A DNA stretch of 64,000 nucleotides from Bacteroidia bacterium. GTDB lineage: Bacteria; Bacteroidota; Bacteroidia; J057. The position numbers and the translations under genes are program-made. The notes beneath the pieces were generated by a model that saw only the letters and a program-made list of their open reading frames with translations, did not search any database and was not told the origin of the DNA. Of the stretch, positions 1 to 64,000 are shown in pieces (the first letter of the stretch is position 1; each line of letters starts with the position of its first letter). The stretch is taken from contig JAWPMV010000001.1 in NCBI GenBank assembly GCA_033391075.1, forward strand, positions 5,208,001-5,272,000, in the 5' to 3' direction.

Positions 1-1188
1 ACCTATAAGAAATAAACCCACCGTAATCCAACTTTCTCGACTCGTCATAATCCCATCCGGATCCAGGGGGTTTAGAATACTGAAATTTCGCCTCAGGTTT
101 TCATGGCGGTAAAATTCGGCTCCTGTCGCCAGCACCAATTCATCCCCTGTTTGCAATTTGATATTACCGATCTTACCTGAGAGCTTTTCATCCCCCCGGC
201 TCACCGCAACGACAACAGCATCAAATTTGGTTCGGAAATTAGCGTCTTTGATTCGCCTACCCAGCAAAGGGCTTGTATGTCTGACAACTACTTCCTGCAA
301 GTTAGAATCCAGAATCTCTTCTGTCCCTTTCTCCTGTATCTCCAGACCCGGGAACTTGCGCAGTTCCTGTATTTTGCTCACCGCTCCGGTAAATACCAGG
401 ATATCTCCTTCTCGCAGAATTTGATTGGGCTCAACAGGCGAAATCAGACGATTATCTCTGATGATCTCTGCAAGAAAGAGATGGTCCATATTCCGCAGGC
501 CATTCTCTGTAATACTTTTACCGATGATTGATGCTCCTGCCCTGACTTCCGCTTCCAAAAAGTAGGAAACGGTATCCTCGTCCTCTTCCCAACCTTGACG
601 AGGCAAGAGATGCGGCAATACCAACACAACATAAAGCAAACCGATCAAAGCGATAGGCGCCCCGACATAGAAAAAATCAAAAAAGCCTATAGGTTCTAAG
701 CCTGCCTTAATGGTAAAGCTGTTTACAATCAGGTTGGTGGATGTGCCGATCAGGGTCAATACGCCTCCCATGATGGCAGAATAGGAAAGCGGGATCAACA
801 GCCGAGAAGGGGCAAACTTATGCGGATTGTTCTTAACCGTTCCCATCAAGGTTGCCACAATAGCTGTGTTATTTAGTATACCCGAAAAGAGCATAGTAAA
901 AAACGACAAACGAAAGAGAGATCCGTGGAAAGATTTCTTTTTAAATATCTGTTTCGAAAGAAAGAGAATGAGATTACTTTTCTCTACTGCAACCGATACA
1001 TGCAAAAGGAGTAAAAGCGTAATCAGGGTTTCATTGGCATAATAGGTCAGCAATTCCTGAACCTCTATCATGCCTGCAAAGGAAAAGATGAGGGCTGCAG
1101 AAACAAATAATAAAGCAGGGTGAAGCTTGCTTTTTATCAAAAGCAATATTAGCAAGACCAGTATGGCTGCAATAAATATTTGTTCCAT
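1..1188 (-). CDS. SLC13-family (DASS/CitT-like) permease with two TrkA_C domains, cut by the window edge
   Basis: The frame is open from an ATG at 1188 to base 1, giving 396 codons of a protein that normally has about 590 residues; the C-terminal half lies outside the window. The N-terminus is a run of hydrophobic helices. An NNT motif sits near residue 105, and a G-T-S-T-N-L stretch follows the second helix group, both typical of sodium- or proton-coupled anion transporters of the SLC13 family. Two soluble RCK_C/TrkA_C-like domains follow (about residues 190-270 and 280-360), then the first helix of the second membrane half. Likely substrates are dicarboxylates, sulfate or similar anions; the sequence does not decide which. 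Family call is firm, substrate unknown. Confidence 0.85.
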   Translation of the reverse strand, partial: MEQIFIAAILVLLILLLIKSKLHPALLFVSAALIFSFAGMIEVQELLTYYANETLITLLLLLHVSVAVEKSNLILFLSKQIFKKKSFHGSLFRLSFFTMLFSGILNNTAIVATLMGTVKNNPHKFAPSRLLIPLSYSAIMGGVLTLIGTSTNLIVNSFTIKAGLEPIGFFDFFYVGAPIALIGLLYVVLVLPHLLPRQGWEEDEDTVSYFLEAEVRAGASIIGKSITENGLRNMDHLFLAEIIRDNRLISPVEPNQILREGDILVFTGAVSKIQELRKFPGLEIQEKGTEEILDSNLQEVVVRHTSPLLGRRIKDANFRTKFDAVVVAVSRGDEKLSGKIGNIKLQTGDELVLATGAEFYRHENLRRNFSILNPLDPDGIMTSRESWITVGLFLIG

Positions 1189-1277
1189 AAATCGCTACGA
1201 AGCTAGCAAATTAGGCGAGAACTGCCCTGACGCTTTGCCTGTATTATTACATCTTCTTTATCTCATACACCGCTAAA

Positions 1278-2369
1278 TCAGGCCTTCATGGCTTCAGAGA
1301 CCAATCTGTGAAAATGGTGAACCGCTACTTCTTGCTTAGGCGAAAACCGACCTTTATTATACAAACGAGACTTTACGCCCATCTGCACAGACTCTACCAC
1401 AGCTTCATCTTCCATTTCCGTAAGGTGCAAAAGATCCTGATTCTCTGCATTGAAGAGTTCAGCTTTCCACAAATAAGTTTCAAATCTGATCTCCGTTTTA
1501 TTCAGTCCTTTGGGATTTATCAGGTTTAAAGATAGCCCCCAGGGATACACATTGAACATAATATTTGGGAAAAACCAGAACCAATAAGCCGCTATCTGCC
1601 TCCCTGAATCCGGATGACCAGCGGGTAAATCAAAGGCTCGGTCTTCGCCTTTTGCTACCCCTACTTGCAGACTTCCATGATCAAAGATCTCGTATTCATA
1701 ATCCGGAAAACTCACGATCTCATTCAAGCCCGGATGGACAAAAGGAATGTGGAAGCCTTCCAGAAAATTATCACAATACAAAGCCCAATGAGCATTGACC
1801 TCATAGGTTTGAGAATATTCCGGATAGTAAACAAATTCATCAAAAGGCATAAACCCTACCCGATCCAGCATGGGCTTGAGCCAACTTTCAAAGCTAATAG
1901 CCGGATCAATGGCTGTAAAAACCAGCTCTCCCAGAAACTTCAGATCCAATTGAGGAAGGTCATCACTCTTTGCCGGAAAGTTCTTGGCTTCTTTAAATTG
2001 AGGCATGGTTTTGAACTTACCATCCAGCCCAAAACGTCTGGCATGATACCGACATCTAATCTCTGAACAAGGCTTTTCCTCATCTACCAAAACAAAACCT
2101 CTATGGGTACATACATTGGATAGACATCTCAATTCTCCTTCCTGATCTCGGGAAAGCATCAATGGTTCATCCAGACAATTCTCCAGGAAGTTTAAGGGCC
2201 GCACTGTACCAGCAGCCGGCATTTCGCTCTTGCGACCAATACATTGCCAGTTTCGGGTAAAGATTTTCTCCTTACTTTTTTCATATATCTTAGCCTGTGT
2301 ATAAAAATCGCTACTAAGGGTAAAAGCTTGTGAAATATCTGCCTCAACAGAGAGATCAAATTGATTCAT
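1278..2369 (-). CDS. Rieske [2Fe-2S] non-heme iron oxygenase, alpha-subunit type
   Basis: The protein has 363 residues, as expected for the catalytic subunit of ring-hydroxylating or choline-monooxygenase-like oxygenases. The Rieske cluster ligands are visible as C87-x-H89 and C106-x2-H109. The mononuclear iron site shows D200-N-x2-E204-x2-H207-x4-H212, with D321 as a candidate third ligand. These enzymes take electrons from a reductase and insert oxygen into aromatic rings, quaternary amines or similar substrates. No reductase gene lies next to it, so the electron donor must be elsewhere. It is transcribed away from the helicase gene. Substrate cannot be told; the C-terminal domain looks closer to choline monooxygenase/CntA-like proteins than to naphthalene dioxygenase, but this is an impression. 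Confidence 0.88.
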   Translation of the reverse strand: MNQFDLSVEADISQAFTLSSDFYTQAKIYEKSKEKIFTRNWQCIGRKSEMPAAGTVRPLNFLENCLDEPLMLSRDQEGELRCLSNVCTHRGFVLVDEEKPCSEIRCRYHARRFGLDGKFKTMPQFKEAKNFPAKSDDLPQLDLKFLGELVFTAIDPAISFESWLKPMLDRVGFMPFDEFVYYPEYSQTYEVNAHWALYCDNFLEGFHIPFVHPGLNEIVSFPDYEYEIFDHGSLQVGVAKGEDRAFDLPAGHPDSGRQIAAYWFWFFPNIMFNVYPWGLSLNLINPKGLNKTEIRFETYLWKAELFNAENQDLLHLTEMEDEAVVESVQMGVKSRLYNKGRFSPKQEVAVHHFHRLVSEAMKA

Positions 2370-2815
2370 TTGCTATCGGAACATTATGAGTTGATACTAT
2401 TGCAATCCTTATTCCGAAATGTAAGGGATTTATCACTTCTGTGAAAAAAAAATTGAGGAAGAAATAAAGTGTTTGGGTGTTAGCGTGTTTGGGTAAATCC
2501 GTTCTAACACACTAATACTCTAACACCCCAACACATATTTTTCCTCCTGACCCTAAAGCACTTATCCCCATGTGGATAATTTTTTCTAAACCCTGTGGGC
2601 ATATCCGCGTAAAGCCTCATGTACATAAAATCCTATCTATCGTAAAGACTCTACTTTACACGTACGAAAACCCATTGCTATCGGTAAACCTTTAACATAG
2701 GTCCGATTCCCCCCTTCTAACTTCCCCTATCACAGCATAAGCTGATGTCGAACCCGGCGCCAATTTTCGGCGACCTAATCACGCACGCATATTCTTTCAC
2801 CAGATATAAAGACAA
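2370..2815. other. Divergent intergenic region (446 bases)
   Basis: This gap separates the divergent Rieske oxygenase and helicase genes and must hold both promoters. It contains the first octamer hairpin (2469-2534). A small perfect inverted repeat follows at 2642-2659 (GTAAAG, 6-base loop, CTTTAC), and the word CGTAAAG also occurs at about 2609. The last 110 bases are GC-richer and contain a GGCGCC core near 2757. No convincing coding frame or tRNA is seen. Confidence 0.5.
2469..2534. repeat. Octamer hairpin element, copy A
   Basis: The left arm reads as octamers GTGTTTGG GTGTTAGC, then GTGTTTGG. The right arm, read on the other strand, is GTGTTGGG GTGTTAGA, then GTATTAGT. The arms pair imperfectly over about 25 bases around a short centre. 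It lies between divergent genes. Confidence 0.75.
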
Positions 2816-5800
2816 ATGCTCTCTTTCCAAAGAAAACAAAATCATAAAGCAGCCTCTGATACTGCAACTCCTCTTGTAAATCTATTCGCTTATATCAGAG
2901 ATCTGTTTACCACTGTCAAGGGTGGTCTCCGATTTGATGAAGACAAAAATCAATGGTGGGCCCTTGAAGACTTGCTCAATATTACCACAGATAAGGCCGT
3001 CATTGATCGGGAACAATTTCACTTTCAGTGGAAAAATGCAGAAAAGCCGCTGCTCATCCTCAAAAGAGGGGAAGCCGATGAAATGGCGGATGCCCCAAAA
3101 GAACTCAGAGACTGGATTGAAGTTGTAGAAGAAGGAGGCAAAGCAGTACAGCTCATCAAGAAAGAATCCAAACACAGCAAATTTGAGGAGGTCGCCAGCC
3201 GAATGAAGGCATTCAGAGAATTCAAAAAGCAGGTGGATGGTAAAAGTTTGGAAGAAGTCAGTACCCTCACGCTTCCACCAGCCTTAAATCCCTGGATCAG
3301 CCTTAGTCAGGAAGACGGTAAAATTTATGTAAATAAAGTGGAAGAAGCGGAGGAAAAATTTGGGGATGATGAACTGAGAAAAGAAATGTTTGCTTCTTAT
3401 GAAAGGAATTTCAACAAACACCATCAGGGGCAGGCAAATTTCCTCCAGATCAACAACATATATGATGCCCTTCACGACCTATACTTCCAAATGCAAACCA
3501 GCCAGGATCGTCAGCTAACGCTGTCATTTGGGCTGGTTTCTGGCAAGATAGGGGGCAAAGAGTATCACAACTTTCTGTTTCACTTACCCCTCACCCTCTC
3601 TCTCGAGAAACAGGAACTAATACTGGAAGCGGACACCTTCGCCCATGTAATTACCTGTGAGCAGAACTTCACAGAATTGCTGGAAGCCCATTTTCAGGGA
3701 GAAGATTCCGAAAAGACCCACAAGCGCAAGCTCAAGGTTCTGCAGGAAGTCGACAACTTCAATAGAGATAGCCGCGAACTAAATTTCGAAGCTGATTACC
3801 TCCGGGGAAGTTTTTATGCATCAGCCATTCGTATTCTCGAAGTCTTCCCAAAAATTGAGGACCTATTCTTTCAGGGGAAAGAACTCAATTACTGCATGCC
3901 TGCAGGGAAAATAAGTGAGGAAATTCGCTTTAGTTTTTCCCCCGTTATTCAAACCCGCATGCTCAATACGGGAGCTCATGTCGCAAGAGATGCGGAACGT
4001 ATCATTTCCAGTATCAATGAATTGGGCGGGAAAGATCAAAACGATCAAATTCCGGATTTCTTCAAAAAACTCTTTAGCCTGAGAAAACCGGGCAATCCTT
4101 TACGGATCGCTTATAAGAGTATGGCTAAAGATATGGAAGCTCCACGCATAGTAGAAGATCTTCCGGAAAGATTTCTCTTTCCTTTGGCCTATAATGCCGA
4201 ACAGCTCAACATCGCTAAACAATTGCTGCGTCAGGATGCCGTAACGGTACAGGGCCCTCCCGGAACCGGAAAGAGCCACACCATCGCCAACCTGACTTCG
4301 CATTTTGTTGCCGAGGGTAAATCTATCCTCATTGTTTCCAAAAATGCCAAGGCACTGGAAGTAATTCGTGAAAAACTTCCTCAGGAAATTCGCAACCTTA
4401 TGGTGGCTTTCCTCAAAGGAAATGAACACCAGGAAATGCTCCGCAGCTCTATCGATGCGGTCAAAGATAACCTTAGCAGGAAATACGAGGAAGGAGAGAT
4501 CCTCAAGATGGAAAATGACTTAAAGGGACTGGAGGAACAATTTGAAAGCACTCTTTCAGAAGTCAAAAGCCGTATTAGCTCTCAACATGAAGACCTAAGC
4601 CTCTGGGATCCATTTATGAAGCAGGAAAGAAAAGCTTCCGCCATAGAGTGGATCGAGGAGTTGGCACGCTTGGGAGAGGTTCAGTATATCAAAGATGAAA
4701 TTTATCCTTCACAGGAAAGTGGCGATTGGGCGGCCAAGCTAATTCAGGTGCTTGATTTTATCCAGGAAAGCGGGCGTCCGGAAGGAGAACAAATTTTCCC
4801 CGAAGAAGAAGTGCTCCCCAGAAGAGAACGTTTGGAAAAAATCTTTGCGGAATTGGCTGAATGGGAAAATCTGTATGATATCAGGATGTATTCCCGCATC
4901 AAAGCTGATGCATTGAATGATGACTTGCTAGAAAGACTCAAGGAAGCAAAAACTATCCATACAGCTTTGTGTAGTTATGAAAGTTTGTTATTGCATCCCG
5001 CTTTTCAACTCCGCAAATTAAAGCAGGTTCTGGATCAATGTCGTCCGATCTTCCATTATATGTTGGAAGAAGAAAAAGCCTTGCTTCGCTACCAGATCGA
5101 ATGGGAAGACTTAACAGATCTTGATCCTGATTTGGGCTTGAAAGAGATTCGCAATCTCTTCGAAAAGTATGGAGACTCTGGAAAACTCAATATCCTCAAA
5201 AAGAAATTCCTCAACGAAACCCAAAAAGCCTTTTACCTCTGCAAGGTAAATGGCCTGGAAGTAAAAGGGCTGGAACAATTGCTGGTACTGGAAAGGAGCC
5301 TTACCCAGGCAGCGCGCATCAAGCAATTGCAAATCCTGATGAATAATTTTGGTCGGGGTGTGGGAATAGAAGTAGAAAAAGACCAGGTTGAAAGTAGCTT
5401 TGAGCATTGGGATTCTTTGGAGGTATCCCTCAAGAAATTTGAAGATTTCAATTTGATGCTCCGATCTATAGGAGCGGAGATTCTTTCCAAAGAATCAACA
5501 GAAAGACCTGCCCAGATAGAATTCCTGACCAGCCTTTCCGCCTACAAAGGCTACGAGGAGACCAGAAGGGAATGGGAAGAAATCAGTTTAGGCTTGCAAG
5601 AGCATAAAGAATTGCATAAAGCCATCAAAGAAAGAGAGCTCGTCCTTTTCGATCAGGAAATCCAAGAACTCAAAGAAGCGAAAGCCTGGGAAGCAGAAAA
5701 CCTCAGACATGCGGCTCTTCTTGAAGAATTGCGAGAGCTTTTACCCCAAACTTTTGAGTATCTGAGTCAGACCGAAGAGTTGGAACTTTCCGAAGTCCAA

Positions 5801-7393
5801 TTGAATCGGGAAATCCTGGCTCTCAAAATCCAGAAAGTCCTGCAAGGAAGTTTGGAAGCATTGGGTAATCCACGCGAACTTATTGAAGCCTTGAAAAATA
5901 TTCAAAAGGATATCCAGAAGAAGGTCGTAGAACTGATTGCCTACAAAACCTGGTATCACAAGCAAATTCAGATCAGTGATGAGCAAAAATCGGCCTTAAC
6001 TGCCTGGAGAAATGATCTGGTAAACATCGGGAAAGGGCATGGAAAAAATGCCGAAAAGAATATGAAGTCAGCAGTCAGCAATATGCGCCTGGCAAGAGAA
6101 GTTGTCCCCGTATGGGTCATGCAGCAGGATACTGCGATCAATTTCTTCCAGGATCCCAATCCCGGACAATTTGATGTACTCATCGTAGACGAGGCCAGTC
6201 AATGTGATATCAGTATGCTCAACCTCATCTACCGAAGTAAAAAATGCATCATAGTCGGAGATGAAAACCAGACAGCTGTAGCAACTCAGGCTAGGCTTTT
6301 CCCCTTGAGCAGAACCAATCAGCTTTTGGATCGCTACCTGATCAATCATCCCTTCAAACAACAATTCAACATCAACAATCGCTCGAGTAGTGTATACAGC
6401 CTGAGTGGGGTAATTTATCCCAACATCATCAGCCTGAGAGAGCATTTTCGTTGTCGTCCGGAATTGATCGGCTTTTCCAATAAATATGTATATGACAAGC
6501 AAATCATCCCACTAAAAACTTCGACCGATAATCTCTATGGAGCAGCAGCAGAAGTTCATTATATAGAAGATGATCCTAAAAACCCCAAGAAGCCGGCCAT
6601 TGTCAAGGCTTGTGTTCAATTGATTGGGGGCTTGATCGAAGATGTAGAAGCCGGAAGGCTCCCAAACTTGCCTACACTTGGTATTCTCTGTCTGGACTCT
6701 TCTAATGAAGAGCATCGCGACCTCCTCAACAAAGAATTTAACCGCCATCCTCTAATCAAGGCGCATAGAGAAGAATTGAAATTGCTGGTAGGTACTTCCC
6801 GCGAGTTTCAGGGAGATGAAAGAGACATCATGATCCTGACTACAACTGCTAGTCATTCCTTTACAGCAGAAGGGAAAATACGCGCTCCTCGTTCGGTTAT
6901 GGGAGAAGATATGTCACGTATCTACAATGTCGCCAGTTCGAGAGCCAGGGAAAAAGCCATTCTTTTGCACAGCATTCATCCGGAAGCTCTGGCGAAAATG
7001 AAGCCCGAATGTTTCCGAAAAAGAATCATTGACTATTTCTCTATTCAGATGATGGAAAACGAGAAAGAAGAAAAAGTGTACCAGGCTTCTGATATGCATG
7101 CTTCTTTAGGGGAAATGGGCAGGATGGTATTTGAGAAATTGGCAGAAGAGGGCTTCGGAGAGCATCTGGTTCCCCAATACAAATTAGGACCTTATGAAGT
7201 TGATTTGGCTTTGATCAAAGATGGAAAGAAGAAAGCCATCTTCCTCGACCTCATGAAGGGATCAGCAGATAATCTTGATAAGCAGCTGGTATTGGAAAGA
7301 GCAGGCTGGGACTGCTATAGACTACAGCCCTTGGAATGGGTGCTTTCCGAAGAGGGAGCTATGGAAAAATTGTCGCAATGGGTAAAGAGCTGA
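2816..7393 (+). CDS. Very large SF1 (UPF1-like, COG1112) helicase with C-terminal endonuclease-like domain
   Basis: The protein has 1525 residues. The first 440 residues match no domain I can name. A Walker A motif GPPGTGKS lies at 480-487 and the DEAD-type Walker B is D1125-E-A-S1128. The long stretch between them (about 490-1100) is rich in charged heptads and probably forms a coiled-coil stalk, as in AAA_11/AAA_12 helicases. Later helicase motifs include H-F-R-C-R-P near 1220, and a GTSREFQGDERD stretch and S-S-R-A-R-E near 1370. Residues about 1420-1525 resemble the Vsr/REase_MTES_1575 fold, with Y-E-V-D-L-A-L and F-L-D-L as candidate metal-binding parts. Helicases of this class occur in phage-defence systems such as Mokosh, where the nuclease is of the PLD type. 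A defence role is inference; DNA or RNA repair is the alternative. It stands alone with its own terminator. Confidence 0.85.
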   Translation: MLSFQRKQNHKAASDTATPLVNLFAYIRDLFTTVKGGLRFDEDKNQWWALEDLLNITTDKAVIDREQFHFQWKNAEKPLLILKRGEADEMADAPKELRDWIEVVEEGGKAVQLIKKESKHSKFEEVASRMKAFREFKKQVDGKSLEEVSTLTLPPALNPWISLSQEDGKIYVNKVEEAEEKFGDDELRKEMFASYERNFNKHHQGQANFLQINNIYDALHDLYFQMQTSQDRQLTLSFGLVSGKIGGKEYHNFLFHLPLTLSLEKQELILEADTFAHVITCEQNFTELLEAHFQGEDSEKTHKRKLKVLQEVDNFNRDSRELNFEADYLRGSFYASAIRILEVFPKIEDLFFQGKELNYCMPAGKISEEIRFSFSPVIQTRMLNTGAHVARDAERIISSINELGGKDQNDQIPDFFKKLFSLRKPGNPLRIAYKSMAKDMEAPRIVEDLPERFLFPLAYNAEQLNIAKQLLRQDAVTVQGPPGTGKSHTIANLTSHFVAEGKSILIVSKNAKALEVIREKLPQEIRNLMVAFLKGNEHQEMLRSSIDAVKDNLSRKYEEGEILKMENDLKGLEEQFESTLSEVKSRISSQHEDLSLWDPFMKQERKASAIEWIEELARLGEVQYIKDEIYPSQESGDWAAKLIQVLDFIQESGRPEGEQIFPEEEVLPRRERLEKIFAELAEWENLYDIRMYSRIKADALNDDLLERLKEAKTIHTALCSYESLLLHPAFQLRKLKQVLDQCRPIFHYMLEEEKALLRYQIEWEDLTDLDPDLGLKEIRNLFEKYGDSGKLNILKKKFLNETQKAFYLCKVNGLEVKGLEQLLVLERSLTQAARIKQLQILMNNFGRGVGIEVEKDQVESSFEHWDSLEVSLKKFEDFNLMLRSIGAEILSKESTERPAQIEFLTSLSAYKGYEETRREWEEISLGLQEHKELHKAIKERELVLFDQEIQELKEAKAWEAENLRHAALLEELRELLPQTFEYLSQTEELELSEVQLNREILALKIQKVLQGSLEALGNPRELIEALKNIQKDIQKKVVELIAYKTWYHKQIQISDEQKSALTAWRNDLVNIGKGHGKNAEKNMKSAVSNMRLAREVVPVWVMQQDTAINFFQDPNPGQFDVLIVDEASQCDISMLNLIYRSKKCIIVGDENQTAVATQARLFPLSRTNQLLDRYLINHPFKQQFNINNRSSSVYSLSGVIYPNIISLREHFRCRPELIGFSNKYVYDKQIIPLKTSTDNLYGAAAEVHYIEDDPKNPKKPAIVKACVQLIGGLIEDVEAGRLPNLPTLGILCLDSSNEEHRDLLNKEFNRHPLIKAHREELKLLVGTSREFQGDERDIMILTTTASHSFTAEGKIRAPRSVMGEDMSRIYNVASSRAREKAILLHSIHPEALAKMKPECFRKRIIDYFSIQMMENEKEEKVYQASDMHASLGEMGRMVFEKLAEEGFGEHLVPQYKLGPYEVDLALIKDGKKKAIFLDLMKGSADNLDKQLVLERAGWDCYRLQPLEWVLSEEGAMEKLSQWVKS

Positions 7394-7454
7394 TCCTCAA
7401 CCGAAATAGAATTTTTTTCGTAAGATATAATGAAACGGAAATCTAAACCGTGCA

Positions 7455-7486
7455 ACCCCCACCATCTAGTGGGGGTCTATTCTTTT
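7455..7486 (+). terminator. Rho-independent terminator of the helicase gene
   Basis: A perfect 8-bp stem ACCCCCAC/GTGGGGGT (7455-7462 and 7469-7476) encloses the six-base loop CATCTA and is followed by a T-rich tract. It lies 61 bases after the helicase stop and 30 bases before the histidine kinase start, so the two genes are separate transcription units. Confidence 0.8.
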
Positions 7487-7516
7487 GTGTAAATTAGCCA
7501 CCAAAGGATACCAAGG

Positions 7517-9586
7517 GTGAAAAAGAGATTATTACATATCTGTTTTAGCCTGGTACTCATCTTGTGTACCAGTTTTTCTGTTTTCGCACAAATCGACCCA
7601 GCTGAGGCAAAGGACAAAGCCAAAAATGCTGAGGGATTAGAGCGATTGCAGGCCATGATAGATATGTCTGAGCATTACAAGCAATCAAATCCTCGTCAAA
7701 GCCTCAGCTATGCCCAGGAAGCCCTTAGATTTGCCCAAACCCTCAAAACCAAAAACATCCTGGAGGCAGAAGGGTTTTTGTATGACCCTCAAACGATCAA
7801 CGAAAGGAGGGTAGACGCCTTCATTCTGAGTGGATTGGCCTACAAGAGTCAAAAACGCCGTTCTCGGGCTTTGAAAAACCTGAGAGATGGACAAAAGTTG
7901 GCTGAATCTATAAATTACCCAGCCGGAGAGAACAGGGTCAAAAGCATCCTTAGCGAGATGAATGCTGCCTCAGGGATCAACAATGTCCTGGACAATGCCA
8001 TTTCCAAGGTAGAAAAATGGGTAGACGGGAATACCGGAGAAGTAAGTTCTAAAATCAAAAAAGATGCTGCTGCCCGTGGAGCTCAGATCAATGAAAACAC
8101 GGCGAAAAGAGCAGAAGATAATGGTGATTATGAGCGTGCGATCGAGTATTACGAGAAAAGCATTCGCTCCTATATAAGTATAGGGGATAGTGCGAAAAGT
8201 GAAGCACTCAGCCAGCATGTAGCCATGCTGTACAATAAAATTGGAGAAGCAAAAGAGCCCGAAGAGATCATCGCCTTTACAGAATCAGCCAAAAAAGTAG
8301 AGGAAGAAAATAATCCCAATGCGGAAATAGATGATTTTGTAGAAGACCTGAAAACAATCTCAGAAGCCAGCAAGCCTGATCCAATTCTTTCCATCGTTGA
8401 GGAAGAGACAGAACAGAAAACCAAAACGGTTTTAAGAGAGGCACAAAGTCTCATGGCTGCGGGTAGAAATCGGGAAGCAGAAAAGAAATATGGAGAAGCC
8501 CTAAGGCTCCAGGCTGTGCTCCTGCAATATAAAAGTGAACGTCAAATGGATTCCCTCACCAGTGAGTTCTTTATCGAGCTTATGTTGGATGAGCGGGATA
8601 TCTTTGAACAAGAGGCAGAGGATAGTAGAAAAGACAGAAATTTCCTTATCCTGATCACCTTCTTGTTCCTTTCTATTGCGGCCCTTTCTGCCTGGTTATT
8701 TTTTATCAAAAGAAAATCTCATCGCGAAATGAGTCGTGCATATGATGAGTTGGAAGAAACCCATCAGGAATTGAAGTCTACGCAGACTCAATTGGTAGCA
8801 GCAGAAAAAATGGCCTCTTTAGGTCAACTCACAGCGGGTATTGCCCATGAGATCAACAATCCGGTCAACTTTATTTCCGGAAATATTCATCCGCTCAAAT
8901 CAGATATATCAGAGTTACTCAAACTGCTCAATGCTTACGAGAACATCGTTCAGGCTCAGGGACTCAATGAGAAATTTTCAGATGTCTCCAAAATGAAACA
9001 CCAGATGGATTTTGAATATCTGAAAGAAGAGATATCAGAATTACTGGAAGGCATGGCTGAAGGTGCACATCGTACCACAGAGATAGTCAAAGGGTTGCGG
9101 ATGTTTGCCCGTGTTGATGAGGAGCAGCCTAAACCTCTGAATATTCATTTGGGGCTTGACAATACCCTTGCCTTGTTGAAAAGTCAGTTGAAAGATGTCG
9201 AGTTGATTAAAGATTATGGAGATATCCCTGTGATTGAAGGTTTCCCCGGAAAAATCAATCAGGTCTTCATGAATGTACTGACCAATGCCATTCAAGCCAT
9301 GCCGAGCGGAGGATGGATTCGCATAAAAACCCGCAGAGTAGGAGGACAGGTAGAAGTTCGCATTCAAGATACGGGAGATGGTATTCCTAAGGAAACCGTA
9401 GATAAAATCTTTGAGCCTTTCTTTACGACCAAATCATTGGGAGAAGGTACCGGTTTAGGTCTTTCAATTAGTCTGGGGATAATGAAACAGCATGGAGGCT
9501 TTATTGACATTGAAAGTGATCCGGGTCATGGCACAGAAGTGATCCTCTCCTTACCTCTTCAGCAGGAGACCAGCTATTCTTCCTAA
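7517..9586 (+). CDS. Sensor histidine kinase with periplasmic TPR region
   Basis: The protein of 689 residues starts at a GTG; the signal peptide that follows directly supports this start. The secreted part (about 26-370) holds TPR-like helical pairs. A single membrane helix at about 376-397 is followed by a coiled coil and the kinase core. H444 in G-I-A-H-E-I-N-N-P is the phosphorylation site. The ATPase domain shows the N box (N-x3-N-A-I-Q-A-M), the G1 box D-T-G-D-G-I, the F box F-E-P-F-F-T-T-K and the G2 box G-T-G-L-G-L. No receiver or output domain is attached and no response regulator gene is adjacent, so the partner is elsewhere. This TPR-kinase build is common in Bacteroidota. The signal is unknown. 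Confidence 0.9.
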   Translation: MKKRLLHICFSLVLILCTSFSVFAQIDPAEAKDKAKNAEGLERLQAMIDMSEHYKQSNPRQSLSYAQEALRFAQTLKTKNILEAEGFLYDPQTINERRVDAFILSGLAYKSQKRRSRALKNLRDGQKLAESINYPAGENRVKSILSEMNAASGINNVLDNAISKVEKWVDGNTGEVSSKIKKDAAARGAQINENTAKRAEDNGDYERAIEYYEKSIRSYISIGDSAKSEALSQHVAMLYNKIGEAKEPEEIIAFTESAKKVEEENNPNAEIDDFVEDLKTISEASKPDPILSIVEEETEQKTKTVLREAQSLMAAGRNREAEKKYGEALRLQAVLLQYKSERQMDSLTSEFFIELMLDERDIFEQEAEDSRKDRNFLILITFLFLSIAALSAWLFFIKRKSHREMSRAYDELEETHQELKSTQTQLVAAEKMASLGQLTAGIAHEINNPVNFISGNIHPLKSDISELLKLLNAYENIVQAQGLNEKFSDVSKMKHQMDFEYLKEEISELLEGMAEGAHRTTEIVKGLRMFARVDEEQPKPLNIHLGLDNTLALLKSQLKDVELIKDYGDIPVIEGFPGKINQVFMNVLTNAIQAMPSGGWIRIKTRRVGGQVEVRIQDTGDGIPKETVDKIFEPFFTTKSLGEGTGLGLSISLGIMKQHGGFIDIESDPGHGTEVILSLPLQQETSYSS

Positions 9587-9603
9587 AATTCTCTAAACAG
9601 CTG

Positions 9604-10335
9604 CTACAATATGCCTCCCTGCTTCTTCAGGCGAGCCAGCAGCTTTTCATCTTCCTTGAGCTTTACCCCTTCCATAATCGCTTTGGAGAAATCTGCTCCT
9701 TTGATACTGACCCCACTTAAGTCACATTTATTCATCCGTGCGTGATAGAACTCACTGCCATCCAGATTGGCCTTGGAGAGATTTGCTTCCTGAAGATCCG
9801 CTTGATGGAACTTGACTCCTCGCAGGTCTGCATTTGACAGATTTGCGTTCTTTAGCTTGGCATGGCTAAAATTGGCATAGAAGAAAGTACCTCCCAAACG
9901 AGATCCGGCCAGATTTGCTCCCTGAAAATCAGCATACTTATAGCTGGATTTGAGAAAGTGAGTCCCTCTCAGGTCAGTATTCGATAAATTTGCGCGGTTG
10001 AGATTTAGGTGAGAAATTTCTCCTTTGGGGAAACGGACATCTTGCAAATTTGTGGCATTGAAATCCACACTATCCAGCTTTGCTCCCCGCAAATCAGCTT
10101 TGTGCAAATGGGCCCTGCGAATGCTGGCAGCTCGCAAATCAGCTCCATTGAGCCGGGCTTTACTTAGATTGGCACCATCCAGGTTTAATCCACGAAGGTC
10201 CATATTTCTCAAATCCATCCCTTCCAGGGATTCTCCCATCCGAAGCTTTTTCTCTACTTCGGATACGGTTATCTGTCCAAAAATTTGGGTAGAAATACAG
10301 GTGATGCAAATAAGGATCAACAGTTGCGCTTTCAT
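9604..10335 (-). CDS. Secreted pentapeptide-repeat protein
   Basis: The 243-residue protein begins with a signal peptide ending near I-F-G-Q (residue 21). From about residue 38 to 225 nearly every fifth residue is L, F or another hydrophobic one in the pattern A(D/N)Lxx, which folds into a right-handed quadrilateral beta-helix. The repeat run is almost unbroken. Most pentapeptide proteins are cytosolic; the signal peptide places this one in the periplasm or at the surface. Its role is unknown; a structural or protein-binding part is the safest guess. It converges with the histidine kinase gene with 17 bases between the stops and no clear terminator. Confidence 0.85.
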   Translation of the reverse strand: MKAQLLILICITCISTQIFGQITVSEVEKKLRMGESLEGMDLRNMDLRGLNLDGANLSKARLNGADLRAASIRRAHLHKADLRGAKLDSVDFNATNLQDVRFPKGEISHLNLNRANLSNTDLRGTHFLKSSYKYADFQGANLAGSRLGGTFFYANFSHAKLKNANLSNADLRGVKFHQADLQEANLSKANLDGSEFYHARMNKCDLSGVSIKGADFSKAIMEGVKLKEDEKLLARLKKQGGIL

Positions 10336-10553
10336 AATTTCCTTGAAATTACTTAGGTAAAAAGATGAGCCTAAGGAAACCCTCAGGTATCACACTATAT
10401 AAATAGGAAGAGAAGATCCGGGCTCGATGACTTATAAAGATCGAATGCAGGTCATCTTTTTAAATACGCCGAAATAATAGCGAATATTATCTTAATAATA
10501 GTTAATATATTTCGATTTTACCAAATAAAAAGAACAAGTCGATTATCGGAACA

Positions 10554-11039
10554 TCAATCCAATTCCAGAACTTCCAGAATTTCAATCTCCTCTTTGTTTT
10601 CCCTCTTGTTTATAAACAAATGAGGGTATTCTTCCTCCAATAGCCGGTCGATACTACGGATCTTTCCTTCATTCAACTTGTTTTCTTTCTGGATTACTTC
10701 TTCGTACAGCTCAGCTAATGTATTTTTTCTCATTAGGAGCCATTTACCTTCTATTCCCCTTATACGAAACACCTGATTTATTGCAGGTTTTTCTGTAAAA
10801 GACACATCCAGAAAGCCTTCGGTAAAGAACGCATTGGGTGAGATTAGCCTATAAGTAGCCCTTGGAGAATGCTTAGCCTCAAAAGGAATACATCGGGAAA
10901 TTCTCAATATTTTGCGCAGGAGCGAGAAAAAAAGGCTTACCGGAATAAACCCATTACTATTAATGACTTCTGCAACAAGAACTTTTTTTGACTTCAATTT
11001 TGAACTATTAATACGTACCAAATGAAACTGCTGTTGCAA
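10554..11039 (-). CDS. Hypothetical protein, 161 residues
   Basis: I do not recognise this protein. It is basic in its first third, then has a mixed alpha/beta-looking centre (R-I-R-G-I-E-G-K-W-L-L-M) and an acidic, probably helical C-terminus ending E-I-L-E-V-L-E-L-D. There is no signal peptide and no membrane helix. It sits in an AT-rich island with about 200 bases of AT-rich, repeat-like DNA on its 3' side, and it is not in an obvious operon. It could be an ORFan or a recent arrival. The frame is uninterrupted and the composition is protein-like, so I keep it at moderate confidence. Confidence 0.5.
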   Translation of the reverse strand: MQQQFHLVRINSSKLKSKKVLVAEVINSNGFIPVSLFFSLLRKILRISRCIPFEAKHSPRATYRLISPNAFFTEGFLDVSFTEKPAINQVFRIRGIEGKWLLMRKNTLAELYEEVIQKENKLNEGKIRSIDRLLEEEYPHLFINKRENKEEIEILEVLELD

Positions 11040-11184
11040 TTCCCCTTTAAAAGTTCAACCATTCTGATACTTAGACGCCGGGAAAAACAAAATCCTTCCT
11101 GCTTGCGCAAAAGACCAAATAGTATCCCATAAAACTTCTCTGGTTTGTATTACATTCCTTGAATCAAGTACAAATATAGGAATT

Positions 11185-11202
11185 ATTGAACACTCATTCA
11201 AT
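11185..11202. promoter_or_regulatory. Inverted repeat, possible TetR-type operator
   Basis: ATTGAA, a six-base spacer and TTCAAT form a perfect inverted repeat 11 bases after the acyl-CoA oxidase-like gene's stop and 146 bases before the start of the 161-residue gene. The TGAA...TTCA layout recalls operators of TetR-type fatty-acid regulators, but no regulator gene is next to it and no U-run supports a terminator. Function is a guess. Confidence 0.3.
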
Positions 11203-11213
11203 TTCTGTTTTTA

Positions 11214-13562
11214 CTATTTATAGGTTCCCCCATAATTAATTGCGATAGGAGCAGCCAGCATCTCATCAGGTATTCCGAAAGCATCCACCAAGGCAACCGC
11301 ATGTTTCCGTAAACGGAGACAAAGCCGCTCTACCTGATAGCGAATGGCATTTGCTTTTGCATCGGACAGGTAATCATGGGTCATGTAAAACAGGATGTTC
11401 TTTTCCAGGATATTCAGTGCATACAAAGCACAAAGTTTTTTCAATACCTTTTTACCTGCTGCTTCCGGATAATTTTTCACTTCTTCGATAAAGTACTCAA
11501 GCACCACCCTGTCTATATAAGCTTCCGCCATTGTAACCAAATGGGTTTGTACTTCAATAAAGGCATCATAGGAATTCATGCCCTGATCCAATCGATGCTT
11601 GAGCCTGCGCGCAGCAGACATCACCAGACTACTCTCACGGTCTTTAAACATATCCAGGTGCCATTCTGAATCTCTCAGATGTTTTTTGCCTGTTTTTCGA
11701 ACAGCGATCGGATTTTTGTCAGCCAAAGCGTCGAAGGCTTTACCCGCAAAGAAGTTGACCATATTGAAGAGATTCATCGAGTTGAACTCATTCTTGAAAT
11801 CCGAAAGACGTGATTTGGCCACCAATTGCATGAGTACGGTATTGTCTCCTTCAAAGGTGGTGAAGATATCCGTATCTGCTTTCATATCGGCAAATCTATT
11901 GGCCCAGAGGTATCCTGCACCTCCACAAGCCTCTCTGCACTCTTGCAGGGTAGCTGTGGTATTCCAGGTACTGAGTGCTTTTAGTCCTGCCGCCAGTGCC
12001 TCTATTTCTCTTCCTTCCTCTTCTGAGGCATTCACATATCGATGCGCCATTCCCTGATGCGCAAAGTGATAGGCAAAAGCATTTGCAAGGAGAGGCATCA
12101 GTCGCCTTTGATGCGTTCTATAGTTTAGAATTGGAATCTCTGCCTGACCAGCGGGACCAAACTGCTTACGAACAGCCGCAAACTTGATCGCGATTGCCAG
12201 TCCAGACTTTGCAGCACTCAAACCCGCCATGGGTACACTGATCCTACCCCCTACAAGGGTTCCCAGCATCGTGAAGAAGCGCTTGGCTTCATTGGTAATA
12301 GGACTCTGATAAGTTCCATCTGCATCAACTTCTCCAAATCGATTGAGCAAATTTTCCCGGGGGACTCTCACCTGATCAAACCAAAGGCGGCCATTATCTA
12401 CTCCATTCAATCCCAGCTTTCGTCCACTATCCATAATCCTAACCCCAGACATAGGATTTCCCTGATCATCACGGATAGGCACAAGGATCGCATGCACTCC
12501 ATAATTTTCTCCTTCCGTGATCAATTGGGCAAAAACGGTAGCCATTTTTCCATGTACCGCAGCATTTCCTATATATTCTTTGTGGGCATAGTGATGAGGA
12601 GTATGTATGATAAATTCTTCGGTTGAAGGATCATAAGTTGCGGTTGTCTCAATATCCCGAACATTGGAACCATGTCCTCCTTCCGTCATAGCAAAACAGC
12701 CTGCCAGTTCCAGAGAACCTGTATCTTTTAGGTATTCTCTATGATGCTTCTCGGTACCGAGCCCCATAATACTTCCCCCAAATAAGCCAAACTGCACCCC
12801 AAATTTGATGGCCAGACTAATGTCATGGTGTCCCATCATCTCAAATACGGTTACGTAAGAACGCATATCGTTTTTACCTCCTGCAAAATCCGGATAGGCC
12901 AAAGCACCATAGCCCCTTTCCGCCAATAATTTCATCCACTCAAATACCGTCTCTCTATATTCAGATTTATCTTCACTTATCCTGTCGTAGGAAAATATAG
13001 GATCAGAAAATAGCGTTCTCAGCTTCTCTTTCAGTTCGCCCTGATCACCATCCAGGTAAGCTTTCATTTCCGCCAGATCGAATGCAGTAATATTTTCTTC
13101 TTCTTCTGAAACCTTCTCTGGACGGGGAGCAGCTAATATTTCATTGACCGATTCAGCGCTGATAAGTCCGAGCATTTCTGCTGCATTGTGTAAAGCACGT
13201 TCTGCAGATTCTGGCTTGAAGTTCTCGGCACCTTCCTGCCCTCCCAATTTTGAAAGCTCTTTTCCCAGACTAGCCAAATCCTTCAAAGAAGCGGCGGGCA
13301 ATTGTGCCGCATTGTTTCGGATCAGACTGGCCCATCTTTTCACCTGCTTGGGAGTCGGAGGTTTGGCTGGATCTAAACGAGAGCAAAGAAAAACCTTGTC
13401 ATCTTTCTCTAACCAATCCTGATCCTGGATGAATTCTTCAATCAAATTGATCTCCGTAGGAGTCAAAATATCATCGGACCAGGCGATGTATAACAAAGGA
13501 AGGAGAGATAATGCTCCGGGACTTAGCTGAGATGCGTCTTGGGTTAAATCGGTACTTATCAT
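11214..13562 (-). CDS. Acyl-CoA oxidase/dehydrogenase-like flavoprotein with N-terminal TerB-like domain
   Basis: The protein has 782 residues, far longer than the usual acyl-CoA dehydrogenase (about 380). The first 75 residues, with W-S-D-D-I-L-T-P-T-E-I-N-L-I-E-E, look like a TerB-type helical domain; a linker follows to about 165. The flavin enzyme core then shows F-A-M-T-E-G-G-H-G-S-N-V near 290, typical of acyl-CoA oxidases, and F-E-G-D-N-T-V-L at about 570, where E571 is the likely catalytic base. The C-terminal helical domain reaches about residue 780. The reaction would be alpha,beta-dehydrogenation of a fatty acyl-CoA, giving electrons to oxygen or to an electron-transfer protein. 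It stands as a single gene. The fused N-terminal domain is the odd feature. Confidence 0.85.
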   Translation of the reverse strand: MISTDLTQDASQLSPGALSLLPLLYIAWSDDILTPTEINLIEEFIQDQDWLEKDDKVFLCSRLDPAKPPTPKQVKRWASLIRNNAAQLPAASLKDLASLGKELSKLGGQEGAENFKPESAERALHNAAEMLGLISAESVNEILAAPRPEKVSEEEENITAFDLAEMKAYLDGDQGELKEKLRTLFSDPIFSYDRISEDKSEYRETVFEWMKLLAERGYGALAYPDFAGGKNDMRSYVTVFEMMGHHDISLAIKFGVQFGLFGGSIMGLGTEKHHREYLKDTGSLELAGCFAMTEGGHGSNVRDIETTATYDPSTEEFIIHTPHHYAHKEYIGNAAVHGKMATVFAQLITEGENYGVHAILVPIRDDQGNPMSGVRIMDSGRKLGLNGVDNGRLWFDQVRVPRENLLNRFGEVDADGTYQSPITNEAKRFFTMLGTLVGGRISVPMAGLSAAKSGLAIAIKFAAVRKQFGPAGQAEIPILNYRTHQRRLMPLLANAFAYHFAHQGMAHRYVNASEEEGREIEALAAGLKALSTWNTTATLQECREACGGAGYLWANRFADMKADTDIFTTFEGDNTVLMQLVAKSRLSDFKNEFNSMNLFNMVNFFAGKAFDALADKNPIAVRKTGKKHLRDSEWHLDMFKDRESSLVMSAARRLKHRLDQGMNSYDAFIEVQTHLVTMAEAYIDRVVLEYFIEEVKNYPEAAGKKVLKKLCALYALNILEKNILFYMTHDYLSDAKANAIRYQVERLCLRLRKHAVALVDAFGIPDEMLAAPIAINYGGTYK

Positions 13563-13753
13563 AATCGAGTATTGTGGCCTTTAATTAAACATACAAAATA
13601 CTGAGGAACAGTGTTTCAGGAAAATCCAATATTCCGCAATTTGTCATAGCAAAGACTCTCTTTTTGTTATTAAGACTACATTTTTTGAATTTGGTCAGGC
13701 TCTTTCAGGGTCTAGCTGAATTTTCCTAACTTGCTGCTGATAAAGAGACACCT

Positions 13754-14743
13754 ATGAAACGGGCTTTGGTACTGAGTGGCGGAGGGGCAAATGGAGCCTT
13801 CCAATTTGGAGCACTCAAATACATTCACGAGGAACTACAAATTAAGAACCCCGATTTCAATTTTGATATCATCGCGGGGGTCTCAGTAGGTGCGCTCAAT
13901 GGCACCATGATCGCCATGGACAAATACTGGCAACTCTCCAAAATCTGGAATTCCCCCAATCTTCAAAAACTCATTTTCCAGGGCAGTCTGGAGATGTTTT
14001 CCATATTGAGGAGTCTGGTTTCCCGGGATAAAGCCATTCTAAATAATGAGCCCCTCTTTAGACTACTCCAACGATATGTACGTCTCGAGGACCTAAGTAC
14101 AAGTCCCTGTGATTTGCGGATTGGATCGGTTTCCCTCAGAGATGGAACCTTTCGGACTTTGCGACCCAAAGATTTCGAGACAGATATCGAATTTCAAAAA
14201 GCCATCCTCGCTTCTACTTCCATTCCGCTTTTGTGGGCTCCTCAGGAACAAATAGAAACCAAAGCCGGCATCTTATATGATATGGTAGATGGCAGCATAC
14301 GTGATACCAGCCCCCTGGGTCAGGTGGTCCATGATCAACCGGATGAGGTGGTGATTATCAATTGCACCTCTCGAAAGTTGCCTCTGGAAAAAGACCTGGA
14401 ATCAGGAAGAAATATTTTCACCATTGCCAGAAGGGCATTGGTAGACATCGCGATCGATGAAATATTTGTGAATGATCTCCGCGAATACCTGACCATCAAT
14501 GACCTCGTAAAGCAAGCCAAAGAACAGGCCCCGGATATCAAACTTTATCGCACAAGTGTGGTAAGTGGTAAAAAAGTCGAATTGCATGCGTTCAATACGA
14601 TTCTAATCGAACCTCAAGTCTATATGGGAAGCATTTTGGATTTCCATCCGGAAAAGGTTCAATGGAGAATAGAACAAGGTTATCAAACCGCGAAAGCTGC
14701 TATAGAAACTTATATGCAGGAAGCAGATAAAAATCCCTCCTGA
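13754..14743 (+). CDS. Patatin-like phospholipase (RssA-type)
   Basis: The 329-residue protein starts with the oxyanion-hole loop S-G-G-G-A-N-G-A-F (residues 8-16). The nucleophile elbow G-V-S-V-G puts the catalytic serine at S44, and D179 in M-V-D-G completes the Ser-Asp dyad. All parts of the patatin acyl-hydrolase fold are present. No signal peptide is seen, so it is probably cytosolic and acts on phospholipids or other lipid esters. It precedes pdhB on the same strand, but the 53-base gap carries a promoter-like box, so co-transcription is uncertain. Confidence 0.9.
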   Translation: MKRALVLSGGGANGAFQFGALKYIHEELQIKNPDFNFDIIAGVSVGALNGTMIAMDKYWQLSKIWNSPNLQKLIFQGSLEMFSILRSLVSRDKAILNNEPLFRLLQRYVRLEDLSTSPCDLRIGSVSLRDGTFRTLRPKDFETDIEFQKAILASTSIPLLWAPQEQIETKAGILYDMVDGSIRDTSPLGQVVHDQPDEVVIINCTSRKLPLEKDLESGRNIFTIARRALVDIAIDEIFVNDLREYLTINDLVKQAKEQAPDIKLYRTSVVSGKKVELHAFNTILIEPQVYMGSILDFHPEKVQWRIEQGYQTAKAAIETYMQEADKNPS

Positions 14744-14760
14744 TTTAAAAAAAAATTATC

Positions 14761-14768
14761 TATCTTCG
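14761..14768 (+). promoter_or_regulatory. -7 box of the Bacteroidota type for pdhB
   Basis: TATCTTCG matches the TAnnTTTG consensus at seven of eight positions and lies 28 bases before the pdhB start, just after a poly-A stretch. No clear -33 TTTG is seen. Confidence 0.45.
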
Positions 14769-14796
14769 AAGCCTAATTTACAAGCCTTAAAGCATT

Positions 14797-15780
14797 ATGA
14801 GAGAAATTCAATTCAGAGAAGCTGTGAGGGAGGCAATGCAGGAAGAAATGCGTTTGGATGATAGCGTATTCCTGATGGGAGAAGAGGTTGCTCAATACAA
14901 CGGAGCTTACAAAGTAAGCCAGGGGATGTTGGATGAGTTTGGAGAAAAAAGGGTAATAGATACCCCGATATCAGAAAATGGATTTGCAGGAATTGGAGTA
15001 GGAGCCGCAATGATGGGTCTCCGTCCGATCATCGAGTTCATGACATTTAACTTTTCATTGGTTGCCATCGATCAGGTAATCAATAATGCCGCAAAAATGT
15101 ACCAGATGAGTGGTGGGCAATATTCTGTACCGATTGTGTTCAGAGGTCCCAGCCAGTCTGCAGGACAATTGGCAGCAACTCACTCTCAAAGCTTTGAGAA
15201 CTGGTTTGCAAATACTCCCGGATTGAAAGTTGTTTCTCCCAGCACACCTGCTGACGGAAAAGGACTGCTCAAATCCGCGATACGCGACCCAAATCCTGTA
15301 TTGGTGATGGAGTCTGAGGTTATGTATGGAAATAAAGGACCTGTACCAGAAGGTCCGGAGTTCCTCATTCCTCTTGACAAAGCGGATATAAAAAGAGCCG
15401 GTACGGATGTTACCATCGTTTCTTTTGGAAAAATGGTGCATGTATGTCTGGATGCTTGTAATGAATTGGCCAAAGATGGGATCAATGCAGAAATGATAGA
15501 TCTTAGGGCTTTGCGTCCAATCGATTATACGACAGTTATAGAATCTGTAAAGAAAACCAACCGTTGTGTCTTCGTTGAAGAGTCCTGGCCGCTGACTGGA
15601 ATGGCAACTGAAATTGCTTATGTCCTTCAGAAAAGAGCCTTCGATTACCTCGATGCTCCAGTCGTCAGAGTTACTGCAAGAGACACTCCTTTGCCTTACT
15701 CTTCAGTACTTGTAGATACCTGGTTACCCAATCCAAAACGAGTGATTGACGCAGTAAAGCAGGTACTTTACCAAAACTAA
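14797..15780 (+). CDS. pdhB: Pyruvate dehydrogenase E1 component, beta subunit
   Basis: The 327-residue protein is full length for PdhB. It begins R-E-I-Q-F-R-E-A-V-R-E-A-M and contains the conserved D-E-F-G-E-K-R-V-I-D-T-P-I-S-E-N-G-F-A stretch of thiamine-diphosphate E1 beta chains, a G-G-Q-Y-S-V-P-I-V-F-R-G-P motif and the C-terminal transketolase-type domain with V-F-V-E-E-S-W. It forms the alpha2-beta2 E1 of the pyruvate dehydrogenase complex, which decarboxylates pyruvate and feeds acetyl-CoA to the TCA cycle. pdhA and the E2/E3 genes are not in this window, a split common in this phylum. A strong terminator follows at once. Confidence 0.93.
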   Translation: MREIQFREAVREAMQEEMRLDDSVFLMGEEVAQYNGAYKVSQGMLDEFGEKRVIDTPISENGFAGIGVGAAMMGLRPIIEFMTFNFSLVAIDQVINNAAKMYQMSGGQYSVPIVFRGPSQSAGQLAATHSQSFENWFANTPGLKVVSPSTPADGKGLLKSAIRDPNPVLVMESEVMYGNKGPVPEGPEFLIPLDKADIKRAGTDVTIVSFGKMVHVCLDACNELAKDGINAEMIDLRALRPIDYTTVIESVKKTNRCVFVEESWPLTGMATEIAYVLQKRAFDYLDAPVVRVTARDTPLPYSSVLVDTWLPNPKRVIDAVKQVLYQN

Positions 15781-15800
15781 TTCCAAAAAAAATATACTAA

Positions 15801-15833
15801 AAAGGCCTATTCTTAACAGTATAGGCCTTTTTT
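15801..15833 (+). terminator. Rho-independent terminator of pdhB
   Basis: A perfect 10-bp stem AAAGGCCTAT/ATAGGCCTTT (15801-15810 and 15821-15830) with a 10-base loop ends in a run of T. It starts 20 bases after the pdhB stop. Confidence 0.88.
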
Positions 15834-15930
15834 GCATTTAATTATGCAAATTAGCCTTCCTAATTATTACGATTTTTAAACTATAAGAAACCCGAAACTT
15901 TTTGCTAATTGCCCGTGTACTACAAATACA

Positions 15931-16557
15931 ATGTTAACAATTAGCACTCATCAAGTCCTCAGCATAGGAACTATTGTGAACGCACCTTCTAGAAAAGATT
16001 ACCGAAAGCTATCAGACGAAGAGCTGATAAGCCTCATCATGGATGAAGGCAAGACGGAGCTCTTCAACCATCTTTATGACAGGTACGCTGACAAAGTCTA
16101 TCGCAAATGTATCTCTTTCGTAAAAGACAAGGATATAGCGAAAGACATGGTTCAGGACGTCTTGCTCAAAGTTTTTACTCAACTGAATAAATTCAAAGGC
16201 AAGAGTCGATTCTCTACCTGGCTTTACGCAATTACCTACAACTACTGCGTAGAGTATTACAGAAAGAACAACCGCTACACGAATGTAGATATAGACGATG
16301 GTCCGGATCTACCCAGTCAAAACGACGACAATGAATCCGAGCTACTCAGCGAAAGAGTCGATCGCTTAAAGAGAGCGATGGAAAGAATTGCACCCGAGGA
16401 TAAGGTCATCCTCCTGATGAAATACCAGGATGAGGGTTCTATCAAAGAATTAATGGAACATCTCGACATTTCAGAAAGCGCAGTGAAGATGAGATTAGCC
16501 AGAGCAAGGAAGCGTGTTCGTCAGATCATCGTGGATGGTGAAAAACATAAGAATTAA
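15931..16557 (+). CDS. ECF-type RNA polymerase sigma-70 factor
   Basis: The 208-residue protein has the two helical domains of an extracytoplasmic-function sigma factor. Region 2 spans about 45-115 with Y-D-R-Y-A-D-K-V-Y and W-L-Y-A-I-T-Y-N-Y, and region 4 spans about 145-200 with a helix-turn-helix ending A-V-K-M-R-L-A-R-A-R-K-R-V. The first 22 residues are extra; a later start, for example the GTG coding V22, is possible. Its stop overlaps the start of the next gene by one base, so the two are translationally coupled. The next gene is too small to be a normal anti-sigma factor. A mechanosensitive-channel-like gene follows, so the regulon may include membrane or osmotic stress; this is inference. 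Confidence 0.9.
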   Translation: MLTISTHQVLSIGTIVNAPSRKDYRKLSDEELISLIMDEGKTELFNHLYDRYADKVYRKCISFVKDKDIAKDMVQDVLLKVFTQLNKFKGKSRFSTWLYAITYNYCVEYYRKNNRYTNVDIDDGPDLPSQNDDNESELLSERVDRLKRAMERIAPEDKVILLMKYQDEGSIKELMEHLDISESAVKMRLARARKRVRQIIVDGEKHKN

Positions 16558-16745
16558 TGGAAGAAAATAATGCTTTTAAAAAGATCGAGTCTAACGATAA
16601 ATTGCCCGATCATATAAAAAGAGAAACCCTGGGTTCTTTATTCTCCATGAAAATGCTCGCCGATTTTGTAGATCTTTTTATCGTCAAGGCAGGAAATGTC
16701 TTGGGAAGTTCTATAGACGGTGGTGAGCGGGTCGAAAAAAAATAA
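16557..16745 (+). CDS. Small protein coupled to the sigma factor, 62 residues
   Basis: TAATG joins the sigma-factor stop to this start. The protein is hydrophilic at the N-terminus (E-E-N-N-A-F-K-K-I-E), has an L-P-D-H-I-K-R-E-T-L motif and a short hydrophobic segment M-K-M-L-A-D-F-V-D-L-F-I-V, and ends with G-G-E-R-V-E-K-K. It is not long enough for a zinc-binding anti-sigma domain and has no cysteine. Coupling to the sigma factor and position before a membrane protein suggest a role in the same response; whether it binds the sigma factor is open. I do not recognise the family. Confidence 0.65.
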   Translation: MEENNAFKKIESNDKLPDHIKRETLGSLFSMKMLADFVDLFIVKAGNVLGSSIDGGERVEKK

Positions 16746-16758
16746 CGGTAGAAAGCCC

Positions 16759-17577
16759 ATGAATTTACTTGAATCACTAACGAACTCCTTTAACACTGTC
16801 TTTGAACAACTTAGCGCTGGTTTATTTAGATTAATCCCTGCTACCCTTATCCTTCTACTTGGCTGGCTGATCTCCAAAATCGCTGCTTCGGTAACTTCCA
16901 GAGTACTCACTCGACTGGGACTGGAAAAATTAGGGGACAAACTAAATGCTACTGCAGCATTTAAGGACTCTGGCATAAAATTAAAGCCGGTAGTGATCAT
17001 CAAGAAATTTGTCTACTGGACCCTCATGCTGATCTTTGTGCTCAGTGCAACTGAATTTTTGGGTCTGGAGATTCTTACCCAGCAAATCGCCAAACTGATC
17101 GCCTTCATTCCCGATCTCCTTACTGCATTTATCATATTAGCCGTTGGTTTCTATCTGGCTGGCGCAGTCCGCGAGTTGGTAGCCAATGCCTGCAAATCCT
17201 TCGGAATATCTGCCTGGAAATTTATCAGTGGCATTGTCTTCTTCCTCCTGATGATGGTGGTCGTAGTAACGGCCTTTGGACAAATCGGCATTGATGTCGC
17301 GGTCCTAACAACAAACGAATACATCATTTTGGGTGGCTTGCTACTCGGCTTTGCCATCGCCTACGGACATGCTGCTCGTCCTGTTCTCGCCAATATCCTC
17401 AGCAGTTTTTATGCGCCTAACAATTTCAAAATAGGGCAGAATATCGAACTGGATAATATAAAAGGAAGCATCTCCCGCATGGATAATATCTCCATCACCA
17501 TCGATACCGGAGATAAAGAAGTCATATTTCCTTTGAGCAGATTGATGGAAGGGAAGGTTACGATCTATAAGCAATAA
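16759..17577 (+). CDS. Mechanosensitive-channel-like membrane protein
   Basis: I choose the ATG at 16759 (272 residues) over the one at 16720, because the longer form overlaps the upstream gene by 26 bases and adds a polar leader without homology. There are about five hydrophobic helices (around 20-40, 75-95, 100-130, 150-170 and 190-210), arranged like the conserved TM-helix repeats found in small MscS-related proteins. A short soluble part follows, with D-N-I-K-G-S-I-S-R-M-D-N-I-S-I-T-I resembling the beta domain of MscS. It would open under membrane tension. It is third in the sigma-factor operon. The small size makes the gating function uncertain. Confidence 0.75.
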   Translation: MNLLESLTNSFNTVFEQLSAGLFRLIPATLILLLGWLISKIAASVTSRVLTRLGLEKLGDKLNATAAFKDSGIKLKPVVIIKKFVYWTLMLIFVLSATEFLGLEILTQQIAKLIAFIPDLLTAFIILAVGFYLAGAVRELVANACKSFGISAWKFISGIVFFLLMMVVVVTAFGQIGIDVAVLTTNEYIILGGLLLGFAIAYGHAARPVLANILSSFYAPNNFKIGQNIELDNIKGSISRMDNISITIDTGDKEVIFPLSRLMEGKVTIYKQ

Positions 17578-17582
17578 AAGAA

Positions 17583-17681
17583 GTCCTTGCGCAGAAATAG
17601 AAGCAATCCCCTTGATTCAAATGAGAGTCAAGGGGATTGCTTATTCGGAGATACCGACCCGCAAGGACAAGCTTCGCTTGT
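17583..17681. repeat. Nested inverted repeats between convergent genes
   Basis: A 13-bp perfect stem (17603-17615 with 17628-17640, 12-base loop) sits inside a 9-bp outer stem GTCCTTGCG/CGCAAGGAC (17583-17591 with 17660-17668). A further hairpin ACAAGC-TTC-GCTTGT (17667-17681) follows and shares two bases with the outer arm. It begins 6 bases after the channel gene stop and ends 26 bases before the lolD stop. It may work as a two-way terminator, although the usual T-run is missing; a structured RNA is possible. Confidence 0.6.
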
Positions 17682-17706
17682 ATGAGAAATTTATCCTTTT
17701 AATACC

Positions 17707-18363
17707 TTAATTCTGAATGATCAGACCGTCCTCTATACGCAGGGTGCGATCGGTCTTACTTGCCAAATCCATATCGTGTGTGGCGAGAAGAATGGTGGTT
17801 CCAGTCGTTTTGGCTAACTCATACATCATGTTGTAGAGATCACGACTATTTTGAGAATCCAGGTTCCCACTTGGCTCATCCGCAAGAATCAGTTTAGGCT
17901 TATTGATTAATGCTCTGGCGACTGCTACTCTTTGTTGCTCTCCCCCGGATAAGGCACTGGGCTTATGATCCAGTCTTTCGCCCAAACCCAAACGAGTCAG
18001 CAACATATTGCCTCTTTCTTCCAATTCCTCCTGAGCCGTACCATGAATAAAGCCTGGAATGCAGACATTTTCCATTGCGGTGAATTCCGGCAAAAGGTGA
18101 TGAAACTGAAAAACAAAGCCCAATTCTTCATTTCTGAAAGCGGCTTTCTGCTTTTTGCTCATTTTCGCTACATCCACTCCTTCAAACAAGAGTTCTCCCG
18201 AATCCATATTGTCGAGGGTACCGAGGATCTGAAGCAAGGTACTTTTACCTGCTCCGGAGCTACCTACCAGAGATACAACTTCTCCACTCATGAGAGAAAT
18301 GCTTACCCCTTTTAGGACAGAAAGTTTGCCGTAGGATTTATGTATGTCTTTAGCGTCAAGCAT
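17707..18363 (-). CDS. lolD: ABC transporter ATP-binding protein, LolD type
   Basis: The 218-residue protein is a complete ABC ATPase. The Walker A is G-S-S-G-A-G-K-S-T at 34-42, the Q loop V-F-Q-F-H-H-L-L-P-E-F is that of the LolD/MacB family, the signature is L-S-G-G-E-Q-Q-R-V-A-V and the Walker B is L-I-L-A-D-E-P-S-G-N-L-D. LolD powers release of lipoproteins from the inner membrane, which fits an organism with many lipoproteins. The partner permease LolCE is not adjacent; Bacteroidota often have it apart. MacB-like or FtsE-like roles are alternatives. Confidence 0.85.
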   Translation of the reverse strand: MLDAKDIHKSYGKLSVLKGVSISLMSGEVVSLVGSSGAGKSTLLQILGTLDNMDSGELLFEGVDVAKMSKKQKAAFRNEELGFVFQFHHLLPEFTAMENVCIPGFIHGTAQEELEERGNMLLTRLGLGERLDHKPSALSGGEQQRVAVARALINKPKLILADEPSGNLDSQNSRDLYNMMYELAKTTGTTILLATHDMDLASKTDRTLRIEDGLIIQN

Positions 18364-18372
18364 TTGGAGGGA

Positions 18373-18380
18373 CGAAGATA
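18373..18380 (-). promoter_or_regulatory. -7 box for lolD
   Basis: On the minus strand TATCTTCG ends 9 bases before the lolD ATG, close to the TAnnTTTG consensus. The mRNA leader would be very short. Confidence 0.5.
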
Positions 18381-18396
18381 GGGAGAAAAAATGAGT

Positions 18397-18888
18397 CTAA
18401 CCTGCAAAAGCATTGTTTTTATGCCCGTGAGCCTGACTACTGTCAAAAACCCGTATCGCGACAACTTCACATTCGGCCGTTTGTATACTCTCGCAAAAGA
18501 CCTGACAGGCAACGATCGTCTTGCGACCTTTCATTTCCAATATCTGCGCACGTAACTCTATGGGTTTGTCATTCGGGGTAGGCTTAAGGTAGCGCACATT
18601 GATGGTACCCGTGGCATATCGATATTCAGGCATAGTATCGAGAGCTCTATCTTCAGATTTATAGGCATAGGCCATTGCGGCTCCCATGCTATGGCAATCT
18701 ACCAGAGTAGCCAGTATCCCACCATTTAGCAGGTTTTTCCAACCATTGTATTTTTCCTGACTATCCCAAATGCATACAGCTTCCTCTCCTTCCCAGTAAC
18801 TTTTGATCTGAAGGCCTTCAGGATTATCGGCCCCACAGCCAAAACAAACATTACCAGGCATATAGTCTTGAAAATAGATTTTTTCCAT
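18397..18888 (-). CDS. PaaI-type hotdog thioesterase
   Basis: The 163-residue protein has the single hotdog domain of PaaI/THEM4-like thioesterases. C-F-G-C-G-A-D-N-P-E-G-L-Q-I near the N-terminus is typical of this branch. N-G-G-I-L-A-T-L-V-D-C-H on the central helix carries the catalytic region, and R-Y-L-K-P-T-P lies on the last strands. These enzymes hydrolyse acyl-CoA esters. The gene has its own -7 box 4 bases ahead of the ATG and does not overlap lolD. Substrate unknown. Confidence 0.85.
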   Translation of the reverse strand: MEKIYFQDYMPGNVCFGCGADNPEGLQIKSYWEGEEAVCIWDSQEKYNGWKNLLNGGILATLVDCHSMGAAMAYAYKSEDRALDTMPEYRYATGTINVRYLKPTPNDKPIELRAQILEMKGRKTIVACQVFCESIQTAECEVVAIRVFDSSQAHGHKNNAFAG

Positions 18889-18892
18889 GGCG

Positions 18893-18900
18893 CAAAAATA
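18893..18900 (-). promoter_or_regulatory. -7 box for the thioesterase gene
   Basis: TATTTTTG on the minus strand is a full TAnnTTTG match and ends 4 bases before the ATG at 18888, which predicts a leaderless mRNA. It lies only 11 bases beyond a terminator stem. Confidence 0.55.
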
Positions 18901-18911
18901 TAAAAAAATAA

Positions 18912-18934
18912 ACGCCCGGGGAATCCCCGGGCGT
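18912..18934 (-). terminator. Strong GC-rich terminator
   Basis: A perfect 10-bp stem ACGCCCGGGG/CCCCGGGCGT with a 3-base loop is followed on the minus strand by TTATTTTTTTA. It ends the lipoprotein gene at 18979-19524 and lies just upstream of the thioesterase promoter. Confidence 0.88.
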
Positions 18935-18978
18935 CAGAACTAGAAACGGTAATCAAAATTATTGGAAAGGCTATATCA

Positions 18979-19524
18979 TTATTCTTTGTCAAGGCTACTG
19001 ACTTTGACCTCAGCAGAGATCGTCAGCGTAATGTCATCGGCCAAACTTTCTTCCAGGTCAGCTACGATTTTGATAGAAGCACTTTCGTAGGATAGAAAAT
19101 CATTGATAGAAATTCCGCTGGCCGGTAAACCAACTTTCATGATTTTGCTATTCTCTGAGGGAAAGCTCACTTCATCCAAGAGCGTACTGCTTTCGCCATT
19201 GACGCTGAAGTCGATGTTTACATTTCCCAAAACAGACCAGTCAAGTTCTACCTCTTCGGGGATCGTGATCTCCAAATGAGTGATGTCTGCTTCGAAATTG
19301 GCTTCTATGCCATTGTTATCCATTTCTTCCTGCACTTTTGCAAGGAAGCTTGAATAACTGCCTTCGTCCGATTCGAGGATCAATTGACCCTCTACCTGAT
19401 CAGAGGCTTTGACCGTATAGGTCGTATTGTAAGGAATGTCTATAGATACTTTGAAGAGAGGATTATCGGTACAAGCAAAGGCCAGGATAGAAAGTAAAAC
19501 AGTAAAAAATACTAACTTTTTCAT
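18979..19524 (-). CDS. Putative lipoprotein, 181 residues
   Basis: The frame is open upstream to 19584, but the ATG at 19524 starts a clear lipoprotein signal (K-K-L-V-F-F then L-A-F-A-C), so I use it. The mature part is acidic and beta-rich, with many alternating hydrophobic residues (I-D-I-P-Y-N-T-T-Y-T-V-K; D-I-T-L-T-I-S-A-E-V-K-V). It looks like an immunoglobulin-like or lipocalin-like domain but I recognise no family. It is a single gene with its own terminator. Confidence 0.75.
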   Translation of the reverse strand: MKKLVFFTVLLSILAFACTDNPLFKVSIDIPYNTTYTVKASDQVEGQLILESDEGSYSSFLAKVQEEMDNNGIEANFEADITHLEITIPEEVELDWSVLGNVNIDFSVNGESSTLLDEVSFPSENSKIMKVGLPASGISINDFLSYESASIKIVADLEESLADDITLTISAEVKVSSLDKE

Positions 19525-19643
19525 GCAACAGGTTTGATTTGATGATTCAAATTTGACGAGATTTCGAAATATCTCAAAACCCATTATTTGCCAGAGCTTA
19601 CCCCCGCATTTCCAGACAAAAACTCAATTTCATCCATAAAAAA

Positions 19644-19665
19644 ACAGGAAGCTTACACTTCCTGT
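19644..19665 (-). terminator. Terminator downstream of the RidA gene
   Basis: An 8-bp perfect stem ACAGGAAG/CTTCCTGT with a 6-base loop is followed on the minus strand by seven T. It lies about 110 bases after the RidA stop. Confidence 0.7.
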
Positions 19666-19772
19666 ATCCTTTATTTTATTCGAAAATCTGGAACAAAAAG
19701 CCATTAGCGGCATTTAGTCCGATTTACAGTACTATCTATAACATAAGAAAATAAGAATCCCTGAGAGCAATT

Positions 19773-20153
19773 CTAACCTTTAACCGCAATTACAGAGATC
19801 TCAACATTCACTCCTTTTGGCAAGCCCGCTACTTCTACAGTCTCTCTGGCCGGGAAGTCTGAGCTAAAATAAGAACCATAGATTCCATTCACTTCTCCAA
19901 AATCTCCCATGCTCTGCAAGAAGATACTCGTCTTTACAATATGGCTATAATCCAATCCCTGATCAGTCAGTATGGCACCAATATTTTTCATTACCTGATG
20001 AGTCTCGGCTTCCAGATTGTCAGTGATCATATTTCCTGTTGCAGGGTCGATGGCTATCTGACCGGAGAGGAAATACATATTCCCTACTTTCACAGCCTGG
20101 CTATAGGGGCCGATGGGAGCAGGTGCATTTGAGGTTTCTATAATTTCTTTCAC
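19773..20153 (-). CDS. RidA family reactive imine deaminase
   Basis: The 126-residue protein is full length for the YjgF/YER057c/UK114 family. It has A-P-A-P-I-G-P-Y-S-Q-A at the N-terminus, F-L-S-G-Q-I-A-I-D-P, the substrate-binding arginine in F-P-A-R-E-T-V-E-V and G-V-N-V-E-I at the end. It hydrolyses reactive 2-iminobutanoate or 2-iminopropanoate released by PLP enzymes, protecting other enzymes. It forms a trimer in known cases. The gene is 27 bases downstream of the next one and may be co-transcribed with it. Confidence 0.93.
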   Translation of the reverse strand: MKEIIETSNAPAPIGPYSQAVKVGNMYFLSGQIAIDPATGNMITDNLEAETHQVMKNIGAILTDQGLDYSHIVKTSIFLQSMGDFGEVNGIYGSYFSSDFPARETVEVAGLPKGVNVEISVIAVKG

Positions 20154-20180
20154 GTGAGGAATATATTAGGATGAATATTT

Positions 20181-20504
20181 TTACTCAGATTTCCTGAACC
20201 ATTTCGTAAAGCCTCCGAAAATCCTCTTTTCAACTACACGGAAATAGGCTGCTTTCCCAAAAAGAAAAGAATAGATACGGAGCAAAACGATGTAGATGGG
20301 GGTAATGACGATGAAATAGATCAGGTAATACAAAAATCCCTTTTCCAGGCCCGTATATGGCATCAGATAGCGTGGAACTACAGCGGCTGTCGTACCAGTC
20401 AAGGCAAAAACAGTAAGGATGATAACATAATCCCAGCCTTTGGGTTTTTCCACTTTTCCTCCTTCTTCCGGCAGTTTATTGGGTTCTGTTTCTTTCATCG
20501 ACAT
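20181..20504 (-). CDS. Small membrane protein, 107 residues
   Basis: The protein has a charged N-terminus with two prolines, then G-W-D-Y-V-I-I-L-T-V-F-A-L-T-G-T-T-A-A as first membrane helix (about 24-43) and a second one (about 55-80), and a basic C-terminus R-I-F-G-G-F-T-K-W-F-R-K. It resembles the short two-helix proteins of Bacteroidota grouped as DUF6787, though I hold that name with low confidence. Function unknown. RidA lies downstream on the same strand. Confidence 0.7.
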   Translation of the reverse strand: MSMKETEPNKLPEEGGKVEKPKGWDYVIILTVFALTGTTAAVVPRYLMPYTGLEKGFLYYLIYFIVITPIYIVLLRIYSFLFGKAAYFRVVEKRIFGGFTKWFRKSE

Positions 20505-20559
20505 TTGTCAGGTTTCAAATATCGAAAAAAGGACGATGGGGACAAAGGGGAAATGTGAT

Positions 20560-20609
20560 GTGTTCTGGTGTTCGGGTGTTCTGGCAATTGAAATTTTTCC
20601 AGGGAACAT
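20560..20609. repeat. Octamer hairpin element, copy B (weak right arm)
   Basis: The left arm is three octamers, GTGTTCTG GTGTTCGG GTGTTCTG. The right side is short (CCAGGGAACAT) and pairs only with part of it, so this copy is eroded or half-sized. It lies between two minus-strand genes. Confidence 0.5.
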
Positions 20610-20667
20610 AAATGGCCACCTCCCATAAGGAAGGCAGCCATTTATCAATTGTTTACTTTCTTATTCT

Positions 20668-21477
20668 TTAGTTGCTAACATAATCTACTCGCATCTGGAC
20701 ATCTACTTTCTGACGAATCCAGATTTTATCCATTTCATCACTCATTTTCCCCAAATCTTTACCAGGATGAACTTTGGCAAAATACTTCTCGAACCAGGGC
20801 AGCATGTATTGATCCAGGCTCTCATAGAAATCTACCGTAATTGCATGATATTCTTTATCAGCTCCCTGCGGCATCATCAGATTCAAATTGGCCCATCCGC
20901 CCATATTGCCATCGTCTATACGCGCTTTATGAACCGGAAACCAGACATTCTTTTCATAATTTGAATGATCCGCAAGGCTAGCTCCCTCTTGCAATTGCAT
21001 ATAATTGTCCACGGTAATTCTGTTGTCCGCGCCTGCTCTGAAAATTTCCTGATCGACAATATAAATTTCCTCTCTTACTAGATCTCGGACTGCATTTGTC
21101 TTGTTCAGAATCTTCATCTCTTCTTCCGTGAGGATATCAGATAAATCAGACATAGAGCCCGTAAAGTGATCGGCAAGCATTTTATCTCCCTTGTAAATGT
21201 TGGCAGTTTTATAGTTGTATTCATGGGCTGTACCATAAGGAGAAATTAAGCGGCTCAATTCCCAATATTCCAGCTTGCCAGCCTTAATTCTGGCGGCATG
21301 AATCTTTTTCCACACTTTCTCAACTTTGAGATACTCTGATTCCATTTCGGGATCAACCTTCATATAGTCAATAACCACATAGGTAGGCTCGTCATCCTGA
21401 GCATAAGTCAGCGTAACAGAAAGTAATAAAGCGAAGACCAGACTTAGTCCGATTTTTGTTCCAAAAGAAACATTCAT
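20668..21477 (-). CDS. Secreted protein with two related alpha/beta modules
   Basis: The protein has 269 residues and a signal peptide cut after T-Y-A-Q (about 27). Two stretches are similar: one near residues 33-95 (Y-M-K-V, then E-K-V-W-K-K-I-H-A-A-R-I, then G-K-L-E-Y-W-E-L) and one near 155-225 (Y-M-Q-L, then K-N-V-W-F-P-V-H-K-A-R-I, then G-N-M-G-G-W-A-N-L). This pattern fits a duplicated dimeric alpha/beta-barrel (ABM-like) fold, which often binds small molecules. I know no function for it. It is a single gene. Confidence 0.75.
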   Translation of the reverse strand: MNVSFGTKIGLSLVFALLLSVTLTYAQDDEPTYVVIDYMKVDPEMESEYLKVEKVWKKIHAARIKAGKLEYWELSRLISPYGTAHEYNYKTANIYKGDKMLADHFTGSMSDLSDILTEEEMKILNKTNAVRDLVREEIYIVDQEIFRAGADNRITVDNYMQLQEGASLADHSNYEKNVWFPVHKARIDDGNMGGWANLNLMMPQGADKEYHAITVDFYESLDQYMLPWFEKYFAKVHPGKDLGKMSDEMDKIWIRQKVDVQMRVDYVSN

Positions 21478-21723
21478 AATAAACAGTATTTTAAAGGTTA
21501 ATTAGACTTACAATTTTTAGCCCGACGTTAGGCAGAGAATGAAGCAAAGTTCTTCTCACCCTCTCTTTTTCAAATAGACAGCGCAGGCATAGATAAATAT
21601 GGGTCCCACCTTAAATGGCTGAGAAAACTTTTGGAAGGAGTGTCAAATAGTAAATCAATCGCAATTTTCAGCGATAAATCTACCGAACATGGGAAATATA
21701 GGGGTTTTTGAAGGACTAAGAGG

Positions 21724-21740
21724 AGATATGAGTCATATCT
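21724..21740. promoter_or_regulatory. 17-base palindrome
   Basis: AGATATGA, one G and TCATATCT form an inverted repeat with perfect 8-base arms. It has no loop, so it is more likely a protein-binding site than an RNA hairpin. It lies about 250 bases upstream of the gene that starts at 21477 and about 100 bases past the efflux operon stop. Confidence 0.35.
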
Positions 21741-21780
21741 AAGGGTATTCTGTAAAGATTAGGAGGAAAACCGTAGGGAA

Positions 21781-21832
21781 GTGTTCTGGTGTTCTGAAAT
21801 AAACCGCTTAAACACAAGAACACCTGAACACC
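21781..21832. repeat. Octamer hairpin element, copy C
   Basis: The left arm is GTGTTCTG GTGTTCTG; the right arm on the other strand reads GTGTTCAG GTGTTCTT. It starts 4 bases after the stop of the last efflux gene, where a terminator would be expected, but there is no T-run. Confidence 0.75.
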
Positions 21833-21836
21833 TTAT

Positions 21837-22955
21837 TCAATCCACCTTCCTATATGACATCACTGCCAGGGTATTGAAGACTATGCTCAAGACCACTGTT
21901 GCGCGGAAATTGAACATTACGTCTGCGAAATCGCTGCCTTTCAGCAAAACTTTCCGCATCACCTCCACAAAATGAGCAATAGGATTGGGGAGGGTCAGGT
22001 ATTGGGCCCATTCAGGCATACTTTCGATAGGCGTGAAGAGTCCGCTCATCAGGATAAAGATTATTACGAAAAAGAAGGCTACGAACATGGCCTGTTGCTG
22101 GGTATCTACCAAATTAGAGATAAAGAGCCCCAGTCCCAGGACAGCTGTAAGATTGAGCGCACAGAAGGCAAATACCAAAGCCAGATTGCCTCGCATGGGT
22201 ACGTCAAAAATAAGTTTACCCGCGATCAAACCTACTGTCAGGAGGACCATTCCGATAATCAGAAAGGGGACCATTTTCCCCAAAATAAATTGCCAGTTCC
22301 GGATGGGTGTAACATTGATCTGTTCGATAGTCCCGATCTCCCGTTCTCTGACTACATTCATAGCCGTCAACAACATGACCAGTATGGTTACCAATTCACC
22401 CAAAATCCCCGGAACCATAAAGTGTTGGAAGTTAAGCTCCGAATTGTACCAATAGGAATGCTCGATTTCTATTCCTCCCTGCTTAATCTTCCTGGGCATA
22501 CCTTTCACCTCTCCCTGTATTTCCTGATTAAAGGATTGGATGATATTATTTAGGTAGGAGAAGCCAATCGTAGCTCCCTGCCCATTAATGGCATTGACCT
22601 GGATGCGGAGAGAAATATCTTCTCCTTTGAGAAATTCTGTTTCAAAATTTGGAGGAAATTGCAGAATGATGTCTACTTCCCCACTCTCCATCAAAGCCAA
22701 TACATGAGATTCTGTATAACTGGCATCGATAATACTGAAGCGATCTGAAATCCGAATCTTGTTGACCAATCTCCTCGAATAAGAAGAAAGGTCCTGATCC
22801 ACGATGGCAAGATTGACATTTTTTACCTCATTGCTGGCAGCATAGGACAGCAGAATCAATTGCATAATAGGAGCAACTGTAATCAGCGGTAAAATGGCCT
22901 TGTTTCTGAATATCTGGATAAACTCCTTTTGTATGATAAATAAGAGTCGTTTCAT
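21837..22955 (-). CDS. ABC-2 type permease of the efflux operon, YbhR-like
   Basis: The 372-residue protein has one N-terminal membrane helix (about 18-38), a large extracytoplasmic domain (about 40-180) and five C-terminal helices, the normal build of ABC-2 permeases of the YbhS/YbhR/YhhJ group. The motif R-E-R-E-I-G-T-I-E-Q-I-N-V-T-P lies before the helices, and the loop G-L-F-T-P-I-E-S-M-P-E-W-A-Q is typical. It is last in the operon, 7 bases after the sister permease gene. The two permeases form the membrane channel of a drug exporter with the split ATPases. Confidence 0.9.
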   Translation of the reverse strand: MKRLLFIIQKEFIQIFRNKAILPLITVAPIMQLILLSYAASNEVKNVNLAIVDQDLSSYSRRLVNKIRISDRFSIIDASYTESHVLALMESGEVDIILQFPPNFETEFLKGEDISLRIQVNAINGQGATIGFSYLNNIIQSFNQEIQGEVKGMPRKIKQGGIEIEHSYWYNSELNFQHFMVPGILGELVTILVMLLTAMNVVREREIGTIEQINVTPIRNWQFILGKMVPFLIIGMVLLTVGLIAGKLIFDVPMRGNLALVFAFCALNLTAVLGLGLFISNLVDTQQQAMFVAFFFVIIFILMSGLFTPIESMPEWAQYLTLPNPIAHFVEVMRKVLLKGSDFADVMFNFRATVVLSIVFNTLAVMSYRKVD

Positions 22956-22962
22956 AATTACC

Positions 22963-24072
22963 TTATTTGCTTACTACTTCAAAGTTTTTCCATGCTACAC
23001 CTAGCAGGAAGAAAGTCATCAGAAAGAGAATGATAGTTGGAAACCAGATGACCTCCATACCTACTCCTTTGAGCATGATGGCCTTCAAAATTTCTATGAA
23101 ATAAGTTGCTGGGATGATCGTAGAAATGGCTTGCAATAATGCCGGCATACTGGATATAGGAAAAAGAAATCCCGACAAAAGCATAGTCGGTAGCATAAGG
23201 CTAAACAAGGATCCCATCATAGCGGCTTGTTGGGTTGGGGCCTTGGTAGAAATAAGGACTCCCAGTGCAAGGGCTGTTGTCAGATACAGGATGCACAAGC
23301 CCATGAGCAAAAAGACATTGCCATAGATAGGCACATCAAAGACAAAGTATCCCATTGCCAGGATCATCAGAGCATTAAGAAAAGACAAGATGATATAGGG
23401 GGTAACTTTCCCCAAAATGATGATCAGCGGTGGCAAAGGACTCACCAGCAATAAATCCATAGTTCCTAATTCCTTTTCTCTGGCTATGGTCAAAGAAGTC
23501 ATCATAGCCGAAATCAACATCAGAATCAGCGCCACTACACCCGGAATAAAGTTATATGCACTTTCCAGGCGCGGATTGTAGATCATCCGACTTTCTATGT
23601 TGATTTGGAAAGGTCTTTTCTGATTTCCCCTTTTTTCCATTTGGAACTTTCGGGTCATCTGGCTGGCGTAGTTGATCAGTGTAGAAGCATAATTGGGTTC
23701 AGAAGCATCTGCAAGGAATTGAACCTTTGTCTTTTCTCCCCGGTAAAAATCCTGCCCGAAATCAGGGGGAATCACTATGGTCATTTTCACCTCTCCGGAT
23801 TTGAAACTTTCTTCAATCTCTTCATAACTATAAGCATTGCCTACAATCTCAAAATGACCGGAAGCTTGAAGATGCAGCATATATTCACGACTCAACTCAT
23901 CATGTGCCTGATCTAAAATGGCGATAGAAGCTCCTTTAAATTCATTGGTAACTGTATAGCCAAAGATGAGCACCAGCGCTATAGGAATTCCGAAAAGAAT
24001 GATAAGGGTTCTTCTGTCTCGGAGGATGTGGTAGAATTCCTTTTTAACAAAGGCAACAAATATCTTGTACAT
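22963..24072 (-). CDS. ABC-2 type permease of the efflux operon, YbhS-like
   Basis: The 369-residue protein has the same layout as its downstream neighbour: one N-terminal helix, a periplasmic domain and five helices, with A-R-E-K-E-L-G-T-M-D-L-L-L-V-S-P-L and the loop G-F-L-F-P-I-S-S-M-P. The two permeases are clearly paralogous and would act as a heterodimer. The gene starts 4 bases after the ATPase stop. It exports hydrophobic compounds in known relatives; the substrate here is unknown. Confidence 0.9.
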   Translation of the reverse strand: MYKIFVAFVKKEFYHILRDRRTLIILFGIPIALVLIFGYTVTNEFKGASIAILDQAHDELSREYMLHLQASGHFEIVGNAYSYEEIEESFKSGEVKMTIVIPPDFGQDFYRGEKTKVQFLADASEPNYASTLINYASQMTRKFQMEKRGNQKRPFQINIESRMIYNPRLESAYNFIPGVVALILMLISAMMTSLTIAREKELGTMDLLLVSPLPPLIIILGKVTPYIILSFLNALMILAMGYFVFDVPIYGNVFLLMGLCILYLTTALALGVLISTKAPTQQAAMMGSLFSLMLPTMLLSGFLFPISSMPALLQAISTIIPATYFIEILKAIMLKGVGMEVIWFPTIILFLMTFFLLGVAWKNFEVVSK

Positions 24073-24076
24073 AGGA

Positions 24077-24811
24077 TTAGTTTTGGGTTCGGACCAGTTT
24101 TAGAAAAACCTCATCCATATTATCCGTATCAAATCTTTGTTTGAGTTCATAAGGGGACCCCAGTGCTTCTATCTTCCCAGCTACCATGATGCAGATCCGA
24201 TCACAGTATTCGGCTTCATCCATATAGTGAGTGGTAACAAATATGGTAACTCCCCTGGCCGCTGAGGCATAAATCATTTCCCAAAATTGCCTGCGGGTAA
24301 CCGGGTCAACTCCCCCTGTGGGTTCGTCCAGAAATACAATGGCAGGATCATGAACATTGGAAACAGCAAAGGCCAGTCTTTGCTTCCATCCCAGAGGCAA
24401 CTCATCCACTACTTTATCTGCATATTCCTCCAATTGAAGTTCTTCCAGAATTTGCGTCGTCTTCTCTTGAATTTGCTTTCGATTCAGTCCATAGATGCCC
24501 CCATAAAATCGGATATTCTGTCGGATACTTAAATCTCCATAGAGGCTAAATTTCTGAGACATATAGCCGATATTTTCTTTGATCGAATCCCGTTCTTTGT
24601 ACACATCAAATCCTGCAATATTGGCTTCTCCCGAACTAGGCGTACTCAGGCCCGTCAACATCCGGATAGCCGTTGTCTTTCCCGCTCCATTTGCTCCCAG
24701 AAAACCAAAGATCTCGCCTTTGGATACTTTCAGATTGATCGCATCTACGGCGATAAAATCTCCGAATTTCTTCGTCAGCTCCCTGATTTCTATTGCTGTT
24801 GTTTGTTCCAT
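24077..24811 (-). CDS. ABC transporter ATPase, equivalent of the second half of YbhF
   Basis: The 244-residue protein is a complete ATP-binding domain with Walker A G-A-N-G-A-G-K-T-T and Walker B V-F-L-D-E-P-T-G-G-V-D. The signature L-P-L-G-W-K-Q-R-L-A differs from the standard LSGGQ; the same variant is found in the second domain of YbhF-type exporters. In E. coli both ATPase domains are on one chain; here they are separate genes with a 4-base gap. Its likely partner is the ATPase encoded just upstream. Confidence 0.9.
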   Translation of the reverse strand: MEQTTAIEIRELTKKFGDFIAVDAINLKVSKGEIFGFLGANGAGKTTAIRMLTGLSTPSSGEANIAGFDVYKERDSIKENIGYMSQKFSLYGDLSIRQNIRFYGGIYGLNRKQIQEKTTQILEELQLEEYADKVVDELPLGWKQRLAFAVSNVHDPAIVFLDEPTGGVDPVTRRQFWEMIYASAARGVTIFVTTHYMDEAEYCDRICIMVAGKIEALGSPYELKQRFDTDNMDEVFLKLVRTQN

Positions 24812-24815
24812 TGTT

Positions 24816-25715
24816 TTACATCAAGTCTAAAAACACATCTTCAATATTAGCCTGAGCTTCGCGCAGCTGTACTTCGCGATGCCCTTTATCCTCTAAAAAT
24901 TCGCGTACACGCGACTGGTCAATGGGATTTACACTGCTCATATGCAGGTATTCCCCAAAAGCCTCAATCCGTTCTCCGAATCCTGAAGCGCGGAGATCCT
25001 GGAGCAATTGATAAAACTGATCGCTCTTGACTTCGTACAGATGCTTGCTATATCCACCGATGATATTCTCAGGACTTTCGATGGCGAGAATGTTTCCATT
25101 TTGGATGAGAGCTATACGATCGCAAAGGGAGGCTTCATCCATATAGGGAGTACTTACGAGAATACTAATTCCCTGCGCCTTGAGTCTTTTGAGCATGGCC
25201 CAAAATTCATCCCGACTAACCGCATCTACTCCTGTAGTAGGTTCATCGAGAAACAGTACTTTCGGTTTATGGATAAGTGCACAACAAAGGGCCAGTTTCT
25301 GCTTCATTCCGCCAGAGAGTTTACCGGCTTTTCGCTTTTTAAAGGGCTCGATTTGCACATAGATATCCTCGATCAGGGAATAGTTCTCCTGAATCGTAGT
25401 ACCAAAAATGGTGGCAAAGAAAGTCAGATTCTCTTCAACCGATAAATCCTGGTAAAGAGAAAAACGCCCCGGCATATAGCCAATGATTTTTCGAATCTGT
25501 TTATAGTCCCTTACCGTATGATATCCACAGACTTCTGCATCTCCTTCATCTGGAATAAGAAGGGAAGTCAGTATGCGAAACAGGCTGGTTTTTCCCGCTC
25601 CATCCGGTCCAATGAGTCCAAAGAGTTCCCCCTCTTCCACCTCAAAAGATATGTCTTTGAGGGCCTCTACTTCCTCATATGACTTCCCGATATTTTTGAT
25701 TATGATATCGCTCAT
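24816..25715 (-). CDS. ABC transporter ATPase, equivalent of the first half of YbhF
   Basis: The 299-residue protein has Walker A G-P-D-G-A-G-K-T-S, signature L-S-G-G-M-K-Q-K-L-A and Walker B V-L-F-L-D-E-P-T-T-G-V-D. About 60 residues extend beyond the ATPase core, ending Q-A-N-I-E-D-V-F-L-D-L-M, as in the first half of YbhF. The canonical signature here and the variant one in the partner suggest one or two unequal ATP sites. It starts 2 bases after the membrane-fusion protein stop. Confidence 0.9.
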   Translation of the reverse strand: MSDIIIKNIGKSYEEVEALKDISFEVEEGELFGLIGPDGAGKTSLFRILTSLLIPDEGDAEVCGYHTVRDYKQIRKIIGYMPGRFSLYQDLSVEENLTFFATIFGTTIQENYSLIEDIYVQIEPFKKRKAGKLSGGMKQKLALCCALIHKPKVLFLDEPTTGVDAVSRDEFWAMLKRLKAQGISILVSTPYMDEASLCDRIALIQNGNILAIESPENIIGGYSKHLYEVKSDQFYQLLQDLRASGFGERIEAFGEYLHMSSVNPIDQSRVREFLEDKGHREVQLREAQANIEDVFLDLM

Positions 25716-25717
25716 GT

Positions 25718-26641
25718 CTATTTATCAGAAGATTCACTTAGGCCAAGTCCAGCAAAATTCACCTCTGCAGGCATACCTATTTTCAATTTTCCGTCTGGAT
25801 TAGGCACCCGTACTTTCAACGCATAAACCAGGCTGACCCTCTCTTCTTTGGTCTGTATGGTTTTCGGAGTAAATTCCGCTTGAGCAGATATCCAACTCAG
25901 GCTTCCTTTCAAAGGCCGAAAGCCTTCCGCACCTTCATCGATCAAGACTTCAACTTCCTGGCCCAAACTCGCATTTTGCAAATCTGTACTGGATGCATAG
26001 GCATGAAGAATAAGTGGATCCAGGCTCGCAATGCGATACAATGGACTCCCCATGCCCACGACTTCTGAACCTTCTGCCAATTTATTGAGAACCGTTCCAT
26101 CGATAGGGTTTTTGATCTGGGAGCGGGAAATCTGCTCTTCAATCAGGGCAATCTGAGCCCGGATAGGATCAGCTCCTGACAGGATGCCTGCATTGGTATT
26201 TTTTGCATTTTGCCGACTTGCAGCAATTTGTTGGTCAATGACTTTCAGTTCTCCGTTCAAATCATCCAACTGCTTGGGCGTGGCTGCTTTGTTTTTGAGA
26301 AGTTCTTCTACTCGATTTTTTTCTCTTTCGAGATTACTCCTTCGATCTAATAATACCTTGATTTCCGGTTCAACTTTCAACGTCTTGCTGGAAAGGCTTC
26401 GGATGTTAGCCAATAACTGCAGCTTCTGGAGGTAAAGGGCTGTGGTATCAATCAGGGCCACTTTTTCCCCTGCTGTTAAACGAGCCCCTTCTTCTACAGA
26501 TAAAGTCAGAAGTTTTCCGGCTGTTTCCGCACTTACGGTGACAATATCAGCTTCGAAATTGCCGTAAGCGTCGGATCGCCTTTCTTCTCCCTCACAGGCG
26601 ATGAAAAGGAAAATGAGTATGAGATATGGAAAAGATTTCAT
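25718..26641 (-). CDS. HlyD/YbhG-type membrane fusion lipoprotein
   Basis: The 307-residue protein has a lipoprotein signal (L-F-I-A-C at 12-16). It then has a biotinyl-lipoyl strand set with D-T-T-A-L-Y-L-Q-K-L, a helical hairpin of about 80 residues (69-150) and a beta-barrel end with L-K-I-G-M-P-A-E-V-N-F. This is the adaptor that links the inner-membrane exporter to a TolC-type channel. It lies between the outer-membrane gene (31 bases upstream) and the ATPase genes. Confidence 0.9.
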   Translation of the reverse strand: MKSFPYLILIFLFIACEGEERRSDAYGNFEADIVTVSAETAGKLLTLSVEEGARLTAGEKVALIDTTALYLQKLQLLANIRSLSSKTLKVEPEIKVLLDRRSNLEREKNRVEELLKNKAATPKQLDDLNGELKVIDQQIAASRQNAKNTNAGILSGADPIRAQIALIEEQISRSQIKNPIDGTVLNKLAEGSEVVGMGSPLYRIASLDPLILHAYASSTDLQNASLGQEVEVLIDEGAEGFRPLKGSLSWISAQAEFTPKTIQTKEERVSLVYALKVRVPNPDGKLKIGMPAEVNFAGLGLSESSDK

Positions 26642-26672
26642 GATATATATAGCTTCGATTTTCTTAAATAAA

Positions 26673-27950
26673 TTAGCGATTGGCTCCTCTTTCTGTAAGG
26701 AAATCCAGTTGAACTTGTATGAGTTGAATCTTATGTAATTCCAGGTTTTGCCGGGCCCTCAATTCTGCATTGGATTGAATGAGGTAATCCGCGGAAGTGA
26801 TGATGCCATTCTCCAGCTGAGTGGCGAGTTGGGTAAGAATCTCAGCCTGAAGTTTGGCGATTTCTCCATCCTGCTGGATCTGGGCATCCAGATTTTCTAC
26901 CCGCGAGAGGTAATGGGCATTGCTGGATTCTACATTAAAGTCAAAAGTTTCCTTCTGCTTTTGAATTTGCTGAGACCTTAGAAATAAAATTTCCCGATCA
27001 TGCCTGAGTTGTTTTTTATCACTGAGTTTCCACTGAAAACTGATGCCTGCAATCCCATAAGGGGAAAAATTATTATCGAAGAAATTGAGAGGATTGGGAA
27101 CTCCACCTCCCCCCTGGGCAAATAGTTGAACTCGTGGGCGATGTTGTGCCTCCAAAAGTCCTTCCTTACTCATCAGGGAATTTTGTTGCAATAAGAATAG
27201 TTCTTGCTCTGGTCGATTTGTCTGCGGGAGAGCATTCAGGTTATGATATTGGGGCAAGGCAAGCTCAACTTCAAGATCCAACTCAAGACCGGTGAGATCA
27301 GCGAGGGAATTGAGGCTTCCTTGTATACTAAATTGCAAGGACTTTGCCTGGGCTTCAAGTTCCAATTCTCTCACCCGCAGTTTGGATACCTCGCTTTCCA
27401 AGACTACTCCACTTTGCTGGCCGGCTTCCAGGACTCGCCTTCTTTCCAACAAATCTGTCTGACTTATCTTCAATAAATCTGCTTGTGCCTTATAAAGGGC
27501 AATCCCCACAAACAATTGATTGATCCTTTTTCGGAGACCGTAGCTTTCTACTTCCAAAGATTTTTTCTCTACTTCCCAGGCCGCTTTCTTTTCTTCAATC
27601 TTAGCGCTATTCAAGCCACCATCATAAAGCGCATAATTCAGCTCCAGAAAGGGCTTAAAAGAATAAAGAGGAAGGTCAATGGATAAAGGCAATCCCGCAT
27701 CTTCCGGAAAAGAAACTGTTTCGGTCTGGATTCTGGCCTCTGCTTGCAAATAGAGATCCGGGCGCCTGTCCAGACTCAATTTTTCCAATTCCTTTTTGTA
27801 AATGCGATCCAATAAAGAATCGCTTCCCAAAATGGGATAATGAGCTTCAAAAGCCTTATATGCATCTTCCAGACTCAAACTTTTCCGCGCCTGGGGAAAT
27901 AGCTCAAGATGGAAAATCAATATGCATAAGGCTAAAAATGCATGTTTCAT
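26673..27950 (-). CDS. TolC-family outer membrane efflux protein
   Basis: I choose the ATG at 27950 (425 residues), because a signal peptide (H-A-F-L-A-L-C-I-L-I-F) follows it at once; the ATG at 27992 adds a basic 14-residue leader and starts 2 bases from an operator. The protein shows the two repeated helical regions of TolC trimers with long heptads (I-N-Q-L-F-V-G-I-A-L-Y-K-A-Q) and G-I-S-F-Q-W-K-L-S-D for a barrel strand. It gives the efflux pump its exit channel. It heads the five transport genes. Confidence 0.85.
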   Translation of the reverse strand: MKHAFLALCILIFHLELFPQARKSLSLEDAYKAFEAHYPILGSDSLLDRIYKKELEKLSLDRRPDLYLQAEARIQTETVSFPEDAGLPLSIDLPLYSFKPFLELNYALYDGGLNSAKIEEKKAAWEVEKKSLEVESYGLRKRINQLFVGIALYKAQADLLKISQTDLLERRRVLEAGQQSGVVLESEVSKLRVRELELEAQAKSLQFSIQGSLNSLADLTGLELDLEVELALPQYHNLNALPQTNRPEQELFLLQQNSLMSKEGLLEAQHRPRVQLFAQGGGGVPNPLNFFDNNFSPYGIAGISFQWKLSDKKQLRHDREILFLRSQQIQKQKETFDFNVESSNAHYLSRVENLDAQIQQDGEIAKLQAEILTQLATQLENGIITSADYLIQSNAELRARQNLELHKIQLIQVQLDFLTERGANR

Positions 27951-27993
27951 ATAGCTATGGAATTTATGTTGTCTCAATAGTTTAATTTTCATG

Positions 27994-28011
27994 TTTAACC
28001 ATTTGGTTAAA
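27994..28011. promoter_or_regulatory. Operator of the efflux TetR regulator, site 1
   Basis: TTTAACCA, two bases and TGGTTAAA form a perfect palindrome between tetR and the TolC gene. The same 8-base half-sites recur upstream of tetR, which makes it very likely the binding site of that regulator. Confidence 0.75.
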
Positions 28012-28028
28012 TTTGAGGCAAAAAAAAT

Positions 28029-28631
28029 TTAAGGTCGCAGAGAATTGCGAATGAAGCTTTTTACCTCCTCTTTTCTCTCAGTTAATACGTGGTCAAACTG
28101 CTCATCAGGCACTTCTACTACCACAGTAAATATCGGTCGAATCAAAAATGGAAAGATGCACATCGCCAGGGTATTGATGAGTAGATGAATGGGATTCACC
28201 TTTCGAATCTTCCCCTCATTCCCTTCCATCATCACCTTCATAAAGAAATCCTGAAAATTTGGAAGCGTTGAGGTATTTTTTTTAATCTCTTCTATGAATC
28301 CTACACGTTTCTGTGCCAGCTCCATCATCATAAAAGTTGGCATATGAGGATTTTCAGTTATGGTATCGATATAGGTCTCGACAATCATATTAATCTTTTC
28401 CTCTACCGATCCATCAAAATTAATCGCTTCCGCCAAACGAGGGAGTACCATCCCAATGGTTTCGGAAACGATCACCCGATATAGTTTATCCTTGGACCTG
28501 AAATAATAATGTAAAAGAGCTTTGTTGATTCCAGCCTCATCCGCAATCTCTTGCATTCTCGCAGCTGCAAATCCTTTTTGAACAAAGATCTTTTTTGCTG
28601 CCTCAATTATACTTAACTCAGTCTCTCCCAT
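28029..28631 (-). CDS. TetR/AcrR-type regulator of the efflux operon (CecR-like position)
   Basis: The 200-residue protein has the N-terminal helix-turn-helix of TetR (A-A-R-M-Q-E-I-A-D-E-A-G-I-N-K-A-L-L-H-Y-Y-F, about 20-41), then a helical ligand-binding domain with L-P-N-F-Q-D-F-F near 145. It heads the efflux genes on the same strand, as cecR does with ybhGFSR in E. coli. Palindromes with the same half-sites flank it on both sides, so it should repress itself and the pump until a ligand binds. Confidence 0.9.
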   Translation of the reverse strand: MGETELSIIEAAKKIFVQKGFAAARMQEIADEAGINKALLHYYFRSKDKLYRVIVSETIGMVLPRLAEAINFDGSVEEKINMIVETYIDTITENPHMPTFMMMELAQKRVGFIEEIKKNTSTLPNFQDFFMKVMMEGNEGKIRKVNPIHLLINTLAMCIFPFLIRPIFTVVVEVPDEQFDHVLTERKEEVKSFIRNSLRP

Positions 28632-28646
28632 ACTTTAGTCAAACGG

Positions 28647-28664
28647 TTTAACCAACTGGTTAAA
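28647..28664. promoter_or_regulatory. Operator of the efflux TetR regulator, site 2
   Basis: TTTAACCA, AC and TGGTTAAA repeat the half-sites of site 1 exactly, 16 bases before the tetR start. A weak -7-like word (ACCGTTTG on the minus strand) overlaps the edge, which would let the regulator block its own promoter. Confidence 0.75.
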
Positions 28665-28718
28665 TCAATTACGGAAAAGAATCAGGGAAGTTCAAGTTTT
28701 TCTTAAAAAAGTAGTAAT

Positions 28719-28790
28719 GTGTTGTAGTGTTTTAGTATTGTAGTTCGTTTTTATCTGGGCTAAACTATAACACAACAACACCATAACACT
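28719..28790. repeat. Octamer hairpin element, copy D
   Basis: The left arm is GTGTTGTA GTGTTTTA GTATTGTA; the right arm on the other strand is GTGTTATG GTGTTGTT GTGTTATA. About 18 of 24 positions agree. It is between the divergent tetR and fmt genes and ends 22 bases before the fmt -7 box. Confidence 0.75.
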
Positions 28791-28811
28791 TCCTCACGTC
28801 CAAAATTTCTT

Positions 28812-28819
28812 TACCTTTG
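28812..28819 (+). promoter_or_regulatory. -7 box for fmt
   Basis: TACCTTTG fits TAnnTTTG exactly and ends 5 bases before the fmt ATG, so the transcript should begin at or next to the start codon. Confidence 0.65.
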
Positions 28820-28824
28820 CATCC

Positions 28825-29748
28825 ATGCGAATCATTTTCATGGGCACCCCTGAGTTTTCTGTTCCCTCATTGGACATTTTGCATAAAAATGGGCATGAGG
28901 TAGTGGCTGTAGTCACAGCAGAAGATAAGCCTGCGGGTAGAGGTAGAAAGATCCGAAAGTCGGCCGTAAAGCAGTATGCAGAACAAGAAGAAATAAAGGT
29001 TTTGCAGCCTGGCAAACTTCGTGATCCGGAGTTCATACATGCATTGAGCGAACTAAAACCAGATCTTATGGTTGTAGTGGCTTTTCGAATGTTACCGGAA
29101 ATGGTGTGGAGCATTCCCAGCATTGGCACCTTTAATTTACATGCTTCCCTCCTCCCTGATTATCGGGGAGCAGCTCCTATCAATTGGGCCATCATGAATG
29201 GGGAAGAAAAGACGGGAGCTACCACTTTTTTCATCGACAAGAAAATTGATACGGGTAATCTTTTGCTACAAAGAGAAATAGATATACCTGAGGATTGGAC
29301 GGCTGGAGATTTGCATGATGAATTAATGGTCAAGGGTGCCGAACTGGTTTTAGAAACGGTAGAGGCATTGGAAGCCGGTACTATCGAGGCCAAAGCCCAG
29401 GATGATAGCCTGTTTCAAAATCATGCACCTAAAATCTTCAAAGAGGATTGTCGCATAGACTGGAATCGAGAGGCTTATAAAGTAAATAATTTCATCCGAG
29501 GTCTATCTCCCTATCCAACATCCTGGACAAAACTGGGAGAAAAAGTGTTGAAGATTTACAAGGCAGAAATCGCCCATCTTCATGGAGGAAATCTTCCGGG
29601 AAGTATTCACGTACAAGAAAACAAACTCTTCATTTCCTGTGCGGATGGATTACTGGAAATTAAAGAACTTCAATTGGAAGGGAAGAAACGGATGAAAACC
29701 GAAGATTTCCTGCGAGGATATAAACAAGAATTCGAGGCTGTATCATGA
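28825..29748 (+). CDS. fmt: Methionyl-tRNA formyltransferase
   Basis: The 307-residue protein is full length. It has F-M-G-T-P-E-F-S-V-P at the N-terminus and the catalytic N-L-H-A-S-L-L-P-D-Y-R-G-A-A-P-I-N-W-A block at about 106-124. The C-terminal OB-like domain follows, starting near residue 205. It formylates initiator Met-tRNA with 10-formyl-tetrahydrofolate. Its stop overlaps the next start in ATGA, so the pair is coupled. def is not adjacent. Confidence 0.95.
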   Translation: MRIIFMGTPEFSVPSLDILHKNGHEVVAVVTAEDKPAGRGRKIRKSAVKQYAEQEEIKVLQPGKLRDPEFIHALSELKPDLMVVVAFRMLPEMVWSIPSIGTFNLHASLLPDYRGAAPINWAIMNGEEKTGATTFFIDKKIDTGNLLLQREIDIPEDWTAGDLHDELMVKGAELVLETVEALEAGTIEAKAQDDSLFQNHAPKIFKEDCRIDWNREAYKVNNFIRGLSPYPTSWTKLGEKVLKIYKAEIAHLHGGNLPGSIHVQENKLFISCADGLLEIKELQLEGKKRMKTEDFLRGYKQEFEAVS

Positions 29749-30206
29749 CAAATTTTAGAAGTAAACACTATCCCAGAACCAGCAATGGCGTAATGGTCAT
29801 GCAGGAATATGCTATGCAATACTATGCAGGCATCAACCTGATCATTATTCTGGGAGTCTTGCTCAAGCTCTATGGACCTTATGAAGGCAATATGCTTTAC
29901 TTCGTGGTAATCGGGGAGGTGATAGCCCTGGCATTGGGAAATTTGCTGGCTTATGGCAGCATGAAAAGAAGCTACGCCGAGCTCTTTTTCCTCAAGGATC
30001 ATTTCTCTGCCATTTCTGTTTATGATATGCTTTTCTCCAAGGACAAAGAGCCCACAGCTTTTCCCCTGATTTATGCCAATGCGCATTTGGATCCGGAGCA
30101 AAACAAAATGTCCTTCACCTTGCACGATCAGATCATCACCCTCCGTCGGGATAATTGGGAGGAGTTCGATTTAATCTATAACTATTTTATTGCGAAGACG
30201 ATCTAA
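29745..30206 (+). CDS. Membrane protein of unknown function, 153 residues
   Basis: It starts within the fmt stop (ATGA) and is surely translated with it. Two membrane helices lie at about 30-44 and 49-66 (A-G-I-N-L-I-I-I-L-G-V and M-L-Y-F-V-V-I-G-E-V). The rest is a soluble domain of about 85 residues with F-L-K-D-H-F-S-A-I-S-V-Y-D-M and mixed strands. I do not recognise a family. Coupling to fmt need not mean shared function. Confidence 0.75.
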   Translation: MTNFRSKHYPRTSNGVMVMQEYAMQYYAGINLIIILGVLLKLYGPYEGNMLYFVVIGEVIALALGNLLAYGSMKRSYAELFFLKDHFSAISVYDMLFSKDKEPTAFPLIYANAHLDPEQNKMSFTLHDQIITLRRDNWEEFDLIYNYFIAKTI

Positions 30207-30215
30207 GCTGCAAGC

Positions 30216-30295
30216 GTATTTGGGTTTTAGGGTGTTAGTGTATTATTATTTACACCGGAACACTCTCTCGCTAAAACTCTAACACACAAACACTC
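30216..30295. repeat. Octamer hairpin element, copy E
   Basis: The left arm is GTATTTGG GTTTTAGG GTGTTAGT; the right arm on the other strand is GTGTTTGT GTGTTAGA GTTTTAGC. It starts 10 bases after the membrane protein stop and ends 8 bases before the tag start. Confidence 0.72.
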
Positions 30296-30302
30296 TCCTC
30301 AT

Positions 30303-30863
30303 ATGGAAAAACAACGCTGTTCCTGGTGCACAAAGGACCAACTCTACATGGATTATCATGACAATGAATGGGGCATCCCCGAACATGATGATCAGAAACT
30401 ATTTGAGATGATCAATCTGGAAGGTGCTCAGGCGGGATTGAGTTGGTATACAGTTTTGGTAAAAAGGGAAAACTACCGCAAGGCTTTTGACAATTTTGAT
30501 CCCCAAAAGATTATCCAATATGATGAGGCAAAGATTCAGGAATTGCTTCAAAATCCCGGAATCATTCGCAATAAATTAAAGGTGCGAGGTGTAGTCAAGA
30601 ATGCAAAAGCCTATTTAGGCATTCTGGAAGAATTTGGTAGTTTCAATGACTATATCTGGCAGTTTACCGAAGGAAAGACCATCGTCAATTCCTTCAAAGG
30701 AATGGAAGAGGCCATAGCTACGAGTCCAGAATCAGATGCCATGAGCAAAGCCCTCAAGAAACGGGGCTTTACCTTTGTCGGATCAACCATCTGTTATGCT
30801 TTTATGCAGGCATGTGGAATGGTCGATGATCACTTTGATTATTGCTGGAGGAGAAATTCCTAG
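30303..30863 (+). CDS. tag: DNA-3-methyladenine glycosylase I
   Basis: The 186-residue protein matches TagI in length. Zinc ligands are visible at C6 and H19 and, near the end, H177 and C181. The motif H-D-N-E-W-G-I-P and the aromatic pocket G-L-S-W-Y-T-V-L are typical. It removes 3-methyladenine from alkylated DNA as the first step of base excision repair. Its stop codon shares the four bases CTAG with the stop of the convergent ggt gene. Confidence 0.93.
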   Translation: MEKQRCSWCTKDQLYMDYHDNEWGIPEHDDQKLFEMINLEGAQAGLSWYTVLVKRENYRKAFDNFDPQKIIQYDEAKIQELLQNPGIIRNKLKVRGVVKNAKAYLGILEEFGSFNDYIWQFTEGKTIVNSFKGMEEAIATSPESDAMSKALKKRGFTFVGSTICYAFMQACGMVDDHFDYCWRRNS

Positions 30864-32572
30864 AATCCCTGCGCACTATCATCCCCACGAGGATCTGCCC
30901 CACCTTCCAGACGACCATCTGGAAGAACCAGGATTGCATCCAAACGCCCTATCCCTCCTCTTTTCTGCATACTATGGCCCATTTCTCCGAGTTCCTGTAA
31001 AGCTTCCGGACTAAAGGCACCTTCTTCATAAAAAACGAGATTGGGTTTCCATTGATGATGAAAACGTGGGGCGGCAACAGATGCGTGCATACCCATACCG
31101 TAATCAATCACATTGATGATACTTTGAAATACAGAGGTAATGATGGTCGATCCTCCAGGAGTACCAGTTACCATAAAAAGCTTCCCATCTTTTGCAACAA
31201 TGGTAGGTGTCATAGAACTCAACATTCGCTTACCAGGTTCGATGGCATTGGCTTCTGCTCCAATCAGGCCATATTTATTGGGTTCTCCCGGTTTAGAACT
31301 AAAGTCGTCCATCTCATTGTTCAGTATAAATCCTGCATCTCCCACAATCACACAAGCACCATATCCTCCATTTATGGTAGTGGTAACGGATACGGCATTC
31401 CCTTCCGCATCCACTACAGAAAAATGAGTCGTCTGCTCACTCTCTCTAATCATAGGAGCACCCGCATGTATGCTATCACTGGAACTCGCTACTTCTGGAT
31501 CAAAATTCTCCATGCGAGAACTGATATAACGATCCTGTAAGAGGCCTTCGACAGGAACAGGATAAAAATCTTTATCACCCAGATGAGTTGCCCGATCTGC
31601 ATAGACCCTTCTTTCTGCTTCTGTGATCAGGTGAGTGGCTTTTGTCCCATGATAAGTATAACTCCCAAGGGAAAAATTTTCTACACTCTCCAATAACTGT
31701 AGCAAAGCAATTCCTCCACTGGACGGAGGAGCCATACTGATGATATCATAGCCTCTGTAATCTCCCTGGATTGGTTCTCTCCATAGGGCTTCATACTCCT
31801 TCAAATCCTGCAGAGTCATGATCCCGTTTCCTCTTTGCATTTCCTCAACAATCAGTTTGGCCGTTTCTCCTTCATAAAAACCGGCATTCCCCTTATCGCG
31901 AATGCGAGTCAGAGTTGCAGCCAGATCAGACATAACTATTTTTTCCCCTGCTTTCCATTCCTCTTTTTCTTCAAATATGCTCGTTTGGGTATTGTATTTC
32001 GCAAAGCGTTCCTTCACCCTATTCAAGCCTTTAGCCTCTTTCTCTGTGAGATCAAAGCCATTTGCGGCAAGATCAATAGCGGGCTGAATCAAATCTTTCA
32101 TGGGAAGGGATCCATACTTCTCATGGGCCTTGAACATACCATTTACAGATCCAGGAACTCCAGCTGCCAAATGTCCCAACCAACTGAGGTCAGCAATTAC
32201 ATCTCCCTTTCCATCCAGGTACATATCTCTATGTGCTGCTGCAGGTGCTTTTTCCCGAAAGTCCAGGGTATTCACCTCTCCATCCGCTTTACGGATTACC
32301 ATGAATCCTCCCCCACCAATATTTCCAGCGGTAGGATAAACTACTGCCAGCGCATATTGAACAGCTATAGCTGCATCTATCGCATTGCCTCCTTGCTTCA
32401 TAATATCTACTCCAACTTTAGAGGCTAGTGGATGAGCAGAAACTACCATCGCTTTATCAGCAATGAGCCCAATTTCGGCCTGGGTTTTTGTAGCCTGTGA
32501 ATCTGAGAGTTTTTTACAGGATACAAATAGAAATAAGGTAGATAGGATAAGGTAGCGGTAGATAGAAGCCAT
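30860..32572 (-). CDS. ggt: Gamma-glutamyltransferase, lipoprotein form
   Basis: The 570-residue precursor has a lipoprotein-like signal with C19 after L-F-V-S. The self-cleavage site and nucleophile is T381 in Q-T-T-H-F-S-V-V-D, and G-G-G-G-F-M binds the glutamyl group near residue 86. The small subunit carries P-T-I-V and G-T-P-G-G-S-T-I. It breaks down glutathione and gamma-glutamyl peptides in the periplasm. A lipid anchor rather than a free periplasmic form is the main difference from E. coli. Confidence 0.92.
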   Translation of the reverse strand: MASIYRYLILSTLFLFVSCKKLSDSQATKTQAEIGLIADKAMVVSAHPLASKVGVDIMKQGGNAIDAAIAVQYALAVVYPTAGNIGGGGFMVIRKADGEVNTLDFREKAPAAAHRDMYLDGKGDVIADLSWLGHLAAGVPGSVNGMFKAHEKYGSLPMKDLIQPAIDLAANGFDLTEKEAKGLNRVKERFAKYNTQTSIFEEKEEWKAGEKIVMSDLAATLTRIRDKGNAGFYEGETAKLIVEEMQRGNGIMTLQDLKEYEALWREPIQGDYRGYDIISMAPPSSGGIALLQLLESVENFSLGSYTYHGTKATHLITEAERRVYADRATHLGDKDFYPVPVEGLLQDRYISSRMENFDPEVASSSDSIHAGAPMIRESEQTTHFSVVDAEGNAVSVTTTINGGYGACVIVGDAGFILNNEMDDFSSKPGEPNKYGLIGAEANAIEPGKRMLSSMTPTIVAKDGKLFMVTGTPGGSTIITSVFQSIINVIDYGMGMHASVAAPRFHHQWKPNLVFYEEGAFSPEALQELGEMGHSMQKRGGIGRLDAILVLPDGRLEGGADPRGDDSAQGF

Positions 32573-33031
32573 AGCGTTTTAATAGAATTTTTGTTGAGCT
32601 CTAGATGTAGAATGAAAGGCAAGATAAGAAGGAATCCGCTTATTTTATCAGAGTCTAAAAACAGTGAACAGAATAAATCCGTACAAAAAGAAAGACGCGA
32701 ACCGGGGAGATCCGCGCCATTAACCTAAGAATACTGTGAATGGTTACATCCCTGTTTGGAGGGAACTCTTCAAAGGGGTAAACCTTATAGTCCAAGTAAA
32801 AACGCCTCCTGATCAGGGGATACTTTTTGTTTTCCTCTGTCAATTCCATGATTGTGTAGGTTAAAAATCCTTAATGATTAATAGAAAATAATGACATTTT
32901 TTTCGCTTTTGTCTAAATAGATTAAAGCTAAAATTTACGAAAAAATTTCCTATAGACACATTTTTTGAGAATTAGCGCTAATTTGTCTAAATTTAGATTT
33001 ATACAATTTTAGACAAAATCTTACAAGGGGC
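32573..33031. other. AT-rich divergent intergenic region (459 bases)
   Basis: It lies between the divergent ggt and the helical protein gene. The right half is very AT-rich and carries three copies of TTTGTCTAAA (two direct, one inverted). A 64-residue frame on the minus strand (32655-32849) exists but does not look coding. No -7 box of the usual type is obvious. Confidence 0.5.
32908..33017. repeat. Three copies of TTTGTCTAAA upstream of a gene
   Basis: Direct copies lie at 32908-32917 and 32982-32991 and an inverted one (TTTAGACAAA) at 33008-33017, which ends 14 bases before the start codon at 33032. The second and third form an inverted pair with 16 bases between. Exact 10-base matches this close are unlikely by chance even in AT-rich DNA; an operator set is a fair reading. 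Confidence 0.5.
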
Positions 33032-34522
33032 ATGTCAAATTTTGCTAAAAGACGCATCTGGAAATATTTCCTGGTCTTAAATCCTGCTGAAAAACTCAAA
33101 TTTGATGCCTGGTTGGGCCTTGAGTTACAGGATCGCCAGATTTCCGTTCAACGGCTATGGCAAAATTTACTATGCCTAGATAAAGCTGAAATTTCTTTGT
33201 CTTCTGAGGGCAAATACAGCATTGAGAAGAAACTTTGGTACAAGATCTATCCCGGTGAAGATTTTGATGATAGTCGTTTCCGCAAACTTTCAGAGCAGCT
33301 CATTCGACAGATCGAAGAGTTTTTAGCCATTGAAGGTTTTAGGAAAGACCGTACATCCAAAGATTTACACTTATTGCGGGAATTAGGCCTCAGAAATTCA
33401 TTTCAGCTATTTCAGACTATCTATCGTAAGGTCAAGTCCAGGTTGAATCGACGAATCATACGGGATGAAAAATTCTTTAGAGATCATACCTTGTTTGACC
33501 GAGAGTTTCAAAAGAATAAGGCTAAGATTGGTTCACAAGTTAAGTTTGAGTTATCCGATTTTTTCCAATCATTTGATAAGTGGAGACTTACTGAACAGGC
33601 TAATATGATGATTTTTCAACTTTTCCAGCCAGCATCAGCTCCAACCCCTGTCGTACCTGCAGATTATTTTTTTAATCAATTAAAAAAACATCCTAAGTAT
33701 GCACAGGAACCTTTGTTACACATTTATACCTTGCTATTTGAACTCCTTACAGGAAAGTCTGATAATTTTCCTATTTATTTTAATTCTCTTAAATCATACG
33801 CACAAAAAATTAATAGTGAAACTTTAAGATTCTTATATGTTGCAGCCTCAAATCATACGGCTAGAAAAGCCAGCAGGACGCGAGAACGTATTTATTATGA
33901 ACAGTATGCTCAATTGATTGAATGGGGACTCCAAAAAGAACTCATACTAATCAATGGCGTACTTCCCAGTGGTGCTTATAAAAATATCATATCTACCAAC
34001 CTGATCCTGGCTAAAAAAATGGATGGCACAGAACGTAATGAGCAGATTATCAAGGCAAAGCACTATCTGGAAGATTTGAAATTTTATTTACCTCGTAAAG
34101 ATCAGGAAGATGCTTATCGTTTCAACAAAGCCTTCTATTTCTTCACCATTGGCCAATTCGAAAAAGTTGAAGGCAGTTTGGGTGGACAAGCCTATTTCAA
34201 TCCAGGTTTCAATGCCCAGGGCCGACTTCTCGCCCTAATGGCACGATATGAGATGAAAGAGTTTACCTATCTCCCTACAGCCATCCGATCATTAAAAAGG
34301 TATATCCAGGTTCATATGAAAAAAGATCTCCCTTCAGGTGTATATAATTCCTTTATGCTCCACTTGAGATTTTTCAACCGCCTCGTCAATGCCTATACTT
34401 TTGAAGATTACCTCAAGTTGAAGAAAGCTGTAGAGAAAACTCCCAGAATATTCGAAAAGAACTGGTTGATCGAAAAAATCGATGAACGATTGCCAAGTAG
34501 TAAGCTATTATCAACTAACTGA
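33032..34522 (+). CDS. Large helical protein of unknown function, 496 residues
   Basis: I do not recognise a named family. The N-terminus (A-K-R-R-I-W-K-Y-F-L-V-L-N-P-A-E-K-L-K-F-D) resembles a group of Bacteroidota proteins that begin with a short helical unit and continue as TPR-like helices. Nearly all of the chain is predicted helical by eye, with repeated L-x3-L-x2-Y patterns. There is no signal peptide or membrane helix. The codon choice between 33600 and 33900 is AT-rich compared with neighbours. Three TTTGTCTAAA words sit upstream. The 3' end overlaps the convergent T9SS gene by 12 bases. Confidence 0.75.
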   Translation: MSNFAKRRIWKYFLVLNPAEKLKFDAWLGLELQDRQISVQRLWQNLLCLDKAEISLSSEGKYSIEKKLWYKIYPGEDFDDSRFRKLSEQLIRQIEEFLAIEGFRKDRTSKDLHLLRELGLRNSFQLFQTIYRKVKSRLNRRIIRDEKFFRDHTLFDREFQKNKAKIGSQVKFELSDFFQSFDKWRLTEQANMMIFQLFQPASAPTPVVPADYFFNQLKKHPKYAQEPLLHIYTLLFELLTGKSDNFPIYFNSLKSYAQKINSETLRFLYVAASNHTARKASRTRERIYYEQYAQLIEWGLQKELILINGVLPSGAYKNIISTNLILAKKMDGTERNEQIIKAKHYLEDLKFYLPRKDQEDAYRFNKAFYFFTIGQFEKVEGSLGGQAYFNPGFNAQGRLLALMARYEMKEFTYLPTAIRSLKRYIQVHMKKDLPSGVYNSFMLHLRFFNRLVNAYTFEDYLKLKKAVEKTPRIFEKNWLIEKIDERLPSSKLLSTN

Positions 34523-34936
34523 TACCAATTCCGCACTTACACCTTTATTAGTGTATATCCTGAAGCTATACAGGCCTGCATCAAGTTGAGGAATGAAAAG
34601 AAAACTTCCGTTAAAATTCCCGCTGAAATGTATAGTGCCTTGCATATCTACAATATCTATTTTAATCAAATCAGTCCCTGCCTCCTTTTGAATCCTTGCA
34701 TAGTTCTGAACGGGATTAGGGCTAATAGAAATATTGGGTCCTTTATTTTGAGAAAGGAAAGAGTGAGTTGAATTTGTAGTTGAAGGGGCGAAATTGATGT
34801 CTTCCCATTCCAGGGTCATTTGTGCCGAAGCCTGACTTGCAGTAAAAGTTATCATTCCCAGGATTAAGCTCGCCAGGATCGTAAGTTTAAATATTGCTTT
34901 AGCTGCAGGGTTGAAAGTATTAGTTCTTGATTGCAT
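34511..34936 (-). CDS. Tiny secreted protein with T9SS type A sorting domain
   Basis: The 141-residue protein has a long signal peptide (cut near S-A-Q, residue 39), only about 30 residues of its own, and then the C-terminal sorting domain (about 68-141) with I-S-I-S-P-N-P-V-Q-N-Y and D-A-G-L-Y-S-F-R-I-Y. Such domains send cargo through the type IX secretion system to the cell surface, where they are normally cut off. Here there is almost no cargo, so the secreted product would be a peptide or the domain itself. It may be the remnant of a larger gene, but no frame upstream shows this. Confidence 0.8.
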   Translation of the reverse strand: MQSRTNTFNPAAKAIFKLTILASLILGMITFTASQASAQMTLEWEDINFAPSTTNSTHSFLSQNKGPNISISPNPVQNYARIQKEAGTDLIKIDIVDMQGTIHFSGNFNGSFLFIPQLDAGLYSFRIYTNKGVSAELVSVS

Positions 34937-35110
34937 GAGATATATTATTTTGTTGTCGATCTATTGTTTTGATGTCGTATGCAAGCTATTTCCGTATCCT
35001 CTTACATCAAGTCCGAATAATCGTAATTGTTGACAAATCCAATCGAAAATCGACTTGACAAGAATAATTGACAAATACGAAACAACACAAAAATGTCACA
35101 ACAAAATAAA

Positions 35111-35135
35111 CCCGTGAGAGAAATACTCCCACGGG
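35111..35135 (-). terminator. Terminator of the DUF5723-type gene
   Basis: A 10-base stem with one mismatch (CCCGTGAGAG/CTCCCACGGG) and a 5-base loop is followed on the minus strand by TTTATTTTG. It lies 24 bases after the stop of the DUF5723-type gene. Confidence 0.75.
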
Positions 35136-35159
35136 CAATCATCATCAGCTTTGTCTCAA

Positions 35160-36485
35160 TTAGAAAGCGACATTCATCCCCATTCGGAAATTGATAAACT
35201 TACTTTCCTCAGGTTTGATAAATGTCAGGATATTATCAGAGAGCATGTACAAATGGACAGGGCCCATTTTCAATAAAAGGTTTGCTCCCACATTTTGATA
35301 GCTTTTATTTATGGTGAAATAATTTACCCCCAGGCTCAGGATTTTACCCAAATCTTTGCTGGCACTCAGACCTACCGCTGTAGTGCTTCTTCCTCTATAC
35401 CTTGTGCTATGTACCAAGGCTCCCAGACGCAATGAATTCAGGGGACTAAAGGTTCCACTCAAATAGTATTCGGTCGGTAGCTGCGTACGATAGCTCTCGT
35501 TAGAAGTCTGAACCATCAGGCCGGACACAAGAGAATCTACAAATTCCTCCATGGCTTCTTCATTTCCTTCACTGATCTCCATAGCATCTATCCCCTCAAA
35601 ATTAATCTCTCCGGAAACTGCATAATTACTGACCTGATCTGTCCAATTGATAAACCCCAGATCCCTCACACTGGCAGAAAAGCTCAACTTATCATTGAGG
35701 TTGAATACAACTCCCAGATCTGCAGCAAATCCCTTATTGCCTGTCGTAGCATTGAGGGTAAATTCCGGCTGTAATTGATCCAGATCATCCAGGGAATTGA
35801 TGCTTCCCATATTGAAGGTACTGGTATTGAATTGGACATCTGTGAGCAAACTCAGCTGATAGTATTCGGTGCCCGTTTGAAATTGAGCATTATTTCTGGA
35901 TAAGGAAAAATCAGCTAGTCCAATCAGGTATTTCACTCTGGCACCAAACTGCAATTTCTTTTTGATGCGGATCGCACCGCTTATTCCAATTTCATGATAG
36001 GCAAATGCCTGAAAGTCGGGTCCAACCGATAAAGTTTGACCGATATAATCCCCATTTCCCTGCCAGGCCAGGCGAACTAGGTCCTTGGGGTAAGCAGCAA
36101 AGAAGCTCGCCCGCGTTCCTGTATTTACTCCCAATTGAAAGCCCCCTAAACGAAGTCCTACAGAAAGTATATCTGCATGCACTTTCCCTTTGAAGGTATT
36201 GTCCTCTCCTAATTGCGTCAGGACATTATCAATATCAACCCGGAATGAATCAGAACCATCTACAGGCTGAAGCAAATCACCAATCGTAAATCCGGAATGG
36301 GTAGCTCCCATACTTACTCCAGGCAAAGCGATGTTGATCTTCTTTTCGCTCATGAAAGCAGGATTGGTGTACTGGGATTGAATAGCCCCAGGCATAAAGT
36401 GTATGCCAAAATCCGTTTGAGCGAAAGTGAATACAGGTGCAAAAACCAGGAGTACAGCTAGAATATATAGAAATGCTTTACGCAT
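35160..36485 (-). CDS. DUF5723-type outer membrane beta-barrel protein
   Basis: The 441-residue protein has a signal peptide ending F-T-F-A-Q (about 23). The start of the mature part, F-M-P-G-A-I-Q-S-Q-Y-T-N-P-A-F, is the mark of DUF5723, a family of PorV/FadL-like barrels in this phylum. Many alternating strands follow, and the end is F-R-M-G-M-N-V-A-F. It is last in a set that begins with a TonB receptor; the lipoprotein gene is 42 bases upstream. Its role is not known; an outer-membrane partner for the upstream lipoprotein is plausible. Confidence 0.8.
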   Translation of the reverse strand: MRKAFLYILAVLLVFAPVFTFAQTDFGIHFMPGAIQSQYTNPAFMSEKKINIALPGVSMGATHSGFTIGDLLQPVDGSDSFRVDIDNVLTQLGEDNTFKGKVHADILSVGLRLGGFQLGVNTGTRASFFAAYPKDLVRLAWQGNGDYIGQTLSVGPDFQAFAYHEIGISGAIRIKKKLQFGARVKYLIGLADFSLSRNNAQFQTGTEYYQLSLLTDVQFNTSTFNMGSINSLDDLDQLQPEFTLNATTGNKGFAADLGVVFNLNDKLSFSASVRDLGFINWTDQVSNYAVSGEINFEGIDAMEISEGNEEAMEEFVDSLVSGLMVQTSNESYRTQLPTEYYLSGTFSPLNSLRLGALVHSTRYRGRSTTAVGLSASKDLGKILSLGVNYFTINKSYQNVGANLLLKMGPVHLYMLSDNILTFIKPEESKFINFRMGMNVAF

Positions 36486-36527
36486 GTATCTTTTGATTGA
36501 GTATAGCGTGAAAAGAATGAGTAAGAA

Positions 36528-38030
36528 TTAGGGATTCAATTCTGCAAGTGCACCTAATTTGACCTTGAGATTGTAATCGTCGTAAAATTTTACTGGTACG
36601 CTGCCGGAATTGGTAGTTGCGATCTGGGCTTTTATTCGAATCTCTGCACTGTTTTGTAAACGATACCAACGCTCTGCAGTCAAAGCGATATCCAGCGTAG
36701 AACTGCTACTCTCGACAACCCGTCCAGTTTGATCCACAGAAGCTGCAGATAACAATTGGGCCGGACCATCAAAAAGAGAATCCTGAACAACTCCTTGCTC
36801 ATCAAGGAAATATGCTTGCAAGACCAAATCAAGGGGAAATCCATTTTCAGTGATCAAAATGAGTTCGGCAGATTCGACCTGATCCATACTCGTCAGTTCT
36901 AATCCCAAATCCTGCTCAAGTGCAATTTCGCTCAATTGAATATCCAGGGGCACCTCTACCCTTAATCCCAAATCAAAGCCGCTATTGTCGAGCACGAAAC
37001 CTATTTCCGAGCTATCTCCTTCCGGATGCAAAGTGGCAGAAAGATCATAAGATATCCCGCTGGGTTTGGAAGAAAGCAGATCTGCAATATTGGAGTTTTC
37101 ATTATTGATCTCAATGATGGTTCGTGCGGAATTACCTATGGCTGCAAGATCAGGAAAGTTAATAGGCAAGCCATTTTCTAATCCAGTATGATCCAATGCA
37201 ATCCTCCCTTGCGAAGTCTGTACTTCAAAGGTATTGGCTTGTACCTCTATAGGAACCCCATAGGTATTGTCGAGGGTAATACTGATGCGAGGGTCGTTGA
37301 TCCTAAATTCCCCATCAATCAAATCCTCAAAAACATCCAATGAAATGGAATCTCCTCCGAGTTCTAAATCCTGAGTCCCGAGATAACCATTGATTTGATC
37401 ATAATCCAGATCTGTGATCTCAAAAAAGAAATTTACCAGAGACTTTCTTTCGGCAGAACCGGTTGGCCTTGCGAAATATTTGAAAGTCATTCGCTCTGAA
37501 CTCAAATCCAAATCATAGCCACTGAGATCCAGGGTACCGGCAAAGGTACCGGGCGCAGAAAAAGAAACGATCTGTTCGTAGGTTTGTCCATTTTGACTAG
37601 CCTCCGGGATTTGAACCACGAGTTCGTGATTTCCAATATCCACAGACTCGAAACTGTAATTGAGCAATCCTTGTTTGATCCCCAGAAGCTTGATTCCCTC
37701 TACAGGAAAGCCTATCTGTTGGGTAGTATCAAACATAGGAACCGGCAGATTGGGGAGAGAAAGCAAAGAGGTTCCACTTACACTTGCTAATTGATCTTCA
37801 TAGACGAGGGACAAGAGGCCATCACTTTGGGTTTGGATATAGCTGTTGCTATCCAGGCGAGACAAAAGGTCCGCCATGGAAAACTCTGTATTCAAGATAG
37901 GTACAGCAAATTCCGGCTCCCATTGTGGTCCAATGATTTTATCTGATTTCTCAATCAGACTACAGGAAGCAAATAAAGTACCCAGGAATATGATGGCAAG
38001 GAATCGAGCACGGGTAAAAAAGTACTTCAT
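36528..38030 (-). CDS. Large lipoprotein of unknown function, 500 residues
   Basis: A lipoprotein signal with C23 (L-F-A-S-C) starts the protein. The mature part begins with G-P-Q-W-E-P-E-F-A-V-P-I-L-N-T-E-F-S-M-A-D-L-L, a pattern I have seen at the start of unnamed lipoproteins of this phylum. The rest is acidic and strand-rich, with several D-L-x-L-x-V stretches, as in stacked immunoglobulin-like domains. Its position directly before the DUF5723-type gene suggests the two products act together at the outer membrane. No enzyme motif is visible. Confidence 0.72.
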   Translation of the reverse strand: MKYFFTRARFLAIIFLGTLFASCSLIEKSDKIIGPQWEPEFAVPILNTEFSMADLLSRLDSNSYIQTQSDGLLSLVYEDQLASVSGTSLLSLPNLPVPMFDTTQQIGFPVEGIKLLGIKQGLLNYSFESVDIGNHELVVQIPEASQNGQTYEQIVSFSAPGTFAGTLDLSGYDLDLSSERMTFKYFARPTGSAERKSLVNFFFEITDLDYDQINGYLGTQDLELGGDSISLDVFEDLIDGEFRINDPRISITLDNTYGVPIEVQANTFEVQTSQGRIALDHTGLENGLPINFPDLAAIGNSARTIIEINNENSNIADLLSSKPSGISYDLSATLHPEGDSSEIGFVLDNSGFDLGLRVEVPLDIQLSEIALEQDLGLELTSMDQVESAELILITENGFPLDLVLQAYFLDEQGVVQDSLFDGPAQLLSAASVDQTGRVVESSSSTLDIALTAERWYRLQNSAEIRIKAQIATTNSGSVPVKFYDDYNLKVKLGALAELNP

Positions 38031-38109
38031 GTACGGATAATTTTATTTTATCCAATACTACGTACTTTTTTTAATATGAAATAATCGATTTACCGAACAA
38101 TATTACGCC

Positions 38110-39030
38110 TTAGTCCCCAACCACCAGCACTTTAATCGCACGTGTAAGCCCCGCAAAGATGCCGGTACCTCCCTGGATATTTGATTCAACCAGGGTAGGC
38201 TGTCCGAAGGGGCTTAGATTGGCCACAAAGGCTGCATCCGTGGTTTCTATAAAGCGATAATATTCAGGGGTAATATGAATAGTTGTTGCCGTAACGGTAT
38301 CTCCTACTTCAAATTCAAAATCGGTTCCTACCGTAATCAATTGCCCATTTTCGATATCATCATCAATGATAAAGTCCTGGATTTCTTCCGTAGTCAGGGT
38401 AGAATCGATTACATTTCCATTTTCATCGAATTCCTTTTCGTATAGGGTTTTGTCTAACAAGCGTCGGTAAAAATTAACCTCATCAGCCGGATCGTCCCAT
38501 TTAGTCAATACAAAGGCCAGAGAGTCTTCCTCATCAAAGCGATATTCCATGGTATCTATAGGGATAGGTCTCGGAATAAAGCTGCTTGCATTCAATTCCT
38601 GCCCCTCCTGAGTCTTTATTTCCAGCTTGAACTCTGTATTGTATAATTCAGGTACCGTAAGAGGACTTGCATAAATAAAGAGGGAATCTCCAATAATGGG
38701 AGTCAGGATTCGCAAGAAACTGGTATCGATGATGTCATTATTGGGAAGGTTTATATCAACCGGCACAGCAAATGGAATTAATACTACTTCCTGATCATCA
38801 TATTTGATGGTCACTTCCGCATTTTTCACAAAGCGAATCTCACTACTACCGAGATAACTTACACTTTCCACCAGTATTGCGGAAAAAGGTAAACCAGGCT
38901 CCAGGTAGGATTCGACCACTACTCCCGGTTCAAATTCCGGAAGATTCAGGTCTACTTCCTGCTGGAGGCTACAAGCCATAAAGAGAAAGAGGGGGGAGAG
39001 GAATAACAATGATTTTATATATCTACTCAT
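38110..39030 (-). CDS. DUF4249-type lipoprotein
   Basis: The 306-residue protein has a lipobox F-M-A-C at 17-20 and then the DUF4249 start pattern V-D-L-N-L-P-E-F-E-P-G-V-V-V-E-S-Y-L-E-P-G-L with E-V-T-I-K further on. These lipoproteins are normally encoded next to a TonB-dependent receptor and are thought to cover it on the cell surface, like SusD does for SusC. Here the receptor gene is 30 bases upstream. The cargo is unknown; DUF4249 pairs have been linked to uptake other than glycans. Confidence 0.85.
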   Translation of the reverse strand: MSRYIKSLLFLSPLFLFMACSLQQEVDLNLPEFEPGVVVESYLEPGLPFSAILVESVSYLGSSEIRFVKNAEVTIKYDDQEVVLIPFAVPVDINLPNNDIIDTSFLRILTPIIGDSLFIYASPLTVPELYNTEFKLEIKTQEGQELNASSFIPRPIPIDTMEYRFDEEDSLAFVLTKWDDPADEVNFYRRLLDKTLYEKEFDENGNVIDSTLTTEEIQDFIIDDDIENGQLITVGTDFEFEVGDTVTATTIHITPEYYRFIETTDAAFVANLSPFGQPTLVESNIQGGTGIFAGLTRAIKVLVVGD

Positions 39031-39060
39031 GACGAGAATTCTATTTGAATATTGGGGAAA

Positions 39061-41391
39061 TTAGAATCTGAAATTATAGGTAATTGAGGGAATGACCGGA
39101 AAAAGAGCTACTTGTTTTGCGACTTGATCAATCGGAATGCCTGCCTCATTTTCCTGGGTTTCAAAAAACACGAAATAGGGATTCCTTCGATTGTAGGCAT
39201 TATACGCACTAATTGTCAGATCTGCTTCTCCCCATTTAGGAAAGAGTTTATAGATTACTCCAACATCCAATTTGTGATAAGCCGGTAAACGAAAGCTGTT
39301 TCTTTTCTGAAAGATCGGAGTGATCTGAGGGATTTCCAGATCCGGTCCAAAAAGCGGGAACCTTCCGATAGGTAAAGTGGTTGGGGTTCCGCTCCGATAC
39401 TCCCAGGAGGAACTAAAACTCCATCTTCTGCTAAGTTCGTAAATTCCTACGATGGAGATATCATGTCTTTTATCATTGACGGGATTGAAACGCTCTCCAT
39501 CATTGATGGCATTATCCGGAATAAACTCTCCATTTTCATTTACCCCATCAAACTCTCTCCAGGACCAGGAAATTGTATATCCGATCCAACCAGTCAGTCT
39601 GCCATTCTTTTTCTCCAGGTAAAACTCATTTCCATAAGCATATCCTTCGCCGAATACGAATTCTGTATCCAAATCATCATTGACAAAAAGATCCGCACCA
39701 TTTCGGAAGTCGATGGAATTACGTAACCATTTATAATAAACCTCATTGCTCAGGAGATAATCATCTCCTAAAGTCAGGGTAATTCCTACAGCTACCTGAT
39801 CAGAAAGTTGAGGTTTCACTCTTTCATTAGAAGGATACCAAACGTCTGTAGGAAGCGTAGCCCCACTATTGGCTACCAAATGCAGATACTGAGCCATACG
39901 AGCATAGCTGGCTTTTAGGGAAACATTCTTTCCCACAGTCCACCTTAATGCTGCCCGAGGTTCCGGATTTGCATAAGTAACTCCATCACTGTTAAATCCG
40001 GAAAGCCGAAGCCCTACATTCAATTTCAATTTATCATTGAACTCAATATCATCCGCGATATAAGCCCCAAATTCCGTTGCATAAAAAGTATTACCTGCCG
40101 TAAAGCTAAAGGTACTGTCCTCGGCTCCTGCATTCAGTCTACCAACTGTGAAAGTATGGTAAATAGCTTTTGCTCCAAACTTTACGGTATGTTTATTATC
40201 AGGAATCCAGGTAAAGTCAGTACTCACCGTCTGATCAGTGATATCCGATCCCAGCTCAAAAGCAAAGATGTCAAACTGATTGGTGATTTTATATCGATAA
40301 TCACTGGCTCCTACCGCAATATTCATGAAAAGGCGGGGAGAAAAGAGATGATTCCATCGAAGGGTAGCATTTGAATTCCCCCAGAAAAATTTGAAGTCAA
40401 AATTCCCATCATTAAAGGTAAACTGATCTCGGCCAAAGTATCCACTCAGGAAGAGTTGATTATTTTCATTGAGCTGGTAATTGGCTTTTGCATTGAGGTC
40501 ATAAAAGAAATAATCGGGAATAGGATTGAAGTCCGGCTCATCTTCCAGTGCTCGGTTTATCTGTCGGGTAATGAGGTCCACATAGGTTCTTCTGCCTGAG
40601 ACCATAAAGGAGCCTTTATCCTTGACAATCGGACCTTCCAGCGTAAGACGAGAGGCGATCAATCCCAAGCCTCCTGAACCGGAAAACTTCTTATTGTTCC
40701 CTTCATTCATCTTTACATCAATGACAGAGGAAAGTCTCCCTCCGTATTGGGCTGGGAAGCCTCCTTTGTAAAGCTTCACATCCTTTACCGCATCAGAATT
40801 AAAAGTACTGAAGAAACCAAAGAGGTGAGAAGGATTATATAAAACGGTATTGTCGAGCAAAACGAGGTTCTGATCGGGACCGCCTCCTCTTACAAATATA
40901 CCCGAACTACCTTCACTTCCCGAACTTACTCCGGGTTTTAGTTGCAGGGTTTTGATGATATCCACTTCCCCAAGGAAGGCTGGAATCTTTTTGGCGTCTC
41001 GCATACTGAGACGCTCAACACTCATTTGAGTAGAACTCAATTGTTCCTCAAATCCCTCGGCTTCAATGACTACCTCCTCCAGGACTTTGAAGTCCAGGTT
41101 TATATCTATGCTCAGATCTTTGTTGAGCAGAATAGAGCGTGTTTGTCGTTCGTAACCGGAAAAAGAAAATACAAGTTCCAGAGAATCTGAGTTTGCCGGA
41201 AGAGTGAGGGAATAAAAACCGTATTCGTTGCTGTATGTACCTTTTTTGAGGGAGGGGACTGCTATTGTCGCTCCAATCAAACTTTCACCTGAAGAGGCTT
41301 CATATATATACCCACTGATGGTAAATTTATCTTGCGCTAAAAGTGTAAATGGTAAACTTGCTACTAAAATTAAGACGAAGAAGTGCTTCAT
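39061..41391 (-). CDS. TonB-dependent outer membrane receptor
   Basis: The 776-residue protein has a signal peptide (1-19), a carboxypeptidase-regulatory-like beta domain at about 22-108, a plug domain at about 115-230 (G-I-F-V-R-G-G-G-P-D-Q-N-L-V-L-L-D and F-P-A-Q-Y-G-G-R-L) and a 22-strand barrel that ends with Y-N-F-R-F. It moves a ligand across the outer membrane using TonB/ExbBD energy, which this window also encodes. The barrel is shorter than in SusC. It starts the set receptor, DUF4249 lipoprotein, lipoprotein and DUF5723-type barrel. Confidence 0.92.
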   Translation of the reverse strand: MKHFFVLILVASLPFTLLAQDKFTISGYIYEASSGESLIGATIAVPSLKKGTYSNEYGFYSLTLPANSDSLELVFSFSGYERQTRSILLNKDLSIDINLDFKVLEEVVIEAEGFEEQLSSTQMSVERLSMRDAKKIPAFLGEVDIIKTLQLKPGVSSGSEGSSGIFVRGGGPDQNLVLLDNTVLYNPSHLFGFFSTFNSDAVKDVKLYKGGFPAQYGGRLSSVIDVKMNEGNNKKFSGSGGLGLIASRLTLEGPIVKDKGSFMVSGRRTYVDLITRQINRALEDEPDFNPIPDYFFYDLNAKANYQLNENNQLFLSGYFGRDQFTFNDGNFDFKFFWGNSNATLRWNHLFSPRLFMNIAVGASDYRYKITNQFDIFAFELGSDITDQTVSTDFTWIPDNKHTVKFGAKAIYHTFTVGRLNAGAEDSTFSFTAGNTFYATEFGAYIADDIEFNDKLKLNVGLRLSGFNSDGVTYANPEPRAALRWTVGKNVSLKASYARMAQYLHLVANSGATLPTDVWYPSNERVKPQLSDQVAVGITLTLGDDYLLSNEVYYKWLRNSIDFRNGADLFVNDDLDTEFVFGEGYAYGNEFYLEKKNGRLTGWIGYTISWSWREFDGVNENGEFIPDNAINDGERFNPVNDKRHDISIVGIYELSRRWSFSSSWEYRSGTPTTLPIGRFPLFGPDLEIPQITPIFQKRNSFRLPAYHKLDVGVIYKLFPKWGEADLTISAYNAYNRRNPYFVFFETQENEAGIPIDQVAKQVALFPVIPSITYNFRF

Positions 41392-41614
41392 AAGGAATAA
41401 ACAGGTTGATGTATTTTTGGGTTTACATTCTAATGAAACGACAATCTCAAGACAATGTTAGGGCAAAAAGAAGGGGATTCTGATTATCGTTCCCTTAAGA
41501 GGTCGTCTGAGTCTCCTACTTCTTACAAAAATATGTGTATATTTTGCGCTAAAGGTCTGAAAATCTTTGGGTTAGAGGTACAATATTTGCGCAAAAAAAG
41601 AAAATCCCTGTCTC

Positions 41615-42475
41615 ATGAAACTTTACAAATACCTGTTATTCATTCTCTTTACTTTTTTCTTGCTCGTATTTTTCCTCGAATTATCATCTTTTTCCGATGG
41701 CCCTCCTGCCAGTCGAACCGCTGCACCGGGCGAACTCAACTGTAGCAATGGCTATTGCCACAATAGTTTTTCTCTCAATTCAGGACCGGGAATGGCTTCT
41801 CTCAGTGGTGATATATTTGAAAATGGCTTCCGTGCGGGTCAAACTTATACCATTACTGCCAAAGTCAAACAAGATGGACAGCAAAGATTCGGCTTTATGG
41901 TTATGGCTTATGATTCTTTGGGACAAATTTCCGGAGGATCGGTAAGTTTGGCTGAACCGGATAGAACCCAACTCACAGAAAATCAGGCAGGGGACAGAAT
42001 CTATGTTTCTCATGATCCGGCTAATATCACCTCTGATTCCAGCGAGTGGACATTCAACTGGACAGCTCCCAATACAGAATCTACTCCTGAGGAGATCTCT
42101 TTTTATGCAGCTTTCGTAGCAGCTAACAACAACAACAACTCAGCCGGAGATTATGTCTATGCTATCAGGGCTGATGCTGGACTGGATAGTAGCTGGGCTA
42201 CGCCAATCGCACATGAACTCAGCAATCAGGACGTAAAAATCAGCTTTGATCATGTTTCTGGAAGAATTCAGGTCGAGAGTCAGCAAAGCTCCGGGAAAAT
42301 GACCCGAATAGAAGTTGTAAGTTTAAACGGTCAGCTTTCCTATAAGAATGAAGCTTATTTACTACCCTATATCCCGTATAACGTTCATACGAAAGCCTGG
42401 GCAGGTGGAATCTATATCCTCAAAATCCAGCAGGCTGATAAGTTTCGAGCAGAGAAATTCCGCCTAATTCGGTAA
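41615..42475 (+). CDS. Choice-of-anchor V domain secreted protein
   Basis: The 286-residue protein has an N-terminal membrane or signal segment (residues 3-22). The motif G-P-P-A-S-R-T-A-A-P-G-E then C43-x4-C48-H49 marks the choice-of-anchor V (Reeler-like) domain. The C-x4-C-H word resembles a heme-binding site but lacks the usual two-residue spacing. A beta domain follows to about 190. The last 80 residues (I-E-V-V-S-L-N-G-Q-L-S-Y; A-G-G-I-Y-I-L-K-I) look like a T9SS-type sorting domain, so it is probably exported by that system. Function unknown. Confidence 0.8.
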   Translation: MKLYKYLLFILFTFFLLVFFLELSSFSDGPPASRTAAPGELNCSNGYCHNSFSLNSGPGMASLSGDIFENGFRAGQTYTITAKVKQDGQQRFGFMVMAYDSLGQISGGSVSLAEPDRTQLTENQAGDRIYVSHDPANITSDSSEWTFNWTAPNTESTPEEISFYAAFVAANNNNNSAGDYVYAIRADAGLDSSWATPIAHELSNQDVKISFDHVSGRIQVESQQSSGKMTRIEVVSLNGQLSYKNEAYLLPYIPYNVHTKAWAGGIYILKIQQADKFRAEKFRLIR

Positions 42476-42537
42476 AAAATTTCGCATAGAGGAAAGAAGG
42501 TCCGGAAATTGACATTACAGACAAGTAAAATATTGTT

Positions 42538-42545
42538 TATCTTCG
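42538..42545 (+). promoter_or_regulatory. -7 box for the thioredoxin-fusion gene
   Basis: TATCTTCG lies 33 bases before the ATG at 42579; the same word precedes pdhB and lolD. Confidence 0.5.
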
Positions 42546-42578
42546 TAGTCTCGATAAAGAATCATCATTAAAATAAAT

Positions 42579-43310
42579 ATGAGAGTTTTCATTATAGTAG
42601 CTATTATCAGTCTGGCTTTGATGTCATGTGAATCTACCGGTGGCAGTAGTACAGAAATCAGTGACAAGACAGATAGTATCTCATATGCGCTTGGAAGAGA
42701 TATTGCCAATTCTTTCCAAAAGCAATCCGTGGCCTTATCTCCAGAAGCTTTTTATACAGGTCTGAAAGAATCCCTGCAAGAAAATAAAAGCTTGACAGAT
42801 GCAGATATTCAGCAACTTATTTTTGCTTTTCAAACTGAAATGCGAATGAAGCAAATGCAGCAGCAAGGCAGCAGAAAAATGGCTAATGTAAGCACAGGTC
42901 AATCTGCTCCTGAAATCAGCCTGGATACTCCTGATGGCGAGAAACTGAGTCTCAGTGACCTGAAAGGAAAGTATGTTCTGGTAGATTTTTGGGCTAGCTG
43001 GTGCAAGCCTTGTAGACTGGAGAATCCAAATGTGGTAAGAGCTTATAATAAATACAAAGACAAAGGCTTTGAGATTTTAGGCGTAAGCCTCGATCGCAAT
43101 AGAGATCGTTGGTTGCAAGCAATCGCAGCTGATGGACTTAGCTGGAAGCATGTAAGCGACCTCAAGTATTTCCAAAGCAAAGCAGCTGTTGATTATGGAG
43201 TGTCTGCGATTCCTTTCACTGTGCTGGTTGACAAGGATGGAAAGATCATTGCTCAAAACCTCAGAGGAGCTAGCCTGGAGAAAAAACTTGAAGAGCTTCT
43301 GGGAGCATAA
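42579..43310 (+). CDS. Lipoprotein fusion of FKBP_N domain and TlpA-like thioredoxin
   Basis: The 243-residue protein has a lipobox L-M-S-C (C17). Residues 28-92 (D-S-I-S-Y-A-L-G-R-D-I-A-N-S-F) match the N-terminal dimer domain of FKBP-type prolyl isomerases such as FkpA/Mip. Instead of the isomerase domain, a TlpA/AhpC-TSA-type thioredoxin follows (about 105-243) with active site W141-C-K-P-C145 and the cis-proline in A-I-P-F-T-V. It would be a dimeric, membrane-anchored periplasmic oxidoreductase. A bidirectional terminator separates it from the convergent CheY-like gene. Confidence 0.88.
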   Translation: MRVFIIVAIISLALMSCESTGGSSTEISDKTDSISYALGRDIANSFQKQSVALSPEAFYTGLKESLQENKSLTDADIQQLIFAFQTEMRMKQMQQQGSRKMANVSTGQSAPEISLDTPDGEKLSLSDLKGKYVLVDFWASWCKPCRLENPNVVRAYNKYKDKGFEILGVSLDRNRDRWLQAIAADGLSWKHVSDLKYFQSKAAVDYGVSAIPFTVLVDKDGKIIAQNLRGASLEKKLEELLGA

Positions 43311-43329
43311 ATAAAAAATAACATAAACG

Positions 43330-43360
43330 AAAAAAGCCGGCTGAATCAGCCGGCTTTTTT
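43330..43360. terminator. Bidirectional terminator
   Basis: The stem GCCGGCTG/CAGCCGGC (43336-43343 and 43347-43354) with loop AAT is flanked by six A on the left and six T on the right, so it works for the thioredoxin-fusion gene and the convergent response regulator gene. Confidence 0.92.
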
Positions 43361-43380
43361 CATATGAAATATTTCTATCC

Positions 43381-43779
43381 TTACGCAAAGTGTGTCTCAC
43401 GAACTTTATCCAGCGTAGCCTTATTCAAAGGCTTGATGATATAGTCCGTTACGTTTGCGTATTCGGAGGATTTCGCGATATCTCTCTTATATACAGAGGA
43501 CGAAAGGATAAACAGTTTTACTTCCTTATTGAAGCCTGAAGCAAGCTTGTTGTATTCTTCCAGAAATTCCCATGCATTCATGAGAGGCATATTGATATCC
43601 AGGAAAATTACATCGGGAATCTCTTCGGGACTGGCATTTTTCAATTCTTCCAAGCCATCTTTTCCTCTTAGACAGAAACTGGCCTCATCGGAAAATCCTG
43701 AATCCTTGAGGTTTTTGACGCAGATGAAGTTGTTTATTTCATCATCGTCTATAATCATTACACGATTTACAACTGACAT
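43381..43779 (-). CDS. Single-domain response regulator (CheY-like)
   Basis: The 132-residue protein is a lone receiver domain. The acidic triad starts D-D-D at 11-13, the phosphorylation site is D61 in F-L-D-I-N-M-P, the switch serine lies in L-S-S-S (92-95) and the lysine is K116 in I-I-K-P. No output domain is present, so it probably passes phosphate on or binds a target. The hybrid kinase 215 bases away is divergent; it may be a partner but this is only position. Confidence 0.92.
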   Translation of the reverse strand: MSVVNRVMIIDDDEINNFICVKNLKDSGFSDEASFCLRGKDGLEELKNASPEEIPDVIFLDINMPLMNAWEFLEEYNKLASGFNKEVKLFILSSSVYKRDIAKSSEYANVTDYIIKPLNKATLDKVRETHFA

Positions 43780-43993
43780 ATTGGGTTAATATCTTCATTT
43801 AGAATTTAAAAGTACAACAGCTTGACTCACAAGACAATAACTTTCCACTTAAATTCTATCATGGACTTTTTGAGGTAAGAAATATACATGATTAATTCAA
43901 ATTAACAAGCTTTCAGGCACTAATTTGCTTTAGAAACCTAAGTACCAAAACAAAAGGAATTAACAGAAGCGCATTAACCTGCAACCTTGTCTC

Positions 43994-45475
43994 ATGAAAA
44001 AATTTCGCTCATTTTTACTGACCCAGGCTTTCCAGGAGCATACCAGCTTGTTAACCATCCTTAGCTATCTTCTTACCTATTTAGCCGTACTCGGACTCGG
44101 CTGGGCCGAAAAATCAGGCAGCATCAGTTGGCATTGGAAGCTATCCATCCTCTTATTTTCTTCCATCCTTTTTGTAATAGCTCTTACTCGAAATTTCAAT
44201 TATGAAAAGACGGCAAAAAAGCAGCAGGATGAGGATGATGAACGTGAAGCTTTGGAAGAAAAGTTTCGTTTTTTAGAAAAAGAAAGACAGGATGCTGTAA
44301 ATGCTAACCAAGCAAAATCGCGTTTCCTCGCCCAGATGAGTCATGAGATCAGAAATCCTCTAAACTCTATATTGGGATTTTCAGAGATGCTGGCTAAAAG
44401 GAAGTTAGATACTAAATCCAAAAAATTTGTTGATCTCATTTCTCAATCAGGAGATGGCCTTATGCTTTTGCTAAATGATATCCTCGACCTCAACAAAATC
44501 GGGGAAGGCAAACTAAACATGGAATCTGTGGCCTTCCATTTCAAAGAGGTCATTTCCTCCAGCCTACTTCCTTATGAGTATGAAGCAGCGCAAAAGAATA
44601 TTCAATTTGAGCTGATCTTCGACCCAAAACTACCGGATATGCTGATAGCTGATCCTTATCGATTGAGGCAAATTCTTCAAAACCTGATAAGTAATTCGAT
44701 GAAATTTACCCAGGCTGGCAAGATCAGGGTTCAATTCATTCATCAGGGTCAAAAGGAAGGAAAAGTCTGGATCAGAACTCTTGTAAGTGATACCGGTATC
44801 GGAATCGATCCTCAAAAATTAAATAGGATTTTCAATCCATTCGTTCAGAGTGAAGAATCTACCACCCGGAAATTTGGGGGCTCAGGATTAGGGCTTACTA
44901 TCGTCTCAGAACTTGTCAGACTTATGGGGGGAGAGATAGGCGTCCAAAGTCCAAATCCTCAATTCCTCAGTGATAAGGGAGGCCCGGGTACTCAATTTCA
45001 TTTTGATGTATCGCTGCCTTATGCGAAAAGTAATTTTACTCCAGCAAAGATGGCAAGTGTTAAAGAATTAGAGGAAACCCTTGTTTTACCCCAAGCTATC
45101 CATGTACTGGTAGCTGAAGACAATACTGTCAATCAGGTGCTTTTTCAAAGTTTCCTGGAAGGAATGGGGGTAACTTCAGATGTGGTAGAAAATGGACAGG
45201 AAGCCATTCGAGCATTATGTGGAAAGACAGATTATGATCTGGTCTTTATGGATATTCAAATGCCCTTGATGGATGGTTTGCAAGCCAGTAAAAGTATCCG
45301 CCGAGATCTGGAGTCCAGTATCCCTATCATAGGAGCAACGGCAAACGCATTTAAAGAGGACATTCGCATAGCCCTTCAGTCAGGCATGAATGATTACATT
45401 CCCAAGCCCTTTCGTCAGAAAGATCTCTATGACAAAATTTTGAAATGGGCTGTGAAGGATTTAGCCAGTTCCTAG
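43994..45475 (+). CDS. Hybrid sensor histidine kinase/response regulator
   Basis: The 493-residue protein has two membrane helices (about 22-38 and 46-65) with almost no loop, so it may sense something in the membrane. A coiled coil precedes the kinase domain with H117 in M-S-H-E-I-R-N-P. The ATPase domain shows N-x3-N-S-M-K-F, D-T-G-I-G-I-D and G-G-S-G-L-G-L. A receiver follows (about 370-490) with D420 in F-M-D-I-Q-M-P and K-P-F. Its stop shares CTAG with the stop of rodA. Confidence 0.92.
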   Translation: MKKFRSFLLTQAFQEHTSLLTILSYLLTYLAVLGLGWAEKSGSISWHWKLSILLFSSILFVIALTRNFNYEKTAKKQQDEDDEREALEEKFRFLEKERQDAVNANQAKSRFLAQMSHEIRNPLNSILGFSEMLAKRKLDTKSKKFVDLISQSGDGLMLLLNDILDLNKIGEGKLNMESVAFHFKEVISSSLLPYEYEAAQKNIQFELIFDPKLPDMLIADPYRLRQILQNLISNSMKFTQAGKIRVQFIHQGQKEGKVWIRTLVSDTGIGIDPQKLNRIFNPFVQSEESTTRKFGGSGLGLTIVSELVRLMGGEIGVQSPNPQFLSDKGGPGTQFHFDVSLPYAKSNFTPAKMASVKELEETLVLPQAIHVLVAEDNTVNQVLFQSFLEGMGVTSDVVENGQEAIRALCGKTDYDLVFMDIQMPLMDGLQASKSIRRDLESSIPIIGATANAFKEDIRIALQSGMNDYIPKPFRQKDLYDKILKWAVKDLASS

Positions 45476-46743
45476 AGCTTGGATCCCAATACGCTGGATT
45501 TGAAGGAATAGAGATTGACCATCAGGAATATCAGGATGGTGAAACTCAAAAATGAGGACCCTCCATAGCTAAAAAAAGGCAGAGGTATCCCAATGACGGG
45601 CATGAGTCCTACCGTCATCCCCACATTTACCAGGACATGGAAGAAGAGGATCGATATGATGCCATAGCCGTAAATACGGGAAAATTTTGTCTTCGAATTT
45701 TCTGCCATGATTTTTATTCGCCAGATCAGGGCAAAGAATAGCATCAATACAAAACTGGAACCCAGCCAGCCCAATTCTTCTCCAACTGTGCAGTAGATAA
45801 AATCGGTCTCCTGCATGGGGACAAATTTCGATTTGGTATACTCTCCCTGCTTATAGCCTTTTCCCGTCAGGCCTCCTGAACCAATGGCAATCTTTGACTG
45901 GATTACATTGTATCCAACTCCTTGTGGATCTATGGTTGGATTGAATAAGACAAATATACGATTCTGTTGGTGTTGAGGAAGTTTGTCCACGATAAAGTCA
46001 ACACTAAACACATAACCTGACATGATCCCACTTACAATGAGGTAGATCATCAAATCTCTCCCCCAACTCCTTTTATTGAAACTAAGGGCAAAGCTGATCC
46101 CGGCAAGGATCAGCAATCCTAAACAAATCCATATCGGTTTGCCCAGCCATAAGGTAATTACCGCCAAAGCTGCCAGTAGAATCAGCAAAGCCGGTATCAA
46201 CCAATTCAGTCCTTCCCGATAAAAAACAATCAATAAACTAAAAAAAACGAGGGCAGAACCTGTGTCATTTTGCAGGATTACGATTATTGCTGGTAGAATG
46301 ACAATCCCAATCGCGATTGCTAGAGAACGGGTATTGTTAAGTGAAAAGCCTATGGACGACATGAATCGCGCCAGGGCAAGCGCAGTTGCTATTTTTGCTA
46401 CCTCTGCGGGCTGGAAGGAAAAGCCAAATAAGGGTAACCAATTAAGGGCACCATTGACCCTTTTCCCCAGCAAAAAGACCAATAGCAATAAAAATATACT
46501 TACGCCATATAGTAAATAGCTGATCCCTTCAATAAATCGTAAGTCCAGAAAGAGAATTAAAACAGCAGCTACAATAGAAACACAAACAAAGATCAGCTGC
46601 TTTCCATGGGCAGTACTTAGAAAAGGTAAGGCATCGTCATAGGAAAAATAGGAAACAGCAAATACCGTTGACCAGCCCACAATGGCCAGCATCATGTATA
46701 AAAATATCGTTATCCAATCCAGATCAAATCCTTTTCTATTCAT
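45472..46743 (-). CDS. rodA: Rod shape peptidoglycan glycosyltransferase RodA
   Basis: The 423-residue protein has about ten membrane helices of the SEDS family. Family marks include F-G-F-S-F-Q-P-A-E-V-A-K near residue 100, the I-V-I-L-Q-N-D-T-G-S-A-L-V-F motif holding the essential aspartate, and the end part G-I-P-L-P-F-F-S-Y-G-G-S. It polymerises lipid II for side-wall growth with PBP2. The mrdA gene lies 9 bases upstream. It ends the mre block. Confidence 0.95.
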   Translation of the reverse strand: MNRKGFDLDWITIFLYMMLAIVGWSTVFAVSYFSYDDALPFLSTAHGKQLIFVCVSIVAAVLILFLDLRFIEGISYLLYGVSIFLLLLVFLLGKRVNGALNWLPLFGFSFQPAEVAKIATALALARFMSSIGFSLNNTRSLAIAIGIVILPAIIVILQNDTGSALVFFSLLIVFYREGLNWLIPALLILLAALAVITLWLGKPIWICLGLLILAGISFALSFNKRSWGRDLMIYLIVSGIMSGYVFSVDFIVDKLPQHQQNRIFVLFNPTIDPQGVGYNVIQSKIAIGSGGLTGKGYKQGEYTKSKFVPMQETDFIYCTVGEELGWLGSSFVLMLFFALIWRIKIMAENSKTKFSRIYGYGIISILFFHVLVNVGMTVGLMPVIGIPLPFFSYGGSSFLSFTILIFLMVNLYSFKSSVLGSKL

Positions 46744-46752
46744 CTTGCTCTC

Positions 46753-48594
46753 CTAGTATTTGAATCGGGCTTGTTTAATACGTTGATATTCCCACTTCTT
46801 CTGTTCAATCTTTTTCGCAAGGAATTGCTCCATTAAGATTCCTGCCGTAGGTGCGGCCCATCTACCTCCCCCTCCTGCATTTTCTATTACGACTGCTATC
46901 GCAATCTGAGGATTTTCTACCGGAGCAAAACCGATAAAGACCGAATGATCTTCTCCATGTGGATTCTGTACAGTTCCAGTCTTTCCTGCTACTCGGAATC
47001 CTTCCAGATAAGCCCTTCTTCCTGTACCCGCTTCCACCCCTTCTTCCATGGCCATAATCACATCCTCAAAATGCTGACGGTTGATCTGGGTGGAAACCGT
47101 TTCCTGAGGAATCATTTCCCAAGGTTGATTACGTGAGCTTCTGGTCGCACGTAAAAAATGCGGCGGTACATAAGTTCCACGATTTGCAACCAGGGCAGAG
47201 AGATTAGCCATCTGCAGAGGCGTCATCAATAGTTCTCCCTGACCAATGGCATTACTGATAACCGTAGTTGCACTCCAGCGATTTTTCCCATACCAGTACT
47301 TCTCATTGTCATACATGCTGGAAGCGGGTAATTGACCTGGCTTTTCATAAGGCATATCCACATCCAGTGTTTTACCCACCCCCATCACTGACATATAGCG
47401 ATGCCAGGTTTCAAAACCCTTATACATGTCATTGTAAATGGGGCTGTCGAGAAAATCCATATAGGTAGCTGCGAAGTAACTATTGCAGGATAGCTTGATC
47501 GCATCTTTTAATTTCAAAGGGTGGTAGTGTAAACGGCAACCGGGTTTGCCTTTATTCCTCCAAAATCCTCCTCCACAACGATAATAAGTGTCTTTGGTAA
47601 TGACACCTTCGTTCAGAGCAGCCAATGCCAGAGGAATTTTGAAAATAGATCCCGGAGGATATTCTGCCATCAGCGGGCGGTTGAATAAAGGATACAAGGA
47701 ATCCTTTTGCAAAGCCTTCCAATTGCTATTGAGTTCCTTTCCGGTAAGCTGATCGGGCTGATAGGTCGGCGCGCTGATAAAAGCCAGGATTTCTCCAGAA
47801 CGAGGTTCTATAGCAACAATGCTCCCTTTCTTCATCTCCATCAACTCCTCTCCAATCGCCTGAAGATCTGTATCTACTCCCAGCAGGATATCATCACCTT
47901 TGACTGCTTCAATGTCAAATTTTCCTCCTGCATACTCACCTACTTCCCGGCTGTATTTATCTTTTTGAACTTTCCTTTTCCCAACTACCCCCCTAAGGAT
48001 AGTATCCAGACTCCTTTCAATCCCTGCTTTTCCAATTAAATCCCCAGGCTCATACCTACCCTCTGAGTTTCTCAATTCCCGCTGGTTAACTTCACTTACA
48101 TAGCCTAAAATATGCGCCCCCACGCCGTACTGATAATTCCGGCGATTATTTGCCTGAAAATCCAGTCCTCCAAAGTCCCAGAGTTTTTCCTGCATGGCCC
48201 CGTACTCACCCGGTTCGATATGCCGCAGCAAAACGGACTCCTTAAGACTCTCCGCTCGGCTTTTACTTCTGGCTTTCAAAAGCGAATCAAAAGCCGGCCA
48301 GCTCATATCTATAAAATCCAACAATACGGAAGTATCCTCAGCTGGAATGTACAATTCGGAAGGAGTCAGGGTCAGAGAAAACATGGGCCGATTGCTCACA
48401 TAGATTTCTCCTTTGCGATTGTAAATATTGCCCCGGGGAGGTACCACGGATTTGGTACGAACGATATAAGACTGTGCTTTCTGTGCATATTCATCACTCA
48501 AGACCTGTATAGAAAACAGGCGAATAACGAATACCATAAAGATCAAAAAGATCAGTCCAATAATCACATTTCCTCTATGCACAAAATTATCCAT
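46753..48594 (-). CDS. mrdA: Penicillin-binding protein 2
   Basis: The 613-residue class B enzyme has a single N-terminal helix (about 8-28), a pedestal domain with P-P-R-G-N-I-Y-N-R-K-G, and the transpeptidase domain. The active site shows S316-x2-K319, S369-C-N371 and K538-T-G. It cross-links peptidoglycan in elongation together with RodA. The frame is intact and the length is normal. It lies between mreD and rodA, as in many Gram-negative rods. Confidence 0.95.
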   Translation of the reverse strand: MDNFVHRGNVIIGLIFLIFMVFVIRLFSIQVLSDEYAQKAQSYIVRTKSVVPPRGNIYNRKGEIYVSNRPMFSLTLTPSELYIPAEDTSVLLDFIDMSWPAFDSLLKARSKSRAESLKESVLLRHIEPGEYGAMQEKLWDFGGLDFQANNRRNYQYGVGAHILGYVSEVNQRELRNSEGRYEPGDLIGKAGIERSLDTILRGVVGKRKVQKDKYSREVGEYAGGKFDIEAVKGDDILLGVDTDLQAIGEELMEMKKGSIVAIEPRSGEILAFISAPTYQPDQLTGKELNSNWKALQKDSLYPLFNRPLMAEYPPGSIFKIPLALAALNEGVITKDTYYRCGGGFWRNKGKPGCRLHYHPLKLKDAIKLSCNSYFAATYMDFLDSPIYNDMYKGFETWHRYMSVMGVGKTLDVDMPYEKPGQLPASSMYDNEKYWYGKNRWSATTVISNAIGQGELLMTPLQMANLSALVANRGTYVPPHFLRATRSSRNQPWEMIPQETVSTQINRQHFEDVIMAMEEGVEAGTGRRAYLEGFRVAGKTGTVQNPHGEDHSVFIGFAPVENPQIAIAVVIENAGGGGRWAAPTAGILMEQFLAKKIEQKKWEYQRIKQARFKY

Positions 48595-48648
48595 GCAAGC
48601 CTTTTTTGGTAGCTTTTTCGTCTAAATTCCCTTTGCTTTCCTTTCGCC

Positions 48649-49155
48649 TTAGCGTTTGTAGAAAAGCACTACTAAAATATAACAAATTATAAAGGTAAAT
48701 GCGGTGCCTACCCCAATTTGCAAGAGTTTATAGAAAAAATTTTGGAAGGAAAGAGCCTCCATGAAGTGAACAGCAAACTGATGCACGAAAATCAGGGGCA
48801 AAAGATAGCCTACGTACCAGATCCCATTTTGAGCTTTGAAGTCCAAATCCTCCAGATTCCTGAAGTTGGAACTGCTCAAAATTCCGGCCAGACCTGATCT
48901 AAGGCCTACAACCAATACACAAGAAAAGGCTTGAAGACCCGTAACTGCTCCATCAGAGAATATATCCACCAGAAAGCCCAGACCAAAAGCTATGAGATAG
49001 AGGCTGGGACGGGTGATATTAAAAGGAAGCATGAGGAGAAAGAGCAGGAATACATGCGGCACTGCCAGATTAAATAATTCGAGCTCATTAAACAGGAAAA
49101 CCTGAAAAAAGAGATAGAGCATAAGCCCCAGGCCATATTTAATGGAGTCATTCAT
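48649..49155 (-). CDS. mreD: Rod shape-determining protein MreD
   Basis: The 168-residue protein is mostly five or six membrane helices, with the modest conserved part D-I-F-S-D-G-A-V-T-G-L-Q-A-F. MreD is poorly conserved; the call rests on size, helices and its place between mreC and mrdA. Its start overlaps the mreC end by 8 bases. It links MreB-MreC to the wall enzymes. Confidence 0.88.
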   Translation of the reverse strand: MNDSIKYGLGLMLYLFFQVFLFNELELFNLAVPHVFLLFLLMLPFNITRPSLYLIAFGLGFLVDIFSDGAVTGLQAFSCVLVVGLRSGLAGILSSSNFRNLEDLDFKAQNGIWYVGYLLPLIFVHQFAVHFMEALSFQNFFYKLLQIGVGTAFTFIICYILVVLFYKR

Positions 49156-50029
49156 TTCCCGGGAGGTTTTGGCTTAGGCTATCTATTTCGGTTTTAAAAC
49201 TGCTCTTTACCAGATAGACATTGTCCAGTTTGCTAAAATCCGTGGACAATTTGATGGTGGCATTGAAGAATCCCTCTTCTGGATTATCTCCCAGTTCGAG
49301 GACTGTACCCACTTTGTAGCCGGGAGGGAAGATCAGGCTATGCTCAGAGGTAACTACTGTATAATTTTCTTTTAGCTCTGCAGTCTCTGGAATTGATTTT
49401 AAGTACGCATATCTCGGGTCTCCTCCGTTCCACTCATATACTCCTGCTGTTCCTGCCACCCAACGTGCGCTATCATCCAGGGCTTGTAGAGACAGTTTAA
49501 AGGTGAGGTTAAGAGCACTCAAAGCCAGGGAATAGTCTTCACCCACCCGAATTATCCGACCCGCAACTCCTTGCAAAGAAACCAGTCCCATATCTTTTTC
49601 TACCCCATCTTCTGATCCTTTATCAAGAACAATGTAGTTATAGTTCTTATGCACAGTATTTTTCACCACATGTGCGGGAATAAAGCTGTATGGCCTTTCT
49701 TTTTCTACCGCTAATAGATCCACTTTATCCAGGGAGTCCAGATTCAGGAGAGATTGGTATTCCTGGATTTGCCTTTCAGCCTGTGCCAGACGTTCCTGCA
49801 GGTATTTGGCATCTGCTTTAAGCTCTTCATTTTTGGATCTTAGTTTGAAGAATTCATCAACGCTATTACGGCTGTCATAGATGGAGGCACTAAAATCCAT
49901 CAAGGCATCTCCCATGACATGCCTTTGCGCATCATTATATCTGACGATACAAAAAAAGGCGATCAGCTCCAGTACCAAAAATAAAATGGCATTTCGGTAT
50001 TTGGAAAGAAGGGAGAATAGTCTATACAT
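49148..50029 (-). CDS. mreC: Rod shape-determining protein MreC
   Basis: The 293-residue protein has an N-terminal membrane helix (about 13-30), a coiled coil (about 58-95) and two beta-barrel lobes with V-A-G-R-I-I-R-V-G-E-D-Y-S and F-P-P-G-Y-K-V-G-T-V, typical of MreC. It forms a periplasmic scaffold for the elongation complex. It starts 15 bases after mreB. Confidence 0.93.
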   Translation of the reverse strand: MYRLFSLLSKYRNAILFLVLELIAFFCIVRYNDAQRHVMGDALMDFSASIYDSRNSVDEFFKLRSKNEELKADAKYLQERLAQAERQIQEYQSLLNLDSLDKVDLLAVEKERPYSFIPAHVVKNTVHKNYNYIVLDKGSEDGVEKDMGLVSLQGVAGRIIRVGEDYSLALSALNLTFKLSLQALDDSARWVAGTAGVYEWNGGDPRYAYLKSIPETAELKENYTVVTSEHSLIFPPGYKVGTVLELGDNPEEGFFNATIKLSTDFSKLDNVYLVKSSFKTEIDSLSQNLPGNE

Positions 50030-50044
50030 ATCTCCTTAGCTAAA

Positions 50045-51067
50045 CTAGCTCATCAGGTACTTGAAGTCGTCCAGATTTCTCAATGCGATCCCAGTTCCGC
50101 GCACTACGGCTTTAAGGGGATCTTCTGCTACGTGAATGGGTAGCTTGGTCTTTTCTGCTAAACGGATGTCGAGGCCTCGCAGAGATGCTCCTCCTCCTGT
50201 AAGATGAATCCCGCGATCATAAATATCTGCAGATAATTCCGGAGGAGTATTTTCCAATGCCTTGAGGATGGCGTCTTCTATCTTGGTAATGGACTTATTC
50301 AAGGCATGAGACAACTCACGATAAGAAACGGAAATCGTTTTAGGGATACCCGTCATGAGGTCTTTACCTCTGATCTCGATATCATCCGGAGCATTTTCCA
50401 ATTCGGGAAGTGCTGCTCCTACCTCAATCTTGATCCGTTCTGCACTACGCTCACCGATGAGCATATTGTGCTGCTTACGCATATAGTCCAGGATGTCTTC
50501 GTTAAATTCATCTCCGGCAATGCGGATACTTTGGTCTGTAACAATCCCACTCAGCGCAATCACCGCAATCTCAGTTGTACCCCCACCGATATCAACCACC
50601 ATGTGTCCGGTAGGCTCTTTTACATTCAGACCGATCCCTATTGCGGCAGCCATAGGTTCCTGAATGAGGTAAACTTCTTTTGCTCCTGCTTGCTCTGCAG
50701 AATCTTTTACTGCCCTTTTCTCTACTTCTGTAATCCCACTGGGAATACAGATCACCATGCGATAACTGGTTGAGAAAAACTTATTCTTGGCATTGATCAT
50801 TTTGATCATACCCCGAATCATATGTTCCGCAACTGTAAAGTCAGCAATTACCCCATCTCTCAGCGGACGTATTGTTTTGTATTTTTCATGGGTTTTTTCG
50901 TGCATTTGCCTTGCCTCGCTTCCAATCGCAATTACTTTACCTGTCATGCGATCAATCGCTACAATCGAAGGCTGATCAACAACCACTTCATCATTGTACA
51001 TGATCAGGGTATTTGCCGTTCCGAGGTCTATAGCAATGTCTGTGGTGAAAAAATCAAAAAGTCCCAT
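50045..51067 (-). CDS. mreB: Rod shape-determining actin homologue MreB
   Basis: The 340-residue protein is full length. D-I-A-I-D-L-G-T-A-N-T-L near residue 12 and G-H-M-V-V-D-I-G-G-G-T-T-E near 155 are the two phosphate-binding loops; L-T-G-G-G-A-S-L-R-G is the adenosine motif. The short hydrophobic N-terminus (G-L-F-D-F-F-T) may act as membrane anchor. It polymerises under the inner membrane to guide wall growth. A gap of 93 bases follows purH. Confidence 0.97.
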   Translation of the reverse strand: MGLFDFFTTDIAIDLGTANTLIMYNDEVVVDQPSIVAIDRMTGKVIAIGSEARQMHEKTHEKYKTIRPLRDGVIADFTVAEHMIRGMIKMINAKNKFFSTSYRMVICIPSGITEVEKRAVKDSAEQAGAKEVYLIQEPMAAAIGIGLNVKEPTGHMVVDIGGGTTEIAVIALSGIVTDQSIRIAGDEFNEDILDYMRKQHNMLIGERSAERIKIEVGAALPELENAPDDIEIRGKDLMTGIPKTISVSYRELSHALNKSITKIEDAILKALENTPPELSADIYDRGIHLTGGGASLRGLDIRLAEKTKLPIHVAEDPLKAVVRGTGIALRNLDDFKYLMS

Positions 51068-51160
51068 CTAATTCTATCTACTGTTGTATTCTGTGGGGAG
51101 AACAGTCGTCATTGGCCCTTAAACTTCCGCGCAGAATCTTTTTTCAAATTTACTAAATTT

Positions 51161-52672
51161 TCAATGCTTAAAGTGTCTTACCGAAGTGAAAATTAAGCAC
51201 ATATTGTGAGTTTCACAAAAATCAATTGTCTCCTGGTCCCTAACAGAACCTCCAGGCTCTACAACTACCTCAATTCCCTTATTATGAGCCATTTCCACGC
51301 AGTCAGAAAAAGGGAAGAAAGCATCTGAAGCCAGTACAGCTCCATTAAGGTCAAAACCCTTCTCTTCAGCCTTTTGCATAGCGTGTTTCAAGGCATCAAT
51401 GCGGGATGTTTGTCCCATTCCACTTCCTATCAATTGCTCATTTTTCACAATGGCAATTGCATTTGATTTCAAATGCTTACAAACTCTGTCTCCAAACAGG
51501 ACATCCTTCAATTCCTGTTCCGTGGGTTTCCTACTGCTCTTTACCTCCAAATCATTGGCCGTAATCTCTCTTCGGTCTTTATCTTGTACCAAAAACCCAC
51601 TCACCATGCTCTTGACGATCTTAGCTGGTAAAGCATCTGCTGTTCTCTTGAGCAAGCGACGATTCTTTTTCTTATAGGTAAGGAGTTCAAAAGCTTCCGG
51701 AGTAAAGTCTTTGGCAATCAGCACTTCGAAAAAAAGAGGATGAATCTCTTCGGCGATGGCTTTATCTACCGTACCATTACAAGCGAGGATTCCTCCGAAA
51801 GCCGATACAGGATCTCCTTCCAAAGCCCGCTTCCAGGCATCCAGTAAATTATCCGCAACGGCACATCCACAGGGATTGGTATGTTTGATGACAGCGAAAC
51901 AAGGCTGATCAAATTCATCTACAATCTCTAAAGCCCCTTCTATATCCACCAGGTTGTTGTAAGACAGCTCTTTGCCATGAAGTTGCTCAAATTGCTCTGT
52001 CAGGTCTCCATAATATAAGCCTGTCTGATGCGGATTTTCTCCGTACCGCAATTTTTTCCCTTTTGCAAAGGAAATTTTCAATCCTTCTGCATTGGGTTTG
52101 AGGTATTGGAAGATGTGTGCATCATAGTGAGAACTCACATCAAAAGCGCCGCCGGCAAAGTATTTCCGCTGATCAAGGCTCACCTTTCCTTTGCCCGTCT
52201 CCAAAACCTGCAACAAATCATCATAATAGTCCTGTGAAGCAACACAAACCACATCTTTGAAATTCTTGGCAGCTGCACGAATCAAGGCAATGCCACCTAT
52301 GTCAATTTTTTCGATGATATCAGCTTCACGAGCCCCACTTTTTACAGTCTCCTCAAATGGATATAAATCTACAATGACCAGATCAAAGGTCGGAATTTCG
52401 TAGGTCGCCAGTTCTTTCTGATCTGACTCCACATCTCTTCTTGCCAGAATCCCTCCATGGACTTTGGGGTGCAAGGTCTTCACCCTACCTCCCAAAATAG
52501 AAGGATAACCCGTCAGGTCTTCTACATGATGTACTTTTATACCCAGTCTTTCAATATAAGATGCAGTACCTCCTGTTGAGTAAATCTGTACCCCCAGGTC
52601 TTGAAGATTAGCTATAATGGGTTCTAATCCCTGTTTATGGTAAACGGAGATGAGGGCGGACTTGATTTGCAT
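51161..52672 (-). CDS. purH: Bifunctional AICAR formyltransferase/IMP cyclohydrolase
   Basis: The 503-residue protein begins with the IMP cyclohydrolase domain (S-T-G-G-T-A-S-Y near 33-40 and G-R-V-K-T-L-H-P-K-V-H-G near 62-73). It continues with the AICAR transformylase domain, where H-T-N-P-C-G-C-A near 265 and R-Y-G-E-N-P-H-Q near 209 are active-site parts. It carries out the last two steps of IMP synthesis. It follows purN with a gap of 26 bases, so the two form a purine operon. Confidence 0.96.
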   Translation of the reverse strand: MQIKSALISVYHKQGLEPIIANLQDLGVQIYSTGGTASYIERLGIKVHHVEDLTGYPSILGGRVKTLHPKVHGGILARRDVESDQKELATYEIPTFDLVIVDLYPFEETVKSGAREADIIEKIDIGGIALIRAAAKNFKDVVCVASQDYYDDLLQVLETGKGKVSLDQRKYFAGGAFDVSSHYDAHIFQYLKPNAEGLKISFAKGKKLRYGENPHQTGLYYGDLTEQFEQLHGKELSYNNLVDIEGALEIVDEFDQPCFAVIKHTNPCGCAVADNLLDAWKRALEGDPVSAFGGILACNGTVDKAIAEEIHPLFFEVLIAKDFTPEAFELLTYKKKNRRLLKRTADALPAKIVKSMVSGFLVQDKDRREITANDLEVKSSRKPTEQELKDVLFGDRVCKHLKSNAIAIVKNEQLIGSGMGQTSRIDALKHAMQKAEEKGFDLNGAVLASDAFFPFSDCVEMAHNKGIEVVVEPGGSVRDQETIDFCETHNMCLIFTSVRHFKH

Positions 52673-52698
52673 AGTCGGTGATCAGTTAAGGCGCGAAA

Positions 52699-53304
52699 TT
52701 AAACATTATTCCTTTCCTGTTGAAGTCTCAGACAAACTTTTTCAATAGCTTTAGGAAAATACTGATGTTCAAGCTTTTGTACTTCTTTTTGGAGGGTTTG
52801 GGGATCCCAGCTTTCGTCTATCATCAGGGCCTTTTGCATCAGGATTTCTCCTTCATCATAGACCTCATTTACAAAGTGGATCGTGATCCCCGAACGAAAT
52901 TCCTTCTGGGCAATTACGGCTTCGTGTACGCGCATCCCATACATGCCTTTTCCGCCAAATTTGGGGAGTAAAGAAGGATGAATATTTAAGATATGTCTGG
53001 GGAAGGCCTCTATAAGTTTGGGGGGAATGAGTTTAAGGTATCCCGCAAGGATGATGAGATCAATTTTGTAAGCTTTGAATAAGCCTAACAGAAAGTTGGC
53101 ATCCAGATACTGCTCTTTGCTCAGATGTATAGCAGGAAGGTCTGATTCTGGTCCAAAACTAAAAATACCGGATTTCGAATTGTTACTGGCAAGGAGAATC
53201 ACTTCCGCTGTATTCCTTTCAGCGAAGAATTCGATAATCTTTCGAGCATTGGAGCCACCTCCAGAAGCAAGGATAGCTATTCGTGTAGGTTTGGGAGCCG
53301 ACAT
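52699..53304 (-). CDS. purN: Phosphoribosylglycinamide formyltransferase
   Basis: The 201-residue protein has the N-terminal A-S-G-G-G-S-N-A substrate loop (13-20) and the formyl-transfer site H-I-L-N-I-H-P-S-L-L-P near 104-114 with the catalytic Asn-His and D149 in Y-D-E-G-E-I. It formylates GAR in purine synthesis. The -7 box 5 bases before the ATG suggests a leaderless message. Followed by purH. Confidence 0.95.
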   Translation of the reverse strand: MSAPKPTRIAILASGGGSNARKIIEFFAERNTAEVILLASNNSKSGIFSFGPESDLPAIHLSKEQYLDANFLLGLFKAYKIDLIILAGYLKLIPPKLIEAFPRHILNIHPSLLPKFGGKGMYGMRVHEAVIAQKEFRSGITIHFVNEVYDEGEILMQKALMIDESWDPQTLQKEVQKLEHQYFPKAIEKVCLRLQQERNNV

Positions 53305-53309
53305 TGCGG

Positions 53310-53317
53310 CAAAAATA
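53310..53317 (-). promoter_or_regulatory. -7 box for purN
   Basis: TATTTTTG on the minus strand is a full TAnnTTTG match, 5 bases before the purN ATG. Octamer hairpin copy F begins 12 bases further upstream. Confidence 0.6.
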
Positions 53318-53328
53318 AGAAAAAAAAC

Positions 53329-53402
53329 GTGTTGAAGTGTGGGTGTGTTGGAGTCTTGGAGTTAAATCCTAGATCAACGCCAAGACTCCCGCACGCCAAC
53401 AC
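53329..53402. repeat. Octamer hairpin element, copy F
   Basis: The left arm is GTGTTGAA GTGTGGGT GTGTTGGA GTCTTGGA; the right arm on the other strand is GTGTTGGC GTGCGGGA GTCTTGGC. The left arm has one extra octamer. It fills the gap between the tonB stop (53408) and the purN promoter. Confidence 0.75.
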
Positions 53403-53407
53403 CTTTT

Positions 53408-54217
53408 CTAATTATTTAACAATCGAAAATCAAAAGGAACATTTATCCAGAATTTGATAGGTCTACCTCCCTGAATTGCCGGGGTAAATGTCAGTTTGTC
53501 AAGGTGTTTTTCTACCGCTTCCGTCAGAAGGGGATGTGGATCGACTAGGACTTTATGTTTTTTATAGGCCCCATTCTTATCTACCAATATCCTCACTATT
53601 ACTTTACCCTGAATCTCAGCCTGACGAGCGACTGCCGGGTAACCGACCAGACTGGCGATTTCTTTAATATTTATAGGAACAGGCTCCTCATCTGCCGATC
53701 CAAATACCGTTGAAGGCGGATCAGGGTCTACAATAACCTCAGGCTCATCCCCCTCGCCAATACCCGTAAAAAATTCCTCTTCATCCTCGCCATCCACATC
53801 TTTAAAAGACAGATTCTGATCAACAAGATCTTCTAATTTGTGAATGGTAGTCGTATCCTCCAAATCAGGATCAGGAGAAGGTTCAGGGATTGGAAAACTC
53901 ATTTGTTTAATCACTCGTCTTTCCGGCGGTGGAGGAGGCGGAGGGGGTTCATTGAGCTCATCTGATTTAGGGGGAGGGGGAAGTTTAGTAATATCAATAA
54001 AAACCTCCTTTGTCTCGATTTCCAGCTTCCCTTTTATCCAGCCCATACTTTTTGCCAGCAGAGGCCCGAAGCTTCCACAGAGCGCAATAAAGGCGACGGT
54101 ACCTACCGCTATTCGAAGATATTTAGGATAGCGTTTCCGTAAAAAATAGGCACCATAATTCCGTTCCCGATCCTCGAAGACCATATCGTCGAGGTCGGCT
54201 TTCAAGTGTTTAGCCAT
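53408..54217 (-). CDS. TonB-family energy transducer, paralogue 1
   Basis: I choose the ATG at 54217 (269 residues), which aligns with the start of the upstream paralogue; the frame is open to 54244. The N-terminus carries D-L-D-D-M-V-F-E-D-R-E-R-N-Y-G-A-Y and R-K-R-Y-P-K-Y-L, then one membrane helix (about 38-56). A proline-rich spacer follows (P-P-P-P-P-P-P-P near 95-102), and the C-terminal TonB domain is at about 185-269 with I-Q-G-K-V-I-V-R-I-L-V-D. It carries the proton-motive force from ExbBD to outer-membrane receptors. A structured leader precedes it. Confidence 0.92.
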   Translation of the reverse strand: MAKHLKADLDDMVFEDRERNYGAYFLRKRYPKYLRIAVGTVAFIALCGSFGPLLAKSMGWIKGKLEIETKEVFIDITKLPPPPKSDELNEPPPPPPPPERRVIKQMSFPIPEPSPDPDLEDTTTIHKLEDLVDQNLSFKDVDGEDEEEFFTGIGEGDEPEVIVDPDPPSTVFGSADEEPVPINIKEIASLVGYPAVARQAEIQGKVIVRILVDKNGAYKKHKVLVDPHPLLTEAVEKHLDKLTFTPAIQGGRPIKFWINVPFDFRLLNN

Positions 54218-54247
54218 ACGTAAAAAAATTAATGTGTTATACATAGG

Positions 54248-54303
54248 GCCGGGGCTGGAATACCCGAAGGCTTGCTACCTTCCATGCCCCGGCAAATAGC
54301 CGG
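54248..54303 (-). promoter_or_regulatory. GC-rich leader with two alternative hairpins before tonB paralogue 1
   Basis: On the minus strand a small hairpin CCGGC-TATTT-GCCGG comes first (54303-54289). Its second arm is also the beginning of a 13-bp stem with one bulge (54293-54280 with 54260-54248). The two cannot form together. The large stem ends 31 bases before the tonB start. A smaller stem GAAGG...CCTTC can form in its loop. This is the layout of an attenuator or structured 5' leader; no known riboswitch motif is recognised. Confidence 0.5.
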
Positions 54304-54372
54304 TTTATATGTGCTGTTGTTTATGTATAAGACTGGGGAATTATGGAAATTCCATAAAAAGAGAGGGGAAAT

Positions 54373-54447
54373 GTGTTCTGGGATTGGGGGATTGTGGAGT
54401 TCAAAAGAACATCACGAGAAGACGAGAAGACCTGAACACCAAAACAC
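54373..54447. repeat. Octamer hairpin element, copy G
   Basis: The left arm reads GTGTTCTG GGATTGGG GGATTGTG GAGTTC. The right arm on the other strand reads GTGTTTTG GTGTTCAG and then GTCTTCTC twice (with a one-base offset). The eight-base period is kept but the arms pair only loosely, so this is the most diverged copy. It lies just past the terminator of tonB paralogue 2. Confidence 0.5.
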
Positions 54448-54450
54448 AAA

Positions 54451-54480
54451 AAAAGGCCATCCGATTTGGATGGCCTTTTT
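54451..54480 (-). terminator. Terminator of tonB paralogue 2
   Basis: A perfect 12-base stem AAAAGGCCATCC/GGATGGCCTTTT with a 5-base loop has seven T after it on the minus strand. It lies 23 bases past the stop at 54503 and separates the two tonB genes. Confidence 0.9.
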
Positions 54481-54502
54481 TATATAGAATTTTAGTTCCT
54501 TA

Positions 54503-55318
54503 TTAATTCAGAAGCTTAAAGTTGAACGGGATGTTTACCCAGAACTTGATAGGTCTTCCTCCCTGGATAGCTGGCGTAAATTTCAGCTTGGAGATGTGCT
54601 TCTCTACAGCTTCTGCCAGAATCGGGTGGATTTGGTTTACCACTTTATGCTTGGAATATCTTCCGTTTTTGTTCACCAGTACACGGACAACAACCTGTCC
54701 CTGAATACCGGCATCACGTGCAATCTGTGGATATCCGACCAGCTTCTTAATATCTTCTATGTTTACAGGCTTAGGTTCTTCTTCAACAGCGATGAAGTCG
54801 CTAATGCCTGGCTCGTTATCTACGATAACTTCGGGTTCACCATCCCCTTCAACGCTACCGTCGAAGAATCCGAATTCTTCCCCTTCCTTATCTTCAAAGC
54901 CGAGGGCCGGTGCATCCTGAATTTCTTCAATGGTTGCAATGGTTTGCTCTTCTTCGGGATCGATCTCTTCTTCCGGAGTCGGTTCAGGGATCTGGAAGGC
55001 TACCGTACGCACTTGCGGTGGTGGAACCTTGGGAGGAGGAGGTGGTGGTGGTTTTTCCTCATCCATAGGAGGAGGCGGAGGAAGTTCGTCCATACTCAGG
55101 ACTACCTCTACCGTTTTAAACTTTGGCTTTTCTTTAACCCAACCCATCGCTTTTGCGACAAGGGGACCAAAGCTCAGGAGTAGCGATAAAAGCCCGATAG
55201 TAACGGTACCGATCGTGAGATGCTTCGGATAGCGCTTTCTTAAATCGAAAGCTCCGTAACGCTTCTCGCGGTCTTCAAATACCATTTCATCGAGGTCCGC
55301 TTTTAGCACTTGTGCCAT
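54503..55318 (-). CDS. TonB-family energy transducer, paralogue 2
   Basis: The 271-residue protein aligns with paralogue 1 over its length: the cytoplasmic E-D-R-E-K-R-Y-G-A-F-D-L-R-K-R-Y-P-K, one membrane helix (about 36-55), a P-P-P-P-P and P-P-P-P-P-P-P spacer (about 84-105), an acidic region and a TonB C-terminal domain (about 190-271). It ends the exbB-exbD operon. The long N-terminal cytoplasmic part is typical for this phylum. Two tandem transducers may serve different receptors or form heterodimers. Confidence 0.92.
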   Translation of the reverse strand: MAQVLKADLDEMVFEDREKRYGAFDLRKRYPKHLTIGTVTIGLLSLLLSFGPLVAKAMGWVKEKPKFKTVEVVLSMDELPPPPPMDEEKPPPPPPPKVPPPQVRTVAFQIPEPTPEEEIDPEEEQTIATIEEIQDAPALGFEDKEGEEFGFFDGSVEGDGEPEVIVDNEPGISDFIAVEEEPKPVNIEDIKKLVGYPQIARDAGIQGQVVVRVLVNKNGRYSKHKVVNQIHPILAEAVEKHISKLKFTPAIQGGRPIKFWVNIPFNFKLLN

Positions 55319-55419
55319 AGGAACTAAATTTTTTGTATTCCAAATATAACAAAAATTCTCAAAAACTTTTAGTGGTCGAACGCTGTCAGACTGTTGAAGG
55401 AGAGATTATCGACGGGTCT

Positions 55420-55983
55420 CTAATTTCTCTCGGCCAAAGCCGATTCTTCGATCAACATTCTGTCTTGCGGGCTATAATCAACAATCGCATAGCGTTTGGC
55501 TCCTACAATTGCAAGCTCATCCATAATGTCCACCAGGTTTTTATAGCGGGCATTGGGGCTGGCTTTTACGCTAAAGATAGGATCCCAACAATGTTGATTT
55601 ACCTTTTCGCCACAGAGGGGTGTTTCTTTACGAAGATGTTCATTAAGTACTTTGCGGATGCCTTGTTCAGAAAAATCTGTTTCCAGAACTTCCGGGCCAT
55701 TACCCACAAAGTATTTGATCACATCTGCACTGTCTAAAACGATGGAAAGGATTCTTTCTTCCGGGATGTCTACCGTACAATCTTCCCCTTCGGGACAATT
55801 GGGCGGATAAACAAGCTCCATCATTTTCGCATGATTAATTGTAGCTGACAAGACAAAAAACGCAAGGAGTAAAAAAGCAACATCAACCATAGCGGTCATG
55901 TCTATCCTGGTCGTTTTTCGCTTTTGTCTGGAACCTCCCTTTTTTGGAGAAGATCGGTTCTTTTCGGTGGATACGTCTGCCAT
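55420..55983 (-). CDS. ExbD-type biopolymer transport protein, third in the cluster
   Basis: I use the ATG at 55983 (188 residues), which starts M-A-D-V-S like the sister gene; the frame is open to 56031. A basic N-terminus leads to the single membrane helix with the proton-path aspartate in T-A-M-V-D-V-A-F-L-L-L. The periplasmic domain has C-W-D-P-I-F-S-V-K-A and R-Y-K-N-L-V-D-I-M-D-E. It should form the rotor core of an ExbB motor. Compared with E. coli ExbD (141 residues) it has an insert with an E-G-E-D-C-T pattern. Confidence 0.88.
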   Translation of the reverse strand: MADVSTEKNRSSPKKGGSRQKRKTTRIDMTAMVDVAFLLLAFFVLSATINHAKMMELVYPPNCPEGEDCTVDIPEERILSIVLDSADVIKYFVGNGPEVLETDFSEQGIRKVLNEHLRKETPLCGEKVNQHCWDPIFSVKASPNARYKNLVDIMDELAIVGAKRYAIVDYSPQDRMLIEESALAERN

Positions 55984-56100
55984 AAATATTGTCTTTATTA
56001 TAAAGACTAGGGCAGGCATACAATTCCACAAATCAGCTCAAAAATTTTTTCCCTCAAATATGATAAAGAACGTGAACCTGTTTAAGGTTCGTGAGTAGTA

Positions 56101-56322
56101 CTAATCTGTTTCGATCCCCTCTGGAAGTGTGTCGAGTACTTCCTGTTTATGTTTAAGGCTATCGACAGTTTGCTCTGATTGCTGTAGTTCCTTTCTTGGC
56201 ATTTGCATTGGCTCATCACTTTCTTTCCAAACCAGTTTCCCTTGTATCAACAAGAGGATTACAAAAAGAAAGATGAGTATGAGTCCTATGAAAAAACCGC
56301 TAATGAAAGGACTTCTGCGCAC
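56101..56322 (-). CDS. Small single-helix membrane protein in the exb cluster, 73 residues
   Basis: It lies between two exbD genes, 6 bases after the upstream one. It starts R-R-S-P-F-I-S-G-F-F-I-G and has one strong membrane helix (about 9-27), followed by a polar tail with Q-Q-S-E-Q-T-V-D-S-L-K-H-K that could form a coiled coil. No similarity to a known Exb/Tol part is seen. The tight spacing argues for translation as part of the operon; an accessory subunit of the motor is possible. Confidence 0.7.
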   Translation of the reverse strand: MRRSPFISGFFIGLILIFLFVILLLIQGKLVWKESDEPMQMPRKELQQSEQTVDSLKHKQEVLDTLPEGIETD

Positions 56323-56328
56323 GAGCTA

Positions 56329-56925
56329 TTACTCTTCACCTTCGACAACAACTCCACCAGTTTCGATAAACAAGCTATCGGCAGGAGTAAATTTGTCTAT
56401 GGCGTATTTATTTGCTTTGGTAATGGCAAACTCATCAAGAATATCTACAAGATTCTTATATCGAGATTTAGGACGAGCTTTGACCACAAAGATAGGATCC
56501 CAACATCCAGGAGCATTGTTTACTTCTGAACATAAAGGAGCACCATTTCCACCTTGATACAGGTGGCTCATGATGAGTTTACGCGCGCCATCATCATCAA
56601 AGGAAGTTTCCTCGATATCAGGCTCGGTAATTCCTACATAGTAGGTGATCTTATCATCCTCGTCAAGCACAATTGTCATGATCTTTTCCTCAATGATCTT
56701 CTTGTAGCGATCTTCTTCTTGTTCTTCATCATCAGCTTTAGGAGGCATGGCAAGTTCCATTACACTATTGGATGCCATGGTAGCTGTAAGTACGAAGAAA
56801 GTCAGAAGCAAGAATGCCACGTCGACCATTGCGGTCATGTCAATCTTGGTTGATTTCTTTTTGGTTTTTCCGCCACCTTTTTTCTTGTGACCGCCGCCAC
56901 CTCCACCACTATCTACATCAGCCAT
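56329..56925 (-). CDS. ExbD-type biopolymer transport protein, second in the cluster
   Basis: The 198-residue protein has a glycine- and lysine-rich start (G-G-G-G-G-G-H-K-K-K), the membrane helix with D in M-V-D-V-A-F-L-L-L-T-F-F, and a periplasmic domain with C-W-D-P-I-F-V-V-K-A and R-Y-K-N-L-V-D-I-L-D-E. It is closest to the third copy by eye. The gap to the first copy is 35 bases. Confidence 0.9.
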   Translation of the reverse strand: MADVDSGGGGGGHKKKGGGKTKKKSTKIDMTAMVDVAFLLLTFFVLTATMASNSVMELAMPPKADDEEQEEDRYKKIIEEKIMTIVLDEDDKITYYVGITEPDIEETSFDDDGARKLIMSHLYQGGNGAPLCSEVNNAPGCWDPIFVVKARPKSRYKNLVDILDEFAITKANKYAIDKFTPADSLFIETGGVVVEGEE

Positions 56926-56960
56926 AATTCTTAAGTTTTAATTCGTTAACTGAAACGTGT

Positions 56961-57611
56961 TTAATTTTCAATAGAAGCTTCAGAGGGTCCTTCTTCCAGA
57001 GCCGTAATAAGGCTGAAAGAGTTTACGTCCCAATCCTGTAAAGAAGAAATAACATCTTCAATAGCAGGAATCTCCGTTTTTGAGTCCCCTTTGATTGCAA
57101 ATCGCATACGCTGGTCAGACATACGTCCCCAACGGATCCAGTCCTTGAGGTCGTTTCCAGTCATAGTAGTAGAATCTGTAACACGTGGTGAGATACCTGT
57201 GTGCTCAAATTCTGAACGGGCTTCACTGTCTAGAGACAGCCATTTGCGCAAGTCTTCGTGTGGAACACCAAATTCCTGAAGGGTAACAAAGTAAGCTTTA
57301 CCTTCCGGGCTGAGTGAGAAATTGGGATCTCTATCCCTCATTTCACCTTCAAAACGCTCGATCATCTGTTGACGGGTACCAATGTCAGTCAGACCGACAA
57401 ATACCTGTCCTTCGGACCCAACAGAAATGGTCAGGAGACCTTTTTCAGGAGGGGTCAAACTGGAAACAGAAGAGGGAGTGTCCACTTCAATTTTAGATTC
57501 TTCTCTAAAACTTGTAGTAGTCAGGATAAAGAAGGTGAGTAGCAAGAATGCCACATCCACCATCGCAGTCATGTCAATTGCGGGTACTCCTCTTTTGGGT
57601 TTCTTAGACAT
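56961..57611 (-). CDS. ExbD-type biopolymer transport protein, first in the cluster
   Basis: The 216-residue protein has P-K-R-G-V-P-A-I-D-M-T-A-M-V-D-V-A-F and the same helix. Its periplasmic domain differs from the other two copies: it lacks the C-W-D-P-I-F word and carries a long insert with F-G-V-P-H-E-D-L-R-K-W. The end shows I-K-G-D-S-K-T-E-I-P-A-I-E-D-V-I-S-S-L, the usual ExbD peptidoglycan-side pattern. Two kinds of ExbD in one operon suggest mixed rotors. A terminator-like hairpin lies between it and exbB. Confidence 0.9.
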   Translation of the reverse strand: MSKKPKRGVPAIDMTAMVDVAFLLLTFFILTTTSFREESKIEVDTPSSVSSLTPPEKGLLTISVGSEGQVFVGLTDIGTRQQMIERFEGEMRDRDPNFSLSPEGKAYFVTLQEFGVPHEDLRKWLSLDSEARSEFEHTGISPRVTDSTTMTGNDLKDWIRWGRMSDQRMRFAIKGDSKTEIPAIEDVISSLQDWDVNSFSLITALEEGPSEASIEN

Positions 57612-57676
57612 ATTCTTAAGCGGGTTATTAGTTTAAAATAAACTGAATTGAAATGACTTTTCGATCAGAAAAAATT

Positions 57677-57701
57677 AGCAGAGGTCTTATCGACCTCTGC
57701 T
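57677..57701 (-). terminator. Terminator-like hairpin inside the operon, between exbB and exbD
   Basis: A perfect 10-bp stem AGCAGAGGTC/GACCTCTGCT with a 5-base loop is followed on the minus strand by a run of six T. It lies 8 bases past the exbB stop. The downstream genes are on the same strand with no -7 box that I can see, so it may cut down rather than stop transcription. Confidence 0.8.
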
Positions 57702-57708
57702 TTATAAT

Positions 57709-58650
57709 TTAGTTTCTGACGTCGAAAGTCTGTACAATGCTGTAACCAGCTTCATCCATGGCATAAGTCATACCATCGATCTTAGTCGTAAAGAAGTTGT
57801 AGGCGAGGATAGAGAGGGCAGAAGTCGTAATACCGAGTGCGGTATTGATCAATGCCTCAGAGATACCTACTGAAAGTTCGGCAGCGTTAGGTGCTCCACC
57901 TTCACCAAGAGCTGAGAATGCACGGATCATACCCAGTACCGTTCCAATCAGACCAACCAGTGTTCCCAAAGAAGCAGTGGTGGCGATGATAGGCAGGTTA
58001 CGCTCAAGCATAGGAAGCTCCAACATAGTAGCTTCTTCTATCTCAGCCTGGATAGCCGTTTTCTTTTGCTCTTTTTCAAGATCTGAAGCCGCTTCCATCT
58101 CACGATATTTGCGGAGTCCAGCCTTGATTACATTTCCTACTGATCCTCTCTGGTTATCACAGAGATCAGCAGCTCCATCGATGTTACCATCATGTAGCAG
58201 GCGACGTACTTTTTTCACAAAGACATCGGTATTTCCTTTTCCGCTCGCACGAGCCAAAGTAATACCACGCTCAACTGTGAAAACAAATAGTACCAGTGCC
58301 AGCGTCATACCAATAGGAATTACAAAACCACCTTTGTAGATAAGACCCATAGTATTGTCGGGTTCTCCTGCAGTCCAGTGCTTAGGCTCTTCTTCAGGGA
58401 AGAGTTCACCAGGATTTGCATCTTCAAAAGCAGATCTTTTCTCCTCAAAAGCGGTGTATGCTTCCTTAGCTTCAATTCCTCCTTTAAAGTTGTTCTCATT
58501 ACCGAACACTTTATAGAAGATAACATGAGCTACGATCGCGCATATAACAATCGCTAAAATCGGGAAAATTCCTTTGAATGGGCTAGCCGGTTTGATTTCA
58601 GTACCGTCGGTAGCAAATGATGTTGTTGGTTTGTTAGATTCGTCAGACAT
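57709..58650 (-). CDS. ExbB/TolQ/MotA-family proton channel protein
   Basis: The 313-residue protein has three membrane helices: about 28-48, 107-127 and a long pair region after 215, with A-T-T-A-S-L-G-T-L-V-G-L-I-G-T-V-L-G-M-I near 230 that is the hallmark of the family, and E-A-L-I-N-T-A-L-G-I-T-T. The first periplasmic loop is longer than in E. coli ExbB (244 residues). It forms the pentameric stator around ExbD and uses proton flow to energise TonB. It heads the exb-tonB cluster. Confidence 0.92.
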   Translation of the reverse strand: MSDESNKPTTSFATDGTEIKPASPFKGIFPILAIVICAIVAHVIFYKVFGNENNFKGGIEAKEAYTAFEEKRSAFEDANPGELFPEEEPKHWTAGEPDNTMGLIYKGGFVIPIGMTLALVLFVFTVERGITLARASGKGNTDVFVKKVRRLLHDGNIDGAADLCDNQRGSVGNVIKAGLRKYREMEAASDLEKEQKKTAIQAEIEEATMLELPMLERNLPIIATTASLGTLVGLIGTVLGMIRAFSALGEGGAPNAAELSVGISEALINTALGITTSALSILAYNFFTTKIDGMTYAMDEAGYSIVQTFDVRN

Positions 58651-59011
58651 GTCAGAAAGCCTTTTTATTTAGATGTAAAATTCCAAAAAATTACAGCCAA
58701 AAATATAGATAAGAATCGTAAACGCAAAGAATATTGAATATTTTGTTATGTAAATAAAAAATTTCCAAAACTGCTTTAATCTTCACTATTAAGCGTTTAC
58801 AGTTACAAATAGCCTTTTCCTAATATGAATAGGAGGATATATAGCGTAAAAGACAAGGCCGAAAATTCTACATTTCTCCCCAATTTCTTACTTCACAACA
58901 ATATGTAATCAAAACAATTTCCAATAGGCATAAATACCTAATTTGGTTACAGCCTTGTCAAAGAACTTTGTGGCTAAAGGATGCTTTTCGTTCCTTTGTC
59001 ACTTCTTGTAT
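58651..59011. other. Divergent intergenic region between exbB and the RNA methyltransferase (361 bases)
   Basis: This AT-rich gap should hold the promoters of both genes. TTCCTTTG at 58991-58998 is a near match to the -7 consensus and lies 13 bases before the start at 59012. No repeat, small gene or clear operator is seen in the rest. Confidence 0.45.
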
Positions 59012-60214
59012 ATGGATAGATCAAAAGTGGATTCAGATTCCACAAAAAAAATCAAAAAAAATTCGCAGGACTCTTTTCTCGCGAAAACCTTCAAAGGCCT
59101 GGAAGAAGTTCTGGCCGAGGAATTGACAGCTCTTGGAGCTGAGGATATTCAATTGCGAAATCGAGCCGTAAGCTTTCGGGGAGATCGAGCACTGATGTAT
59201 CGGGCCAATATGCATTTGCGTACAGCCCTCCGTATCCTTCGTCCCATTTATAGATTTAAGGCCCGGGATGAAAATGCCTTGTACAAAGGCATACAGCATA
59301 TTTCCTGGCATAAATACCTGAGTCCCTATCATACCCTCGCTATAGATGCCGTGGTACATTCCCCGCATTTTCGCCATTCCAAATTTGCCGCATTAAAATG
59401 CAAAGATGCTATTGTGGATCAAATCAGGAGAAAGAGTGGGAAACGACCTTCTGTAGATGTAGCCAATCCCGATCTTAGGGTTCACATCCATATCAGCAAT
59501 GAATGGGTGGGGGTTTCTTTAGATAGCTCTGGAAGTTCTCTGCATAGAAGAGGTTACCGACTGGATGCCAATCCCGCCCCTCTCAATGAAGCCCTGGCAG
59601 CAGGCATGATTTTGAAAAGTGGATGGAAGGGGGAAAGCAATTTCGTTGATCCGATGTGTGGTTCTGCTACCCTCTTAATTGAGGCTGCCATGATCGCCAG
59701 TAAAACAGCTCCGGGATTGTTAAGAGCTGAACATGGATTTGAAAGGTGGAATGATTTCGATGAAAACCTTTGGGAAGAGATAAAAAAGGAAGCCAAAGAC
59801 AGAATTATTAAGCTTCCCATAATGATACAAGGCTCCGACATTTCTTCTGACTACATAGAGATCTCCCGTGAAAATATCCAAAGGGCCGGATTTGAAGGGC
59901 AGATTCTTGTTGAAAGAAAGGATATTTCAGAAGTGAGCTCTCCCGGTAGTCCTGGCGTATTGGTGGTAAATCCTCCTTATGGCGAAAGACTTCAACCCAG
60001 AGATCTTGAAGCTCTGTATAAACAAATGGGAGATACCTTCAAACAAGAGTTCAGCGGTTATGAAGCCTGGGTTTTGAGTTCCAATATTCAGGCATTGAAG
60101 CGAGTAGGATTGCGGCCGGATAATAAATACACCTTATATAATGGTCCCCTGGAATGCCGATACTATAAATATAGTCTCTACAAGGGAAGTCGGGAAAAGG
60201 ATAAGACTAGCTAA
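59012..60214 (+). CDS. THUMP-domain class I RNA methyltransferase, RlmL N-terminal type
   Basis: I choose the ATG at 59012 (400 residues); the frame is open to 58943, but those 23 residues are AT-rich noise. A THUMP domain lies at about 60-170 and the methyltransferase domain after it, with F-V-D-P-M-C-G-S-A-T-L-L-I-E for the cofactor and V-V-N-P-P-Y-G-E-R as the N-P-P-Y catalytic motif. It matches the part of RlmL that makes m2G in 23S rRNA; the RlmK half is absent. Its stop overlaps the convergent UbiB-kinase stop by 4 bases. Confidence 0.9.
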   Translation: MDRSKVDSDSTKKIKKNSQDSFLAKTFKGLEEVLAEELTALGAEDIQLRNRAVSFRGDRALMYRANMHLRTALRILRPIYRFKARDENALYKGIQHISWHKYLSPYHTLAIDAVVHSPHFRHSKFAALKCKDAIVDQIRRKSGKRPSVDVANPDLRVHIHISNEWVGVSLDSSGSSLHRRGYRLDANPAPLNEALAAGMILKSGWKGESNFVDPMCGSATLLIEAAMIASKTAPGLLRAEHGFERWNDFDENLWEEIKKEAKDRIIKLPIMIQGSDISSDYIEISRENIQRAGFEGQILVERKDISEVSSPGSPGVLVVNPPYGERLQPRDLEALYKQMGDTFKQEFSGYEAWVLSSNIQALKRVGLRPDNKYTLYNGPLECRYYKYSLYKGSREKDKTS

Positions 60215-61518
60215 AAAACCGGTGCATATCTTTGGGTATCGATCTCAGCTTCCAATTCATGTAAAATGCTGAACAGGCCGAAATAGGTTCGGTTGAGGTA
60301 TATCCCATCTTTGTGGCCTCTGGGCACGCGTGAATTTCTCAAGGCAGGATTGCGGCTCATTTCATCTCCAAAGGCATAGATTTTATCGAAAAAGTCTTTA
60401 TCCCCGAAGTCAAAGCGTTTGCTGATAAAAGGCTTGCTGATCAAAGACCAGGATTCCCGGAAGATAGAAGCATATAAATCTATTTCTTTCTGACTATCCC
60501 CCGGAACCAGAATTTGTGCCTCATAACAAGCTTTCAAGAACAGCTCATCATTATTCAATACTTCAGGATTGAGAATCTGAATAAAGGCCTGATAGAAATC
60601 CTCTGGTAAGTCTTTTACACATCCAAAATCCAGCACTCCCAATTCCCCAATTTCTCTAAAGAGATAATTGCCGGGATGGGCATCTGCATGCATGATTTTG
60701 AGCACATGAATCTGGTAATTATAGAAATCCCACATCGCCTGGCCAATTTGATTGCGGATTTCCTGAGAAGGTTCTTTAGCCAGAAATTCCTCCAATGTCA
60801 ATCCTTCCAGCCAAGTCATGGTCAATATGCGATCAGAAGAGTATTCAGGAAGATAGCTGGCGAAAAAGAGATTGGGCAAATCTTTACAGGCTTCAGATAT
60901 CTGTACGGATCGTTTTAACTCAAGGGCATAGTCGGTTTCTTCTAACAATCGCTCCTTTACCTCCTGAAAATACATTTCCACATCCTGATCCTTGAATCCA
61001 AGCATCCGAGTGGCGATTGGCCTGACAAGTTTTAAATCAGAGATTACACTATCTCCTACTCCGGGATACTGGATTTTTATAGCCAGTTCCTGACCATCTT
61101 TTTTGGCTTTATGCACCTGACCAATGGAAGCAGCATGAGTAGCCTTCATCTCAAATTCATCAAATATTTCCAGCGGGCTTTTGCCCAGGTATTTCTGAAT
61201 GGTTCTAAGAATCAATGGGCCAGAAAGAGCTGGAGCTTTTGATTGTGCCTGAGAAAACTGTTGGGAAAAAGCTTTGGGCAGGACCCCTTTATCCATACTC
61301 AGCATCTGAGCTACCTTCAGGGCACTCCCTTTTAGCTCACTCAGGGTTTCATATATATCTTCGGCATTCTTTTGGTCCAAAGCTTCCTGATCCAATTCTC
61401 CTTTCAGAAGTTTTTGAGAATAAGCTTTCAGGTAGTTACCCCCAACCTTCGCGCCTGTTCGAACGAACTTCCCAGCTCTACGAATCTTTGATATGGGGAT
61501 TTGAGATTGTTCTTCCAT
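60211..61518 (-). CDS. ABC1/AarF/UbiB-family protein kinase-like protein
   Basis: I choose the ATG at 61518 (435 residues), because the longer frame to 61587 would run through a hairpin repeat. The protein shows the family's A-A-S-I-G-Q-V-H-K-A loop near 130, the lysine in L-A-I-K-I-Q-Y-P-G, H-A-D-A-H-P-G-N as catalytic loop and L-D-F-G-C as metal motif. UbiB-type proteins are ATPases that help quinone synthesis or lipid handling. A TetR-like gene lies upstream on the same strand, a pairing I believe recurs in Bacteroidota. Confidence 0.9.
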   Translation of the reverse strand: MEEQSQIPISKIRRAGKFVRTGAKVGGNYLKAYSQKLLKGELDQEALDQKNAEDIYETLSELKGSALKVAQMLSMDKGVLPKAFSQQFSQAQSKAPALSGPLILRTIQKYLGKSPLEIFDEFEMKATHAASIGQVHKAKKDGQELAIKIQYPGVGDSVISDLKLVRPIATRMLGFKDQDVEMYFQEVKERLLEETDYALELKRSVQISEACKDLPNLFFASYLPEYSSDRILTMTWLEGLTLEEFLAKEPSQEIRNQIGQAMWDFYNYQIHVLKIMHADAHPGNYLFREIGELGVLDFGCVKDLPEDFYQAFIQILNPEVLNNDELFLKACYEAQILVPGDSQKEIDLYASIFRESWSLISKPFISKRFDFGDKDFFDKIYAFGDEMSRNPALRNSRVPRGHKDGIYLNRTYFGLFSILHELEAEIDTQRYAPVF

Positions 61519-61529
61519 AAGATTTAAAA

Positions 61530-61587
61530 GTGTTCTGGTGTTCTCTTGTTCTTGTGCCCTAAGCAGAACACCAGAACCCATGAACAC
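61530..61587. repeat. Octamer hairpin element, copy H
   Basis: The left arm is GTGTTCTG GTGTTCTC TTGTTCTT; the right arm on the other strand is GTGTTCAT GGGTTCTG GTGTTCTG. It fills the gap between the TetR stop (61591) and the UbiB-kinase start (61518). Confidence 0.72.
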
Positions 61588-61590
61588 GTT

Positions 61591-62223
61591 TTACCTTCCC
61601 TGAATCACATATTTCGCAAAGTCGAAACCGGAATCCAGTGCATTGGGTTGAATGAGGTCGAAAAAGAAATTGATTCCCTTTTCTATAAAAGCATCCGTTT
61701 TCTCAAAGTTGGCACTTCCATCTCCCAACCAATAATTAAAAATCGTGGCGGCTTTACCCCAAAGTGCCTGTCGGTAGGTACGGGTAACTAGCCAGCGGTC
61801 TGCAATCTCATCACTTTCTATTCCGCCCTTGATCAATTTCCGAGCAAATGAGACAAAAGTCGATTTAGTATTTTGAAGATAAGCCTGGCCAACAAAGGGC
61901 GTAGGGTCTTGCTCGTGTACAAACTTGACAAAGCTTCTGTGTTCTTGCATTTTCCCAATCCAGGTATAGAAGAAACTCAGGGCTTTTTCCCGGGCAGAAA
62001 ATTCATCAAACTCCTTGCTTCCCTTTAGGGCTTCAAGGGCAGTTTCCATAAAATTGAGAAAGATATCTGCTTCCAGGCTTTTCCAGGAACCATAGAAATT
62101 GTAGATCTCGGCTTCCTCCATCTTCAGGCTTTTAGCAAAAAGAAGGACTGAGCCGGGACGCTCGTTATGCTCTTCTACATAAGATAAATAGGCCTTTTGA
62201 ATCTTTTCTTTGCTTTTGTCCAT
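61591..62223 (-). CDS. TetR-like transcriptional regulator
   Basis: I choose the ATG at 62223 (210 residues) rather than 62280, since the extra 19 residues do not look like protein. A helix-turn-helix lies at about 18-45 (S-V-L-L-F-A-K-S-L-K-M-E-E-A-E-I-Y-N-F-Y-G), with an odd glycine where TetR proteins mostly have F. The C-terminal helical domain is about 130 residues. It is 72 bases upstream of the UbiB-kinase gene and probably co-transcribed. No operator is obvious. Confidence 0.8.
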   Translation of the reverse strand: MDKSKEKIQKAYLSYVEEHNERPGSVLLFAKSLKMEEAEIYNFYGSWKSLEADIFLNFMETALEALKGSKEFDEFSAREKALSFFYTWIGKMQEHRSFVKFVHEQDPTPFVGQAYLQNTKSTFVSFARKLIKGGIESDEIADRWLVTRTYRQALWGKAATIFNYWLGDGSANFEKTDAFIEKGINFFFDLIQPNALDSGFDFAKYVIQGR

Positions 62224-62765
62224 TTCGCTAGCTGAATAAAGAAGTGTACAGTCTGAGTGAATTAGCCGAAATAGCCTCACTCATCCTTATTAGTAACGGA
62301 TGTGAAAAGCCCAGTGTTCGGAAAAAACTGAAAAAATATTTCGTGCACTTCCAAGTGCCGAATTTATTACGCCCTCCCGAAAAAGGTCGTAAATAGCCAA
62401 ATCATGAAATGCCCGAAAATCTGTATCTGAAAGTAAAGAATAAAGGATTCTTGTCTAGTTTTTTTGCTATTAATCCGAAAAGTCGTACAAATTTACCAAA
62501 CCCTACATCAGCATTTTTATGCACATTTTCTCCCAAATATTAGCTATATTATGTGCGTGTTCAATCAAAAATGAAGTCTTACGAGCGTTTTGGTTCAATC
62601 TTTGCAAAAAACGCAATACGCTTGTCAATCCAGAATCATAGAGCTTTAGCCTGTTTTGGCTCAACTCTCCTTCTATGTGAACGCTTGTAAGAATTCTACA
62701 GGATTCCGCATGTTGGCTGATGCCCTTTCAGCTATTTTTGGGACATATTTGAATTCTTGCCCAAC
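62224..62765. other. Divergent intergenic region before the MORN gene (542 bases)
   Basis: This is the longest gap in the window. The part from 62587 to 62696 holds an imperfect tandem repeat: GTTTTGG[T/C]TCAA followed about 30 bases later by ACGCTTGT, twice, with a period near 65 bases. The rest is unremarkable. No coding frame, tRNA or typical -7 box is seen. A small RNA would fit in this space, but nothing proves one. Confidence 0.45.
62587..62696. repeat. Imperfect two-copy direct repeat, period about 65 bases
   Basis: Copy 1 has GTTTTGG at 62587-62593 and ACGCTTGT at 62618-62625; copy 2 has GTTTTGG at 62653-62659 and ACGCTTGT at 62681-62688. Both are followed by AGAAT. Only the blocks agree, not the sequence between, so either an old duplication or two binding sites for the same factors. 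Confidence 0.4.
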
Positions 62766-63785
62766 ATGATAATGAATAATATTTCCAAGATTACCTGCTT
62801 CTTATTCACTATTACCAGCCTGTCTTTTATGCAGGCGCCCCTGTTGGCTCAGTGTATCAAAGGAGATTGTGACTCTGGGAAAGGTGTGTACTCATACCCA
62901 AATGGGGATAACTATAAGGGGGAATGGCGCTCTGCCAAACGGCATGGTAGCGGTACATACAAGACTGCAAACGGGGCCTCTTATGAAGGGGAATGGAAAA
63001 ATGATGAACAACACGGCCAGGGAACCTATTCCTACACCAATGGAGATATCTATGTAGGAGAGTTTAAGAAAGGGAAGATGGACGGACTTGGGGCGTTTAC
63101 TTTTGCGGATGGAAGTGTGTACAAAGGAGAGTGGATAGAGGATAAGCAAAATGGTGAAGGAACCCTTACCTACCTCAATGGAACTGAGATCACAGGAATA
63201 TGGACAAATGGTGTGGTAGAAGGTACAGCTAAATACTTCTACTCGAACGGAGATGTATACGAAGGTGGTTTTTCCCGAAACAAAAGAAATGGTATCGGAA
63301 AAATGATCAACAATCGGGGAGACATCTATTCCGGAAACTGGGTCAATGGAAGAAAAGATGGTGAAGGAAGCATGGAGTTTTCTTCAGGCGTGGTCTACGA
63401 AGGCGAATGGCAGGACGGAAGAATGACCGGAACCGGAAAATTGACTACCCTCGCAGGCTCCATTTACGAAGGTGAATTTAAAAACGGACGTTATTTTGGA
63501 CACGGAAAACTCACTCATTCCAATGGTGATGTATATGAAGGAGAATGGCTAAATGGTCGCCGCCATGGAAAGGGAGTCTATGTATATAGCGATGGCAGCA
63601 GATATGAAGGAGAGTGGAATATGGACAAAAGACACGGGAAAGGCGTTTATGCCTATGCAGATGGCAAAGTATACGAGGGAGATTTCAATTCCGGCAGGAT
63701 GCACGGACAAGGGAAATTGACGAAAGAAAATGGGGAAGAACAGAAAGGTACTTTTGTCTATGGAAAATACAAAGCAAGTAATTAA
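62766..63785 (+). CDS. Secreted MORN-repeat protein
   Basis: I choose the ATG at 62766 (339 residues); a TTG at 62757 and an ATG at 62772 are alternatives. A signal peptide ends near L-L-A-Q (about 29). About thirteen MORN repeats of 23 residues follow, most with Y-x-G-E-W-x-N-G-x-x-x-G-x-G. Two cysteines (C-I-K-G-D-C) precede the first repeat and may form a disulfide. MORN repeats bind lipids or proteins or form rigid rods. The gene is single and has a clear terminator. Its role is unknown. Confidence 0.88.
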   Translation: MIMNNISKITCFLFTITSLSFMQAPLLAQCIKGDCDSGKGVYSYPNGDNYKGEWRSAKRHGSGTYKTANGASYEGEWKNDEQHGQGTYSYTNGDIYVGEFKKGKMDGLGAFTFADGSVYKGEWIEDKQNGEGTLTYLNGTEITGIWTNGVVEGTAKYFYSNGDVYEGGFSRNKRNGIGKMINNRGDIYSGNWVNGRKDGEGSMEFSSGVVYEGEWQDGRMTGTGKLTTLAGSIYEGEFKNGRYFGHGKLTHSNGDVYEGEWLNGRRHGKGVYVYSDGSRYEGEWNMDKRHGKGVYAYADGKVYEGDFNSGRMHGQGKLTKENGEEQKGTFVYGKYKASN

Positions 63786-63815
63786 ACTGAATAAATAGTA
63801 TTGCGTTGTGAACAA

Positions 63816-63848
63816 ATGGGTCAGATATTTATCTGACTCATTTTTTAT
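63816..63848 (+). terminator. Terminator of the MORN gene
   Basis: An 11-base stem with one G-T pair (ATGGGTCAGAT/ATCTGACTCAT) and loop ATTT is followed by six T. It lies 30 bases past the MORN stop. Confidence 0.85.
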
Positions 63849-64000
63849 TAGCCTGATTTTTTTAACCCAAATCAGACAGCGTCAAGCCGTCAGTGAAGGG
63901 GCGATCTGAAGGCTTTAGACAAACAAACACAAGCATATTGGATTCCTTTTCATCTGCGGATAGACTATCAGGAATTTTTACATGCACTCAAATTTACGAT
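63849..64000 (+). other. Window edge, possible start of another gene
   Basis: A plus-strand frame is open from 63897 to the edge (34 codons) with protein-like wording (Y-W-I-P-F-H-L-R-I-D-Y-Q-E-F), but it contains no ATG. It may be the beginning of a gene with an unusual start, a fragment, or chance. Nothing else is visible. Confidence 0.2.

Follow-up and report, generated by a model that had tools for sequence, protein, structure and literature searches.

A COG1112-type helicase with a degenerate Vsr-like C-terminal domain in a Bacteroidia bacterium, a candidate single-gene defence protein

In the many anti-phage systems that are described as a combination of helicase and nuclease, the nuclease is taken as the effector. 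In type II Mokosh, one protein combines a COG1112 helicase with a PLD nuclease. Giant HEPN proteins in which an SF-I helicase is joined to a Vsr-family domain were described in 2013, and PMC3710099 proposes a methylation-free defence for them. Hhe is an anti-phage protein with DUF4011, and in the excerpted text of PMC10250203 a DUF4011 gene serves only as the core flank of a defence hotspot. PDC-S37 is a single-gene candidate of PADLOC; the search of the literature returned no paper with this name, and according to the excerpt of PMC12988326 most PDCs still await validation. No paper on ProA as an anti-phage protein was among the literature matches listed. A search of a BREX survey (PMC12839542) found no mention of a Vsr/MTES-type domain, DUF559 or a COG1112/SF1 helicase.

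The stretch of DNA that was analysed, called the window here, is 64,000 nucleotides long and comes from a Bacteroidia bacterium. It contains an uninterrupted open reading frame at 2816-7393 on the plus strand, which starts with ATG and encodes 1525 amino acids. The features of the gene are as follows.

2816..7393, + strand: whole gene, SF1 helicase with a Vsr-like C-terminal domain (open reading frame and Pfam)
2816..4180, + strand: N-terminal domain, residues 1-455, common to the wider family (hhalign against 10 relatives)
4181..4495, + strand: first part of RecA1, residues 456-560 (Pfam AAA_11; 60-64% identity to two full orthologues)
4253..4273, + strand: Walker A GPPGTGK, residues 480-486 (invariant in alignment A2)
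4496..5950, + strand: variable insert inside RecA1, residues 561-1045 (21-22% identity to two full orthologues)
5951..7015, + strand: remainder of RecA1 and RecA2, residues 1046-1400 (65-70% identity to full orthologues; Pfam AAA_12)
6188..6202, + strand: Walker B DEASQ, residues 1125-1129 (alignment)
7103..7390, + strand: Vsr/MTES_1575-like domain with a degenerate active site, residues 1430-1525 (Pfam, model, alignment)
7202..7249, + strand: D1463 to D1478, with F at column 1476 instead of the Glu of E-x-D-G (alignment)
7455..7476, + strand: terminator-like hairpin 3' of the gene, 8 pairs, 6 of them G-C (hairpin search against shuffles)

The earlier note had described a single chain of 1525 residues with an SF1 COG1112-type helicase and a long insert, and the analysis confirmed this. 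Pfam AAA_11 (E = 1.6e-16, residues 459-595) and AAA_12 (E = 4.8e-7, residues 1205-1384) both matched above the cut-off, and a variable insert of about 485 residues (about 561-1045) lies between the two helicase halves. In addition to this core, the expected residues were present at all 11 motif sites checked (motifs I, II, III, IV, V and VI). The window clade comprises four sequences, one of which is a fragment. Eight of the 11 sites (Q463, G480, K486, D1125, E1126, Q1152, R1212 and R1376) were uniform in every row with a letter there, within the clade and outside it, and S487, E1335 and R1336 varied outside the clade only. K486 was present in 3/3 clade rows and 36/36 other rows that have a letter at this position.

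The first PADLOC match of the protein was PDC-S37 (E = 2.3e-27, residues 466-1524), followed by MkoC, MkoA and Hhe. The top NCBIfam match was ProA (NF058533, E = 9.4e-34, residues 449-1523), and the best PHROGs match was a family of unknown function (5.5e-20). The motor and the Vsr-like C-terminus align together with ProA, window residues 449-1523 against profile positions 640-1703 of 1903. However, the score of 116.1 bits is far below the equivalog cut-off of 1500, the matched stretch leaves out about the first 640 positions of the profile, and the motif Glu is lost in the window protein. When six relatives were compared with NCBIfam, the best ProA stretch started at profile position 628 at the least, and two of them also had a second stretch. 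Judged from these profile matches, the window protein and the six relatives have the motor and tail in common with ProA, with no sign of its first third. PDC-S37 resembles the window gene in standing alone and matched it in one stretch (profile positions 301-1339 of 1550), but its first 300 positions fall outside the match. Its best stretch likewise started at position 281 at the least in 6/6 relatives, two of which had a further stretch. Hhe has a related helicase and C-terminal region, but the window protein is shorter, lacks DUF4011 among its Pfam matches and scored 54.4 bits against an equivalog cut-off of 2000. The HEPN-transglutaminase-SF1 helicase-Vsr REase-wHTH giants (MTES_1575 type) also join an SF1 helicase to a Vsr-family domain, but neither HEPN, transglutaminase nor wHTH was among the Pfam matches of the window protein.

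The likeness to type II Mokosh that the earlier note had pointed out gave way to closer kin. If this were type II Mokosh with its nuclease exchanged, the MkoC profile match over the helicase (1.6e-14) would be explained. However, this match is weak, PDC-S37 and ProA match better and extend through the C-terminal domain, and this domain is Vsr-like where that of Mokosh is PLD. No PLD family was found among 21 Pfam matches at E ≤1. Membership in Mokosh II was rejected because of the missing PLD match and the weaker MkoC profile, and a swapped nuclease is very improbable. By its sequence matches, the protein is a divergent relative of the class of SF1 helicases with a Vsr-like REase (ProA, Hhe, PDC-S37) rather than of Mokosh II.

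The N-terminus had been called unassigned in the earlier note. This still holds for its fold: the model of the domain had a pLDDT of 63.2, the best VIA Z score was 4.6 with this low-confidence model, and Foldseek returned nothing at E ≤0.001 (best 0.19, IpaD). However, the domain is common to relatives. By an hhalign comparison, the window-clade N-termini are homologous to those of ten relatives (probability 97.4%, E = 1.3e-11, 324 columns). A plain tblastn search of the plasmid collection with the window N-terminus gave nothing at E ≤0.01. An N-terminus unique to the window clade was considered and rejected, since the profile comparison finds homologues in the relatives. This common domain, 455 residues here and of no named fold, is a clear structural target.

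At the C-terminus, residues 1437-1521 matched Pfam MTES_1575 with E = 4.2e-8 and 33.6 bits, under the Pfam cut-off of 38.2 bits. The orthologue L022 passes this cut-off with 42.3 bits, and L021 stays below it with 36 bits. The AlphaFold model of residues 1394-1525 had a mean pLDDT of 82.3. Foldseek found no match to it at E ≤0.001, but VIA-align placed the model near the homing nuclease I-Bth0305I (3r3p, Z 12.1), Vsr (1cw0, Z 10.7, 92 residues, rmsd 1.8) and the RAP domain of FASTKD4 (9gek, Z 10.3). By profile and predicted structure, the C-terminal domain has the Vsr/MTES_1575 fold, in agreement with the small domain of this type that the earlier note had recognised.

The active site was compared in 41 aligned rows, 37 of which hold the domain (4 of the clade, namely the window protein, L021, L022 and L004, and 33 others). 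The Glu of helix 1 is absent from all four clade rows (G in three, L in one) and present in 32/33 rows outside. The motif Glu is likewise replaced in 4/4 clade rows (F, L, W, F) and kept in 32/33 others. The motif His remains in one clade row, L022 (gap in the window protein, R in L021, I in L004), and in 31/33 others, and the Arg preceding Q1490 is found in 0/4 and 31/33 rows, respectively. In contrast, the first Asp (D1463) is kept in 4/4 clade rows and 32/33 others, the second Asp (D1478) in 4/4 and 31/33, and Q1490 in 4/4 clade rows. Outside the clade, E-x-D-G-x-x-aromatic-His occurs in 28 of the 31 distinct segments; the exceptions are L104, L114 and L023, the last of which retains E-C-D-G without the His. 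L104 and L114 hint that nuclease-degenerate branches may have arisen more than once, in which case losing the ability to cut would be a recurring path. The pattern E...D...E-x-D-G..H of the relatives, that of a catalytic MTES_1575/Vsr-like nuclease, is thus absent from the window clade. The nuclease domain claimed earlier stands as a fold, but not with its usual active site. The new point, as read from the alignment, is that the clade has lost both active-site Glu residues and mostly the His, and yet keeps the fold and the motor motifs.

The C-terminal domain shares 38-49% identity with the window protein (79 aligned residues; 32-49% across all clade pairs). The N-terminus reaches 41-42%, the two parts of the helicase 60-64% and 65-70%, and the insert only 21-22%. 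Drift after disuse should resemble the insert, so the C-terminal domain still looks selected for. Vsr itself is not known to have a Glu at the aligned motif position. Therefore, loss of the motif Glu alone would not prove inactivity. The case for inactivity depends on the combined residue losses, and the retained His of L022 weakens it for that protein.

Could the tail still cut invading DNA, through D1463 and D1478 in a rearranged site? Residual or altered catalysis is possible because L022 has the motif His and both Asp residues persist in all four sequences, along with Q1490. The predicted fold near Vsr and I-Bth0305I also suits an active helicase-nuclease, and PD-(D/E)XK enzymes with migrated catalytic residues exist, according to the relevant text of PMC1185551. 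Against this stand the loss of the two Glu residues throughout the clade and of the His in three of four members. The RAP-domain protein FASTKD4 has a broken version of the Vsr D51-H69 pair; it binds RNA and reportedly has no nuclease activity (excerpt of PMC11879112). In RecC, an inactivated nuclease-like domain guides a DNA strand (excerpt of PMC1185551). On balance, an active nuclease seems unlikely, and the residue losses make a tail that does not cut probable. By analogy, the nuclease-degenerate branch probably has a tail like that of RecC or the RAP domain, where an inactivated PD-(D/E)XK/Vsr-like domain binds nucleic acid and a cutter has turned into a binder. Unlike RecC, whose helicase part is also inactive, the window protein has intact motor motifs.

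The tree was built from 34 rows, including the paralogue of the window genome, by a quick search with SH-aLRT support alone. Eight rows (L004, L092, L104, the first half of L106, L111, L112, L113 and L114) were left out as fragments, duplicate or odd. The three full clade members grouped together with an SH-aLRT of 100 on a stem of 3.05 changes per column, and we are unsure where this long branch belongs within the family. On the far side of the midpoint root lie L115 and the other COG1112 protein of the window genome. Both retain the motif Glu, so the loss of the active site looks derived. With a midpoint root and long branches, this direction of sequence change is likely, not certain. The gene is split into two frames in the relatives L106 (1032-6134) and L092 (5992-10008). 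The second COG1112 protein of the window genome (L116, C1:6843000-6850000) has 1386 amino acids and a Vsr-like tail reading IECEG.

The gene was present in 4/13 genomes of its own GTDB family, in one as a 204-aa piece at a contig end (G004), and in 4/22 genomes of the order, all within this one family. Of 395 sampled genomes of the class, 3 had orthologues that carry the N-terminus of the clade. A different COG1112-type frame (930-1463 residues), read only in its copy from the window genome, was matched in 13/13 family genomes and is perhaps a core gene. In the phylum, 26 of 395 sampled genomes, among them that of the window, had the N-terminus of the wider family. Of these, 24 belong to one other family, which we infer from gene content to be Chlorobium-like. 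The plasmid collection gave 147 records with a match. The best had ~33% identity over pieces between residues 446 and 1519, none covered 80% of the query, and the relatives L023 and L025 come from records of more than 2 Mb labelled as plasmids. The viral scan found no relative with a 3-sequence alignment and 13 loci with an 8-sequence alignment; phage records gave 3 weak partial matches.

The earlier note had also described a stand-alone gene with its own terminator among ordinary genes, and this was borne out. The gene lies between a Rieske oxygenase gene (1278-2369) and genes for a histidine kinase (7517-9586) and a pentapeptide protein (9604-10335), and is followed by the hairpin at 7455-7476; the 64-kb window has 9 terminator-like hairpins, against 5.8 (sd 2.4) in shuffles. 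When four window neighbours were scanned with PADLOC, the best match was only 0.018. Gene lists judged by eye held no evident defence gene in the 18 kb upstream or elsewhere in the window. A search of 1200-9000 for signs of a mobile element found no repeats, direct or inverted, of at least 18 bases (seed 12), and the GC of the gene resembles that of its surroundings. A short dispersed repeat lies upstream of the gene at 2468-2546. It looks palindromic by eye, yet no inverted repeat of at least 18 bases was found there, and it has at least 24 matches in its own genome including itself (E ≤0.001; 40 of 94 candidates scored).

Occurrence in every relative at the same locus, which had been named as an argument against a defence role, was not what we found. 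In addition to the presence in 4/13 family genomes, the gene has different neighbours in the window, L021 and L022. Besides the window genome, eight family genomes have a strong Rieske match (E 1e-88 or better). In 7/8, this match and the best one to the histidine kinase were on different contigs, and in G008 both lie on one contig ~35 kb apart. The comparison is weak, given draft contigs and numerous kinase paralogues, and no empty site could be named.

The gene lists were read at 15 loci outside the Chlorobium-like group (window, L021-L027, L103 and L105-L110). A defence gene lay at most 3 genes away at 5/15, a count without a random-locus control, and the other 10 had no counted one. The PADLOC scan of neighbours covered some genes at 7/15 (window, L021, L022, L024, L027, L107 and L108). 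In L021, the closest full orthologue, Septu PtuB and PtuA (PtuA 4.5e-146) lie on the opposite strand from ~150 bases past the stop. The gene of L026 is directly downstream of BREX pglX, pglZ and brxL (record annotation). In L027, a PDC-S14 gene lies ~80 bases downstream (2.9e-100) and AbiE genes are close (annotation). L108 has SspB, SspC and SspD upstream on the opposite strand, and L107 has matches to type I and type II REases at most 3 genes away. Several loci were not counted. L024 has a type I specificity subunit ~6.5 kb upstream (annotation) and, close by, a protein that partially matches a pAgo profile (3.1e-14), and L110 has terminase genes ~6 kb away. A cold-shock-type neighbour of L022 matched PADLOC CSD_V (6.4e-13), which was taken as a general cold-shock domain; no clear defence neighbour was seen at the window or L022. 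On the viral contigs L103 and L105, the gene adjoins a head-morphogenesis-like gene and a DNA methyltransferase gene. There, at ~4057-12600, the helicase gene is preceded by a small gene (HTH_17 in L103) and accompanied by the gene of a large DNA methyltransferase; together they are perhaps phage-borne restriction-like cargo. On the question whether homologues sit in defence islands, five loci have a close defence gene, and others lie in phage contigs or ordinary surroundings.

A role outside defence was weighed, in which the protein is an accessory helicase for ordinary DNA or RNA metabolism, like Upf1 or IGHMBP2, retained by some genomes. The housekeeping neighbours at the window and L022 fit this role, as does a remote resemblance in sequence to chains of the Upf1 type (best E 4.3e-5). 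The Chlorobium-like loci L080, L081 and L087 have a common site near genes read by eye as dapA and recN, and because of this repeated site the relatives look like core cargo in those genomes. PC4-type ssDNA-binding genes adjoin the helicase gene in L024 (6865-7089), L025 (11906-12187) and L107 (12077-12346), with E values of 1.7e-9 to 1.8e-11. This hints that single-stranded DNA matters in that branch, and the PC4-type protein is a possible working partner of the helicase. However, the gene is patchy in its family where the other COG1112-type frame is in every genome, relatives have defence genes as neighbours or are carried by phages, and the best family matches are anti-phage proteins. Such an accessory role therefore appears rather improbable to us.

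The candidate anti-phage helicase of the earlier note keeps its likeness to single-protein defence helicases, but the neighbours in the window are ordinary. Because of the defence neighbours of L021, L026, L027, L107 and L108, the phage carriage of L103/L105 and the occurrence in only 4/22 genomes of the order, we believe that a role in defence against phages or other mobile DNA is probable. Our preferred reading, held tentatively and at slightly below an even chance, is a single-gene, ATP-driven SF1 motor (COG1112/Upf1-like) that would act against phages or mobile DNA with a tail that has turned from cutting to binding. Recognition of the invader's nucleic acid or of a replication intermediate would fall to the N-terminal domain and the variable insert. 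The RecA core, whose motifs are seen, would bind nucleic acid and move along it with ATP. The Vsr-fold tail, presumably a cutter in other branches, would here bind or clamp the strand or dock a partner, without canonical cleavage. More specifically, it is possible, though doubtful, that an effector nuclease became a non-cutting grip within a branch of defence helicases. Protection would then be due either to the motor itself, which would strip, stall or unwind phage nucleic acid, or to a host nuclease brought in by the protein. If so, this would be a RecC-like transition within a defence family. A motor that keeps a nuclease fold and has lost the usual cutting residues is a natural experiment on whether a motor alone can protect, and it cautions against inferring a nuclease from a domain match.

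Two further genes were seen near relatives. Upstream of the orthologue in L021, a protein of 502 amino acids (4719-6227) has a C-terminus that is TIR- or deoxyribosyltransferase-like by eye; neither Pfam (E ≤0.01) nor PADLOC (0.001) gave a match to it. In L080, an AbiU2-type HEPN gene (12831-13457) lies ~2.3 kb from the relative.
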